A stretch of DNA of 49,931 bases from a bacterium (GTDB lineage Bacteria > Verrucomicrobiota > Verrucomicrobiia > Limisphaerales > UBA11358). A model generated the notes under the pieces. It ran no database searches, was not told the origin of the DNA, and saw only the letters and a list, made by a program, of their open reading frames with translations. Positions 1 to 49,931 of the stretch are shown here, in pieces; the first letter of the stretch is position 1, and each line of letters begins with the position of its first letter. The stretch spans positions 1 through 49,931 of the forward strand of contig JAKALA010000024.1 in NCBI GenBank assembly GCA_021813325.1, in the 5' to 3' direction. The translations under genes were made by a program, and so were the position numbers.

Positions 1-1774
1 CCGCCAGCAACTTGCCGGCTTCAATGGCCTTGTTCACCAATACGCCGCAGCCGATGAGCACCACGTCGCCGCCGCTCGACAGCACTTGCGCCCTGCCCCA
101 CGGATATTTGGCGCCTTCGATCCAGGTCAGCGGATAGCTCTCGCGTCCCACGAAGAAGAGGTAACTATTGCCATCCCGGCCCGCCGCCCGGTCGGCGGCA
201 AATTGCTGAATGGCTTGATACATCAGCGATTCCGCTTCATCGGGGCAGCTTGGCGCGATGCAGATGGTGTGCGGAATGGCGCTGGTTGCGGCAAAATAAG
301 TCGTGGCCTGATGGCTCGCGCCGTCCGCCGCGTCCTGAAAGCCCACATGCGAAAACATGGCAATAACTGGTGCCTGCGAAAGGGCCGCCATCGTCAACGG
401 CAGGTTGCCTTTGGTTATGCCAAACTGGCCAAACGTATCGACGATGGGAATAAACCCGACTTTGGAAAGCCCGGCCGCCGTGCTGATCATGTTGGATTCC
501 GCAATGCCGACTTCGATCCAGCGATCCGGAAAGCTCTTATGAAACAGGCTGATGCCGGTGGAACCTTGCACGTCGGATGATACGGAAAAAACCGGCAAGC
601 CTTCCGTGGCCGCGCGAACAGCCGCGCGTGCCAGGCCCGCCTGCACTTTGTCCGTCTTTGGCTTGGATGGTGCCGCAGCGCCCGCCGCCGCAGCAGCAGC
701 GGCTTTGGCTTTCTTGTCGGCCTCTTTCTTTTCCCAATCAGCGCGGAATGATTTTGTCCAATCGGCGAATTCCACCGGCGTTTGACCGCCCCAAATTTCA
801 TCGACGAACGCCACGATCTTTTCGCCATTGGAAAGCGGGAAACCATGACCGCCCGAAGCGCTTTCCATGGTGGATTTCACGCCAAAGCCTTTGACGGTTT
901 TGGCAATGATGGCCACGGGCTTGGCGGAATCGACTTTCGCCGTGGCAATGGCGGTTTCCAACGCGAGATAAACCGCTTGCAGATCATTGCCGTTGGCGAC
1001 ATGGATCACCTGCCAGCCCAACGATGCCATGCTCGCAAAAGACGGCGCCATGCTGAAGGCATCCTTGGTAATGCGGCCGGACAACTTGGTGTCGTTGTCG
1101 GAAATAATCATCACGAACGGATTCAACTTGCCCTTGCCGGCCAGCCCGGGAATGGCCGCAAAAGCTTCTTTGGCTTCGCCTTCCATGCTCGCGCCGTCGC
1201 TCACCACGCAGATCGTCACACGATCATTCTTGGCCAGCTTGTCGCCTACCGCCAATCCCTGCGCCTGCGGCAGCGAACTTCCCAGCGGGCCATTGCTCAA
1301 CAGCACGCCTTCCGGATTCAAATGCGATTCGCCATGGCCGGTCAACTTGCTATGAATGCCGCGAAAGCCTTTGACCGATTCCGTGGTCATGCCGTCAAAA
1401 CCATACAGCGAACGCACCGCATAAACTCCATTTTCACAATGGCCCGCGTCATTAACAAAATTGTAAGCCTGATGCCATTCGCGACCTTTCACAGCAAACA
1501 TCACGCCGTGAATGGCCGACATGATTTCCGCAAATGCCGCCGGTCCGCCCCAATGCGAGGCTGCGCCGCCGATGACCGCATGCAAATCCATCAAAGCCAC
1601 CAAAGCACGGCTGGCGCGCGGATCGGCCAGCGTAACAGTTTCCCCGGCGGCATTTTTGATTTGCACCGGGTATTTGGGCGCAGCTTTGGGAGTCGCAGCC
1701 AGTTTCGTTTTAAGAGTCAACGGTTTTAGCGGTGGAGCTTCCACAGTTTGAACGACAGAAGTATCAGCGGCCAT
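1..1774 (-). CDS. tkt: Transketolase, 3' end cut by window edge
   Basis: Transketolase moves two-carbon ketol units between sugar phosphates in the pentose phosphate pathway, using thiamine diphosphate. The frame is open from an ATG at 1774 to the left edge, giving 591 residues of a usual 620-680. The N-terminal half holds the cofactor region SDGASMEGE (about 192-200) followed by SDND (225-228), where most family members have GDG. An alanine/lysine-rich linker (about 349-378) joins the halves. The C-terminal half has VGIAESNM with the expected catalytic Glu near 426, then FSHVGFQDAADGASHQ, matching the family's conserved histidine loop. The linker and the altered cofactor motif suggest a subfamily built like fused N- and C-half transketolases. 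No clear Shine-Dalgarno sequence precedes the ATG. Confidence 0.9.
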   Translation of the reverse strand, partial: MAADTSVVQTVEAPPLKPLTLKTKLAATPKAAPKYPVQIKNAAGETVTLADPRASRALVALMDLHAVIGGAASHWGGPAAFAEIMSAIHGVMFAVKGREWHQAYNFVNDAGHCENGVYAVRSLYGFDGMTTESVKGFRGIHSKLTGHGESHLNPEGVLLSNGPLGSSLPQAQGLAVGDKLAKNDRVTICVVSDGASMEGEAKEAFAAIPGLAGKGKLNPFVMIISDNDTKLSGRITKDAFSMAPSFASMASLGWQVIHVANGNDLQAVYLALETAIATAKVDSAKPVAIIAKTVKGFGVKSTMESASGGHGFPLSNGEKIVAFVDEIWGGQTPVEFADWTKSFRADWEKKEADKKAKAAAAAAAGAAAPSKPKTDKVQAGLARAAVRAATEGLPVFSVSSDVQGSTGISLFHKSFPDRWIEVGIAESNMISTAAGLSKVGFIPIVDTFGQFGITKGNLPLTMAALSQAPVIAMFSHVGFQDAADGASHQATTYFAATSAIPHTICIAPSCPDEAESLMYQAIQQFAADRAAGRDGNSYLFFVGRESYPLTWIEGAKYPWGRAQVLSSGGDVVLIGCGVLVNKAIEAGKLLA

Positions 1775-2360
1775 ATTTTATAAAGAATGTTAAGCAATTC
1801 AATTTTAGATTGCCCGCCCGGAATAGAAAAGGATTAATCGCACAAAATTTAGACTGAGACGCCAATTCCCAAATGTTCTGCAACAATAAGTGTTTTGGCG
1901 TTTTATCTACCTGCCAAAATAAACGGAATCTCATTACAGCATCAATTCCGATGCCCCGACGGAAAGTATTCTTCTCAGGTTCAAAGCCATCCGAGAATTT
2001 TGCGCATCCGCGCTAAACTATTGCAAAGTCCTGACGATGAAAAATTGGAAGTAGAGATATGAAACGTCTGCGAAAAATTATCCGCCGCTGGCAACGCCAC
2101 CACCGGCATGCTGATTGGCTGGAGATCCAGCGTCTGGCGAGTTGACGAGCGATTTACCGCTGCCGGCAGACGGGCGGTGCGCCAATGATCACGACACTTT
2201 TATCCCGTCAGGTTCCAGTCCAATCCCCGGTCTGTCCGGCAGCGCAAGTTTTCCAATCGGAAAATGCCCAAGCGGCGCGCTTTCCACCAAATTCGGCGGG
2301 CATATTGCACAGACTGTCGATTCGGTTGCGTTCGCCAGCTTGCCAGTTTATTTTCGGCGC
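1775..2360. other. Intergenic region, no supported gene
   Basis: This lies between the divergent transketolase and aldo/keto reductase genes and should contain both promoters, but I could not place a convincing -35/-10 pair. An inverted repeat TTTTGGC/GCCAAAA with a 14-base loop lies near 1905-1930. A 28-codon arginine-rich frame starts at ATG 2059 (stop 2143-2145), but nothing supports it beyond a weak upstream GGAAG. The reductase frame stays open back to 2115, but that upstream part resembles no aldo/keto reductase. Confidence 0.4.
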
Positions 2361-3542
2361 ATGAAATATCGTCGTTTTGGCCGGACCGGGTTGCAGATGC
2401 CGGTGATTTCCTGCGGTGGCATGCGTTACCAGCACAAATGGCAGGACGTTCCGCCGCAAGATATTCCCCGCGCCAACCAGGAAAATCTGGAAGCGTGCAT
2501 TCACCGGGCATTGGAACTGGGCATCAACCACATTGAAACCGCGCGCGGCTACGGCACATCGGAAATGCAGTTGGGCAACCTGCTGCCCCGATTGCCACGC
2601 GAAAAGATGATCGTGCAAACCAAGGTCGCCCCGCAGGCCACGGGGGAGGAATTTCTCAAGGTGTTTGAAACCTCGATGAATTATTTGAAACTGGACCATG
2701 TGGATCTGCTTTCATTGCATGGCATCAACAACCGGCAGTTGCTGGACTGGTCCTTAAAAAAGGGCGGTTGCCTGGAGGTGGCGCGTCAGTTGCAAAAGTC
2801 CGGCCGGTGCCGGCATATCGGCTTTTCCACGCACGGCACCACCGACGTCATTTGGGAAGCGGTCAACACCGGCGAATTTGATTACGTCAACCTGCACTGG
2901 TATTTCGTCAACGACTTGAACTGGCCGGCCGTCGTGGCGGCCAACAAACTGGACATGGGCGTGTTCATCATCAGTCCGAACGACAAGGGCGGCAAGCTTC
3001 AGGAACCCGGTGAAAAAATCAAGGCCCTCTCCGCGCCGCTCACGCCGATGCAGTTCAACGACCTGTATTGCCTCAATCGCCCGGAAGTCCATACGCTAAG
3101 TTGCGGCCCGGCGAAGCCAACTGATTTTGACGAGCACGTGGCCGCGCTGGAATTTTACGACCAGATTTCCGACACCATTACCCCCATAGAAAAACGTTGG
3201 CGCACGGCCATGGAAACCGTCCTCGGTGCCGACTGGTGCGCGCGCTGGTTCGAAGGATTGCCGAATTACGTTGATGTGCCCGGGCACATCAACATCTCCG
3301 AAATTTTACGGCTATGGACCTATGCCAAACCGCTGGAACTCACGGCTTGGGGCAAGATGCGCTACAATCTGCTCGGTCAGGCCGACCACTGGTTTCCCGG
3401 TGAAAATGCCGGCAAACTAAAGGAATTTGATTTGAGCCAGGTGGTGAAAGGCAGTTCGTTTGCCGACCGCATTCCCGCGATTCTGGAAGAAGCTCACGCT
3501 CTGTTCTTCGAAAAGCCCGTGGAACGGTTGAGCAAAAGCTGA
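2361..3542 (+). CDS. Aldo/keto reductase
   Basis: This is a cytoplasmic NAD(P)H-dependent oxidoreductase of the aldo/keto reductase superfamily; the substrate is unknown. The 393-residue product opens with [20 protein letters not shown], the usual first strand of the TIM barrel, which is why I start at 2361 rather than further upstream. Around residues 57-64 HIETARGY occupies the D-x-x-x-x-Y catalytic site with Glu for Asp; Lys88 (QTKVA) and His120 (SLHG) are in place. The C-terminal 120 residues extend beyond the barrel, as in the ferredoxin-linked branch of the family, but I see no 4Fe-4S cysteine cluster. It converges on the metallophosphoesterase, with a perfect CCGCTTAAGCGG palindrome at 3554-3565 near the junction. 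Confidence 0.88.
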
Positions 3543-3557
3543 CCGCCGCTCCGCCGC

Positions 3558-4469
3558 TTAAGCGGAACGCCACCGCAGTTTCTTCACCTGCCCGTGATCG
3601 GGATATTGGGGATCCAACGAACGGAGCTCCACATCCATGCCCTCCTCGGTCAGCGTAAAGCGCACCCAGCCGCTCGGACGACCTTTTTCAAAAACGTATC
3701 CGGTGGGCGGCAGATTGATGAGGTGAATGCCATTTTCCTGCCGGGCCACACTCCAGACGTGTGTGTGTCCGAAGATAAAGGCCTTTACCTGCCGGTGTTT
3801 CAAAAACAATTCTTCCAGGTCGGCGGTGTCTTTAAGTCCCATCATGCCGGTGACATCCGGCGAATGATGCGCCACGATAATCGCGGGTTTAGCCGAATGT
3901 TTGGTCAGTTCACGGTCCAGCCACTCCAATTGCGCCGTGCCGAGCAGGCCGGGAGTCGAGTTGGTTATATCCAATGAATCCAGCAGGAACCAATGGGCAC
4001 GCGCGGTGGGAAATACCGCCACTTGTTTTTCCGGAACTGATTTCAGCTTTTTGGCATCCTGCGGGAACGCCCGCCAAAAGTGCGCGCGTTCATCATGGTT
4101 GCCCACGGTCAAATGCACCGGCGCCAGCGCGCGAACCGGCTCGAACAATTTGCCAAAGGTCGCGTAGTCGCCGGCCAGGCCGACGGTTTTGGCCAGGTCG
4201 CCATTGACGATGACGGCTTCAGGCTTGTCCGGCCACGCCAGTAATTCCTTTACCACGGCGGAAAGATTATCGGCCATGTTTACATCCCGAAAAACCGTCC
4301 TGGGATCGGCGGCAATGTGCGGATCGGAAAAAAAGACCACGGTATGCTTGTCCCGTGACTTTCCAAACAACCCGGCATAGGCTGAGGGTGAGGCGGCCGC
4401 TACGGCACCGGCCAACGCGGCGCGGCGCAGAAACTCACGGCGGGACAATTGCGGCAAGGTGAACGGCAT
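3558..4469 (-). CDS. Tat-exported metallophosphoesterase
   Basis: This is a calcineurin-like two-metal phosphoesterase, probably exported folded across the inner membrane. The 303-residue protein starts with a twin-arginine signal (SRREFLRR at 9-16, then an Ala-rich hydrophobic stretch to about 32). The metal-binding motifs follow in order: SDPHIA (48-53), NGDL (89-92), GNHDE (123-127), AHHSPD near 197 and GHTHVW near 235. All family ligands are present, so it should be active. The substrate cannot be read from sequence; relatives hydrolyse phosphomono- or diesters, including cyclic nucleotides and phospholipid head groups. It appears to be transcribed alone, with about 120 bases to the next gene upstream. 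Confidence 0.9.
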   Translation of the reverse strand: MPFTLPQLSRREFLRRAALAGAVAAASPSAYAGLFGKSRDKHTVVFFSDPHIAADPRTVFRDVNMADNLSAVVKELLAWPDKPEAVIVNGDLAKTVGLAGDYATFGKLFEPVRALAPVHLTVGNHDERAHFWRAFPQDAKKLKSVPEKQVAVFPTARAHWFLLDSLDITNSTPGLLGTAQLEWLDRELTKHSAKPAIIVAHHSPDVTGMMGLKDTADLEELFLKHRQVKAFIFGHTHVWSVARQENGIHLINLPPTGYVFEKGRPSGWVRFTLTEEGMDVELRSLDPQYPDHGQVKKLRWRSA

Positions 4470-4588
4470 GAATTGAATCTACCCGCGAACCCGGAACCGA
4501 AGCGAACATAAATTATACCAGCTTCAAGTCCGGTTAAACCGGTGACTGTAACCGAATCGCCACATCCCCCGGCTGCCGCGAGGATCGG

Positions 4589-5707
4589 TTATTTCGCTTC
4601 CGGCAGGGCTGGCTCAGTCACGTCCGGAGCGGGTGCGGATTTCGTTTCCGGCCCGGAAACCCAGGCTTTCAACAATGTGTAGGTCACGGCCAAAATCACC
4701 GGCCCGATAAACAAACCGATAATGCCAAAACTGATCAACCCGCCGAAAACGCCGGTGAGAATGAGCAGCAACGGCAGGTCCGCACCCTTGCGAATAAAAA
4801 TCGGGCGTAGAAAACCGTCGATGGTGCAACAGAACAGCGTCCAAATGGAAAAAATCACGCCTGCGACGTTGTGTCCGCTCCAAAAAAGCCAGATGGCCGC
4901 CGGCACCAGCACCAAAGACGGACCAATCTGCATGATGCACAAAATCAGCATCACTGCGGTCAACAAAACCGCCGCCGGCACGCCGGCAAACAGCAACCCC
5001 AGACCGCCCAACGCGGATTGCACCAAAGCGGTAATCACAATCCCCATGGCGACCCCGCGAATCGCCTTCGCAGAAAGCACCGCCACCGCTTCGCCTTGTT
5101 CGCCGGCAAGGCGACGGCAGAAAAGCCGGATGCCCTCCGCCGCTGTTTGGCCATGCATGAAAAGCACGGCGGAAATCGCCACGCTCAGGAGAAAGTGCAA
5201 CAACAGCAACCCGAAATTTCCCGCCTGGCCAACAAACCAGGTGACCGTTTTGGTGGCGTAGGGCGCGACTATTTTCGACAATTCCTGCGGACTCACAGTC
5301 GCTAGTTTTTCCCAATGATCCACCGCCCATTGTCCCACCATGGGTAATTTATGCAGCCATTCCGGGGCCGGCGGCATTTTGGCTGTGGAAAGCGACTTGA
5401 TCCAGCCGATGATTTCGTCGGTCTTGTCCAAAATCGTCAGCACGGCCAGACAGATGGGAATAATCAGCACCAACAGCAACAAGCTGATCATCACGGTCGT
5501 GGCCATCCACCGTTTTCCCCATAAACGGGTTTGTAATTTGATGAACATCGGCCAGGTGGCGATTACGGTCATCGCCGCCCAAACCAGGGCGGATAAAAAC
5601 GGCCGTAGGACCATGAAACAGGCAATGATAATAATCGCGATAAACAGCACCGCCAGCGTGGTGCGGGGCAGATTGGGTGGATTGGGGGTGGCCATGGGTG
5701 CGTTCAT
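4589..5707 (-). CDS. AI-2E family membrane transporter (PerM/YdiK-like)
   Basis: This 372-residue polytopic inner-membrane protein belongs to the AI-2E (UPF0118, PerM/YdiK) family, whose members export autoinducer-2 or act as ion/proton antiporters; the cargo here is unknown. Hydrophobic segments occur at about 15-35, 63-90, 160-185, 215-240, 245-275 and 305-340, the usual pattern. The segment with LCIMQIGPSLVLVPAAIWLF and the later GLISFGIIGLFIGPVILAV are typical of the family. ATG at 5707 is used; another ATG four codons in is equally possible. An inverted repeat CCGCCA/TGGCGG lies just upstream of the start. The tail after residue 350 is short, polar and Pro/Ala rich. Confidence 0.87.
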   Translation of the reverse strand: MNAPMATPNPPNLPRTTLAVLFIAIIIIACFMVLRPFLSALVWAAMTVIATWPMFIKLQTRLWGKRWMATTVMISLLLLVLIIPICLAVLTILDKTDEIIGWIKSLSTAKMPPAPEWLHKLPMVGQWAVDHWEKLATVSPQELSKIVAPYATKTVTWFVGQAGNFGLLLLHFLLSVAISAVLFMHGQTAAEGIRLFCRRLAGEQGEAVAVLSAKAIRGVAMGIVITALVQSALGGLGLLFAGVPAAVLLTAVMLILCIMQIGPSLVLVPAAIWLFWSGHNVAGVIFSIWTLFCCTIDGFLRPIFIRKGADLPLLLILTGVFGGLISFGIIGLFIGPVILAVTYTLLKAWVSGPETKSAPAPDVTEPALPEAK

Positions 5708-5763
5708 ACGCCGCCAAAATCATGGCGGTTATCGCGTTGAGGTCAAGCATGGGAAACCAGGGA

Positions 5764-6010
5764 AAACATTGCCGTTGCCGTCCACCAAGAATGCCAAGTG
5801 CGCTCAGGCTCCGGAAAGCCCCCCGACCAGGAAGGGCAACCCATGGTATTTCGGGATAAAAGCACACATCGGCGCGGACCGGAACAGCCAGTTGGGTGCA
5901 TACCATGGTTGTCACGGCGGCGAATGTGGCCGACGTGACCAAGACTGCGGAACGGCTGCACGGCCGGGAGACACAAGTGCCGGTTACACCGGCGTTCCGG
6001 TTTCAAACTC
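5764..6010 (+). pseudogene. IS5-like transposase remnant, frameshifted
   Basis: This is a central piece of a DDE transposase of the IS5/IS4 kind, read in two alternating frames. Frame one gives PSTKNAKCAQAPESPPTRKG followed by NPWYFGIKAHIGADRN, where the family has ...KKGNQWYFGMKAHIGVD. An extra G in the GGG near 5893-5895 shifts the frame, after which HTMVVTAANVADVTKTAERL continues the same protein; SAGYTGVPV then follows in the first frame, where the family has DAGY(T/Q)G. The second catalytic Asp is lost there. No start, end or terminal repeats were found, so this is a dead internal fragment. Confidence 0.75.
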
Positions 6011-6039
6011 CTGGCGCGGCGGCAAGGTGCCGCCGTGAA

Positions 6040-6440
6040 CGGCCAAGTCGTCTTTTCATCCCCCCCAATCAACCACTTTGATCCGCCTGAGCCGGAACGA
6101 TGCAGTTGAAAACGCGCCACCGAATGGGGATTGATTGGTGGTAGATGAAGACAACCCCATCGTGGGGCACGCGCCCGGTTCACCCAACGGTGGCTGGGAA
6201 ATTTGAAATCAAAGGCGCGGGAAAGCAATCACGATCGGATCGATCAGCGACTCAGCCTCCAGGCTGGCGGCGCGACGTTCTGGGGTTGGTTGCGACCGCT
6301 GGACTGGTGCCGGCAACTGGCCGCCACGTTTGGTTGTTCCACGCTGGCGTGCGCAGGGAGGGGCATAGCCCCGACCGGAGCGCTGAGGTTTCTTCGATTT
6401 TGCAGACACGGGGGTGGAGTGGTAGAAAAGAAAGCGAAGT
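6040..6440. other. Decayed intergenic segment, repeat-like, no gene
   Basis: No frame here gives a recognisable protein. The sequence holds short palindromes such as GCCTCCAGGC near 6258 and GGGGCATAGCCCC near 6361-6373, and its mixture resembles dispersed intergenic repeats rather than coding DNA. It lies between two transposase remnants, so it may be IS-flanking debris. No second copy is present in this window. Confidence 0.35.
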
Positions 6441-6442
6441 AT

Positions 6443-6525
6443 ATGCCACGAACCCACAAGCCCTATGACGCCACCTTTCGCCAGCAAGCGGTGAAACTGG
6501 CCCAGACCAGCGGTAAACCACGCAA
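6443..6525 (+). pseudogene. IS3-like transposase OrfA N-terminal fragment
   Basis: An ATG at 6443 begins MPRTHKPYDATFRQQAVKLA followed by QTSGKP, which matches the opening helix-turn-helix of IS3-family OrfA (HTH_Tnp_1: (K/R)-x-Y-x-x-E/T-F-(K/R)-x-x-A-V-(K/R)-L). After about 26 residues the similarity stops, where the next helices should follow, and the sequence runs into unrelated opposite-strand coding remains. It is a truncated, non-functional piece, possibly marking an old insertion end near 6410-6440. Confidence 0.6.
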
Positions 6526-6531
6526 CAGACG

Positions 6532-6760
6532 ATGCCCTTCGGCGGCATCAATCTGGGTGGCCACGCCAAAGCCAAATTGCGGCAGCCAGCGGGAGGCGCC
6601 CACCACCATCATGCCGCGATAGTCACGCCCCCCAGTGCCGTGCCGTTGGCATCCAAGGTCGCCGTGAGCTGATCCCGCAGTTGCCTTTCGACCGTCTCTG
6701 TTCCATCTGATCGTTGGCCCACCAGCCCAGCAGCGCCACCACCACGGCGATCAGCTAGGG
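6532..6760 (-). pseudogene. Remnant of a Cache-domain sensor protein
   Basis: Two pieces of one protein type lie close together on the minus strand in different frames. The first (about 6760-6660) reads LIAVVVALLGWWANDQMEQ, a membrane helix and start of an extracytoplasmic region, then QLRDQLTATLDANGTAL after a frame change. The second (about 6618-6532) reads YRGMMVVGASRWLPQFGFGV then ATQIDAAE, which resembles the distal end of a dCache sensor domain as found in membrane adenylate cyclases, kinases and chemoreceptors. The middle of the domain and all of the output domain are missing, so this is a deletion product. Assignment rests on recognition of these phrases by eye. Confidence 0.45.
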
Positions 6761-6822
6761 CAAAATCCACACCGGTTGTTTTCACCGCGCACTCATGCTT
6801 TTTTAGTATGGCTGCTTTTCCG

Positions 6823-7410
6823 TCATTCAGGTTTCGCAATTCCAGTCGCACTCGCCCCAGCAGCCGTCCAGGCGGCTCCCGGCTGGCCAGGACTCGTCAA
6901 ATCCTTGGCCATGATGAAATCATCCATCACAAAACCGGAACCAAATTCCGTGATCACCGATGCGGCAATCTCAAATCCTTTGCGCTGGTAGGCGGCGATG
7001 GCCTTGGAATTATGTTTGTTCACGGCCAGAATCATCCGGCGCGCGCCAAGCCGGCGGGCTTCGCGCTCGCAGTGTTGCATCATACTTCCGCCCAGTCCGC
7101 AACCGTGAAATTTTGGCAACAGATAGCATTTGTGCAGCTTTACCACGCCCGGCTCCGGCTGCGGCCCGATGGAAGCAAAGCCAACAAACTGTTCATTGAC
7201 GAGCAGGCGATAAAAACGAACGCCCGCGTGCAGCTCGCTCCGCAAGGTTTCCAACGCATACATTTTGCCGAGCATGTATTCGATTTGTTCGCGCGAAATA
7301 ATGCCGGGATAATGCTGCCGCCAGATCTCTCCCGCCAGCTTCGCCAGCGCCGAAAGTTCCGCTTCAGCGCAGGGCGAAATTTCGCAGGGCAATGTGTTGG
7401 TTTTAATCAT
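6823..7410 (-). CDS. GNAT family N-acetyltransferase
   Basis: This transfers an acetyl group from acetyl-CoA to an amine; the target is unknown. The 195-residue protein shows the GNAT core: FVGFASIG (75-82) as the central strand, then the acetyl-CoA loop YLLPKFHGCGLGGSM (96-110, fitting Q/R-x-x-G-x-G/A), a helix, and AVNKHNSKAIAAYQRKGF (129-146), the usual N..N..A...Y...GF motif. The last 25 residues (GQPGAAWTAAGASATG...) are low-complexity and run into the decayed patch downstream, so the original stop may have been lost and the tail gained. ATG at 7410 is the only good start. Confidence 0.87.
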   Translation of the reverse strand: MIKTNTLPCEISPCAEAELSALAKLAGEIWRQHYPGIISREQIEYMLGKMYALETLRSELHAGVRFYRLLVNEQFVGFASIGPQPEPGVVKLHKCYLLPKFHGCGLGGSMMQHCEREARRLGARRMILAVNKHNSKAIAAYQRKGFEIAASVITEFGSGFVMDDFIMAKDLTSPGQPGAAWTAAGASATGIAKPE

Positions 7411-7452
7411 GGCGGTAATGATTCAATTTCCGACAGATGCCGGATTCCTCGG

Positions 7453-9834
7453 TCAGTTCGTAAATTGAACGACGACAGTTTGCTCGCCGTTCGCTTGGGC
7501 GGTCACGGTCTTCTCCAAATGATGTCCCGCCCGGTCCACATCGATTTTGCAAATCGCTCCCGCCGGCCAGTCGAAGGAAAGAATGTTGTTCAAATCGGCG
7601 GTTTCATTCCGGCTTTCGCCCTGAAGCTTTTTTTCCGGGTTGGCCGGATCGACCACCGTGACCGACGCTTCGACCCGCTTCCCATCCGATCCCAGAACCT
7701 GGATCAATAAGCGCACTTTTTCCGAAGCGACCTTGGCGGGTTTGGCATAACGCCCGGTGACATTGACCGCATTCACCCAGTCTATGTTCGCAGCCCAGTC
7801 CAACGGAAAACTGACGCCAGTCCTGGCAAAGCTGCTGGCGTAAATGGCGTGCTCCGCCTGGTCGGCCCGCGCCTGCGCGGCATCACCGACAAACCATGCG
7901 TGATCCAACCCCGCCTTGTCCGGTTCCGCCGAACCGATAAAATGCCAGCCGTTGTCCCAAATTTCCGTCCAACTGTGATTACCCCGGCCATTCATCCACA
8001 TGGGCGTTCCGGCAAACCGCGCGGGAACACCGACCGAGCGGCACGCATCGACCAGCAGAATCGTCAGCCCGGTGCAGCTCGCCAGACCGCTCTTCATGGA
8101 TTCCAGCGCACTCTGATCGGCTCTTTCGCGCTTGGTGGAGTAATGCACATTTACCAGCCCAAACAACTTCTGATTGAGCGCCATGGCCGCTTCGCCCGGT
8201 GTCTGGCAATCACGCACCAAAGGCAGACACAATTCACGCAACCGAGCGCGCCAGTCATCCCGCGTTTCATTCATGACCGCGTAAGGCAGAATGTCGTTCA
8301 GGAAAAGTTCAGGCGAAATCTGCTGGCGCCACGGTGCGGAGTTGATGGCTTCGTAGGCCAGTGCCGTGTTGGTGAGAAGATAATTTGCCGATAACACTTT
8401 GCGGTCCGGCGGCGGCATGTTGGCGATCAAAAAATCCATGCCCGCGCGGTGCGACTCGGGAACTTGATCCAGCGCCAGCCGGAGTTGCGTCGCGTTGGTT
8501 CCGGCATTTTGCAAGGCGACCTCCGCAGCCGGCGACCACCAGTGCGCACTGGCGGAAGGCAATGTCACGGTTACTGCCGCGCTGAAGGCGAGCTGGGGAT
8601 CGCCAGAATCCGAAAGCGTTTTTTCCAAGCAAGCAAGGCGGCGCGGGACGACGTTGGAATAAAGCGTCAATCCATCCGCCTGAATTATCACCGGCTCATC
8701 CAGATCCAGCAGGGCGTCGTTCAACAACACGGTTACGGTGGTGACGTTGGTTGAAGCCAGCGTGATGATCTGCCCGGCTCTTTCGGCAACCAATTCCTGC
8801 CCGGCTTTCACTTCGTCTTTTGGCCGCGCCAGCCAATAAAAACGGGTATGCGTGACATCGTCTTGATGCCAGACAACTTTGTCCGGGAGCGGATTGCGCG
8901 TGAATTTTTCCATCCACGGAACCGCCTTGCGATCTTCCAAATCCATCCAATGGCCCTTGCCCGCGTGCAATTCGGTGAAATGCACATAACCTTCCGGATC
9001 GGCCGCTTCCAGCCCGTCCAGTTTCCGCCCCCACTCGGCGGCCACCTCATTCCGATGATACGCGGAGTCCAGCGCCCCCACTTGAATGGCGAACGGCACG
9101 TTGCGCAGGCCGAGCGGCGAAGCGTCATTCGGATGCCCCGCCATCATGGCCGCCGCCGCCCAGCGATCCGCCATGCGCGGCGCCAGTTGATAAACACCGT
9201 CGCCACCCGCCGAATAGCCCATCAGATAAACTCGATTCGGATTCGCGTGCTCCAATGCCACAAAATCCTCGATGAGCCGGGCAAAGAATTCGTCGATATG
9301 CGCCTGATGCCACATGTCCCAAGCGTCATTGGGCGCACGCGGCGCCACGTAAAGGCCTTCCGTTGGCGCATAGGATTTGCCGAGCCGAATCTGATTGGTC
9401 CACTGTTGGTCGTTTACTTCGCGGGTCGTGCCACCGCCGCCATGCATTGAAATGAAGAGGCTGCGTCCCCCCGCGGGAATCGCGTTGCTGTCTCCAAACG
9501 AGAGCCAGGCAAATTTCATTTTTAAGCCATCCAGATCGATTTCTTTGGCCTGCATTTCCTTCGCACGGGCGGCACGCAGCCAGTTTAACCGGTCTCTCCA
9601 TAACGCCTGGGTTGCGGCCAAAGCCTCGCTTTTCGTTAACGCGGTTTGAGCAAAAGGCAAGTTCGTCAGTGCCGTGCGTTCGGTTCGCGACTGCGACAGC
9701 CAATGGCTTAGTTCATCCAGGGCTGAAGCTGAAGAAGGTTTCGATTCCTGTGAAAACGCTGATGAAACCAGCAGGCCGATGATTGCAGCCAGCCATGACG
9801 CCAATTTGAAATGGTTCCGCATGGCGCCATCCAT
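7453..9834 (-). CDS. Secreted protein with esterase and transglutaminase-like domains
   Basis: This 793-residue exported protein joins two enzyme-like domains. After a signal peptide (1-29) and a helical stretch, residues 105-320 form an alpha/beta-hydrolase of the feruloyl-esterase/PHB-depolymerase type: HGGGG oxyanion motif (131-135), nucleophile in GYSAGG (Ser208), likely acid in GALDSAYH (Asp256) and base in GKGHWMD (His295). Residues 545-660 form a transglutaminase/protease-like domain with Cys587 (SCTGL) and His620 (GNHSWTE); the usual third residue is not obvious in the following FIGSAEPD. The end is a short beta-rich region. I start at 9834 because GAGG lies six bases upstream; the frame is open to 9903. 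It sits next to another secreted protein on the same strand. The natural substrate is unknown; ester or peptide cross-links in plant or microbial polymers are possible. Confidence 0.8.
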   Translation of the reverse strand: MDGAMRNHFKLASWLAAIIGLLVSSAFSQESKPSSASALDELSHWLSQSRTERTALTNLPFAQTALTKSEALAATQALWRDRLNWLRAARAKEMQAKEIDLDGLKMKFAWLSFGDSNAIPAGGRSLFISMHGGGGTTREVNDQQWTNQIRLGKSYAPTEGLYVAPRAPNDAWDMWHQAHIDEFFARLIEDFVALEHANPNRVYLMGYSAGGDGVYQLAPRMADRWAAAAMMAGHPNDASPLGLRNVPFAIQVGALDSAYHRNEVAAEWGRKLDGLEAADPEGYVHFTELHAGKGHWMDLEDRKAVPWMEKFTRNPLPDKVVWHQDDVTHTRFYWLARPKDEVKAGQELVAERAGQIITLASTNVTTVTVLLNDALLDLDEPVIIQADGLTLYSNVVPRRLACLEKTLSDSGDPQLAFSAAVTVTLPSASAHWWSPAAEVALQNAGTNATQLRLALDQVPESHRAGMDFLIANMPPPDRKVLSANYLLTNTALAYEAINSAPWRQQISPELFLNDILPYAVMNETRDDWRARLRELCLPLVRDCQTPGEAAMALNQKLFGLVNVHYSTKRERADQSALESMKSGLASCTGLTILLVDACRSVGVPARFAGTPMWMNGRGNHSWTEIWDNGWHFIGSAEPDKAGLDHAWFVGDAAQARADQAEHAIYASSFARTGVSFPLDWAANIDWVNAVNVTGRYAKPAKVASEKVRLLIQVLGSDGKRVEASVTVVDPANPEKKLQGESRNETADLNNILSFDWPAGAICKIDVDRAGHHLEKTVTAQANGEQTVVVQFTN

Positions 9835-9899
9835 AGCAGACCTCGTTCGACGAACGAAGTTAAATGACGCATTTTTTGTCCTCAAGACCAGCTCCCGGA

Positions 9900-11666
9900 T
9901 CAATCCAACAATTTGCCAAAGCCCGGCAGGAGATCATATTTCCGTTCCCAAGTTGTGAACATGAAGCCACGGACATTTTTCATTGGCCGGGTCATTTCGA
10001 TCCAGGCCTTCACCGCGTCAAGATTATCCGCGTCATAATAACACGAGGCGAGAACGGAAAATCCGTTGTCCCGAAAAAATTGGAGGCTCTTTGGATTGGG
10101 CTCGCCGCCCCAAACCGCCATGACGACGTCTTGAGGCACGTATTTCCAGGAACCGGTAAAATCGCCATGAACCAAATAGTAATCGCCGTGAGCATTGTGA
10201 TGGGGATCAAACATGTCGGACCAGACGTAAACTTTCAGATCTGGTGCATAGCGGCGTAAAATTTGTTCCTGCTTCGTCACGCATTCACCCAGTAGTTCCG
10301 CCATGTCGCGATGACCGCAGGCCTGACACGTTCCGCCCATGCGAATTTCATCCGTCCCCAATAAAACCCGGCGCGGATGCAGATGCTCAATCAGCAATTG
10401 GGCTTCGCGCTCGAAAATCTCATAAAGCTCCGGTTCAGCCATGCACACCGTCACCTGCGAATCATTTAGCAACAACGGATGATACCAACTCACGCGCAAA
10501 TGGTCGCCATCATGGATGCGGCTGCCGGGCAAAATTTTCAAAACCGCGGGGGTGGAATCACCGCGCCAAACGTTAAAATCCGGCGATGTCAGCGGCGCAT
10601 AGTCGCGCCCTTCGACATATTTCTCGGCGCCATTTTCACTACAAACCCGCACGGGCGTTCCCGGCCGATGCAGCACATTCACCGGCCCGGCATCCTCAAC
10701 TTGCCAGTCATCCAGCCAGAGCCGCCCGCTCTTCCCGCCCCATATTCCGGTATGCAAATTCACTGTAGTATTGGTCAACGAGTTGAAAATGAAACTGACT
10801 TTTTGCCAGTCACCCGTAGTTGGCAGATGAAATTCACGCGGAGCCAGGTCACGATCCCCACCCAGCGCAAAACAACGAAACGCGCTGGCCGGCTGCAAAT
10901 TTTCCGGCTTCACCCAAAGGCTGACTCGATAACAACGATGCGGCACCACCCGCACCGTTTCCATTACCCGTCCGTGCCCATAAGGGTTTTCCGTAAAGTT
11001 TTGCAGACGCAGGGACGCGCGTCCGGAATGTTTGATTTCCGAGTCCACGAAACTGACCTTGCCCGGATCATCAACGAAGGCAAAACTTCGGAAACGGTTC
11101 CCATCAAAATCTTCAAAACCACCATTTTTCAACTGCGCGGACGCATCGGACACAAAATGGCCTTCGGCATTTTCCACCACAAACGGCGCCTCCGAGACTG
11201 GCAGACCTTCGGCAAGGTTGGGATCAATTGACAGCGCACCGCCGCCATAGCCGATCGAGAAGAATGACGGGATCAACTCCAGTCGATTGCTCTGGCAAGC
11301 CGACTGAACCCGATCCAGCCGCCGAAAAAAATCGTGATCACGTTTGGATAACGTGTCCAAGCCGCACGCGATCACGGCGCCGTTGAATCCACTCCGACCC
11401 GCCGTTTCAAGCACTTTGCTGATTTCAGCCACATCCTGATCGCGGGACAAATCCCAACCAAAAATCCAGACGAACCGATCCCTCGTCAGTCCTGATTCTG
11501 GTTGTGCATATCCCACCCAAAGCGGAAAGAACAGGCCCACGCTAATCAACCATAAAACGGTCCAGCTTGCTTTTCGGCAAGCGAAATGCGCGGCGCAGCC
11601 GGGCGATTTTAACAGCGGAAAGAACATGCCGAATTCGTAGCAAAAATTTGCAATGAAACAAAGCAA
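9900..11666 (-). CDS. Secreted GH20-like glycoside hydrolase with carbohydrate-binding insert
   Basis: This 588-residue exported protein probably acts on a glycan. A hydrophobic signal-like stretch (about 34-54, WTVLWLISVGLFFPLWVGYA) follows a longish N terminus. Strands of a TIM barrel begin at FVWIFGWDLSRDQD; a jelly-roll, CBM-like insert (about 190-330, LKNGGFEDFDG ... GRASLRLQNFTENP ... WLDDWQVEDA) follows, then the rest of the barrel. LLGTDEIRMGG (about 440-450) resembles the catalytic Asp-Glu pair of family GH20 hexosaminidases, and VWSDMFDP, AVWGGEPNPKS and FMFTTWERKYD fit later strands. The reading frame starts at TTG 11666, preceded by GGAG; an ATG at 11627 is the alternative. The stop lies 65 bases upstream of the esterase/transglutaminase start on the same strand, so joint expression is plausible. 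Confidence 0.68.
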   Translation of the reverse strand: MLCFIANFCYEFGMFFPLLKSPGCAAHFACRKASWTVLWLISVGLFFPLWVGYAQPESGLTRDRFVWIFGWDLSRDQDVAEISKVLETAGRSGFNGAVIACGLDTLSKRDHDFFRRLDRVQSACQSNRLELIPSFFSIGYGGGALSIDPNLAEGLPVSEAPFVVENAEGHFVSDASAQLKNGGFEDFDGNRFRSFAFVDDPGKVSFVDSEIKHSGRASLRLQNFTENPYGHGRVMETVRVVPHRCYRVSLWVKPENLQPASAFRCFALGGDRDLAPREFHLPTTGDWQKVSFIFNSLTNTTVNLHTGIWGGKSGRLWLDDWQVEDAGPVNVLHRPGTPVRVCSENGAEKYVEGRDYAPLTSPDFNVWRGDSTPAVLKILPGSRIHDGDHLRVSWYHPLLLNDSQVTVCMAEPELYEIFEREAQLLIEHLHPRRVLLGTDEIRMGGTCQACGHRDMAELLGECVTKQEQILRRYAPDLKVYVWSDMFDPHHNAHGDYYLVHGDFTGSWKYVPQDVVMAVWGGEPNPKSLQFFRDNGFSVLASCYYDADNLDAVKAWIEMTRPMKNVRGFMFTTWERKYDLLPGFGKLLD

Positions 11667-11753
11667 TACCCGTCACTCCGGCATTAATACAATTGATCGT
11701 TTGCAGCAGTGTTTTTTATTGCACAACCCGCCCGGCTCGGTTATCGAACAGCC

Positions 11754-12767
11754 ATGACAAACAAGAACGCAAAACTTACCCCGGAAAGAATCATGCAGAT
11801 GGCCTGGGGCTACGCGCCCACCGTCATCATTAAAACCGCCATCGAACACGGCGTGTTCGACGCACTCGATGAATCTCCCAAAACCGCGTCCGAACTGGCC
11901 AGGAAAGCCCGTGCCTCTGAACGCGGCATGACCGCGATCCTCAACGCGCTGGTGGGATTGCAATTCCTCAGCCGCAAGGGCAGCCGCTACGCGTTGACAC
12001 CCGAAAGCGCCGCGTTTCTCGTTTCCACGAAAATGCCTTATTACGGCGAGTTTTTCCGGCACATGACCGAGCAACTGATTCCCAAGTGGCTTCAACTCGG
12101 CAAAGTCGTCCGCACCGGCAAACCCGCCATGGCGGTGAACAGCGAGCCGGACGGCGTTAAATTCTTCGCCCAATTCGTCGAATCACTTTTTCCGCTAAGT
12201 TTCGCCGCCGCCAGCGCGTTGGGTGAACATCTGAAAATTCCCCAAGCCAACGGTCCGGTAAATGTCCTGGACATCGCCGCCGGTTCAGGCGTCTGGGGCA
12301 TCGCCCTGGCCAAACAATCCCAGCACGTTCGCATGAGCGCTGTGGACTGGCCAGACGTGCTCAAAGTGACCGAACGCGTCGCACACCGCCATGGCGTCGG
12401 CAACCGGTTGACCAAAATGCCTGGCGATCTGCTCCAGGTAAACTACGGCAACGGCCACCATATCGCCACGCTGGGCCACATTCTCCACAGTGAAGGCGCC
12501 GAGCGCAGCCAGCGATTGCTGAAAAAGGTTTTCAAATCACTGTCCCCTGGCGGCACGATTGCCATCATGGAATTCGTGGTGAGCGGCGACCGCACCGGCC
12601 CGCCCGTGGGCTTGTTGTTCGCAGTGAACATGCTCGTCAACACCAAGGCCGGCGACGCGTTCAGCTTCAAGGAAATAAGCAGTTGGCTCCGCGAAGCCGG
12701 CTTCAAAAATCCACGGCTGCTGGAAGTCCCCGCCGTATCGCCGCTCATATTGGCAACGAAGCCGTAA
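11754..12767 (+). CDS. SAM-dependent methyltransferase, O-methyltransferase type
   Basis: The 337-residue protein matches the two-domain O-methyltransferase family (acetylserotonin/hydroxyindole type). Residues 1-95 form a winged-helix dimerisation domain (IKTAIEHGVFDALDESPKTA, SELARKARASERGMTAILNA). The catalytic domain carries motif I VLDIAAGSG (171-179), an acidic residue after strand 2 (MSAVDWP), and GDLLQVNYG, with LGHILHSEG in the position where family members hold the catalytic His. The acceptor is unknown. I start at ATG 11754; a GTG at 11709 in the same frame would add 15 unconserved residues. It stands alone, divergent from the GH20-like gene and convergent with purB eight bases away. 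Confidence 0.85.
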   Translation: MTNKNAKLTPERIMQMAWGYAPTVIIKTAIEHGVFDALDESPKTASELARKARASERGMTAILNALVGLQFLSRKGSRYALTPESAAFLVSTKMPYYGEFFRHMTEQLIPKWLQLGKVVRTGKPAMAVNSEPDGVKFFAQFVESLFPLSFAAASALGEHLKIPQANGPVNVLDIAAGSGVWGIALAKQSQHVRMSAVDWPDVLKVTERVAHRHGVGNRLTKMPGDLLQVNYGNGHHIATLGHILHSEGAERSQRLLKKVFKSLSPGGTIAIMEFVVSGDRTGPPVGLLFAVNMLVNTKAGDAFSFKEISSWLREAGFKNPRLLEVPAVSPLILATKP

Positions 12768-12774
12768 TTTCAAT

Positions 12775-14109
12775 TTAAAGCCCGAGCTGCTTAAACCGGC
12801 TGTTGACTTCCTTGAAGTGGAAATCCAGTGAGCACAGTTTCTCCAATTCGCCTTTTTTGAAGTGCCTGGCGACTTCCTGTGAAGCCTTGAGCTGCTCAAC
12901 AAAATCCGCGTCGTCACGACCGGCGTGTTTCACTTCCCAGGTCTTCATGGCGGCGTCTTGGACAAGTTTATAGGCCGCTTCACGCGTCAGTCCCTTTTTG
13001 ATGAGCGCCAGCAAAACGGTCTGGCTGTTCCACATACCAAGCGAAATGCCAAGGTTCTTTTTCATGTTCTCGGGATACACGTTGATGCCGTCCATCAGCC
13101 GCGTGAGCAGGCCGAACATATAATCCAGCAACGTGCAGGAATCGGGAAAGATGATGCGCTCGACGCTGCTGTGGCTGATATCGCGTTCGTGCCAGAGGGC
13201 CACGTTTTCCAGCGACGCCATCGCGTTGCCACGCAACACGCGGGCCAAACCGGTGAGCCGCTCCCACGTGATGGGATTGCGCTTGTGCGGCATGGCGCTG
13301 GAACCTTTTTGTCCCTTGGTGAACGGCTCTTCCGCCTCCAAAACTTCGGTGCGTTGCAGGTGACGAAACTCCACCGCCCAACGCTCAATGCTCGCGCCAA
13401 CCAGCGCCATGGCCAGCTGAAATTCGGCATGAATATCGCGCTGCACCACCTGCGTGGCGATGGGCGCGGGCTGAATGCCGAGTTTTTTACAAACGTATGC
13501 CTCGACGCGCGGGGACAAATGCGCGCTGGTGCCCACGGCGCCGGAAATTTTGCCAACGGCCACCACATTGCGAACCGATTCCAGGCGACGCAAAGCGCGT
13601 TTAAACTCGTCATACATCAACGCCAGCTTCAAGCCGAACGTCGTCGGTTCGCCATGAATGCCATGGCTGCGCCCCATGCACGGCGTGAATTTATGCTCCT
13701 TGGCGCGGCGGGCAATGACGGGCAGCAACGTCTTCACGTCGGCAATAAGAATATCTGCGCTTTGCATCATCTGCACGGCGTAGCAGGTATCGCCCACATC
13801 GCTGCTGGTCAGGCCGAAATGGAACCAGCGGCTGGCCTGGTCATTAATCGCCTCGGCCACGGCGGTGGTAAACCCGATGACATCGTGATTCAACGTTTTT
13901 TCCAGCTCGCGCTGACGCGCCACCAGTCCGGGGAGATCGGCGAACCACTTATCGCAGCCTACCTTGATCTTTTTAAAATCCTTGGCGGGAACGACGCCCT
14001 CCTTGACGAGGGCTTCACTGGCCAGCAGTTCAATTTGCAGCCAGATTTTGAGTTTATTCTCGTCGGTCCAGATCGCCCGCATTTCGGGGCGGGAATAGCG
14101 CGTAATCAT
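12775..14109 (-). CDS. purB: Adenylosuccinate lyase
   Basis: PurB releases fumarate from SAICAR in purine synthesis and from adenylosuccinate in AMP formation. The 444-residue length fits the short bacterial type. The superfamily signature GSSAMPHKRNP is at 269-279, with the catalytic Ser in its flexible loop; TSSD (101-104) and RSHGIHGEPT (147-156) provide the other two conserved regions, including the active-site His. I start at ATG 14109 (MITRYSRPEM), which matches the family N terminus; the frame extends 18 codons upstream without similarity. A 72-base gap separates it from the EamA gene on the same strand. Confidence 0.96.
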   Translation of the reverse strand: MITRYSRPEMRAIWTDENKLKIWLQIELLASEALVKEGVVPAKDFKKIKVGCDKWFADLPGLVARQRELEKTLNHDVIGFTTAVAEAINDQASRWFHFGLTSSDVGDTCYAVQMMQSADILIADVKTLLPVIARRAKEHKFTPCMGRSHGIHGEPTTFGLKLALMYDEFKRALRRLESVRNVVAVGKISGAVGTSAHLSPRVEAYVCKKLGIQPAPIATQVVQRDIHAEFQLAMALVGASIERWAVEFRHLQRTEVLEAEEPFTKGQKGSSAMPHKRNPITWERLTGLARVLRGNAMASLENVALWHERDISHSSVERIIFPDSCTLLDYMFGLLTRLMDGINVYPENMKKNLGISLGMWNSQTVLLALIKKGLTREAAYKLVQDAAMKTWEVKHAGRDDADFVEQLKASQEVARHFKKGELEKLCSLDFHFKEVNSRFKQLGL

Positions 14110-14181
14110 GACCAGATTTAACCGTAATTTACCGAAATTAAAAAGGCGGAAATACGAGATCAATTCTCTTGCCGGAGGAAA

Positions 14182-15153
14182 TCAAACTGTCCGCTTGGGC
14201 TCCAGCCAGCGCGATTGCAACAACACGTTGGCAGCGGTAATCAAGCCGCCGCCGATCAGCAAGCGCAATGTAAGATTTTCGTTGTCATAACTGATCCCGC
14301 CAAATTTGGAAAACATGGCCGGCATGAACAAGGCCATCAGGCTGGCGAAAACCGGTTCGGCGCAATAAATCAACCCGGCTTCGGTAGCCGTCACTCGCCG
14401 CTGCCACGCATTCATAAGGCCATAGGCGGCCAGCGTGCAAAAAATCGTGATAATCCCCAAGTCCGCCACCGCCGCCCAGGACATGTAAGCTTGAATCCAG
14501 GCGGAAGCCGTCGGCGCGGTAGCCAATGCCATGGGTGCCGCCACCAAGCCGGTGCCCAGCAGCATCACCACGCTCAAGCACATGGGACGGTTCTCGGCAT
14601 AGCGCGGATGTTCAAGCATGAGGATTTGTCCCGTGAACAACAGCGAGGCTATGAGTGTTTCGATCTCGCCACGTCCCAGCCTAAATGAATGCAGGCTGAT
14701 TTCGGCCAGCACGCCCACACCGGCGAGCACCAGAACAATGCTCAAAAAGATTTTAAAGCTTGGCCACCGCCAATTGACCAGCGCGACCCACAGCGGAATG
14801 AACAAACAATAGCCTTGTGTGAGAAACGCCGAAGTGGAAGCGGACGTGTAGGCCAGTCCATCCATTTGGAACACGATGCCCAGTCCGCCAAAACCCGCCA
14901 AGATGACGCCCTGCTCCATTTCCCGGCGGTTAACCGTGCGCATGGATTTAATCGTGAGCAGCAGCAGGATGATCCCCGCCAGGCTGAATCGATAAGTCAC
15001 GCCCAAGGCGCTGAAAAACCAGCTCGTGCCGGCCGGCAGCAGCGTTTGCTGGGTCAACATCAATGCCTTGATGGCGGGGAAACTCACCGCCCAAAGCAGC
15101 GTGCAAAACACGAGCATTTGAACAGCTCGACGATGGGAGCCTTCGGCGGCCAT
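14182..15153 (-). CDS. EamA/DMT family transporter
   Basis: This 323-residue inner-membrane protein of the drug/metabolite transporter superfamily probably exports a small metabolite. About ten hydrophobic segments are arranged as two EamA repeats: the first from LVFCTLLWAVSFPAIKALML to about residue 150, the second from about 165 (ETLIASLLFTGQILML) to the end. The second repeat includes ATEAGLIYCAEPVFASLMAL, the typical glutamate/proline motif of the family's ninth helix. It begins 13 bases after the rhomboid stop on the same strand, so the two are probably co-transcribed. Confidence 0.85.
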   Translation of the reverse strand: MAAEGSHRRAVQMLVFCTLLWAVSFPAIKALMLTQQTLLPAGTSWFFSALGVTYRFSLAGIILLLLTIKSMRTVNRREMEQGVILAGFGGLGIVFQMDGLAYTSASTSAFLTQGYCLFIPLWVALVNWRWPSFKIFLSIVLVLAGVGVLAEISLHSFRLGRGEIETLIASLLFTGQILMLEHPRYAENRPMCLSVVMLLGTGLVAAPMALATAPTASAWIQAYMSWAAVADLGIITIFCTLAAYGLMNAWQRRVTATEAGLIYCAEPVFASLMALFMPAMFSKFGGISYDNENLTLRLLIGGGLITAANVLLQSRWLEPKRTV

Positions 15154-15166
15154 GTGGGAGTGGAAA

Positions 15167-16111
15167 TCAGGAACGCTTCATCTGTTTGCGCGCCGCCTCC
15201 AGAATTTCCCGTTCGCGCGCGGTCAGGCTCTTGATGCCATGGGCAGAAATTTTGTCGAGGATGGGGTCCACTTCGCTTTCATCGTAATTGCCAGCCCCTT
15301 TGTTTTCAACGGTTTCATTTTGCAGGCGAACTGGACGAGCTTGTTTCTTTTCAGCCGGATGCAAGAATCCTTCCAAACGCGACCAGTCACCTTGCATGAT
15401 TTTACGGACAAAGAACCAGCCCATGGCCATGCCACCGAGGTGCGCCATGTGAGCCACATGCGGCATGATTTCCTTCGGAAAAGCGAAGCCCGTAACCGCA
15501 ATCACCACGGAAACCAGCAGCAACGTTTTGGCCCGCAAGCGAACTGGAATTACGAAAAACACCAAAAGCTGCAATTCTCTTTCGGGATAGATCAAAGCAT
15601 AAGCGGCAACCAAACCGAAGGCGCAGGCAGAAGCGCCCACCACCGGCCCACCAAAGTATCCAGGCCAAAGCAGTGCCGCCAGCGACTGAAACACGCCGCC
15701 CACCGCGCCGCTGGAAAACATCAAAGCCAGAAAACGTTTTCCGCCCAGCAAGTCTTCCAATTCCCGGCCAAACATGTAAATGACCCAACTGTTCATAAAC
15801 AGGTGAAGCCAGCCGGCGTGCAAAAACTGGTAAGAAATCAATTGCCAGATATAGCCATGCTCCAGTCCTTCCAAGCTCAAAGGCAGATAACCCGGAAAAT
15901 AGCCGACGCCATCCTTGGTCAACACGTCGCGAGCATTAAAAAGATCCTTTAGGCCGACAAAATGGGTGTGCTGGGAAAACAGTTCCAGCAGATACATCAG
16001 CAGGTAGGAAATCAAAAAAATCAGCGTCCACGACCAGCGGAGACGAAAGGACGGACGCCAGCCAGAGTCATTGTATTCCGGCTGACGCATATAATCACGA
16101 TCTTCAAGCAT
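15167..16111 (-). CDS. Rhomboid intramembrane serine protease
   Basis: This 314-residue membrane protease cleaves substrates within the lipid bilayer with a Ser-His dyad. The core carries HLFMNSW (103-109; H-x-x-x-N oxyanion), VGASACAFG (158-166; nucleophile Ser161 in G-x-S-x-x-x-F) and HVAHMAHLGG (218-227; base His224), so it should be active. Six to seven hydrophobic segments surround them. A soluble C-terminal region ends in DPILDKISAHGIKSLTARER then EILEAARKQMKR, a short helical tail found on rhomboids of this lineage (DUF6576-like). It is the first gene of a likely pair with the EamA transporter. Confidence 0.92.
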   Translation of the reverse strand: MLEDRDYMRQPEYNDSGWRPSFRLRWSWTLIFLISYLLMYLLELFSQHTHFVGLKDLFNARDVLTKDGVGYFPGYLPLSLEGLEHGYIWQLISYQFLHAGWLHLFMNSWVIYMFGRELEDLLGGKRFLALMFSSGAVGGVFQSLAALLWPGYFGGPVVGASACAFGLVAAYALIYPERELQLLVFFVIPVRLRAKTLLLVSVVIAVTGFAFPKEIMPHVAHMAHLGGMAMGWFFVRKIMQGDWSRLEGFLHPAEKKQARPVRLQNETVENKGAGNYDESEVDPILDKISAHGIKSLTAREREILEAARKQMKRS

Positions 16112-16183
16112 GATAAAATTCTAACATTACAAACCCAATCTTCAAACGGCATTCAACCACAACCAATTGTCCTCAAAAACAGT

Positions 16184-16768
16184 TCAGCGGCTTCGCCGCC
16201 AAAGAAACATTCGCTCACGGCCCTGGCGATTGGGGTAAGACCTGGGAACCCAGTCAGATTCCAAAGTCATGTGCGCCCCAAAACGCTCCAACTGTTCTTC
16301 CCGCGATGTCCGCCAAGGCGGCCCGGCATCGCCCTCAATGACGACATAGTTGATCGCCAGGTAAATCCCGCCGGGTTTTAGCCAGCGCAGCACCGCGCGA
16401 ACGTATTCATCCCTTTCACGGGGTTGGATGGCGCAGAACAAAGTATGTTCAAACAACCAGTCAAATTTTTGTGGTGGCTCATCGCGAAGAAAATCGGCCA
16501 AGGCAAACGTCGCCTTCAGTCCAGCCGCTTCCGTCTTGGCCATCGCCTGAGGAATGGCGCTGGGCGCAAGGTCAAACCCAAAGGCCTCAAACCCGGCCCG
16601 GGCAAATTCCCGCACATCGTGGCCGGTGCCGCACCCGGGCACACCCACGGTGGCCTGTCGGGGGCCGCAGTAACCGGCCAGAAAGTCCACCAGTCCGGGC
16701 GACGGCGCTCCTTTCTCCCACGGCATGTCCTTGGTTTGATAACGTTGTTCCCAATATTCGCGACTCAT
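16184..16768 (-). CDS. TPMT-like SAM-dependent methyltransferase
   Basis: This small (194 residues) class I methyltransferase resembles the thiopurine S-methyltransferase family, which in bacteria can methylate sulfur, selenium or tellurium compounds. The N terminus YWEQRYQTKDMPWEKGAPSP is the family's W-x-x-R-Y...P-W opening. Motif I is VGVPGCGTGHDV (41-52), FGFDLAPSAI (64-73) supplies the ribose-binding acid, and FDWLFEHTLFCAI (near 101-113) is the substrate loop. The true substrate cannot be deduced. It lies 72 bases from the rhomboid gene on the same strand and probably has its own promoter. Confidence 0.85.
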   Translation of the reverse strand: MSREYWEQRYQTKDMPWEKGAPSPGLVDFLAGYCGPRQATVGVPGCGTGHDVREFARAGFEAFGFDLAPSAIPQAMAKTEAAGLKATFALADFLRDEPPQKFDWLFEHTLFCAIQPRERDEYVRAVLRWLKPGGIYLAINYVVIEGDAGPPWRTSREEQLERFGAHMTLESDWVPRSYPNRQGRERMFLWRRSR

Positions 16769-16839
16769 GTGACGTAATAATGTGAACCGTAACGGGGAAA
16801 ATTCACACCAAACAAGAGCCTGATCATTGCAGATTCGCT

Positions 16840-17517
16840 TTAGTTGGCGATCAAACCGTCCACCAGCTCAATCACTCTGGGTGCCATGGCCGCCACCTTG
16901 ACATCGTGAGTAGCTATGACCAGTGTCATCTGGCTTTCGGTCAGCAAGCTCCTCAGCAAATCCATGATTTCACCGCCGGTATGCGAATCCAAATTTCCGG
17001 TCGGCTCGTCGGCCAACAGCAGCACCGGCTCATTGATCAAGGCCCGCGCAATGGCGACGCGCTGTTGTTCGCCGCCGGAAAGTTCGGATGGCTTGTGATC
17101 CATTCGCTCGCCCAACCCCACCCGCTTCAATAGCTCCGCAGCGCGAGCCGTCACGTCGGATACCGCCCGGCGCGCAATCCGGCCGGGCAGACAGACGTTT
17201 TCCATGGCGGTGAGTTCCGGCATCAGATGATAGGCTTGAAAAACAAAGCCGACGCGTTGATTGCGAAATTCCGTCAGACGCCGTTCGGAGAACCGCGACA
17301 ACTGTTCCCCGGCAAACAAAATTTCACCGGCGTTGGGCGTGTCCAACCCGCCGATTAAATGCAGCAACGTGCTTTTGCCGGCGCCGGAGGCACCCCGCAA
17401 GGCGAGGAAATCGCCCCGGGCAATTTCCACATCCACGCCCTTCAACACTTCCAAGGAACGTTTTCCAATCACGTAGGTTTTCTTCAAGCCGCGGGCGGCC
17501 AACAGAGGTTCATTCAT
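16840..17517 (-). CDS. lolD: ABC transporter ATP-binding protein, LolD type
   Basis: LolD powers extraction of outer-membrane lipoproteins from the inner membrane by the LolCDE complex. The 225-residue ATPase has Walker [10 protein letters not shown] (42-50), Q-loop [10 protein letters not shown] (91-100), signature LSGGEQQR (146-153), Walker [14 protein letters not shown] (165-177) and the switch His in IATHD near 204. Its first eight bases overlap the end of the permease gene on the same strand, so translation is coupled. MacB-like or FtsE-like ATPases are similar, but the neighbouring LolC/E-type permease favours LolD. Confidence 0.92.
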
Positions 17518-18784
17518 AACGCAACGCCTCCACGGGTTTTAAGCGGCCGGCCCGAATCGCCGGCAGAACACCGCCCAGAATGCAAATCACAAACGAGCTG
17601 ACGCAAATAATCACCACATCGCGCGGCATGATGATGGCCGGCAAATCAACAAAGCCATAGACCGACGCCGGAAATAATTCGAAACCGGTCATCCGGTTCA
17701 TGAAATGCAGAAACGGATTTCGATAGGCAATCGCCAACATGCCGAGGCCAAAGCCGCTCGCGACGCCGATCAAGCCAATAATGGCGCTTTGTCCCAGGAA
17801 AATGCCGGAGATTTGCAGATTGGATGCGCCCAGCGATTTGAGCATGCCAATCTCGCGCGTCTTCTGAATGACGAAGGTAATTTGGGCGCTGAGAATGCAC
17901 AAAGCCGCCACCAGCACGATAAAAAACAACAGGTAGAACATCACATTTTTTTCCACGATCAGCGCGTTAAGAATGCCGGAATTCTGCTCCTTCCAGGTGG
18001 AAACGTGATAATCAAAACCGAGATCGCGTGAAAGCTGGGCCTTGACCCTGTCCGCCTGATACGGGTCTTTGATCATGACCAGAAGGCCGTGAACCGTGTC
18101 GTTCAAATCGTATAAATCCTGGGCGCTTTCGAGGGAAACGACCACCACGCGGGAATCGTAATCGTAGTAGCCGCTTTGAAAAATACCGCGAATTTCGTAG
18201 TCATCCGCCAAAATCGCCTCGTCCTTGCCGGCGTCATGCGCGGCCTTCATTTTTTTGATGGCGCTGGCCGAATAGATGGAAAGCTCATCGCCCACGCGCA
18301 ACCGCATGTTGTCGGCGAAATCACTCCCCACGAGAATGCCATGCCCGCTCAAATCAAATTTGCCCTCAATGATGTAGCTCGGCAGCCGGCTGACCTTGCC
18401 TTCGGTAACGGGATCCACGCCACGCATCATCGGAGCATCAAACAAAGACGGGCGGTTGGTGGTGCCCTGGGTTTCAACCAGCACCGGGCCAAACACGAAT
18501 GGCGAAACGCCGATCACGTTTGGATTTTGGGCAATTTCCGTTTCCACCCGCTCATAATCGGCCATGGTTTGACCGGATTTCGTCACGGTGATATGCGCGT
18601 TGAAACCCAGGATTTTATCGCGCAAATCATGATCAAATCCGCTCATGACGCTGATGACGATGATCAAAACCGCCACGCCCAAAGCCACGCCCAAAACGGA
18701 AATCAAAGTGATGACTGACACAAAAGTCCGTTTGGGCCGCAAATAACGCAGCGCGAGGAAAAATTCAAACGGCAGCCGAGACAT
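17510..18784 (-). CDS. lolC: Lipoprotein-releasing permease, LolC/LolE family
   Basis: This 424-residue inner-membrane subunit of a lipoprotein exporter has the standard plan. The N terminus LALRYLRPKRTFVSVITLIS leads into the first membrane helix and VISVMSGFDHDLRDKILGFN. A periplasmic domain covers about residues 50-275, and three helices occupy about 275-300, 320-350 and 385-410. FVIQKTREIGMLKSLGASNL is the cytoplasmic coupling helix typical of LolC/E and FtsX-like permeases. Only one permease gene accompanies lolD, so it probably forms a homodimer (LolF-like), as in many bacteria outside the gamma-proteobacteria. Confidence 0.92.
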   Translation of the reverse strand: MSRLPFEFFLALRYLRPKRTFVSVITLISVLGVALGVAVLIIVISVMSGFDHDLRDKILGFNAHITVTKSGQTMADYERVETEIAQNPNVIGVSPFVFGPVLVETQGTTNRPSLFDAPMMRGVDPVTEGKVSRLPSYIIEGKFDLSGHGILVGSDFADNMRLRVGDELSIYSASAIKKMKAAHDAGKDEAILADDYEIRGIFQSGYYDYDSRVVVVSLESAQDLYDLNDTVHGLLVMIKDPYQADRVKAQLSRDLGFDYHVSTWKEQNSGILNALIVEKNVMFYLLFFIVLVAALCILSAQITFVIQKTREIGMLKSLGASNLQISGIFLGQSAIIGLIGVASGFGLGMLAIAYRNPFLHFMNRMTGFELFPASVYGFVDLPAIIMPRDVVIICVSSFVICILGGVLPAIRAGRLKPVEALRYE

Positions 18785-18844
18785 CCACCAAGGCTAAAGA
18801 GGCGGGATGGCGGTGTCAAATTTTGGCTGTTAAACCCGCCCAAG

Positions 18845-19560
18845 TTATTGGAGAACGGGCAAACAGATTACAAAACTCGTTCCGGCGCCAACTTTGCTGG
18901 TTACTTCAACCGTTCCGCCATGCTTTCGACAATCATTTTGCAAATTGAGAGCCCCTGTCCAACCGGCCTTCCGCCCGCGCCCGTGACTTGTCGGCTCGAT
19001 AAAATCGCATTCAAAATATGCGGCGAATCCCCAGGCGCGATGCCTGGTCCGGAATCCCGCACCTCCAGCGTTACGCCATTGGGCACACTCCGGGTGATCA
19101 CCCGAATTTCTCCGCCGGCATTCCCATGTTGAATGGCCTTGGAAATCACGCTTATGACGGTCTGCTTCAGCATTTCCGCATCTCCCATGGTTCCAGCCGA
19201 AGTCAAACTCCGGGAATTTCTTCAGCAAAGCTGGAGGGTTTAGACTGTATTAAATTCCCCGATTATCTTCACCTTCCGCGCACGGCCAAAGACTCAAGTT
19301 CAGCCACACAATTTCGCGCGATCTTGGACAAATCGACGGGAAGATGCTTGATCGGTCCTGTTCCGCATCAAAACGCGCCAACAGCCACAACGAGTCGGTG
19401 GGCCACCGCATCGGTTGGGCGGTTTCCCGGCTGGCTTAAACCATGTCCCGGCATTCAGGTGCGGAGCGATCACGCGCCAGGTTGGTTTTCCACGCCCCCC
19501 CCGAATGGCATCCGGTTTGGCGATGGCCGTTCCAAAGCAGCGCGATTCCTAGCTGGGGAC
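18845..19560 (-). pseudogene. Histidine kinase pseudogene with several frameshifts
   Basis: Pieces of a membrane-type histidine kinase can be read in order on the minus strand, but only by changing frame. TNLARDRSAPECRDMV, a stop, then ASRETAQPMRWPTDSLWLLA and RFDAEQ match the second helix of a HisKA domain. Next comes LPVDLSKIARNCVAELESLA then VRG, the linker to the ATPase; GDAEMLKQTVISVISKAIQH follows with Lys where the N-box Asn should be. VRDSGPGIAPGD and GRPVGQGLSICKMIVES are the G boxes. Near 18914-18925 one base is missing (...VES|HGGTVEVTSKVGAGTSF...). At least three frameshifts, one stop and the lost Asn show it is dead. Confidence 0.78.
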
Positions 19561-19666
19561 TTTTGTCGGGCTGAAATGGCCTATCCAACGCGTCTTTCCG
19601 CAGTCTTGGTAATAAATTCTTAACCAACTTGTAAGTTGACCGGGAAGTGATTACCTTTCGCGGCCT

Positions 19667-20596
19667 ATGGAAAAAGTTGTCATCATTGGTTCCGGTCCCG
19701 CCGGATGGACGGCGGCATTATACACGGCGCGGGCGCAACTCGCCCCGCTGGTGTTGACTGGCAAACAACCGGGCGGATTGCTGACCACAACCAGTATCGT
19801 GGAAAACTTTCCCGGTTTTCCCGAGGGTGTGGACGGTTTTGAACTGATGACCCGCATGCAAAAACAGGCAGAGCGTTTCGGGGCCAAAACCAGTTTTGGC
19901 TTGGTGGAATCCGTCGATTTCACCAAGCGTCCGTTTACCTTGATCGTCGATGGCGAACCGGTTCAAACCGAAACCGTCATTATTGCCACCGGCGCCGGAC
20001 ACAAGCACCTGGGCGTTCCCGGCGAACATGAATTGGAAACCAAAGGGACGACGTATTGCGCGACCTGTGACGGCGCGTTGCCGGTTTTTCGGAATCAACC
20101 GCTGGTCGTGGTCGGCGGCGGCGACTCCGCCTGCGAAGAAGCGCAGTATCTGACGCGTTTTGGCTCCATCGTTTATCTGGTGCATCGCCGCGATTCGCTG
20201 CGCGCCTCGAAAATCATGGCCGAACGCACGCTGGCGAATCCAAAAATCAACCCCATCTGGGATTCAGCCGTAACGGAAGTCCTCGACGTGAAACAGGACA
20301 AAGTGATCGCAGTTAAACTCAAAAATCTAAAAAACGGGGCCGAAAGCATTTTGGCATGCGCCGGAGTTTTCATCGCCATTGGTCATGTGCCCAACACCGA
20401 GTTGTTCAAAGGCAAAATCAACCTGGACGAAAATGGCTTCATTGTGCCGCAACAAGGAACCATGACCAACGTGACTGGAGTCTTTGTGGCTGGCGATTGC
20501 GCCGATCATGTCTATCGTCAGGCCATCACCGCCGCGGGAGCCGGCTGTGCGGCGGCCATCGATGCGGAACGCTTTTTGGCGACCCAGCGTCAGTAG
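19667..20596 (+). CDS. trxB: Thioredoxin reductase
   Basis: TrxB reduces thioredoxin with NADPH through FAD and a redox disulfide. The 309-residue protein has the low-molecular-weight type's layout: FAD-binding GSGPAGWTAALYTARA (8-23), the active-site pair Cys131/Cys134 in TYCATCDGA (129-137), NADPH-binding VVGGGDSACEEA near 147-158 with HRRDSLRAS after it, and the C-terminal FAD motif GVFVAGDCAD followed by ITAAGAGCAAAIDAERFL. All catalytic residues are present. It starts at ATG 19667 without a clear Shine-Dalgarno sequence; an AACTTGTAAGTT palindrome lies about 30 bases upstream. A palindromic repeat separates it from the next gene. Confidence 0.96.
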   Translation: MEKVVIIGSGPAGWTAALYTARAQLAPLVLTGKQPGGLLTTTSIVENFPGFPEGVDGFELMTRMQKQAERFGAKTSFGLVESVDFTKRPFTLIVDGEPVQTETVIIATGAGHKHLGVPGEHELETKGTTYCATCDGALPVFRNQPLVVVGGGDSACEEAQYLTRFGSIVYLVHRRDSLRASKIMAERTLANPKINPIWDSAVTEVLDVKQDKVIAVKLKNLKNGAESILACAGVFIAIGHVPNTELFKGKINLDENGFIVPQQGTMTNVTGVFVAGDCADHVYRQAITAAGAGCAAAIDAERFLATQRQ

Positions 20597-20979
20597 CCTG
20601 AAAATCCAAAGCCAGGCCACGTTTCGCCGGTTGGAAAATCCCAACATAACCCAACAGTTGGCAAACCGGGGCGGGTAATCAATTAATTTTAACCCGAACT
20701 CCGAAGTTGGGGAGCGCAGACCGCTGGTCTGCGGTGTTTGGCGGCCCGCCAAACACGGCGTCCAATCATGATCTTCACCGAAAGAAACGGGGAAATATTG
20801 GTTCAACAAGGTTTTCGGGTTTGAATTCCAGCAAAACCCAGTGGCGAAGGTTGCTTTGCCAGGGAAACGCGCTCGACAATGACGGGAATCTTGGAGTAAA
20901 GAATAGAGCCAATAAAACCCCCGTGCTTTACTCCAGCCCGTCCGGCGAGTGAGGCAGATGTAAATCAAAGGAACGGCTC
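20597..20979. other. Intergenic region holding a palindromic repeat
   Basis: The gap between trxB and the Tat-exported aldo/keto reductase contains the repeat described at 20693-20819 and no supported gene. The remaining bases show a short inverted repeat (GGGTTT/AAACCC near 20817-20840). The Shine-Dalgarno AAGGA for the next gene lies at about 20968-20972. Confidence 0.5.
20693..20819 (+). repeat. Palindromic dispersed repeat, copy 1 (one-ended)
   Basis: This 127-base stretch is the reverse complement of 28814-28940 with about 14 differences by eye. Reading inward from 20693: CCCGAACTCCGAAGTTGGGGA, then a hairpin with arms CGCAGACC/GGTCTGCG and loop GCT (20715-20733), then a hairpin with arms GTGTTTGGCGG/CCGCCAAACAC (20734-20756), then a conserved core to 20819. 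Relative to copy 2, one stem pair changes from A-T to G-C on both arms, which keeps pairing. The second end present in copy 2 is missing here. Confidence 0.85.
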
Positions 20980-21885
20980 ATGAAAATCAAACGGCGAGAA
21001 TTCATCAAAAAGTCGGCGATCGGTGTGGGCGGTGTGTTGGTCAGCGCACATCTGGGAATGGCGGAAACCGCTCCCCAAAAATTCCATGATCCGTATGCGA
21101 TGGTTCCGCTGGGCAAAACCGGACTAAAATTTTCCCGCCTCTGCATGGGCACCGGCACCCATGGCAGCAACCGCGAATCAAACCAAACCCGCAAGGGACG
21201 CAGTGCCTTTCTGAAACTGCTCCGCGCGGCCCATGAGCGCGGAGTGAGAACGTATGATTTGGCCGATCTTTATGGCTCCCACACCTACGTGCCTGAAACC
21301 TTGGACGGGTTGTCACGCGACAGCTACACGCTCATCACCAAAATCTGGTGGGCTTACGGCGGCATTCCCGAAACCGAACGCCCGCCGGCGGATGTTGTGG
21401 TCGCCCGCTTTTTAAAGGAACTCAAAACCGATTACATTGATCTGCTTCTGCTCCATTGCGTCATGGCCCCGAATTGGCCGGAGCAATTGCGTTCGCAAAT
21501 GGAAATTCTCACCAAGCTCAAGGCGGAAGGAAAAATCCGCGCGCTCGGCGTGTCCTGCCATTCGCTGGCGGCCTTGGACGCGGCAGCGGCGGAACCCTGG
21601 GTGGAATCGGTCCACACGCGGATCAATCCGTATGGCATGAGCATGGACGGTTCGCCTGATCAAGTGGTCCCGATCCTGAAAAAAATCCACGCGGCTGGCA
21701 AAGGCGTTGTGGGAATGAAGCTGATTGGCGAAGGCCGCTTGCGCAACGATGACGCGAAGCGCAATGAATCGGTGAAATTCGCCTTGGATTCAGGCTGCGT
21801 GGATGTGTTGAACGTGGGCTTTGAATCGGTGGCCGAAATCGATGATTTTGCCGACCGCGTGCGCAAAGTTGCCCTGCCGGCTTAA
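20980..21885 (+). CDS. Tat-exported aldo/keto reductase
   Basis: This 301-residue oxidoreductase carries a twin-arginine signal (KRREFIKK at 4-11, hydrophobic stretch, Ala28), so it should be exported folded with its cofactor. The barrel starts at MVPLGKTGLKFSRLCMGTGT. The catalytic tetrad is complete: Asp93 and Tyr98 (YDLADLYG), Lys121 (ITKIWW) and His159 (LLLLHC). LKAEGKIRALGVSCHS and the later KGVVGMKLIGEGRL fit the family. The substrate is unknown. AAGGA lies eight bases before the ATG. It is followed 47 bases later by hisH on the same strand, probably only by chance. Confidence 0.88.
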   Translation: MKIKRREFIKKSAIGVGGVLVSAHLGMAETAPQKFHDPYAMVPLGKTGLKFSRLCMGTGTHGSNRESNQTRKGRSAFLKLLRAAHERGVRTYDLADLYGSHTYVPETLDGLSRDSYTLITKIWWAYGGIPETERPPADVVVARFLKELKTDYIDLLLLHCVMAPNWPEQLRSQMEILTKLKAEGKIRALGVSCHSLAALDAAAAEPWVESVHTRINPYGMSMDGSPDQVVPILKKIHAAGKGVVGMKLIGEGRLRNDDAKRNESVKFALDSGCVDVLNVGFESVAEIDDFADRVRKVALPA

Positions 21886-21932
21886 GCGGATTAATCATTT
21901 CAACCGTTCGCCTGCTCAAGTATGCTCCGGGC

Positions 21933-22553
21933 GTGATTGCCTTGCTTGATTACGGTTCTGGAAACCTGCGCAGCGTCCACAAATCATTGCTCAAAGTGGG
22001 CGCAAAAGTGCGTCTGGTTCAAAGGCCGGAGGAAATGACCGATGCCCGCGCCTTGGTGCTGCCCGGGGTGGGCGCGTTTGACGACTGCATCGCCGCCCTG
22101 CGCAAACAGGAACTCTTGGAAGCCTCGCGCGACTTCATTAAAACCGGCAGGCCGTTTCTGGGCATTTGCGTCGGCTATCAAGCGTTGTTCGAGAAAAGCG
22201 AGGAGTTCAATTCCTGCGCGGCCGGGCTGGGGATCTTCGCCGGAAAGGTCGTCCGTTTTGCAGATCAACCGGGATTGAAAATCCCGCAGATCGGCTGGAA
22301 CCAGATTGAAATCGTCAGCCCCGAATGCCCGCTGTATCGCGGCATCGCCAGCGGCAGCTTTGTTTATTTCGTGCACAGCTTTTATCCGCAACCGGTGGAT
22401 GCCGGCATCATTGCCACCCGGACCGAATACGGAAACACGTTCGCGTCGTCAATCTGGCGTGACAATGTTTTCGCCACGCAATTTCACCCGGAAAAGAGCC
22501 AGAAAGTGGGGCTGCAACTTTTAAAGAACTTCGTTGATTTAAGCGAGGTTTAG
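21933..22553 (+). CDS. hisH: Imidazole glycerol phosphate synthase, glutaminase subunit
   Basis: HisH releases ammonia from glutamine for HisF, which forms IGP and AICAR in histidine synthesis. The 206-residue length is typical. The glutaminase triad is Cys79 (LGICVGYQALF), His185 and Glu187 (QFHPEKS). The N-terminal LLDYGSGNLRSV and LPGVGAFDDC are conserved. The start is GTG 21933, the only one giving the standard N terminus. hisF is not adjacent; hisG lies 1.4 kb away on the opposite strand, so the his genes are scattered here. Confidence 0.95.
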   Translation: MIALLDYGSGNLRSVHKSLLKVGAKVRLVQRPEEMTDARALVLPGVGAFDDCIAALRKQELLEASRDFIKTGRPFLGICVGYQALFEKSEEFNSCAAGLGIFAGKVVRFADQPGLKIPQIGWNQIEIVSPECPLYRGIASGSFVYFVHSFYPQPVDAGIIATRTEYGNTFASSIWRDNVFATQFHPEKSQKVGLQLLKNFVDLSEV

Positions 22554-22737
22554 CGAATCCAGTATGCCTCGAACAGATACATACTTACTCAGAAACCGTA
22601 ACCCGGGATAATTTATTATACAGACGGATTAAGGCTTGTAGCTGGTTTTAACTCCAACCCAAATCACGGGCACTTCCAAAAGTCCCAGGCCAGTCCAACG
22701 AGCGGATACCCAGCACACCGGTCGGGTGCAAATTAGT

Positions 22738-23124
22738 TCAGTCGATTTTTTCGCGTCCGCTGAAACCGCTGTCGAGATCGTGCCAGAATTCGACCACCTC
22801 TTCGTCGGATTCCCAGCAAAGAAAAACTTCTTTGCCGCCAATCACGGCGGGAAAATCCACCAGGCCGCGTGACAGATCCTTGATGAAGATTTCGCGACGC
22901 TGAAATTCCAGCAGCAGTTGCTGCATGGCAGCCAGCGTGCGAATCCAGCGATTAACCGTGTCTCCACCCGTATCCTGCCCTTCGGCGTTGATCCCGCTCA
23001 GTCGCTTGTCAAACCGTTCAGCCTCGACCCGTAAGCGGTTTAAATCCGTCAGCCACTCGCGAAGCTGAGGCACCAACGCTTGCGCCTCCTCACGCGTGTA
23101 ATGCTTGCGGTATCGATGGTCCAT
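22738..23124 (-). CDS. DUF2203 family protein
   Basis: This 128-residue soluble protein matches the DUF2203 family of unknown function. It opens with YTREEAQALVPQLREWLTDL, a helix that recurs in the family, then a coiled-coil-like helix (about 25-48), and ends with GLVDFPAVIGGKEVFLCWES followed by DEEVVEFWHDLDSGFSGRE, the conserved C-terminal part. In members this end is the best conserved, which suggests a binding site, but no activity is known. It lies 75 bases from the small basic protein gene, same strand. Confidence 0.85.
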   Translation of the reverse strand: MDHRYRKHYTREEAQALVPQLREWLTDLNRLRVEAERFDKRLSGINAEGQDTGGDTVNRWIRTLAAMQQLLLEFQRREIFIKDLSRGLVDFPAVIGGKEVFLCWESDEEVVEFWHDLDSGFSGREKID

Positions 23125-23199
23125 GGCAAAAAAAAGACCGTTCGCGAGGCTGCCGGAACAACCAGCGCGAACGGCTGTAAATCACATTGCGGTGACAGA

Positions 23200-23301
23200 T
23201 TACTTCTGCCAGGTGCGCTTCTTGTGACGATTCAAGCGCAGCTTCTTGCGCCGTTTATGTTTGTTGATTTTTGCCTTACGGCGTTTTTTCAGTGATCCCA
23301 T
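23200..23301 (-). CDS. Small COX24/mS38-like ribosome-associated protein
   Basis: This 33-residue protein is extremely basic: [20 protein letters not shown] followed by [13 protein letters not shown]. It matches the AURKAIP1/COX24 C-terminal domain (K-x-R-x-x-K-M/I-x-K-H-K-x-R-K...), whose mitochondrial form is ribosomal protein mS38 and whose bacterial form binds the small ribosomal subunit decoding region in Bacteroidota-type ribosomes. The whole protein is this domain. ATG at 23301 and TAA at 23200-23202. It lies between hisG and the DUF2203 gene, transcribed the same way. The family assignment is by motif recognition; ribosome binding in this organism is inferred. Confidence 0.85.
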
Positions 23302-23368
23302 AATTGGATAAGAATTTATGTAACAAATTGGCGGCGATAACGCCACTCAAAAATGACGGGTTGATGGC

Positions 23369-24244
23369 TTAATAAACAACCTTGTTCAGCGGGTATTCAA
23401 TGATGCCTTCAGCCCCGGCAGTTTTGAGTTTGGGGATAATATCGCGCACCACCTTTTCATCAATGATCGTCTCAACGGCCACCCAGCCTTCCAGGCTTAA
23501 ATTGGAGATGGTGGGATTGCGGAGCGCCGGCAGCGTGGTCAGCAACGTTTGCAGATTCTTTTCGGCAATGTTCATCTTGAGTCCCACTTTGGCTTCGGCA
23601 TCCAACGCGCCCTTCAGCAACAAGGCCAGGGTTTCGATCTTCTTCCGCTTCCAGGAATCCTGCCAGGCCGCCAGATTGGAAATCAGCCGCGGGGTGGAAC
23701 TCAACAGCTCATCGACAATGCGCAATTTGTTGGCTTTCAGCGACGAGCCGGTTTCCGTGACTTCCACAATGGCATCCACCAATTCATGGGCTTTAACTTC
23801 GGTCGCCCCCCATGAGAACTCGACCTCGGCTTTGACACCGTGTTTCTTGAGATATTTTTTGGTGAGATTGACCACCTCGGTGGCGATGCGCTTGCCTTGC
23901 AAATCTTTCACGCTCTTGACCGGTGAATTTTCCGGAACACACAACACCCAGCGGGCCGGGCGGCGCGAAACTTTGCTGAAGAGAAATTCCCCAACCTCGT
24001 GGACTTTCGAGCCATTCTCAATGATCCAATCATGCCCGGTGATGCCGCAGTCCAAATAGCCATGTTCCACATAGCGGCTGATTTCCTGCGCGCGGATCAG
24101 GCGGATTTCCATCTCGTCGTCATCCACATAGGGAATGTAAGACCGACTGCTCACCTGAATGTTAAACCCAGCCTTGGCCAGCTTCTCAATGGTGGCCTCC
24201 TGCAAGCTGCCCTTGGGCAGACCAAACCTTAGTTTCTTACTCAT
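23369..24244 (-). CDS. hisG: ATP phosphoribosyltransferase, long form
   Basis: HisG condenses ATP and PRPP, the first and feedback-controlled step of histidine synthesis. The 291-residue product is the long form, including the C-terminal regulatory domain (about 210-291, [20 protein letters not shown] ... [11 protein letters not shown]), so no HisZ partner is needed and histidine inhibition is expected. The N terminus [12 protein letters not shown] and the PRPP loop [14 protein letters not shown] (about 165-178) are diagnostic. I start at ATG 24244; five extra codons upstream are not conserved. It is probably monocistronic or leads into the small basic protein gene 67 bases on. Confidence 0.95.
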
Positions 24245-24373
24245 AATATTTAAATTCAAACAACCAATTACAGCATTCTGGAATGCCTATTTCCAAATTT
24301 AAATCTCGCTGGCGTGTTCCATCCCAGTTCAAGAATGGGACTTGTTTGGTCGGGTTGGAAACAGAGCAGACGT

Positions 24374-24898
24374 TTATTTCACGCTAACAATCAGCCAATC
24401 ATCGCCCGTTTTTTTCAATGTGAAAGTATATGAACTCACGGCGGTAGAACCCGCATACCAGCGTCCGGTCGCTTCCACGCTTCCATCCGCAGCCGGTTCC
24501 GCAACCTCCACCCCAAGAATGACGACCGGCTTGCCGGTATCACGATCCAAAGGAGTTTGATTGGTGCGAAGATCAATGTGATCGCTCCGCTTGATCGGCG
24601 GAGTGTGGTCGGGATACTTTTTGATCATGGCATCAACCAGAGAATCGTCGGTCTGGAGAAATACCGCCGAATATTTGCCGGCATCCGGAAGCGGATGCGC
24701 CAGGAGATAACCGGCCACCACCGCATCGATGGTTTGCTCGTCGCTTTTTGACAATTGTGCCGTCGCCGCCGTTCCATCGAGGACGGACGCCGGAATCTTG
24801 GCCTGGCTGAGGAAAACAATCTTTTCCTTGTCGGAGGAACAGCCCGCAGCCACCACGGCCAGCGTCAATGCGCAAACTAAATTTAATTTTAAGTTCAT
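24374..24898 (-). CDS. Predicted lipoprotein, unknown function
   Basis: I do not recognise this 174-residue protein. It has a lipoprotein signal (hydrophobic stretch with lipobox VVAAGCS, Cys19), so it should be membrane-anchored outside the cytoplasm. The mature part contains DEQTIDAVVAGYLLAHPLP, a helical region, then GKPVVILGVEVAEPAADGSV and SYTFTLKKTGDDWLIVSVK, which looks like the last strands of an NTF2/DUF4878-like fold. Its ATG overlaps the stop of purN (ATGA at 24895-24898), so translation is probably coupled to purN. Confidence 0.72.
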   Translation of the reverse strand: MNLKLNLVCALTLAVVAAGCSSDKEKIVFLSQAKIPASVLDGTAATAQLSKSDEQTIDAVVAGYLLAHPLPDAGKYSAVFLQTDDSLVDAMIKKYPDHTPPIKRSDHIDLRTNQTPLDRDTGKPVVILGVEVAEPAADGSVEATGRWYAGSTAVSSYTFTLKKTGDDWLIVSVK

Positions 24899-25518
24899 GA
24901 TTTTTTCCAAATCACCCGGCGGCCCACCACCGAGATTTCGTTTCGAGCCAGCGCAGCCACACATTGGGGATACAATTCATGTTCGGCGGCATGAATGCGC
25001 TGATGCAAGCTCTCCGGAGTATCTTCATCCAAAACCGGAACCGCCGACTGGCCGATAATCGCCCCGGAATCCACTCCCGCATCCACAAAGTGCACCGTGC
25101 AGCCGGCCACCTTGACGCCGTGATCAAGCGCCTGCCGCCACGATTCCAACCCCGGAAAACAAGGCAGCAATGACGGATGAATGTTCACAATCCGTCCTTC
25201 GTATGCGCGAAGGAAATCGCCCTTCAAGACCCGCATAAAGCCTGCCAGGACCACCAGATCCACCTGTGCCGTCTGTAGCGCCGAAACAAACGCGCGTTCG
25301 GCTACCTCATCCAGTTTCGTGCGAAACTTTCCAGGCGGAATAAAGCGCGCTGGAATGCTCCGGTTCCGAGCGTGCGTTAAAATTCCGGCGGACTCCACAT
25401 CGCTCAACACCACGGCCATTTCCGCAGGGATTTTTCCGGCAGCCACCGCCTCGGCAATGGCTGCGAAATTCGAGCCTTTGCCGGAGCCAAGCACGCCGAT
25501 GCGGAATGAAGTGTTCAC
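24895..25518 (-). CDS. purN: Phosphoribosylglycinamide formyltransferase
   Basis: PurN transfers the formyl group of 10-formyltetrahydrofolate to GAR in purine synthesis. The 207-residue protein has the N-terminal phosphate loop GSGKGSNF (11-18) and the catalytic residues Asn112 and His114 (VNIHPSLLPCFPG) and Asp150 (HFVDAGVDSG). The start is GTG 25518. It overlaps the next lipoprotein gene by four bases. It begins just after the terminator that closes the ribosomal protein cluster, in the place where rplB would be in the usual gene order. Confidence 0.95.
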   Translation of the reverse strand: MNTSFRIGVLGSGKGSNFAAIAEAVAAGKIPAEMAVVLSDVESAGILTHARNRSIPARFIPPGKFRTKLDEVAERAFVSALQTAQVDLVVLAGFMRVLKGDFLRAYEGRIVNIHPSLLPCFPGLESWRQALDHGVKVAGCTVHFVDAGVDSGAIIGQSAVPVLDEDTPESLHQRIHAAEHELYPQCVAALARNEISVVGRRVIWKKS

Positions 25519-25613
25519 TGTGGTTTGAATAACAAAAAAATTTCCAGAAACAAAGTCGAAACGTTGAGTTTGCCGCGCTCAGAACGGAAACAACCAATGA
25601 GATTCACATCAAA

Positions 25614-25649
25614 AATAAAAAACCGGCACGGAATTGATCCCATGCCGGT
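25614..25649 (-). terminator. Intrinsic terminator after rplW
   Basis: Read on the minus strand, the stem arms ACCGGCA and TGCCGGT (25649-25643 and 25628-25622) continue inward with G-C and wobble pairs to a TCAA loop, about 12 pairs in all. A run of six T follows directly. It ends the rpsJ-rplC-rplD-rplW transcript. Confidence 0.85.
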
Positions 25650-25666
25650 CATGATTTAGAGGTCGT

Positions 25667-25948
25667 TTAGGTCAAAATAATCTTGTCGCCTTCTTTCAAG
25701 GTAACAATTGCTTTTTTCCAGGCATTGGTAGTGCCCTGCTGCAATGTGCGCTTGCGGCGCACTTTGCCCCGGACATTCAACGTGTTCACCTTGGTGACTT
25801 TGACCTTGAACAGTTCCTGAACAGCCTGGCGGATTTCCGGCTTGCTCGCCCGGCGATCGGCCACAACCGTGTATTGATTATATTTTTCGCCCTGGCGGGT
25901 GCCCTTTTCGGTCAGGCGAACCGTCTTGATAATTTCAAAAGCGTTCAT
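25667..25948 (-). CDS. rplW: Ribosomal protein uL23 (L23)
   Basis: L23 lies at the exit of the peptide tunnel on the large subunit, where trigger factor and SRP dock. The 93-residue protein shows the family layout: TVVADRRASKPEIRQAVQELFKVKVTKVNTLN in the first half, then a basic extended loop (KVRRKRTLQQGTTNAWKKAI) that lines the tunnel, and VTLKEGDKI at the end. It starts two bases after the rplD stop. It is followed by a terminator rather than rplB. Confidence 0.95.
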   Translation of the reverse strand: MNAFEIIKTVRLTEKGTRQGEKYNQYTVVADRRASKPEIRQAVQELFKVKVTKVNTLNVRGKVRRKRTLQQGTTNAWKKAIVTLKEGDKIILT

Positions 25949-25950
25949 GG

Positions 25951-26580
25951 TTATTCCTTATTCAAACGGGCTTCGACGTTTTCAAACGCGCTCTTGGTGA
26001 AGAGCAATTTGTCCGGACGCAGCACGTCGTATGTGTTCAGCGTGGCGCTGGTGGTCACATCCACAAATGAGATATTACGAGCCGCTAGCAACAGGTTTTT
26101 GTCTTCCACACCGTTGGAAACCACCAAGGTGGTTCCGTTCAGATCAAGCGCGTCGATGATTTTGACGAAATCCTTGGTCTTGTGTGAACTCAACTTCAGA
26201 TCGTCCACCACCACCACATCGCCGGCTTTGAGCCGTTCGCTCAACGCCTTGCGGAGCGCGAGCTGCTTGGTGTTTTTGGAGACTTTCTTGCTAAAGTCAC
26301 GGGGTTTCGGACCGAACACCACGCCGCCACCCACCCACAAGGGTGACTGGAACGAGCCGGCGCGCGCACGGCCGGTGCCTTTCTGGCGCCAAGGTTTTTT
26401 GTTCGTGCCGACCACTTCGCCGGCAGTCTTGGTGCAGGCCGTGCCACTGCGTTGCGCCGCGCGATACGCGGTCACGACATCGTGAACAGCCTGGGTGCCC
26501 TTGCCATTTTCAATAATGGCAAATTTAACCTCGTGTTCGCCCTGATCTTTTCCGGCGGTATTTTTAATGGAAATTTTCAT
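25951..26580 (-). CDS. rplD: Ribosomal protein uL4 (L4)
   Basis: L4 is a large-subunit protein with a long loop reaching into the peptide tunnel; in E. coli it also represses the S10 operon. The 209-residue length is standard. The conserved loop is seen in RSGTACTKTAGEVVGTNKKP and WRQKGTGRARAGSFQSPLWV, followed by GGGVVFGPKPRDFSKKVSK. ATG at 26580 lies nine bases after the rplC stop. Whether autogenous control exists here cannot be told from sequence alone. Confidence 0.96.
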   Translation of the reverse strand: MKISIKNTAGKDQGEHEVKFAIIENGKGTQAVHDVVTAYRAAQRSGTACTKTAGEVVGTNKKPWRQKGTGRARAGSFQSPLWVGGGVVFGPKPRDFSKKVSKNTKQLALRKALSERLKAGDVVVVDDLKLSSHKTKDFVKIIDALDLNGTTLVVSNGVEDKNLLLAARNISFVDVTTSATLNTYDVLRPDKLLFTKSAFENVEARLNKE

Positions 26581-26589
26581 GGCTTGTAA

Positions 26590-27297
26590 TTATTTCTTGG
26601 CGGAAGCCTTGGCATCAGCCTTCTTCTTGCCAGACGCGGCAACCGCAACCGGCTTCCAACCTTTTGGACGTTTCTTGGATTCACGGATCACGACGTAATC
26701 GCCTTCAGAACCGGGAATCGCACCTTTGATTAACAACAAATTGTCCGACTCCAGCACCTGGATCACTTCCAGGTTTTGGGTCGTCCGCGTCACCTGCCCC
26801 ATGTGACCAGGCATGCGCATCCCGCGCATGACCGTGCCTGGGAACAAACGCTGACCGATGGCACCAGACCGGCGATGCCAGCCCTTGGCGCCGTGGGTGG
26901 AATCACCACCAGCAAAACGATGGCGCTTCACCACACCTTCAAAACCACGGCCCTTGGTGGTGCCGATGGCATCAATGAAATCACCGGGCGCAAAGAGCGT
27001 CGGGCCGACCACATCGCCAGCCTTCACTTCCTTCGAGAAGTTGCGAAACTCCTTGATGCGCTTGACGGCCACCCCGTTGTGTTTCTTGATATGACCGATG
27101 AGCGGCTTGCTCAGGCGCTGTTCCTTCTGATCGTCAAAGCCCAGCTGAACGGCATTGTAGCCATCCTTGCCCGCCTGCGTCTTGACCTGCAAAACGCGAT
27201 TCGGGCCACAGAGGACGACCGTGACCGGGACCACCACACCTTGCGCGTCATAAACGCGGGTATGGCCAAGTTTTTTTCCAATAAGTCCGAGTGGCAT
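26590..27297 (-). CDS. rplC: Ribosomal protein uL3 (L3)
   Basis: L3 is an early-assembling large-subunit protein near the peptidyl transferase centre. At 235 residues it is longer than the usual 205-215 because of a lysine/alanine-rich tail (about 208-235, WKPVAVAASGKKKADAKASA). The core holds MPLGLIGKKLGHTRVYD, the GTTKGRGFEGVVKRH loop and the GAKGWHRRSGAIGQ ... GMRMPGHMG region. A perfect AAGGAG sits a few bases before the ATG and overlaps the end of rpsJ, so the two genes are translationally linked. Confidence 0.96.
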   Translation of the reverse strand: MPLGLIGKKLGHTRVYDAQGVVVPVTVVLCGPNRVLQVKTQAGKDGYNAVQLGFDDQKEQRLSKPLIGHIKKHNGVAVKRIKEFRNFSKEVKAGDVVGPTLFAPGDFIDAIGTTKGRGFEGVVKRHRFAGGDSTHGAKGWHRRSGAIGQRLFPGTVMRGMRMPGHMGQVTRTTQNLEVIQVLESDNLLLIKGAIPGSEGDYVVIRESKKRPKGWKPVAVAASGKKKADAKASAKK

Positions 27298-27307
27298 GGT
27301 GTTCTCC

Positions 27308-27613
27308 TTAAATCTTGATGGTGATGTCCACGCCGGCGGGCAAATTGAGCTTCTTCAATTCGTCCACGGTTTTCGCGGTCGGATCGAGAATGTCGATCAA
27401 ACGCTTGTGGGTGCGTTGTTCAAAAGTTTCCTGGGATTTCTTGTCCGAATGCGGCGAGCGTTGGACAGTGAAGCGCTCCACGCGGGTTGGGAGCGGGATT
27501 GGACCTGCGACGCGGGCACCGGTGCGTTTGACGGTGTCAGCAATTTCGCGGGCCGACTGGTCTATGACCCGGAAGTCATAGGCCTTGAGGCGAATGCGGA
27601 TGCGTTGTGCCAT
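27308..27613 (-). CDS. rpsJ: Ribosomal protein uS10 (S10)
   Basis: S10 is a small-subunit head protein and, with NusB, a transcription antitermination factor. The 101-residue protein contains [20 protein letters not shown] and the conserved loop [20 protein letters not shown], followed by [20 protein letters not shown]. It is the first gene of a four-gene cluster (rpsJ-rplC-rplD-rplW) and has a good promoter upstream. Confidence 0.96.
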
Positions 27614-27644
27614 ACAAAGAACGATTGTCTGTTAATGGATTGAT

Positions 27645-27678
27645 CAAATCCGCTTTCCACAACATGAAAAGCGGACGT
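27645..27678 (-). promoter_or_regulatory. Hairpin in the rpsJ leader
   Basis: Between the rpsJ promoter and start codon the minus strand can form a stem TCCGCTTT/AAAGCGGA around a short loop. It could be a ribosomal-protein or processing site in the leader, but nothing specific (for example a known L4 target) can be shown. It is not followed by a T run, so it is not a simple terminator. Confidence 0.4.
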
Positions 27679-27680
27679 GA

Positions 27681-27708
27681 ATCATAGCAAGTCAGCTTCC
27701 ATGTGCAA
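27681..27708 (-). promoter_or_regulatory. Sigma-70-type promoter for rpsJ cluster
   Basis: On the minus strand TTGCAC (27708-27703) and TATGAT (27686-27681) are separated by 16 bases and lie about 70 bases before the rpsJ ATG. Both hexamers are one base from consensus. This fits transcription of the S10 cluster from its own promoter, separate from fusA. Confidence 0.7.
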
Positions 27709-28000
27709 TATAATTTTCGGAAAATTTAGTGTTGGTGATTCACCGAGTTGACTTGAGCAGCTTGAAGACTATCCACGAATGCGCTTTTTTTGATCTTAAG
27801 ACAACTGGCGTCCGCCCTTGCCTGTCCCCTTGAATAAATTTACCGAAAACCGACAACACAAAATGTCCTAAAAGTGATCAACAACGTCCCATGGAGCGAT
27901 AGAGATTTTCCCATATCAGGGTCATACTGACCTAAAGTTTTTGGGAAAATTAAGCACTAAGAGGAATAAAAATCAATCAGCACCCGAAAACCATAAAATT
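27709..28000. other. Upstream region of the PEP-CTERM gene
   Basis: This stretch lies between the divergent rpsJ promoter and the PEP-CTERM gene start. It is AT-rich compared with its neighbours and contains an imperfect GGTCATACTGACC palindrome at about 27921-27933, which could be an operator. No convincing promoter hexamer pair was found. The coding frame is open back to 27941, but only the part from ATG 28001 has a signal peptide at its start. Confidence 0.35.
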
Positions 28001-28651
28001 ATGAAAGCGTCCAATCTTAACAGCTCTGGAAAATTTTGGAGCATAATTGCCGTTTCGGTGGCGAGCATCGCTTGCGCAAATGCAGGGCTTGTAAATGTAA
28101 CCACCGCCAGTTTACCAGATTTAATCACTGTTTCGCCCCATCCAGCCCCCACAGCATCGGAAGCTTTGGTGGAGAAAGGTGCCAGTGGCAACCCTAGCGC
28201 CAGCGACGAGGCAACCTTGTTAGCGAATCAACTTCCTTCAAATTCCCCGTTTGCTTTTTTACTTTCGGGGACGTCAACAACTCCAGATTTGAGCGCTTAT
28301 GGCGGAGACTATTTGGTAGTGCATTGGGGTGTGGGCGAAGCCGGCAAGTTTTTCACTTCTAGTCTGAAGGGTGGATTTTACGGAATTTTTTATATCGAGC
28401 CAAACACCGGAACCGTCACAATCAACCGGCCTTACTTTGAAGGCTATTATAAAAACGGCAACAGCATTAAAGACGCGACGGCACAAGACCCGTTATCCGT
28501 CGGCAACCTCTCCGGCTGGAATATCTTTGAAGGAAAGCCAACAACATCAAGCGTTCCCGAACCGTCCACTATCGTTGCGGGTGCCTTGCTGTTACTCCCC
28601 TTTGGCGTGAGCACGCTCCGAATTTTGCGTAAGAACCGCGCTACAAACTAA
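28001..28651 (+). CDS. PEP-CTERM sorting domain protein
   Basis: This 216-residue exported protein has a signal peptide (about 1-29, ending ANA) and a C-terminal PEP-CTERM anchor: the motif VPEPST, a hydrophobic segment (IVAGALLLLPFGVSTL) and a basic end (RILRKNRATN). Such proteins are sorted by exosortase and usually become surface or extracellular polysaccharide-associated. The middle (YGGDYLVVHWGVGEAGKFFT, SSLKGGFYGIFYIEPN) has no named domain that I recognise. Start at ATG 28001. It is transcribed against the ribosomal genes on both sides, ends in a strong terminator and is AT-richer than its neighbours, which suggests a later insertion between fusA and rpsJ. Confidence 0.9.
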   Translation: MKASNLNSSGKFWSIIAVSVASIACANAGLVNVTTASLPDLITVSPHPAPTASEALVEKGASGNPSASDEATLLANQLPSNSPFAFLLSGTSTTPDLSAYGGDYLVVHWGVGEAGKFFTSSLKGGFYGIFYIEPNTGTVTINRPYFEGYYKNGNSIKDATAQDPLSVGNLSGWNIFEGKPTTSSVPEPSTIVAGALLLLPFGVSTLRILRKNRATN

Positions 28652-28680
28652 ACAGTAGTTTTCAGTTTTCCAAGCAGCCA

Positions 28681-28712
28681 AACAGGTCAACCATTCGGTT
28701 GGCCTGTTTTAT
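28681..28712 (+). terminator. Intrinsic terminator after the PEP-CTERM gene
   Basis: Arms AACAGGTCAACC and GGTTGGCCTGTT pair over 12 positions (one G-T wobble) around the loop ATTC, followed by a T run. Confidence 0.85.
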
Positions 28713-28753
28713 CTTATCCAATCGCAATCCAGTTCAGTTTTCCCTGATCTCAA

Positions 28754-28940
28754 CCCGAAAAACGAAGTTAGAATGGGGACCACACGCGGCTCGCGTGTGG
28801 TTTTCGGCGGCCGGCCGAAAAACCCGTTGAACCAATATTTCCCCGTTTCGTTCGGTGAAGATAATGGTTGGACGCCGTGCTTGGCGGGCCGCCAAACACC
28901 GCCGGCCAGCGGCCTGATCTCCCCAATTTCGGAGTTCGGG
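28754..28940. repeat. Palindromic dispersed repeat, copy 2 (two-ended)
   Basis: This 187-base element has matching ends: CCCGAAAAACGAAGTT...GGGGA on the left and, inverted, CCCGAACTCCGAAATTGGGGA on the right. Inward of each end lie two hairpins. Left: arms ACCACACGCG/CGCGTGTGGT with loop GCT (28779-28801), then TTTTCGGC/GCCGAAAA (28801-28821). Right, read from that end: GGCC/GGCC with loop GCT (28904-28914), then GTGTTTGGCGG/CCGCCAAGCAC with one mismatch (28877-28899). The core between them (about 28822-28876) is nearly identical to copy 1. It shows no transposase, and its translated core has no recognisable domain. Confidence 0.85.
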
Positions 28941-28946
28941 ATCAAA

Positions 28947-28980
28947 CTAAAAAAGTCCGGGAAGCTTCCTTCCCGGACTT
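28947..28980 (-). terminator. Intrinsic terminator after fusA
   Basis: On the minus strand the perfect 12-base arms AAGTCCGGGAAG and CTTCCCGGACTT (28980-28969 and 28964-28953) close a four-base loop and are followed by a run of T. It separates fusA from the downstream repeat and ribosomal genes. Confidence 0.9.
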
Positions 28981-29007
28981 GGAGATTTGTTCAGAGTAAA
29001 TGTCTGG

Positions 29008-31197
29008 TTATGAGCGAGCCGCCGGTTTCTTCGCGGCTTGATCCAGAATGGCCGTCAGCACGCTGTTGGGCACCTGCTCGAACGTGAGCGGTTCCATGGA
29101 GTAGCTGGCGCGGCCCTTGGAGAGCGAGCGGATCGCGGTGGCGTAGCCGAACATTTCGGCCAGCGGCACCTGCGCGTTGAGAATGGTCTGGCCATTTTTG
29201 GCATCAATGCCGCCGATAATGCCGCGACGACGATTGATGTCGCCCAGCAGATCGCCCTGGTATTCGTCAGGCGTGGTGACTTCCACCTTCATGACCGGTT
29301 CCAGGAGAATCGGGCTGGCCTTCTTGAAGGCGTCTTTGAGCGCAAAAATACCGGCCATCTTGAACGCCAGTTCGTTGGAGTCAACTTCATGGAAGCTGCC
29401 ATCCACGACTTGCGCCTTGAGGTCAATTACCTGATACCCGGCATACACACCGCTCTTGATGGCTTCCTCGATGCCGTCAATGACCGCCGGAATGTATTCC
29501 TTGGGAATGGTGCCGCCGACAATCTTGTTCTCGATTTCGATGCCCTTGCCCTTTTCGTTCGGCTCGATCTTGATGCAGGCGTGGCCGTATTGACCACGAC
29601 CGCCGGACTGGCGGATGAACTTGCCTTCGCCGTCGGCTGCCTTGGTGATGGTTTCGCGGTAGGCGATCTGCGGCGCGCCGGTGTTGGCCTCGACTTTGAA
29701 TTCGCGGCGGAGACGGTCAATGATGATTTCGAGATGCAACTCGCCCATGCCCGCGATGAGCAACTGGCCGGTTTCCTCGTTGGTGAAGCAGCGGAATGTC
29801 GGATCTTCTTCCGCCAGGCGCTGGAGGCCTTCGGACATCTTGTCGCGATCAGCCTTGGTCTTCGGTTCCACAGCCATGCTGATGACCGGCTCGGGGAACG
29901 TCGGCGGTTCGAGCGTCACGTCGAAGGATTCATCGCACAAGGTGTCACCGGTGGTGATGTTGCGCAGACCGACAAGTGCGGCAATGTCACCAGAATACAC
30001 CCGTTCAATGTCTTTGCGTTCACTGCCTTGAATGACCATCAGGCGGCTGACGCGTTCGCGCTTGCGCGTGCGGGGATTGTAAATGGTGTCACCCTTGCCG
30101 AGCGAACCGGAGTAAACACGGAAGAACACCAGCTTGCCGGCATAGGGATCGGTCCAGAGCTTGAACGCCAGCGAGCAAAACTTGGCGTTATCGTCCGTCG
30201 GCACGACAACCTTGTTTTCCGTGCCGGGTTCGGTGCCTTCAGCAGCAGGAACGTCCAGCGGTCCGGGCAGGTAATCGACCACCGCGTCCACAAGCATCTG
30301 CACGCCTTTTTTCTTAAAGGCAGAACCGCAGAGCACGGGAACGAATTCAATCTTGCAGGTGAGGCGACGGATGGCCGCCTTGAGCGTGGCTGCATCAATC
30401 GGCTTTTCTTCCAGCACCAGCTCGGCAATGGCGTCATCCTTGTTGGAGACGGCTTCGATCAATTCATCGAGCGCCTGCTTGGCGCGTTCCTTGTGTTCAG
30501 CCGGGATTTCACGCACTTCATAATTCAAACCTTCGTTGGCCACGTCGCCTTCGCCGAACCAGTAACATTTCTGGTTCACGATATCGATCAGTCCGGAAAA
30601 TTTGTCCTCGGCGCCGATGTTGAGGAAAATCGGATACGCATACGCCCGCAGCTTGGTGCGCATGTCATTCAACGCGTTCTCAAAATTCGCGCCCGTGCGG
30701 TCCATCTTGTTGACGAACGCAATGCGCGGCACCTTGTATTTGGTGGCCTGACGCCAGACGGTTTCCGATTGCGGCTGCACACCCGCCACGCCGCAGAATA
30801 CTGCCACCGCGCCGTCGAGCACGCGCATCGAGCGTTCGACTTCGGCGGTGAAGTCCACGTGCCCGGGAGTGTCAATGATGTTGATGCGGTGAGGAACGTT
30901 ATTAAACGCCTTGTAAATCTCGTTTTCACCGGGTTTGGACTGCTTCTGGGTCCAAAAACAGGTCACGGCCGCGGAAGTGATCGTAATACCGCGTTCCTTT
31001 TCCTGCTCCATCCAGTCCGTCACCGTGTTGCCGTCATCCACGTCACCGATCTTGTGAATCAAGCCGGTGTAGAAGAGGATACGTTCCGTGGTGGTCGTCT
31101 TGCCGGCGTCGATGTGCGCGGCAATACCGATATTACGGGTGCGTTCGAGAGTGTATTCGCGGTTGGGCGAATTGACTGGTTTGGCGTCTGCTGACAT
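29008..31197 (-). CDS. fusA: Translation elongation factor G
   Basis: EF-G drives ribosomal translocation and, with RRF, ribosome recycling, using GTP. The 729-residue protein has all five domains: G1 AHIDAGKTTTTE (27-38), G2 region around GITITSAAV, G3 DTPGHVDF, G4 NKMD and G5 GSAFKKKGV. Domain IV follows from about 500 (GRGQYGHACIKIEP, GGTIPKEYIPAVIDGIEEA), and domain V contains MFGYATAIRSLSKGRASYSM. It looks like the main housekeeping copy. It has its own terminator and is separated from rpsJ by 1.4 kb that includes an oppositely oriented gene, so it is not in the usual str-S10 arrangement. Confidence 0.97.
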   Translation of the reverse strand: MSADAKPVNSPNREYTLERTRNIGIAAHIDAGKTTTTERILFYTGLIHKIGDVDDGNTVTDWMEQEKERGITITSAAVTCFWTQKQSKPGENEIYKAFNNVPHRINIIDTPGHVDFTAEVERSMRVLDGAVAVFCGVAGVQPQSETVWRQATKYKVPRIAFVNKMDRTGANFENALNDMRTKLRAYAYPIFLNIGAEDKFSGLIDIVNQKCYWFGEGDVANEGLNYEVREIPAEHKERAKQALDELIEAVSNKDDAIAELVLEEKPIDAATLKAAIRRLTCKIEFVPVLCGSAFKKKGVQMLVDAVVDYLPGPLDVPAAEGTEPGTENKVVVPTDDNAKFCSLAFKLWTDPYAGKLVFFRVYSGSLGKGDTIYNPRTRKRERVSRLMVIQGSERKDIERVYSGDIAALVGLRNITTGDTLCDESFDVTLEPPTFPEPVISMAVEPKTKADRDKMSEGLQRLAEEDPTFRCFTNEETGQLLIAGMGELHLEIIIDRLRREFKVEANTGAPQIAYRETITKAADGEGKFIRQSGGRGQYGHACIKIEPNEKGKGIEIENKIVGGTIPKEYIPAVIDGIEEAIKSGVYAGYQVIDLKAQVVDGSFHEVDSNELAFKMAGIFALKDAFKKASPILLEPVMKVEVTTPDEYQGDLLGDINRRRGIIGGIDAKNGQTILNAQVPLAEMFGYATAIRSLSKGRASYSMEPLTFEQVPNSVLTAILDQAAKKPAARS

Positions 31198-31481
31198 AAA
31201 TCAATGGTTTTAACTGCGCGTTTCCCGGGAAATCTCAATCGAAACTCCGCCGGCATCTGACAAAATGGAGCGTGAATATTACGCAAGAAAACAACCGTGG
31301 CAATAAGTTTTTTGCCATCATCGCGGGCTTGCAAAGCGCGTTTTCGGCAAACAAATCCAGTCAAAAAATAGTCCGCCCCCACCCCGCCCACGCCGACGCC
31401 ATTCCCAAACCGGCTGGCGCTGAAAAATTTCTAAAAGTTCTGCTCGACAATTCTGGGCGGCGGCTTCAAATAACCTGCGGC
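31198..31481. other. Divergent promoter region, fusA and pfkA
   Basis: The 284 bases between the divergent fusA and phosphofructokinase starts must hold both promoters, but I could not place a hexamer pair with confidence. The pfkA frame is open back to 31272; that part does not resemble phosphofructokinase and is likely noncoding. Confidence 0.35.
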
Positions 31482-32612
31482 ATGGGCAAAAAAATCAAAC
31501 GCATCGGCATCCTCACCGCTGGCGGCGACAGCCCCGGCCTCAACGCGGCCATCCGCGGCGTCGGCAAATCCGCGCTCGGCTATTATGGCATGGAAATCAT
31601 CGGCTTCCGCGATGGCTTCCGCGGCCTGGTCGAAAACAAACGCCTGAAACTGGATAAATCCACCCTGGCCGGCATCCTCACCGTGGGCGGCACCATCCTC
31701 GGCACCAGCCGCGACAAGCCCCACCGCATGGTCATTGACGGCCGCACCCGCGACATGGTGGAAACCATCAAAGTTAATTATAAAAAATGGGGGCTGGATT
31801 GTGTCGTCTGCCTGGGCGGCGGCGGCACCCAGAAAAATGCCCTGCGCCTGCACGAAGCCGGACTGAACGTCATCACCCTGCCCAAAACCATCGACAACGA
31901 CGTGGCCCTGACCGATGCCACCTTCGGCTATGCCACCGCCATGGACATTGCCACCGAAACCATTGATCGCCTGCACAGCACCGCCCACAGCCATCATCGC
32001 ATTATCGTGGCCGAAATCATGGGACATCGCGCCGGCTGGCTGACACTCGGTTCCGGCATTGCCGGCGGAGCGGATGTCATTCTCATTCCGGAAATCCCCT
32101 ACGACGTGGAACGCATCGCCGAAGCCATCCGCCGCCGCAGCCGCAACGGCACCAATTTCAGCATCGTGGCGGTCGCCGAAGGCGCCATGAGCCGGGACGA
32201 TGCGCGATCCATTGCCGCCGCCGAAAAACGGCTGGAACGCGCCCGAACCTTGCACGACAAAAAGGAGGCCAAGCTCGAATTAACCTCGCTCGATGTCCGG
32301 CACCAAGGCAACACCATGCGACTGGCCAAACAGTTGGAAGAACTGACGCATCTCGAATCCCGCGTCACCATTCTTGGCTACGTGCAGCGCGGCGGCACGC
32401 CATCCGCCGCGGATCGCATTTTGGCCACCCGCCTTGGCACCGCCTGCACCGATCTCATCAACGAAGAACACTACGGTGTCATGGTGGCAGCTCGCGGCGA
32501 TGGCACCGAACCGGTGCCGCTGGAAAAAGTTGCGGGCAAACGAAAAATCGTTCCGCCCGACCATTCCTGGGTGCGAGCCGCGCGCGAGGTTGGCACCTGC
32601 CTCGGCGATTAA
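31482..32612 (+). CDS. pfkA: 6-phosphofructokinase
   Basis: Phosphofructokinase makes fructose 1,6-bisphosphate, the committed step of glycolysis. The 376-residue protein shows the ATP-site loop [16 protein letters not shown] (11-26), [12 protein letters not shown] (109-120), the catalytic PKTIDND (134-140), and the substrate-binding [10 protein letters not shown], with [13 protein letters not shown] later. The GGGGT form, with Gly rather than GGDD, fits an ATP-using member of a longer subfamily; pyrophosphate-dependent relatives have an Asp at the second position. The donor should be regarded as inferred. I start at ATG 31482, where similarity to the family begins. Confidence 0.92.
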
Positions 32613-32926
32613 ATTCAATTCTGATCTCGCGCAGCGGCCTGTTCATGAAAAGCGTGGTGATTGAACCGGAACTCCGCAGTTGAGCTTTTTTTGAGTCTTC
32701 CCACACCAGCGCCACCCGGTTTAGAGACAAAACTGAATTGCGAGTGGCGGCACCGCCCGACCGCCGCAACTTTTATAGCGTTTTAAGTAATTCTATAGCC
32801 ATCCAAAGGTGGGGCAGAGCTGCCGCTCTACCCCAATTTTTCGATGGTAACGCGGCTATAGTTTTTCTAAAACCGCTCCAACCGCGCCAGCGGAGAGAGA
32901 CGGAGGTGCGGGCATGGCCGCCGGCG
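32613..32926. other. Intergenic region with nested palindrome
   Basis: The gap between the convergent pfkA and nrdJ genes contains the nested inverted repeat at 32778-32876 and the nrdJ terminator just beyond. No gene is supported. Confidence 0.5.
32778..32876. repeat. Nested inverted-repeat element
   Basis: Three pairs of complementary arms are nested: GCGTTTTA/TAAAACCGC at the ends (one extra base), CTATAGCC/GGCTATAG inside them (32793-32800 and 32854-32861), and a central hairpin GGGGCAGAGC/GCTCTACCCC with loop TGCC (32811-32834, one mismatch). The symmetry and size (99 bases) suggest a miniature palindromic repeat of a second family, unrelated in sequence to that at 28754. No second copy lies in this window. 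Confidence 0.65.
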
Positions 32927-32962
32927 CAAAAAAATCGGCCGGCGTTGTCAACACCGGCCGAT
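32927..32962 (-). terminator. Intrinsic terminator after nrdJ
   Basis: On the minus strand the arms ATCGGCCGG and CCGGCCGAT (32962-32954 and 32942-32934) pair perfectly around an 11-base loop and are followed by seven T. Confidence 0.9.
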
Positions 32963-32982
32963 GGCGCAATCTGTTACTGGCT

Positions 32983-35900
32983 TTATGAACACCCGAGGCT
33001 TTCACCGCAGTTAAGGCACTTGTAGCAGGCGCCGTTGCGCACAACCACATTGCCGCAATTCGGACAGGTCGGCGCGTCCTGCTGGTTGGTGATCATTTGC
33101 GTCAGCGACGCGGCGCGACGTTCTTGTTTGTGCATCTGATTGGACTTGAGTTCCACCAACTCGGTGTCTTCGGCAATGGGCAGCTCGGGCACGGGACGAT
33201 TCACGTGTTTTTTGATTTCTTCCAGCAAACCCGGCATGGACAATTCCGGCTGGGTGCGAGCAGCGTTGACGCCTTCGCGGTAGCCGGGAATGAACTGCAT
33301 GGCCATCCAGCGGAACACGTAATCCGTAATCGAGGACGCATTGCGGATTTCGGGGTTTTTGGTGAAACCGCTCGGCTCGAAACGCTGATGGGCAAACTTG
33401 CGAACGAGCGCTTCCAGCGGCACGCCATATTGCCAAGCCAGGCTGGTCAGAGTGCCAATGCTGTCCATCAAGCCGCCAATGGTGGAACCTTCCTTGGCCA
33501 TGGTGATGAACAATTCGCCGGGCTGACCGTCATCAAACAGGCCGACGGTGAGATACCCTTCGTGGCCGGCAATATCGAACTTGTGGGTCACGGCGGTGCG
33601 GGTGTCGGGCAGACGACGACGCAGCGGTTTGCCGGACTCGGTTTGCAGGTGCGCCACGATGGCTTCCAGTTCTTTAATGCGGGCCGACATCTCGGAGACC
33701 AACACATTCTGGTCATCGGTTTTGGCCACGCCTTCGTTGGTTTTCTTGGTGTTGAGCGGTTGGGAGCGTTTTGAGCCGTCCCGGTAAATCGCCACGCATT
33801 TGAGGCCCATTTTCCAAGCTTGAACGTAAGTGTCGCGAATCTCGGCCACGGTGCTTTCGTTCGGCATGTTGACGGTCTTGGAAATCGCGCCGCTGATGAA
33901 CGGCTGCGCCGCCGCCATCATCTTGAGGTGCGCCAGATAGCCGATGCTGCGTTTGCCCTTGGCGGGTTTGAACGCACAGTCGAACACCGGCAGATGTTCC
34001 GGCTTCAGACCACTCTTGATGGCCACGCCATTTTCCTCGACGTCTTCAATCGTGTCGTGCTTTTCGATGTGCGCGACAATGGCGGAAATTGCCTTTTCGC
34101 CATAACCAAGCCGGCGCAGCGCGTCCGGCACGCCGCGGTTGACGATTTTCAACATGCCGCCGCCGGCCAGCAATTTGTATTTCACCAGCGCGATGTCGGG
34201 TTCCACGCCAGTGGTGTCGCAATCCATGAGGAACGCGATCGTGCCGGTGGGCGCGAGCACGGTGACTTGGGCATTGCGATAGCCGACTTGCCTGCCCCGG
34301 GCGAGCGCGCGTTCCCAGCAATTGCGCGCCTCAACCTTGAGATAGCCGAATTCTTCGCTGGGATGAATCCCTTCAACCGCATCGCGATGCTGCTTAATCA
34401 CGCCCAACATGGGATTAATGTTGTCTTTGGCCAGCGGTTTCGGAATGCCTGAACAACGGGCATCGCGATAGCCGGCAAACGCCCCCATGGTGCTGGCAAT
34501 TTCCGCCGATTGTTCATACGCGTGGCCGGTCATCACAGAGGTGATCGCGCCGGCCAGCGCGCGGCCGTCGTCGGAATCATACGGCAGGCCGTAGCTCATG
34601 CAGAGCGAACCAAGGTTGGCAAAACCGAGCCCCAGCGTGCGGAAGATGTGGGAATTTTCGGCGATTTCCTTGGTGGGATAGCTCGCATTATCGACGAGAA
34701 TTTCCTGGGCGGTGATGTAAATGCGAACGGCGGCCTTGAAGCGTTCAATGTCAAACTTGCCGTCTTCGCGTTTGAACTTCATCAAGTTCAACGACGCCAG
34801 ATTGCAGGCGGTGTTGTTGATGAAAACGTATTCGCTACAGGGATTCGTGGAATGAATCGGCTCGGTGCCCTTGCAGGTGTGCCATTTTTGGATGGCGCCG
34901 TCGTATTGAATTCCCGGGTCACCGCAAATCCACGTGCCTTCGGCAATTTTATCCAGCAATTTGCTGGCGTCCTTTTTCTGGAGCGGTTTGCCCTCCTTGG
35001 AGCCGCGCGTCCACCATTCCTTGCCATCCACAGCCGCCTGCATGAATTCGTCGCTGGCCCGCACGGAAAGGTTTTCGTTCTGATACATCACGCTGCCGTA
35101 GGCATCGCCGTTGTAGGAACCATCGTAACCTTGTTCGATGAGCGCCCATGCCTTCTTTTCTTCACGCTGCTTGGCGTCGATGAATTCCTCAATGTCGCCA
35201 TGCCAATCGCGCAGGGTATTCATCTTGGCGGCGCGACGGGTTTTGCCGCCGGATTTCACGACGTTGGCCACTTGATCATAGACTTTCAGGAAACTCATCG
35301 GGCCGCTGGGCCGACCACCGCCGCTCAATTTTTCACGGCTGGAGCGAATGGGCGTCAGATCCGTGCCGGTGCCGGAACCGTATTTGAACAACATGGCTTC
35401 GCTGTAGGCGAGGTGCATGATGGATTCCATGTTGTCTTCGACGGACTGAATGAAGCAGGCGCTGCCTTGCGGATATTCATATTGCGTCTTGGCGCGTTCG
35501 GCCTCCTGGGTCTTGCGGTTGAAATACCAGTTGCCTTTGCTGGAATTTTTGCCGACGCCGTATTGATGATAAAGCCCGACATTGAACCACACGGGCGAAT
35601 TGAATGCGCCGTATTGATTCAGGCAGAGCCAGGTCAATTCCTCGTAAAACACTTCGCCATCCGCCTTGCTGAAATAGCCGTCGGCAACGCCCCAATCCGC
35701 GATCGTGCGAGTGATGCGGTGGATCAACTGTTTCACCGACACTTCGCGTTCGCTGGTGTTTTGCTCGCCGTAAAAATATTTGGAGACCACCACCTTGGTG
35801 GCCAGCACCGACCAGGATTTGGGCACTTCAACGTTTTCCTGCTTGAAGATGACCTTGCCGGCGTCATCGGTAATTTCGGCGGTGCGCTGATCCCATTCAA

Positions 35901-36069
35901 TCTGGTCAAAGGGTTTGGTTTTAGCATCGCTAAATACGCGTTCAATGCGTAACGACTTTTTGGCAGCAGCTTTGGCAGGTTTCACGGCACGGTTGGCGGT
36001 TAATTTGTTGGCACGACGGACGGCGGTTTTGCTGGCAGGCGCCGAGACATCCTCACGGGCATCGATCAT
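32983..36069 (-). CDS. nrdJ: Adenosylcobalamin-dependent ribonucleoside-diphosphate reductase (class II)
   Basis: NrdJ makes deoxyribonucleotides using a radical from coenzyme B12, with or without oxygen. The 1028-residue protein has a lysine/alanine-rich N-terminal extension (1-45) before the first conserved block. GSACFIQSVEDNMESI carries one redox Cys, NPCSEYVFINNTACNLASLN holds the Asn-Cys-Glu active-site motif, and LAPTGTIAFLMDCDTTGVEP is the conserved loop of the long class II type. The end carries a zinc-ribbon with CPNCG and CYKCLNCGESLGCS, which includes the C-terminal redox cysteines. It ends in a strong terminator. The organism therefore needs cobalamin. No cobalamin riboswitch was recognised upstream, although one would not be unexpected. 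Confidence 0.97.
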   Translation of the reverse strand: MIDAREDVSAPASKTAVRRANKLTANRAVKPAKAAAKKSLRIERVFSDAKTKPFDQIEWDQRTAEITDDAGKVIFKQENVEVPKSWSVLATKVVVSKYFYGEQNTSEREVSVKQLIHRITRTIADWGVADGYFSKADGEVFYEELTWLCLNQYGAFNSPVWFNVGLYHQYGVGKNSSKGNWYFNRKTQEAERAKTQYEYPQGSACFIQSVEDNMESIMHLAYSEAMLFKYGSGTGTDLTPIRSSREKLSGGGRPSGPMSFLKVYDQVANVVKSGGKTRRAAKMNTLRDWHGDIEEFIDAKQREEKKAWALIEQGYDGSYNGDAYGSVMYQNENLSVRASDEFMQAAVDGKEWWTRGSKEGKPLQKKDASKLLDKIAEGTWICGDPGIQYDGAIQKWHTCKGTEPIHSTNPCSEYVFINNTACNLASLNLMKFKREDGKFDIERFKAAVRIYITAQEILVDNASYPTKEIAENSHIFRTLGLGFANLGSLCMSYGLPYDSDDGRALAGAITSVMTGHAYEQSAEIASTMGAFAGYRDARCSGIPKPLAKDNINPMLGVIKQHRDAVEGIHPSEEFGYLKVEARNCWERALARGRQVGYRNAQVTVLAPTGTIAFLMDCDTTGVEPDIALVKYKLLAGGGMLKIVNRGVPDALRRLGYGEKAISAIVAHIEKHDTIEDVEENGVAIKSGLKPEHLPVFDCAFKPAKGKRSIGYLAHLKMMAAAQPFISGAISKTVNMPNESTVAEIRDTYVQAWKMGLKCVAIYRDGSKRSQPLNTKKTNEGVAKTDDQNVLVSEMSARIKELEAIVAHLQTESGKPLRRRLPDTRTAVTHKFDIAGHEGYLTVGLFDDGQPGELFITMAKEGSTIGGLMDSIGTLTSLAWQYGVPLEALVRKFAHQRFEPSGFTKNPEIRNASSITDYVFRWMAMQFIPGYREGVNAARTQPELSMPGLLEEIKKHVNRPVPELPIAEDTELVELKSNQMHKQERRAASLTQMITNQQDAPTCPNCGNVVVRNGACYKCLNCGESLGCS

Positions 36070-36518
36070 GGTAAACTCCAGTTGTTAGGTTTAGAATTTC
36101 ACTGGCCGATGACATGAGAAACCGCAACGGCTCAGCACAAAAATAATGTCAATTATGGAGAAAATCGGGGTTTTCTTCAAAATTGAAGCCCCTACTAATT
36201 GGGGAACGGGCGCTATCATGCTACCACGGGTTGTGGATTACAAGAGGTTTTTCGGAGAAAGTTACGCAAACGATATTCACGAGCAAAACCAGGGAATACA
36301 AGAGAGCCGGTTCACTCAAAAACCTTCTCCACGCGCAGATGTTTGGCAACCGCCAAGCGGCTTCGATTCTTAAGCCTCGCATTCAAAAGATGTTCCGCGA
36401 AGCCAAAATGAATTGTAAAAAAAACGTCACACAACGGTTACAAATTTGCGGCGCGGATGCCGACGAAGGCGGATGCCTAGCTTTGATATTTTGCACATGG
36501 GACAATTTTCCCGCCACT
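36070..36518. other. Intergenic region upstream of nrdJ, nothing recognised
   Basis: The 449 bases between nrdJ and the ferredoxin-like gene (both minus strand) hold only short frames with no recognisable content. On the minus strand a TTGACA lies about 80 bases before the nrdJ start but lacks a good -10 at the right distance. I looked for a cobalamin riboswitch and an NrdR box and recognised neither. Confidence 0.4.
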
Positions 36519-36881
36519 TCAGCGGAGGGCATTTTGGGCAAAGGCATATTCATCCACGATTTTTCCGCCGATTAAATGCTCCTGAATGATGCGTTCCAAG
36601 GTCTCCGGCGTGCAACTGTGATACCATGCGCCCTCCGGATAAACCACGGCAATCGGCCCGCGTGTGCAAACGCGCAGACAGTTCGCACGAGTGCGAAACA
36701 CCAGTGGATTCGGCCCAATCAACCCCAATTCCTTGAGCCGGTTCTTTAGAAATTCCCACGAAGCCAGGGTCTGTTCGCGAGGACAGCATTTAGGCTCGTC
36801 GGCATCCGTGCAAAGGAAAATATGGCGACGAAATTTATCCAGCCCCAAGGCCTCCACGGCGGCTTGTAAATCAGAGTTCAT
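36519..36881 (-). CDS. Thioredoxin-like 2Fe-2S ferredoxin domain protein
   Basis: This 120-residue protein matches the thioredoxin-fold 2Fe-2S ferredoxins (Shethna/NuoE-like). [12 protein letters not shown] gives Cys24, Cys32 and Cys33; [20 protein letters not shown] gives Cys68 and Cys72, the C-x(3)-C pair that is usual for this fold, and [14 protein letters not shown] follows with Cys90. It likely transfers electrons in the cytoplasm; the partner is unknown. It seems to stand alone, divergent from nothing nearby, with the EamA transporter 57 bases further on in the same direction. Confidence 0.85.
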
Positions 36882-36938
36882 ATGAAAACGGCGGTTGAAT
36901 CGTTTTTATTCGTCAATTGCGCCGCTTAAAATAGGCGA

Positions 36939-37856
36939 TTATCGGAGAAATGTCAGCCCCACCACACCGCTGACGGCGATCAATGCCCCAACCACGGATC
37001 GGAACCGAATCGGTTCGCCTTCAACCACGCGGGCCAGCGGCAACAATATCAGCGGCGTGGTGGCAATAATGGCCGCCACAATTCCCGCCTGCGTGGTTTT
37101 CAGCGCCCATTGCATACAGGTGACACCCAGGGTCTGGCCGGCGAGCGCATTGGCCAGCAGCCAGGGCCAGAGACGTCCCCATTTTTCAAGGGAAACCTGC
37201 AAAGTCTTGGCTTCCATCAATCCGCCGTGAGCGTGTGCGGAGCGCCATTTGAAGGCCAGAAGGGCAACGGTGGGAATCAAAATGCCGCCCAACACGCGTT
37301 GGTAGCCCGTTGTGCCGGCGTCCACTGTCAACCCCGCTTCGCCAAGGACGGCATAACCTTTGCGGATGACTACCGCCCCGAGCGCACCGCCCAAAGCCGC
37401 CAAGCCACACGCGAAAAGGCCGATTCTCCAATCGCGGCGTGAGATTTTCAGGTGATCGCCTGGCGCCAGGGCCACCGCCACGCCAGCGAGGATGACGCCC
37501 ACACAAAGGATTTCCGGCAAATTCATTTTGGTGCCCAGCCAGAGCCATTCAATCAGCATGGCGACCGGGGCCGTGAGGCATTGGCAAACCAAGACCGTGC
37601 GCCGGCTGCCCAGACGCGGCAAAGCCTGGAAATAGGCGCTGTCGCCTAAACCAATGCCAAACAGACCGCTCAAAAAAAACCATTCAGGAGCGCCGTTAAA
37701 ACCGGTTCCAAAAGTGAACGCCCAAATGGTCAAAAAAACCGTCGCCAAGGTGATCCGCCAAAAGTTGGCCTCAAGCCCGCCAATTTGCTTGGCGGTGCGG
37801 TAACCGCAGATGGCAGACGTGGCAAAAAGCAACGCCGTAAGTGACGCGGCAAACAT
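36939..37856 (-). CDS. EamA/DMT family transporter
   Basis: This 305-residue inner-membrane protein has about ten hydrophobic helices in two EamA repeats and probably exports a small molecule. Helices begin with LTALLFATSAICGY and end with VVGALIAVSGVVGLTFLR. The second repeat contains TTQAGIVAAIIATTPLILLP, the usual place of the family's conserved proline. It is not closely similar to the other EamA protein in this window. Its ATG shares a base with the stop of the small winged-helix gene upstream (TAATG), so the two are translated together. Confidence 0.85.
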   Translation of the reverse strand: MFAASLTALLFATSAICGYRTAKQIGGLEANFWRITLATVFLTIWAFTFGTGFNGAPEWFFLSGLFGIGLGDSAYFQALPRLGSRRTVLVCQCLTAPVAMLIEWLWLGTKMNLPEILCVGVILAGVAVALAPGDHLKISRRDWRIGLFACGLAALGGALGAVVIRKGYAVLGEAGLTVDAGTTGYQRVLGGILIPTVALLAFKWRSAHAHGGLMEAKTLQVSLEKWGRLWPWLLANALAGQTLGVTCMQWALKTTQAGIVAAIIATTPLILLPLARVVEGEPIRFRSVVGALIAVSGVVGLTFLR

Positions 37857-38203
37857 TAGAGCAGACTTTCGTCATCCTCAGAGGGAAATTCATTTTCGGC
37901 ACTTTGCAGTTCGATGCCCTTTTCTTTTAATTCTTCCGACTTGGTGTTCAAAATTTTGGCGATCTCGGGGGAAACCCAGCGCCCGGCACCGGACTTGGAT
38001 TTGGGTTTGACGCGAAACCGCCCCATGGAGTCGCGCTCCAGCAAACCGCGCTCCGCCATGATGCCCAGATGCGGAATGGCCCAATCGGGTTCTTCGTGGT
38101 AACGCCGTTTGCCGCCGGCGCGCCGGCAAATTTCCTTGGCACCGACAAATTCTTTGCCCCAAGTCTTGAGATATTCATAAATTTCGCGCTCATCGGCATC
38201 CAT
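37856..38203 (-). CDS. Small winged-helix-like protein
   Basis: I do not recognise a named family for this 115-residue protein, but it reads as a winged helix: EREIYEYLKTWGKEFVGAKE then ICRRAGGKRRYHEEPDWAIP for the helix-turn-helix, and LGIMAERGLLERDSMGRFRV for the wing. A lysine/serine linker and an acidic tail (SAENEFPSEDDESLL) follow. I start at ATG 38203, though the frame runs ten codons further. It overlaps the EamA gene by one base, so it may regulate or accompany it. It is divergent from scpA. Confidence 0.7.
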   Translation of the reverse strand: MDADEREIYEYLKTWGKEFVGAKEICRRAGGKRRYHEEPDWAIPHLGIMAERGLLERDSMGRFRVKPKSKSGAGRWVSPEIAKILNTKSEELKEKGIELQSAENEFPSEDDESLL

Positions 38204-38324
38204 GCCGCTAACTTGTCTCAAAAGTCCAGCCACGTCGAGTCATTAGCTCGTCGGCCGTTTTTCGCCGCCGCTTGTTCCGACATTGCCAAGCCGCCGGGTT
38301 CGCTCTACGCTTGGCACCCGTTTC

Positions 38325-39308
38325 ATGGCGGAATACAAAGTCCAATTTGAGGTTTTCGAGGGTCCGCTCGACCTCCTTCTTTACCTGATCAGGAAGGAGG
38401 AAGTGGATATTTACGAGGTCAACCTGACCAAGCTCGCCACGCAATTCATCGAATATGTGGAGTTGATGCGCCAGTTTGATCTGGAGGTGGCCGGGGAATT
38501 TCTCGTGATGGCTTCCACGCTCATGTTGATCAAGAGCCGCGAATTATTGCCGGTGGACCAGCAGGCCGTGGTGGAAGAAGGCGACGAAGAAGGCGATGAC
38601 CCGCGGTTTGAACTCATCCGCCAGTTGGTCGCCTATAAAAAATTCAAGGACGCCGCCGCCCAACTGCAAACCTTGGAAGAGCGGCAGGAAAATGTTTATC
38701 CCCGCCTGCCGGCCAAGCTCGAATTCCATGTCGAGGAAGAAATCAAAAAGCCTGAAGTTGGCATCTTCGATCTGCTGAATGCCGTCAACGGCATCCTGAA
38801 ACGCTTTCAGGACAAGGCGGCGGCCACGCGCGAAATCTACGAAGACAAATGGACCGTCAGTGAAAAAATCGAATTTATCCGCCAGACGCTCGCCGAACGC
38901 GGCGCGGTTAAGTTTTCCGAATTGTTCGCAAAGGCCGCCAATCGCGCGGAAATCGTATGCACCTTTCTGGCGCTGCTGGAACTGATCCGGCTGAAACTAC
39001 TTGCCTGCAGGCAAGCGGAGCCGTTTGCGGAAATTGAAATCAGCGAAGCCATCGCGCCGGTTGTGAGCGGAGAAAATGCCGAGCCGCCGCCAGCCTCACA
39101 AGGCGAAAGCAATCTTGCAATCAACCAACCCCCGCCTGAAATCGCTGCCGAAGCAGACAATTCTGAAGCCGACGACGAGTTTGATGATGAGGACGACGAC
39201 GAGTTTGATGATGAAGATGACGCGGAAGAAGACGGGGATGCGAATGAACCGGATGAGGACTCTGGGAATGAAGAAAACAACGGCAATTCTGAACAAAAAA
39301 CGCCCTAA
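38325..39308 (+). CDS. scpA: Segregation and condensation protein A
   Basis: ScpA is the kleisin that bridges SMC dimers and, with ScpB, compacts and separates chromosomes. The core (1-245) is typical: MAEYKVQFEVFEGPLDLLLY at the start, EEVDIYEVNLTKLATQFIEY, then VAGEFLVMASTLMLIKSREL. The helical C-terminal winged helix follows (KFSELFAKAANRAEIVCTFL ALLELIRLK region). The last 80 residues are an unusual acidic tail with repeated DDEFDDEDD units. I start at ATG 38325, as the family does; the frame runs 14 codons further upstream. scpB follows after eight bases. Confidence 0.94.
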   Translation: MAEYKVQFEVFEGPLDLLLYLIRKEEVDIYEVNLTKLATQFIEYVELMRQFDLEVAGEFLVMASTLMLIKSRELLPVDQQAVVEEGDEEGDDPRFELIRQLVAYKKFKDAAAQLQTLEERQENVYPRLPAKLEFHVEEEIKKPEVGIFDLLNAVNGILKRFQDKAAATREIYEDKWTVSEKIEFIRQTLAERGAVKFSELFAKAANRAEIVCTFLALLELIRLKLLACRQAEPFAEIEISEAIAPVVSGENAEPPPASQGESNLAINQPPPEIAAEADNSEADDEFDDEDDDEFDDEDDAEEDGDANEPDEDSGNEENNGNSEQKTP

Positions 39309-39316
39309 CCATTAAG

Positions 39317-40033
39317 ATGGAAACGAAATTTATCCTCGAATCGCTTTTGTTCTCAGCCCAACGTCCCATGAGCATCAAGGAACTGCGTGATGTCATGGTG
39401 AACGCCGCCAACGCTGAAGGCGCTGAAGATGCGGCCAAAGCGTTTAAGAAAATTAAGGACGAAGACGTCGGCACAGCCTTGGAAGAACTGGCTCGCGATC
39501 ATGAATCCGCCGGGCGAAGCTATCGTCTTGAATGCATCGCGGGCGGCTGGCAGTTTGTTTCGCAACCGGAATTTTCTCCCTGGCTGCGCGCCATGGTTGG
39601 CGTTAAAAACCGTCCCGCCCGCCTGACGCAAGCCGCGCTGGAAACCCTGGCCATCATCGCCTACCGACAACCGGCCACCCGCGCGGAAGTGGAACAGGTT
39701 CGCGGCGTCAATGTCGATGGCACCATGCAAACTTTGCTCGAACGGGGTCTGGTGGAACAAAGCGGACGCGCCGAAGTCGTCGGGCGCCCTGCCCTTTACA
39801 GCACCACGCCGCTGTTTTTGGAATACTTCGGTCTGCGCGGTTTGGAAGAACTTCCATCCGCTGATGAATTGCGCCGAATTCCCGTGGAGCATCCGCCCGC
39901 GCCCGTCACCGTTGATCCCGGTTTGGCCACCGCCGTGCCGGAACAGCTCAAATTGGATGAAGCCGCGCCGATGGTGACAGAATTATCCGCTCCGACCGAG
40001 CAACCAACCCAAAGTCCCGGCGCAAACGGATAG
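39317..40033 (+). CDS. scpB: Segregation and condensation protein B
   Basis: ScpB forms dimers that bind ScpA and regulate the SMC complex. The 238-residue protein has two winged helices: FILESLLFSAQRPMSIKELR at the start, and RLTQAALETLAIIAYRQPAT, RAEVEQVRGVNVDGTMQTLL with GRPALYSTTPLFLEYFGLRG for the second, which is the highly conserved half. About 40 residues with Pro and acidic residues end the protein. It is co-transcribed with scpA. Confidence 0.94.
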   Translation: METKFILESLLFSAQRPMSIKELRDVMVNAANAEGAEDAAKAFKKIKDEDVGTALEELARDHESAGRSYRLECIAGGWQFVSQPEFSPWLRAMVGVKNRPARLTQAALETLAIIAYRQPATRAEVEQVRGVNVDGTMQTLLERGLVEQSGRAEVVGRPALYSTTPLFLEYFGLRGLEELPSADELRRIPVEHPPAPVTVDPGLATAVPEQLKLDEAAPMVTELSAPTEQPTQSPGANG

Positions 40034-40088
40034 AAACTTCCCCAAGGGGCGGGTTTTCACCGCGCTGACACGCGCTGGGAACGGGAAA

Positions 40089-40118
40089 ATAAAAAAGCGC
40101 AGCCACCAAAGGCTGCGC
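40089..40118 (-). terminator. Intrinsic terminator after the thioredoxin-like gene
   Basis: On the minus strand the arms GCGCAGCC and GGCTGCGC (40118-40111 and 40104-40097) enclose a six-base loop and are followed by TTTTTTATTTT. It ends the pyrC/thioredoxin-like transcript and could also serve scpB in the other direction, although the T run there is poor. Confidence 0.88.
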
Positions 40119-40141
40119 CGGGATCAAATCAAATTGTCTGG

Positions 40142-40582
40142 TTATTTCTTGTAACCTTCGAGCTTCTCGATGAAAGCCTTGGGACCGCCTTCGGCATAAC
40201 CCACTTGGCGCCCGATTTCCTTGCCGTCTTTGTCGAGCACGACCAACGTCGGGAAGCCATGCACATCGTATTGGGCTTTCAACGCATCGTTGGCTTGCTT
40301 CAGATCGGCACTTTGCTCCTTCTTTTTACTCGGAAAATCGACTTCCACCAAAACCACATTCTTGGCGGCATACGCTTGAAACTCGGCAGTATCCAGCACG
40401 TCTTTTTTGAACTTGATGCACCACGGACACCAGTCTGAACCGGTAAAATCCATCAACACCATTTTACTTTCCTTCTTGGCCTGTTCCTGGGCCTTGGGCA
40501 AATCCGTCAGCCAGGTGGATTCCGCCGCGTTGGCCTGCCAAAACAGCGTGGCCACCGCCAGTGTAACGAGTAGTTTTTTCAT
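40142..40582 (-). CDS. Secreted thioredoxin-like protein
   Basis: This 146-residue protein has a signal peptide (1-20, ending ANA) and a thioredoxin fold with the redox motif Cys52-Pro-Trp-Cys55 (SDWCPWCIKFK). The conserved cis-Pro is in HGFPTLVVLDKDG. It is of the DUF255/thioredoxin_7-like type found in periplasmic disulfide reductases and assists folding or redox balance outside the cytoplasm. The tail EGGPKAFIEKLEGYKK is helical. It follows pyrC after 33 bases on the same strand and has a strong terminator after it. Confidence 0.88.
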   Translation of the reverse strand: MKKLLVTLAVATLFWQANAAESTWLTDLPKAQEQAKKESKMVLMDFTGSDWCPWCIKFKKDVLDTAEFQAYAAKNVVLVEVDFPSKKKEQSADLKQANDALKAQYDVHGFPTLVVLDKDGKEIGRQVGYAEGGPKAFIEKLEGYKK

Positions 40583-40615
40583 TGTTTTTGTTATCAGGTT
40601 GTTTCAGTTCAATTA

Positions 40616-41992
40616 TTAGACTGTCGCCAATTCAGACTGTTCAACGAACACTTTTTTGCCGCTGACAATCGTCGCCATGACTTTGCCTTTCAAAGTCCAG
40701 CCGAAGAACGGATTGTTCTTTGACTTGCTGGCCGATTCCTCGCGCCGGAACACCCATTCGGCTTCCGGATCAAAAACCGTCACATCGGCAGCGGCCCCAA
40801 CATTTAAAGTTCCTTTCTCCAGTTTCAACAACCGCGCCGGATTCACCGTAAACTTGGCCAGCATCTCCGACAGGGACAGTCGCTTGGTCTGAACCAATTG
40901 CATCAAGGAGAGCGCCAGTTCCACTTCCAACCCCGTGATGCCAAATGGCGCGTAATCAAATTCCACCGCCTTTTCATAATCGCAATGCGGCGCATGATCA
41001 CTGCACAACACTTCAATGGTGCCATCGGCCAATCCTTCAAGAATCGCTTCACGGTCTTTGGCCGAACGCAGCGGCGGATTCATCTTGAAATGCGTGTCGT
41101 AAACCGGCCATTGCGGGAGTTCGCCGGGCTGGGTTGCCGCAAGCGACTTTCCGTCGGCCGCCCAAAACTTTTCGCTGCCGGCCACGGCCGCATCGGTCAA
41201 CGTGAAATGATGCGGACAGGCCTCGCCAGAAACGGGCACACCGCGCTGCTTGGCGGCACGGATCAACGCCACACTGCCCGCCGCGCTCAAATGTTGGCAA
41301 TGGATTTTGGCTCCGGTCAGTTCCGCCAGCAAAATGTTCCGGGCGACAATCATTTCTTCGCCCGCCGCCGGCCAGCCGCGCAAGCCCAGCACGATGTTCC
41401 AATAGCCTTCATGCATCACCCCATCCGTCACCAGCGAATAATCCTGGCAATGATCAAACAACGGCAAATCGAACATCTTGGCGTATTCGCAGGCGCGGCG
41501 CATTAGATCGTTGTTTTGCACGCAGTGTCCATCGTCAGTGATGGCCACCACGCCGGCCTTTTTTAATCCGCCAATCGGAGCAAGCTCTTCGCCAGCGATG
41601 CCCTTGGTAATGGCGCCAGAAATGAAAACGTTCACCAAACCTTGCTCCCGCGCCCGTTCATGAATGAGGGCCACAGTGGCCGCGCTATCAATGGCGGGAG
41701 AAGTGTTCGGCATGCAAACCACGGAAGTAAATCCCCCACGCGCCGCAGCGGCTGTGCCGGTCGCAATGTTTTCCTTGGCGGTTTGACCGGGTTCGCGGAA
41801 ATGGACATGCAGGTCGATCAAGCCCGGACAGACAATTTTCCCAGACGCATCAAAAGTTTCCACGCCAGCGGGAGCGGAAAGGTTTTTGCCCACGGCGGAA
41901 ATCTTGCCGTCCAAAATCAACACATCGGCAATGGAATCAATACGATTGGCGGGATCAACCACGCGACCACCGGTGAGAAGCAGCGAATTCAT
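40616..41992 (-). CDS. pyrC: Dihydroorotase
   Basis: Dihydroorotase closes the pyrimidine ring by cyclising carbamoyl aspartate. The 458-residue length and motifs place it in the class I zinc type: the metal-site DLHVHFREPGQT, HC in the strand ending LPLFDHCQD, GEACPHHFTL with another metal His, NPPLRS and CSDHAPH with the catalytic Asp. An insert with SEKFWAADGKSLAATQPGEL before the NPPLRS motif lengthens the usual loop. I start at ATG 41992; a frame extending 30 codons upstream is unconserved. pyrB is not adjacent. Confidence 0.93.
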   Translation of the reverse strand: MNSLLLTGGRVVDPANRIDSIADVLILDGKISAVGKNLSAPAGVETFDASGKIVCPGLIDLHVHFREPGQTAKENIATGTAAAARGGFTSVVCMPNTSPAIDSAATVALIHERAREQGLVNVFISGAITKGIAGEELAPIGGLKKAGVVAITDDGHCVQNNDLMRRACEYAKMFDLPLFDHCQDYSLVTDGVMHEGYWNIVLGLRGWPAAGEEMIVARNILLAELTGAKIHCQHLSAAGSVALIRAAKQRGVPVSGEACPHHFTLTDAAVAGSEKFWAADGKSLAATQPGELPQWPVYDTHFKMNPPLRSAKDREAILEGLADGTIEVLCSDHAPHCDYEKAVEFDYAPFGITGLEVELALSLMQLVQTKRLSLSEMLAKFTVNPARLLKLEKGTLNVGAAADVTVFDPEAEWVFRREESASKSKNNPFFGWTLKGKVMATIVSGKKVFVEQSELATV

Positions 41993-42033
41993 CGCGCCGA
42001 GCTTACCGTTGCACCAACCGCAAGGCAAGTGTG

Positions 42034-42783
42034 TCAGTATTGAATGGCGTTGGCCAGCCGGTTGGCATCGCTCACCGCCCAACGATTCAGCGGATCAAAG
42101 GCGGTGCCGTATTTATCGTAACGCGTGCTGCCATCGGCATACGTGTTATTGGAACCGCCGGTGCCGGACCCCTGCCCGCGTCCGGAATGACGATCCTGCG
42201 CCACCGCGCCTGAAGCGTCATCGCCATTGCCCGCATACATGTCCATGTAGAAATCGCCGCGTTCCGAAATCTTTTCTCCCAAAACAATGGTGTCACTCGG
42301 ATGCAGGATGGCCGATTCTTTCAGACCAATTGAAAATTTTCCTTTCATGTAAAGACTGCTAAAATCATTTGCGCTCAACGTGTCGTGGAAATAATCGTTC
42401 CAGCCATTGATGAAATAACTGCGCGGCGCGGCGTCGGCAATGTTGTTGGACGGGCCGATCGTGGCCGGATTCAGGCTAATTTCACTTGGGCAAAGCAACA
42501 CCTTTAAATTCTTGCCGTAATAATTGTAGAATTTTTCCGGCCAGCGCACGGAGTTCGAATGCGGCGGCAACGTGCCGTTGTTGTCATCCACATACATGCG
42601 CATGGCCATGCCCAACTGGCGGAGATTGTTGTTGCACGATATGCGCTTGGCCGTTTCCTTGGCATGGGCCAGTGCCGGCAGCAACATGGCCGCAAGAATG
42701 GCGATAATGGCGATCACCACAAGCAATTCAATCAACGTGAAAGCGCTTTTTGGGGTGATCTGATTTGACCTCTCAGCACGCAT
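42034..42783 (-). CDS. Prepilin-type N-terminal cleavage domain protein
   Basis: This 249-residue protein has a type IV prepilin signal: [20 protein letters not shown], with Phe (after Ala) at the cleavage position and the Glu5 that pseudopilins need, and a hydrophobic helix to about 38. The rest ([20 protein letters not shown], ending [20 protein letters not shown]) resembles the DUF1559-like pseudopilins expanded in Verrucomicrobiota and Planctomycetota. Similar proteins are processed by PilD and form short pili or secretion apparatus tips, but the real role is unknown. I start at ATG 42783; a TTG nine bases upstream is less likely. It precedes pyrC by 41 bases, without functional link. Confidence 0.87.
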
Positions 42784-43177
42784 AGCTGCCAAAGAAGACG
42801 TGACGGTTGAACCTTTGGTTAACCGGAAACTGTCGGCTGAAAACCGGGGACACCGCGCAAACCAGAATTGAACCCGGGAATCTCCCCGGTGAAATTAGCC
42901 GGAGCTATGCAGTCAACCACGGTTGGGCACAAACTGACATCCCGTGAGGATGGGAATTTCCAAACATCGGCGACGCCCTATTTGAGGAAAATATGGGGCA
43001 ATCGCAAAGGGGTTCGAAGCCTGAGTCTGAGGGGCCGCAAGTTCGACGGCCCGGCGTTTGGGACGCTCAATCGAGCGGGTTATTCTGACGAGGCAATCGC
43101 AGCCGTTCAATCCCCTGCCCGGCCAAACAACCTCACGTTCCGGTCAGAAGAATTTTCCCGGCCTTTTCCCGCCTCCG
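42784..43177. other. Intergenic region, nothing supported
   Basis: Between the prepilin-like gene and the small membrane protein gene no frame gives a recognisable product. Short inverted repeats (for example CATCCC...GGATGGG near 42938-42957) are present. A 109-codon open frame here lacks an ATG start, a Shine-Dalgarno sequence and any family resemblance. Confidence 0.4.
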
Positions 43178-43384
43178 TCAGTGGGCCAGCGCCTTGATTT
43201 CGGGTTGCGGCAATTTGGGCGCCTTGACCAAACCCTTTTGCCGCATCATCGCGTAGATCACAATCACGCAACCGATGAGCGCGGCAAACCGGATGGTCCA
43301 CGTGATGATGGGCTTGTAATCCACCGGAAATAAATTCCGGTCAAACTTGTTCAAACTGCGTTTCTTTCTGCGTTTGCGTTTCAT
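43178..43384 (-). CDS. Small single-span membrane protein
   Basis: This 68-residue protein begins very basic (MKRKRRKKRSLNKFDRNLFP), then has one hydrophobic helix (about 27-45, TWTIRFAALIGCVIVIYAMM) and a short polar end with PKLPQPEIKALAH. The basic N terminus should lie in the cytoplasm. I do not recognise a family. I start at ATG 43384, giving a compact product; the frame runs 17 codons further. It appears to be transcribed alone. The balanced architecture supports a real gene, but no function can be named. Confidence 0.6.
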   Translation of the reverse strand: MKRKRRKKRSLNKFDRNLFPVDYKPIITWTIRFAALIGCVIVIYAMMRQKGLVKAPKLPQPEIKALAH

Positions 43385-43971
43385 GTCATGCCAAATCCTG
43401 AGGCTGCCGACAAAGTTATGAAGGCAGCTTAACAAAGAAACCCGGCAAATTAAAAGCGAATCTGTCTGGTGTTTTGAGTGGCAGGAAAGGCACGCGGGGG
43501 AGCAACAGCCTGTCTTTGCCGGAAACTTTTCCGACTTGGAAATTTTCAGGGTTCTCGGCGGCTTGAATCTGCACGCTCGTCAGCCACCGCCCAGAAATTG
43601 CTTGCGGCGTTGGACCACTCGCAGCTCGGTTCCCGGTTCAGCCTCCACCTAGCTCAATGCGGGTCTTCCCAAGGTCATGGTCTGATCAAATCATCTTGGC
43701 ACGACTTCGGCTCTTTGCTGAAGCGGATGATTTTTGATGGTTCGGCGCATCTTTGTATTTGCCCTGGCACCTGGCCAGACGGTAACCGCCCGCCCTAGAA
43801 ATCGCAGACCCCGCATTCATCCAGACGCGTGAAATCCTTGTAACTATTTTGGCCAAAGCGGCTCCAATTGAAATAGAGATGCCTGACAAAGCGCAAAGTC
43901 TGGAGCATTATGTCCCAGTTAACTGAAAATTTTCCGGAGTTTAAACCACAAGCATCACACCTGAATTTGTC
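43385..43971. other. Intergenic region, nothing supported
   Basis: This 587-base gap lies before the rhodanese gene. No frame on either strand gives a recognisable protein; the frames seen are short and lack usable starts. The upstream region of the rhodanese-regulator-kinase operon lies at its right end, but no promoter could be placed. Confidence 0.4.
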
Positions 43972-44373
43972 ATGAATATCAAACGCGTCAGACGTGGGAT
44001 CGTCCTGGGAATGGTAGGCGGACTGGCCGGCCTGGGCGGCGTTCATTTATGGGCAGGCCAAATCCTGCCGGAAGCCACCGCCAGCCGGTATTTGCAAACC
44101 GGCGCCCTGCTGGTTGACGTCCGCAGCCTGGGGGAATTTACCAACGGCCACGCTCCCCAGGCCATCAACATTCCCCTGGCTGAAGTAAAATCACAATTTC
44201 CCCAGCAGGTGACCAACAAGAGTTCAGTGATTTTACTGTATTGCCGGACTGGTCACCGGAGCGGGTTGGCCGAACAAGAACTCCACGATCTGGGTTATAC
44301 CAATGCCTTCAGCATCGGCACTTTGAAACAGGCAAAGCATGCGGTCTCGATGAGCCGCGCCAACCGTCATTAA
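43972..44373 (+). CDS. Exported rhodanese-like domain protein
   Basis: Rhodaneses move sulfane sulfur from a persulfide on an active-site Cys. The 133-residue protein has an N-terminal hydrophobic stretch (9-26) that acts as signal or anchor, then a single rhodanese domain: LLVDVRSLGEFTNGHAPQAI (47-66), INIPLAEV and the active loop YCRTGHRSG (Cys91 to Gly98), all conserved, so it should be active. It starts at ATG 43972 and is followed two bases later by the response regulator, so the three genes to 46632 probably form one operon. Placing this beside a two-component system suggests a sulfur or metal response; this is inference. Confidence 0.88.
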   Translation: MNIKRVRRGIVLGMVGGLAGLGGVHLWAGQILPEATASRYLQTGALLVDVRSLGEFTNGHAPQAINIPLAEVKSQFPQQVTNKSSVILLYCRTGHRSGLAEQELHDLGYTNAFSIGTLKQAKHAVSMSRANRH

Positions 44374-44375
44374 CC

Positions 44376-45050
44376 GTGAAAATCCTGGTGGTCGAGGACG
44401 AAAAGAAGATCGCCTCTTTTGTGCGCAAAGGCATCGAGGCGCAAGGGTTCGCCGTGGATGTCTCCGGCTCGGGCGACGAGGGATTTTTACTGGCCACCAC
44501 CCGGCCTTACGATGCGCTGGTGCTGGACATCATGCTGCCCGGCAAGGATGGATTGAGTATCCTGCGCAATTTGCGGCAGCGCAAAGTGCCGGTGCCGGTC
44601 ATTTTGCTCACGGCCCGGAGCGAATTAAACGAGCGGCTTGAGGGACTCAACCTCGGCGCCGACGATTATCTGACCAAGCCGTTTCACATCGAAGAATTGA
44701 TCGCCCGGCTGCACGCGGTGGTCCGGCGGGCGGCCGGCACGAGCCAGAGTATTCTGGCCGTGGACGACCTCACGATGAATCTGCTGACGCGCGAAGTCAG
44801 GCGCGGTCAGCGGGCCTTGGAGCTGACCCCCCGCGAATTTCTGCTCCTCGAACACCTCATGCGTTCACCTGGGCGGGTGCTCACGCGCATCGAAATCTGT
44901 GAACGCGTATGGGACTACAATTTTGATCCGGGCACGAACCTGGTGGACGTGTATGTCCAGCGCCTCCGCAAGAAGGTGGACGGTGATTTCCCGGTAAAAC
45001 TGATTGAGACGATCCGGGGCGTCGGCTATCGCATCCGCCCGGTCAACTGA
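44376..45050 (+). CDS. OmpR-family response regulator
   Basis: This 224-residue transcription regulator has a receiver domain with the phosphorylation site Asp51 (LDIMLPGKDG), Thr79 and Lys101 (LTAR, LTKPFH), followed by a winged-helix OmpR-type DNA-binding domain (about 127-221; ELTPREFLLLEHLMRSPGRV then NLVDVYVQRLRKKVD and IETIRGVGYRI). It looks like the heavy-metal-response branch (CusR/CopR-like). The start is GTG 44376, two bases after the rhodanese stop. The histidine kinase downstream should phosphorylate it. Confidence 0.93.
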   Translation: MKILVVEDEKKIASFVRKGIEAQGFAVDVSGSGDEGFLLATTRPYDALVLDIMLPGKDGLSILRNLRQRKVPVPVILLTARSELNERLEGLNLGADDYLTKPFHIEELIARLHAVVRRAAGTSQSILAVDDLTMNLLTREVRRGQRALELTPREFLLLEHLMRSPGRVLTRIEICERVWDYNFDPGTNLVDVYVQRLRKKVDGDFPVKLIETIRGVGYRIRPVN

Positions 45051-45144
45051 ATCCCCGCGCCAACCGTTTGCGATGCGTGCTCGAACCATGCGCCCGTGGA
45101 AGCGGAGCGTCCGTCCCGATTTAAATTTAAAATAATTGCACCCC

Positions 45145-46632
45145 ATGAAACCCCTGTCGTCCCGACTCAAGATCGCCTTGCTCTCGGCGGGCATCTCCGG
45201 AGCCGTGTTGGTGGCCTTCGGGCTGATGCTGTGGGTCATCATTCACCACCAGCGCCTGGCAACGGTGGACCGGGAAATTCGCACGCTGGCATCACGGCAT
45301 CCGGGCCTGCTGGCGGGCCGGGGCAGCTTCGAGCGCCTGGGCAGCTCGCTGGAATTTACTTTTGGAGACGACTACACCAACCATGTTGCTCTGCTGATCC
45401 GCGATGCCAACGGGCAGATTACCTATCGCTCGCCGCACTGGCCGGCAGGACTGGATCTGACGAGCGCCCCGGAAGCGGTAATAGCTACCAATGCTCCCGC
45501 CATCGTATCCGATGGCGCACTTCACAGCGGGTTTGGCCGCGGTTACGGTCAAGGCCGGGGCGGGCCTCCCCCCGAGCTGGTGTTCACCCGATCGCCCCAG
45601 TTTTTCACGGTTAAAACAGCGCACGGAGCGTGGCGGTTTGGTCGCATGGGCAATGATGAAGTCACTTTACTGCTGGGGCTGAACCAAGCCGAGATGGAGG
45701 CGGAATTGAACCACCTGCGCAATGTGTTTTTGCTGGTGCTGCCCGCCGCCCTGATGCTGGTGGCGCTGGGCGGCTGGGTGGTGGCCGGACAAGCCCTCAG
45801 GCCGCTCACCATGATTGCCGACACGGCGGAGAAGGTCACCATCCGCGGCCTGGATCAGCGCATTCCCCGGGCGACGGATAGTCCCGAAGCCATCCGCCTC
45901 ATCCACGTTTTAAACCGCATGATGGACCGGTTGGAGAACAGTTTTCACCAGGCCACGCGTTTCAGTGCCGACGCCTCGCATGAGTTAAAAACGCCCCTGG
46001 CCATCATGCAGGGTGAACTGGAAAACGCCTTGCAGACGGCCGTTCCCGGCTCCGCCGAACAGCAGTTGTTCAGCAACCTGCTGGAAGAGACGCAACGGCT
46101 CAAAACCATTACCCGCAGCCTGCTCCTTTTGGCGCAGGCCGATGCCGGCCAGCTCAGGCTGACCCGGGAGATGGTTGATTTGACCGCCGAATTGGAGTCG
46201 ATGCTGGAGGACGCACAGGTGCTGGCGGCGGATGCGGGACTCCAATTCGACGTGCAACTCACGCCGGTGCGGATCCCAGCGGATCGGGCCTTGCTGCATA
46301 CGGCCATTTTCAACCTCATTCACAACGCCGTTAAATACAACCAGGACCAGGGCAAGATCGCGCTTCATTTAATCGCCAAAGGCCAGCACTTCACCCTGAC
46401 GATCGGCAATACCGGCCCGGGCATCCCGCCGACGGATCGAGCGCGCATCTTCGACCGGTTTTATCGCGGCCAACCCGCGGATGGAACGCGGCGCGATGGC
46501 ATCGGGCTGGGACTGAGTCTGACACGCGAAATCATTCGGGCGCATGGCGGAGACGTGTCACTGCTGGAGAGCCGTGATGGCTGGACCGTTTTTGAGTTGG
46601 TGCTGAACCTGCCACCAGCCGGGCAGCATTGA
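45145..46632 (+). CDS. Membrane sensor histidine kinase
   Basis: This 495-residue kinase is the partner of the adjacent response regulator. It has two membrane helices (about 10-34 and 192-216) around a periplasmic sensor (about 35-190) with a Gly-rich loop (GFGRGYGQGRGGPPPE). A HAMP domain follows (about 217-265), then HisKA with phosphoacceptor His279 (FSADASHELKTP) and HATPase with N box FNLIHNAVKYN, G boxes GNTGPGIPPTD and GIGLGLSLTREI. All motifs are intact. I start at ATG 45145, 94 bases after the regulator. The signal is unknown; the architecture resembles heavy-metal sensors. Confidence 0.93.
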   Translation: MKPLSSRLKIALLSAGISGAVLVAFGLMLWVIIHHQRLATVDREIRTLASRHPGLLAGRGSFERLGSSLEFTFGDDYTNHVALLIRDANGQITYRSPHWPAGLDLTSAPEAVIATNAPAIVSDGALHSGFGRGYGQGRGGPPPELVFTRSPQFFTVKTAHGAWRFGRMGNDEVTLLLGLNQAEMEAELNHLRNVFLLVLPAALMLVALGGWVVAGQALRPLTMIADTAEKVTIRGLDQRIPRATDSPEAIRLIHVLNRMMDRLENSFHQATRFSADASHELKTPLAIMQGELENALQTAVPGSAEQQLFSNLLEETQRLKTITRSLLLLAQADAGQLRLTREMVDLTAELESMLEDAQVLAADAGLQFDVQLTPVRIPADRALLHTAIFNLIHNAVKYNQDQGKIALHLIAKGQHFTLTIGNTGPGIPPTDRARIFDRFYRGQPADGTRRDGIGLGLSLTREIIRAHGGDVSLLESRDGWTVFELVLNLPPAGQH

Positions 46633-46650
46633 GTCCAGTGAACATAGTCA

Positions 46651-48792
46651 TTAGCGCACCCGCAGGGCGCGGTAGAATCGGGTCTGGTCCTCCCTGCCGC
46701 CCGTATCCTCGACGTAAATCAGCGTGCCGGAGCCATCCAGAAATTCGAGCAACGCGCCATCGGTCCAAGTCGTCAGGTCGGCACTGGCCTGGAGTCGGAA
46801 TTGTTGATCGGTGGCGCCGGTGAACAGAAAGACGTTCATGCCCGAGGAGCGGCCATAGCCGGCGATGGCAATCGGGGCCGGATCCGGAATCAACCGGGTG
46901 CGTAAAATGGTTCCTTCGGTTCCCACCGTGACCAGCAAACCATCCTGGCTGATCACGCCGTAAAGCGATTTTTTGGTGAGCGTGCCAGAGCTCGTCCAGT
47001 TCGTGGCGTCTGTGCTGGCGAGCACCGTGCCCAGATTGCCAACCACAAACCAGGTTCCGGCGGCATAATCGGACGCGTTGAGCCAGGCAGTAGTGCCAGT
47101 AACCTTGGAAAGCCAATGCACTCCGTCGAAACTGCTCAACAGGCAGCCGTTTTGGCCCACGGCGATCAGCCGGTCGTTGAGCCAGCGCACCTGGCTGAGC
47201 CAGTTGGTGGTTCCAGAAACCCGGCTCGTCCAGTTGGTGCCATGGTCAACGCTGGTCAGGATGGTTCCGCCACTGCCAACGGCCACCAGTCCATCGGGGT
47301 AAGCGGCGACACTCATCAGAAAGGCGCTCGTGGGCGCGACCTGCCGGGTCCAGTTGGTGCCGGAAGCACTGGTCAACACGGTGCCGTTGCCGCCCGTGAC
47401 GATGAATTGTTCGCCGTCATAGCACACTCCTTGAAGGTCGTTGGTCGTCGGGCGCAACACATTCGTTTGCCAAAAATAAGTATTCGTGCCCCAGAGGATG
47501 GTGCCCTGGCTGCCGACCGCCAACAGGAGGTTGGAATTTCCGCCAACGCCCAGCAGTATGGAATTTGTGGCGCTCAAGGGCACCAACTCGTAATCCCAGT
47601 CCACCCCATCGGGACTGCTCAAAATCGTGCCGTAGTCGCCCACGGCCACAAAATGGGTGGGGGTGCGGGTAATTCCCCAAAGCCAGGATCTGACTGGATC
47701 GGCCAGGGAGCGCCACTCCGCCGAGGCAGCGAGATTCGTCCGACAGCTTTCCACCAACATGCCCGAGCGCCCGGCCAGCAGATAGTAGTCCTGGTTCCAA
47801 AGCGCCGAATAATAGGTCCATGCTGGAACCAGATTGGTCGTCCAGGCGGAGGTGGTTTGATCGGACCACGCCTCGCCGTTTTCAAAGAGTCTGGCTTCCG
47901 ATACTCCGGCCGCGAGGTGAGAATTTGCGCTTCCGCCAGCAGCATAAAGATAATTGGTGGCGCCCAGATTAACCGCGGACCATTGATTGCCATTGGCACT
48001 GGTGAACGCCTTGCCGCCATCACCCACCGCCAGAAAATGATCGCCCAGCCAGGTGACGCGATTAAGGTTAGTCGCCGTCAAACCGGCCGCCCGGACCTGC
48101 CAGCTAGTTCCATTGGCGCTGGTGGCCAGCAGACCTTTTTCCCCCACGGCCACAAAGTTGGTGCCATCGCAAGCGACACTGCGCAACCAGTTGGTAAAAG
48201 CAACCGGAACCCGTTCCCAGGAGATGGCGTTGGTGCTGGTATAAATCGCGGCATGATCGCCCACCGCGACCACGACGGTAGATGAGGCGGCCACACTTTC
48301 CAGCCAGTCAGCGGTCCCGAGGGTGAACCCATAAAAATTCCAAGGATCATCGGCCAGCATCACCGTGCCGGCTTCTCCCGTCACCACCAACCGGCCATTG
48401 AAAAACGTTGTGCCCCGCAAGGCGGCGGCCGTGCCGCTGTCGCGGGGCGACCAGACATTCCAGTCATCACTCAGATAGATCTGCCCGCGCTCACCCACCT
48501 GCACCGTTAGAAAATCATTGGCCGCCTGATCCACCACGTTGGCGCCATGCGGCTGCGGATTGGCCCAACGCCACACCAGGGGAACATCAACGGCGAGGGC
48601 CGCCAGCATTCCCAGCCAGGTTAACATCATCACCAAGCCCGGAAAACGCAGGGGCCTAAAAATGCGGGGGCGCCAAGTGGGGCGCGCGCACAGCTCCGTT
48701 CCCGGACGGCGGAGGACGACCGTCGGCACCACGGGAAAAATGTCCTCGCACCACAGGCGAATGGGCACTCGATGCACTTGGGAATTTGACAT
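46651..48792 (-). CDS. Exported beta-propeller protein with Asp-box repeats
   Basis: This 713-residue protein is built from about a dozen repeats of one design, each with a hydrophobic strand such as FVAVGEKGLLATS followed by an S-x-D/N-x-G-x-x-W element (TSANGTSW, TSANGNQW, SSPDGVDW, TSASGTNW, SSFDGVHW, ASTDATNW). It matches Ycf48/BNR-like beta-propellers, which bind proteins or glycans. A signal-like helix lies at about 53-72 (VMMLTWLGMLAALAVDV), preceded by a 50-residue basic region, so the true start may be an internal GTG/ATG near 48630. The C terminus (FRLQASADLTTW) is like an autotransporter-type or fibronectin-like end. It starts three bases after the histidine kinase stop, so the pair is co-transcribed; the propeller may be the kinase's exported sensor or partner. 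Confidence 0.75.
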   Translation of the reverse strand: MSNSQVHRVPIRLWCEDIFPVVPTVVLRRPGTELCARPTWRPRIFRPLRFPGLVMMLTWLGMLAALAVDVPLVWRWANPQPHGANVVDQAANDFLTVQVGERGQIYLSDDWNVWSPRDSGTAAALRGTTFFNGRLVVTGEAGTVMLADDPWNFYGFTLGTADWLESVAASSTVVVAVGDHAAIYTSTNAISWERVPVAFTNWLRSVACDGTNFVAVGEKGLLATSANGTSWQVRAAGLTATNLNRVTWLGDHFLAVGDGGKAFTSANGNQWSAVNLGATNYLYAAGGSANSHLAAGVSEARLFENGEAWSDQTTSAWTTNLVPAWTYYSALWNQDYYLLAGRSGMLVESCRTNLAASAEWRSLADPVRSWLWGITRTPTHFVAVGDYGTILSSPDGVDWDYELVPLSATNSILLGVGGNSNLLLAVGSQGTILWGTNTYFWQTNVLRPTTNDLQGVCYDGEQFIVTGGNGTVLTSASGTNWTRQVAPTSAFLMSVAAYPDGLVAVGSGGTILTSVDHGTNWTSRVSGTTNWLSQVRWLNDRLIAVGQNGCLLSSFDGVHWLSKVTGTTAWLNASDYAAGTWFVVGNLGTVLASTDATNWTSSGTLTKKSLYGVISQDGLLVTVGTEGTILRTRLIPDPAPIAIAGYGRSSGMNVFLFTGATDQQFRLQASADLTTWTDGALLEFLDGSGTLIYVEDTGGREDQTRFYRALRVR

Positions 48793-48795
48793 AAA

Positions 48796-49931
48796 TCAGC
48801 AGGCGTTGGCCGCCACCGATTCGGCGGGAGGATTTGACGGCAGATTTAAGAGCAAGTTTGGCGGCAGCCATAGGACGAATACACAGCCAGCGGCCGAACT
48901 GGATTGCAGTTCCAACTCCGCACCCAGATGGTTGGCGAGTTGTTTGCTGATGGCCAGGCCCAGGCCGCTTCCGCCCCGGGTGGAGCGACAGGGTGCAAAC
49001 AGCCGCGGCCGAACCGATTCGGCCAGTCCTGTGCCCTGATCGGCGACCTCGCAACGAAGACCGCCCCTTTCCCGGCAAAAGCGCACGCAGACCGTGCCCT
49101 GTGCGGGCGTGGCTCGCAGGGCGTTATGCACCAGATTCTCCAGAATGAGCAAGACAAGGTTGGCATGCCGGTTGGACAGCGTGCCGGCCGCATCCAAAAC
49201 GGTCAGCAGATTGGCGCCGCTGGTCGCAACCGCCGGCGCCAGTTTCCCGTTCAAGACATCCACCGTTTCGGCCACCGTGATTTCGTAGTGATCGCCGGCC
49301 TGTTCCTCGCCCAGCACCCGCACGACATCGTGAACTAACTGCTGCATCCGACGCGTGGATGCTTCCAAATTTTTAAACTCGCCGTCTTGCCCGGCCGACC
49401 CGTGACTGGCCATGAAGTCTTGCAAGTTCGCCAGGGGATTGCTTAAACCATGGATGAGGTGGGCCGAGACCGCACCAAGAGCGCTGGTTTTGGCGGCCAG
49501 CGACAATTCATGATTGGCGCGCAGCAAGCGGGCGGTGCGATCCTCAACCAGCGCGTGCGCCTGCCGCAGCCGACGGTAAGCCCAACCGAGCACCCCGGAC
49601 AGCAGCAGTGCCCCGCCCACATACAACCCCAATCCTAGCAGCCACAGATGGCCATCGATCCGGGCATATTCCTCGGCGATGCTGCGGCCATCCAGCAACA
49701 ATTGCGCGGCGGCGATGAGATTGGTTTCACCGCGGGCATGGAGCGGAATGGTGACTTCCAACAAGGGACTCCGCTGGTTCTCGGCCGGGTCGGCTTGAGC
49801 CGTCAAAAAATATTTGCCCAAGTCCGCCTGCCGCAAGAACCGGCTCACCGGCTGTAGTTGGCGCAGCTCAGGCAAATCGTCCGGAGACAAATTCGTGGCC
49901 AGCAGTTCCGGCGGAACAGCGGTTTCAAAAA
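48796..49931 (-). CDS. Sensor histidine kinase, N terminus beyond the window
   Basis: The frame is open from the right window edge to a stop at 48796, giving 377 residues of the C-terminal part. It holds part of an extracytoplasmic sensor, one membrane helix (LLGLGLYVGGALLLSGVLGW), a coiled linker (RLRQAHALVEDRTARLLRAN), a HisKA-like dimerisation helix with a candidate phosphoacceptor His in AVSAHLIHGLSNPLANLQ, and a HATPase with N box LVHNALRA, G boxes EVADQGTGLAES and GGSGLGLAISKQL. The DHp is of the HxxxxP/N type used by NtrB-like or HWE-free kinases. It precedes the propeller gene by three bases. Its start and full sensor lie outside the window. Confidence 0.82.
   Translation of the reverse strand, partial: FETAVPPELLATNLSPDDLPELRQLQPVSRFLRQADLGKYFLTAQADPAENQRSPLLEVTIPLHARGETNLIAAAQLLLDGRSIAEEYARIDGHLWLLGLGLYVGGALLLSGVLGWAYRRLRQAHALVEDRTARLLRANHELSLAAKTSALGAVSAHLIHGLSNPLANLQDFMASHGSAGQDGEFKNLEASTRRMQQLVHDVVRVLGEEQAGDHYEITVAETVDVLNGKLAPAVATSGANLLTVLDAAGTLSNRHANLVLLILENLVHNALRATPAQGTVCVRFCRERGGLRCEVADQGTGLAESVRPRLFAPCRSTRGGSGLGLAISKQLANHLGAELELQSSSAAGCVFVLWLPPNLLLNLPSNPPAESVAANAC

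Follow-up and report, generated by a model that had tools for sequence, protein, structure and literature searches.

The window analysed here, a 49,931-nucleotide stretch of a draft verrucomicrobial genome (4.28 Mb, 123 contigs), holds two copies of a short palindromic element. The longer copy is 187 bases (28754-28940), with CCCGAA at its left end and TTCGGG at its right. It is bordered by putative target-site duplications, CTCAA on the left (28749-28753) and ATCAA on the right (28941-28945), which have TCAA in common and carry no strand. The left terminal inverted repeat (28754-28771, forward strand; CCCGAAAAACGAAGTTAG) corresponds to one end of a DDE_Tnp_1_4 insertion sequence, and the right one (28923-28940, reverse strand) reads CCAATTTCGGAGTTCGGG on the forward strand. 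A preliminary description of this locus had reported symmetric ends with inward GGGGA, a GCT-loop hairpin and then a GGC-rich second hairpin on each side, and the sequence of 28754-28940 bears this out.

The left REP-like module (28775-28828, forward strand; model R1, 71.7 bits, E 1.2e-14) has GGGGACC in place of GGGGAGC and two hairpins. Hairpin 1 (28779-28801, forward strand) has the form ACCACACGCG-GCT-CGCGTGTGGT and is supported by sequence, fold and R1 match; hairpin 2 (28800-28822, forward strand) has the form GTTTTCGGCG-GCC-GGCCGAAAAA, and its first two bases are also able to close hairpin 1. A central imperfect hairpin (28825-28874, forward strand; CGTTGAACCA ... TGGTTGGACG) appears in both DNA and RNA folds, and related sequence is present in the cores of other genomes. 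The right REP-like module is inverted (28871-28924, reverse strand; R1, 62.3 bits, E 1.7e-12), and its GGGG overlaps the inner end of the right terminal repeat. Its R1 match places hairpin 3, the second hairpin of the module, at 28877-28899 and hairpin 4, with the GCT loop, at 28901-28917 (both reverse strand). The hairpin arms had been described as self-complementary throughout, which is true only in part, as two of the seven pairs of hairpin 4 are broken in this copy. The only frame of at least 80 amino acids over the copy is one of 104 amino acids.

The second window copy (20693-20819, reverse strand; flanks TCAAA and TTAAA) is a short form in which the left third, with the left module, is gone and the junction lies at a repeated word, CCGAAAACC. 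The one REP-like module that it keeps is at 20709-20762 (forward strand; R1, 72.0 bits, E 1e-14), and the two window copies share an inverted match of 136 nt at 88%.

Terminal repeats, flanking words and a partner insertion sequence

The expectation that the genome would hold many copies was borne out by 23 matches in about 21 places, four of them cut by contig ends (L019, L023, L024, and L026) and possibly parts of the same copies. Aligned with their flanks, the copies are common up to CCCGAA/TTCGGG and divergent beyond, apart from a brief A/T-rich word at either flank. The flanking 5-mers of every one of the 13 two-ended copies agree with at most one mismatch (six exact, seven one off). When the same 5-mers were paired at random, a mean of 7.7 agreed at that threshold and none of 20,000 shuffles reached 13; for exact agreement, the mean was 2.1 (P = 0.0045 for 6). 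This test covered 13 of the 21 places, leaving out the four at contig ends and four partial copies (L029 to L032), and left flanks were placed by eye in four copies (L017, L027, L028, and window 20693). The duplicated words mostly fit YTNAR (TTAAA, TTGAA, TTTAA, and TTAAG).

Three copies have the internally deleted form, namely, the short window copy and L027 and L028, which carry a deletion identical to that of the window copy between different flanks. All three lack the left module and retain the terminal inverted repeats and duplication-like flanks, so the hairpins of the left module are probably dispensable for DDE-type movement.

The end pattern AACCCGAANNCCGNAGTTGG, allowing up to three mismatches, was found 70 times in the genome against 12 times for the reversed control, with some of the 70 belonging to other short repeats. 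Six such loci (L095, L096, L099 to L101, and L105) represent a second short repeat family of about 180 to 200 bp, with similar ends, another interior and left ends reading AACCTAAACTCCGCAGTTGG or AACCCAAAAGCCGCAGTTGG. At L097 (476-499), two element ends lie back to back with nothing between them (TTAACCCGAACTCCGAAGTTCGGGATTAA), perhaps the end product of deletion. With terminal inverted repeats, target-site duplications and many dispersed copies without coding capacity, the reading of the outer layer as a MITE is strongly supported.

A candidate source of the transposase is an insertion sequence at L114, with left end CCCGAACTCCGATATAGG, right end CCTGAACTCCGAAGTTGG and TTAAA on both sides. 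The frame between its ends (388 amino acids; PF13701, DDE_Tnp_1_4) is shortened, covering profile positions 7 to 344 of 435, with the remainder in another frame. A full PF13701 frame lies at L119 between matching CCGGAACG-type ends with equal 5-bp flanks, and L115 encodes a relative of 472 amino acids. We take PF13701 to be the IS1380 group, which makes short A/T-rich duplications and has kinship to piggyBac. Contig ends of the window genome match the L114 insertion sequence at 100% over 636 nt (L088), 100% over 137 nt (L090) and 99% over 132 nt (L089), so the ends of the partner insertion sequence are present in this genome, split by the assembly. Three loci once considered a further MITE family (L088, L089, and L098) were ruled out as such, being right ends of the partner insertion sequence (L098, 87.5% over 88 nt). 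An intact transposase between CCCGAA-type ends was seen neither at L114 nor in the draft assembly of the window genome, where insertion-sequence ends break off at contig edges and the PF13701 frames are partial. L114 (genome G147) and L088 (window genome, contig C68) are identical over 636 nt and come from assemblies filed in different families, which may reflect recent transfer or a misbinned contig. Most of the comparison loci come from metagenome assemblies.

Folding, covariation and distribution of the module

The single strand of 28754-28940 folds better than all 200 dinucleotide shuffles (DNA z, −3.1; RNA z, −4.85). The module has a plan of 54 nt, GGGGAGC followed by two hairpins, and the element has two in inverted orientation. 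The change from A-T to G-C on both sides of a stem, reported from the two window copies, is real and falls at pair 12-20; there the 20.7-kb copy has A-U, and G-C is present in all 11 others of the 12 right-hand modules counted. Selection on the folded strand had been argued from that change. Two copies alone fail to show it, because covariation within the window genome's own copies has no significant excess (the score was reached by 143/500 and 48/500 shuffles). Pair 10-22 is unpaired in 4/11 left and 4/12 right modules there.

The argument from paired changes fares better in the wider family. Among 80 distinct modules (sequence-only profile search, MAFFT alignment), 93.1% of cells are paired against 77.4% in shuffles. 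Both sides have changed in 13 of the 17 stem pairs, supplying the further compensatory changes that the preliminary description had proposed to look for. Double-change cells number 201; shuffles gave 58.4, and sliding the partners gave no more than 61. All these figures keep some bias from a profile seed set chosen partly for pairing. The module thus has the palindromic hairpin and conserved paired stem of a REP. The GCT loop, described as kept, is indeed constant in the 24 module rows from the window genome; loops in the wider family are mostly KCN (GCT, GCC, TCT, and TCC).

A search with the element gave matches in 16 of 59 related genomes, including the window's own, and in 7 of 24 genera; many of these matches span the left module only. 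One of them (G058, L044) seems to be a chance hit in coding sequence. Across the phylum, a covariance model matched at least 16 of 288 genomes (E ≤ 1e-4, including the window's own) in at least 13 of 152 genera; these counts are lower bounds, as at most 20 candidates were scored per genome and six matching genomes had 20 or more. The module model also matches genomes outside the class. Some genomes carry module pairs of 75 to 148 bp without CCCGAA-like ends.

Full cores elsewhere comprise 21 rows, or 20 distinct cores (L035 is L142). Sixteen of the 20 are without CC-type ends. The other four (L033, L034, L038, and L046, in four genomes) have CC-type ends and 5-bp duplications with at most one mismatch, a combination found in 15 of 702 randomly placed windows of equal size. 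These four cores are 149 to 152 nt long, against 150 nt in the window, and their central parts are related to it. Their ends are of the CCCGAACTCCGAAG type in L038 and CCGGAACGATGCAGTTG-like in the other three, the latter matching PF13701 elements, for example L119 (CCGGAACGATTCAGTTG, flanked on each side by CTGAG). This implies two separate uptakes of the core or an exchange of ends. Y1_Tnp genes were found in 13 of the 14 module-bearing genomes searched. In one genome without a Y1_Tnp match (G053), single modules (L154 and L158) adjoin another repeat (CCCAGGGCGTTGCCCTGGGCTAAC).

RAYT genes, the tag and insertions within housekeeping genes

A link to a REP-associated tyrosine transposase (RAYT) had been proposed, and it holds in relatives of the window genome. 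A scan of 33 Y1_Tnp loci gave a module match at E ≤ 0.1 in three (L201, L206, and L207), and L206, outside the class, has one module on each side of the gene. None of the five Y1_Tnp loci of the window's draft genome has a match at that threshold, and with no module near them, these genes were rejected as direct partners. RAYT relatives were gathered by scanning GTDB genomes with an alignment of three proteins, and the best 80 of 410 loci were kept (L214 is the L206 locus); the module model had been built before any RAYT locus was scanned for modules. Among these best 80 of 410, inverted modules flank the RAYT gene on both sides at 18 loci, including the query's own, and lie within 60 nt of the gene at 15 of the 18; at least one module, on any side, is present at 29 loci, as counted from the 60 strongest of 80 model hits (E ≤ 8.7e-4). 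At L226 (1426-2008), the modules face outward, unlike the 18 inverted pairs. The query RAYT passes NCBIfam REP_Tyr_transpos (88.6 bits; cut-off, 80) and Pfam Y1_Tnp; of 30 long RAYT frames scanned, 11 reach that cut-off and the rest score 60 to 79 bits. The nearest solved chain is TnpA-REP 4er8, a weak match (E 0.019).

The tag here is GGAG within GGGGAGC, and GGGTAGC occurs at L229, L231, and L041. At L207 (500-1920, genome G020), four-hairpin arrays tagged GTAGC lie on both sides of the RAYT, and by eye their plan is that of the window core with the canonical tag. The sections of PMC3733652 on REPs cover REPs with GTAG tags, their inverted dimers, neighbouring RAYT genes and degenerate forms of the tag such as GYAG and GTGG. 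Set beside those descriptions, the bridging GGGTAGC and GTAGC tags suggest that the modules are REP elements whose tag, GGAG, is a variant of GTAG. The window element has two such modules in inverted orientation (28775-28828 and 28871-28924), as in a REPIN, here as apparent MITE cargo.

Many of the RAYT genes lie within housekeeping genes. Of the 24 loci closest to the query (L214 to L237, within the best 80 of 410), 22 have a RAYT that shares one uninterrupted frame with alaS, thrS, recG, or metH, counting L217, where the contig ends 114 nt downstream and the upstream side only is visible. The exceptions are L224, within alaS and out of frame upstream, and L229, a RAYT without a host gene. 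NCBIfam identified 16 of the 22 hosts (15 matched in at least two stretches, L217 in one); those of L219, L220, L222, L231, L233, and L234, together with L224, were named from flanking residues only. NCBIfam was run on 30 of 38 long frames picked from the 80 loci (best 80 of 410), and 27 of these 30 also carry another family, including priA, purH, rdgB, leuS, and ispG, with no second family among the frames scanned at L251, L263, and L289. Beyond the closest 24 loci, RAYTs in housekeeping-gene frames were recorded at L240, L241, L243, L253, L265, L267, L270, L276, and L281. The modules themselves are translated, typically into residues that resemble GSARVPRAVSGVAPETS ahead of the RAYT and RRDAEESTRDARAPQ behind it. 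In the L206 genome (94% complete), the split alaS is the one alaS, the only other match scoring 32 bits. Another RAYT lies in frame inside clpB in the window genome (L011, 1200-2200, contig C26), with hairpins that by eye are of the GTAG type (GTAGCTGCGACGCC...); model R1 finds no match there.

Within a given gene, the same sites are hit repeatedly. In the window genome, alaS (C79; L294 and L297) has a longer loop at the site of the relatives' RAYT; a REP insertion there was considered and rejected, as the loop is not a REP. The alaS site is thus a variable loop, given this different insert. A tree of 34 RAYTs, with good support for 10 of its 31 inner branches, requires 13 changes of host gene and site, against a minimum of 8 and a shuffled mean of 22, and two sisters (L218 and L220; support, 100/99) occupy two different alaS sites, indicating that the elements move but are clustered. 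REPs located within genes are reported in PMC3733652; no report of whole RAYT elements in frame within genes was found in the available parts of the literature on RAYTs and housekeeping genes.

Origin of the two-layered element

We consider it very probable that 28754-28940 is a non-autonomous element of two layers, in which a DDE-type MITE carries a REPIN-like core. The ends, flanking duplications, matching insertion-sequence ends, covariation and module-flanked RAYT genes are all readable from sequence. A DDE_Tnp_1_4 transposase, of what we take to be the IS1380 type, would act in trans on the inverted ends of about 18 bp, cut the element out and insert it, mostly into YTNAR-like sites, duplicating 5 bp, and we infer that the enzyme of the insertion sequence moves the window copy. 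The ancestor of the core would have been the substrate of a RAYT (Y1, HUH) reading the tag and a single-strand hairpin, since the same module bounds RAYT genes in related bacteria. Such a RAYT would bind and cleave the module, and arms could drift with pairing kept because tag and hairpin would be what it reads; reading of tag and folded hairpin is described for RAYT systems in the relevant sections of PMC6006769 and PMC8266576. Capture of the core by the transposon ends, or its placement between them, would have joined the two layers. Spread of the window copy looks to have been driven by the outer ends, because the terminal repeats match those of DDE-type elements and, with the 5-bp flanks, are kept in the form without the left module; the earlier proposal of movement by an enzyme that recognises structure explains the spread less well and is not upheld.

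About evenly balanced, in our judgement, is a more far-reaching reading: that the module is the terminal sequence of a RAYT element of Verrucomicrobiota living, intein-like, in the frames of essential genes, with its hairpins as translated linkers, so that element and host gene would be translated into a single protein, and that a gene-less dimer of it came to lie between DDE ends, apparently twice, giving a chimera of 187 bp that would combine HUH mobility (single-strand, structure-reading) with DDE mobility (double-strand, sequence-reading).

Four other accounts were weighed. A REPIN moved only by a structure-reading RAYT, with CCCGAA ends and duplications coincidental or added later, would suit the core, an inverted module pair of the kind that bounds RAYT genes, as well as the 16 of 20 cores elsewhere without DDE-type ends and the Y1_Tnp genes in 13 of 14 genomes searched. 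To our knowledge, HUH transposases of the RAYT kind are not expected to produce duplications, yet the flanking 5-bp words agree in every two-ended copy; the short form without a left module stands in three separate insertions, and the five Y1_Tnp loci of the window's draft genome include no module-flanked RAYT, all of which makes this account decidedly improbable. Least probable of the four is an ordinary IS1380-type MITE with incidental hairpins and no REP or RAYT history: terminal repeats, duplications, copy number and matching insertion-sequence ends would suffice to explain the spread, but the same inverted modules bound RAYT genes at 18 of the best 80 of 410 loci, are found in other families of the order with no such ends around them and have model matches outside the class.

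The strong RNA fold (z, −4.85) would also fit a regulatory RNA or a bidirectional terminator, maybe as a secondary use of a mobile element, and 7 of the 13 copies with frames on both sides lie between convergent frames in a crude reading of long frames. Relatives of the module nevertheless sit in frame inside genes, where a terminator would harm, two hairpins are lost in three copies and Rfam gave a single chance-level match over window positions 20000 to 30000 (a CRISPR repeat, 20523-20568; E 0.17), so we hold this role to be improbable. Template switching during replication of quasi-palindromes is a rather unlikely sole source of the paired arm changes, although it is compatible with a REPIN-like core in a MITE and may add to them: it yields two-sided changes without selection, and the unpaired states of pair 10-22 would fit it. 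Against it stand several stem-pair types kept across many lineages, with 93.1% of cells paired, and the position of the module beside transposase genes expected to need the hairpin.

IS1380-type MITEs are short and geneless, share terminal inverted repeats with insertion sequences and make 5-bp A/T-rich duplications. The window element resembles them in each of these respects and differs in its interior, an organised REP dimer rather than an insertion-sequence remnant. We know of no Rickettsia palindromic elements inside transposon ends. They are likewise palindromic repeats in frame inside genes, and the passages on them in PMC3733652 state no transposase link. REPs, REPINs and REPtrons, as covered in the relevant parts of PMC3733652, PMC6006769, and PMC8266576, share with the element a tagged hairpin, inverted dimers and adjoining Y1 genes, and these are seen in gene frames too; REP tag variants and stem positions with complementary changes are also described in those parts of PMC3733652. 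The element differs from them in its GGAG (GGGGAGC) tag, theirs being GTAG or GTGG, in having two hairpins to a module and four or five to a dimer across several Verrucomicrobiota families, and in a core wrapped in DDE-type transposon ends. TIRtrons are RAYT-like genes bounded by inverted repeats, some of which share GGGGWSAS, and according to the same parts of PMC3733652 these repeats have no relation to REPs; GGGGAGC fits GGGGWSAS inexactly, and GGGTAGC intermediates exist here. A DDE-wrapped REP dimer with a GGAG tag was not found in the available parts of the literature on REPs, REPtrons, and MITEs. The statement that no described family has this design is therefore right in part, for the combination and the tag; its constituents, REPs, REPtrons, and MITEs, are described.

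The element would join two transposition chemistries and suggests that hairpin repeats of a single-strand transposase can ride double-strand transposons. The drifting paired arms supply many natural sequences for working out which hairpin features a RAYT recognises, and the in-frame RAYTs offer a test bed for how a selfish gene may reside within alaS, thrS, or recG and leave the cell alive.
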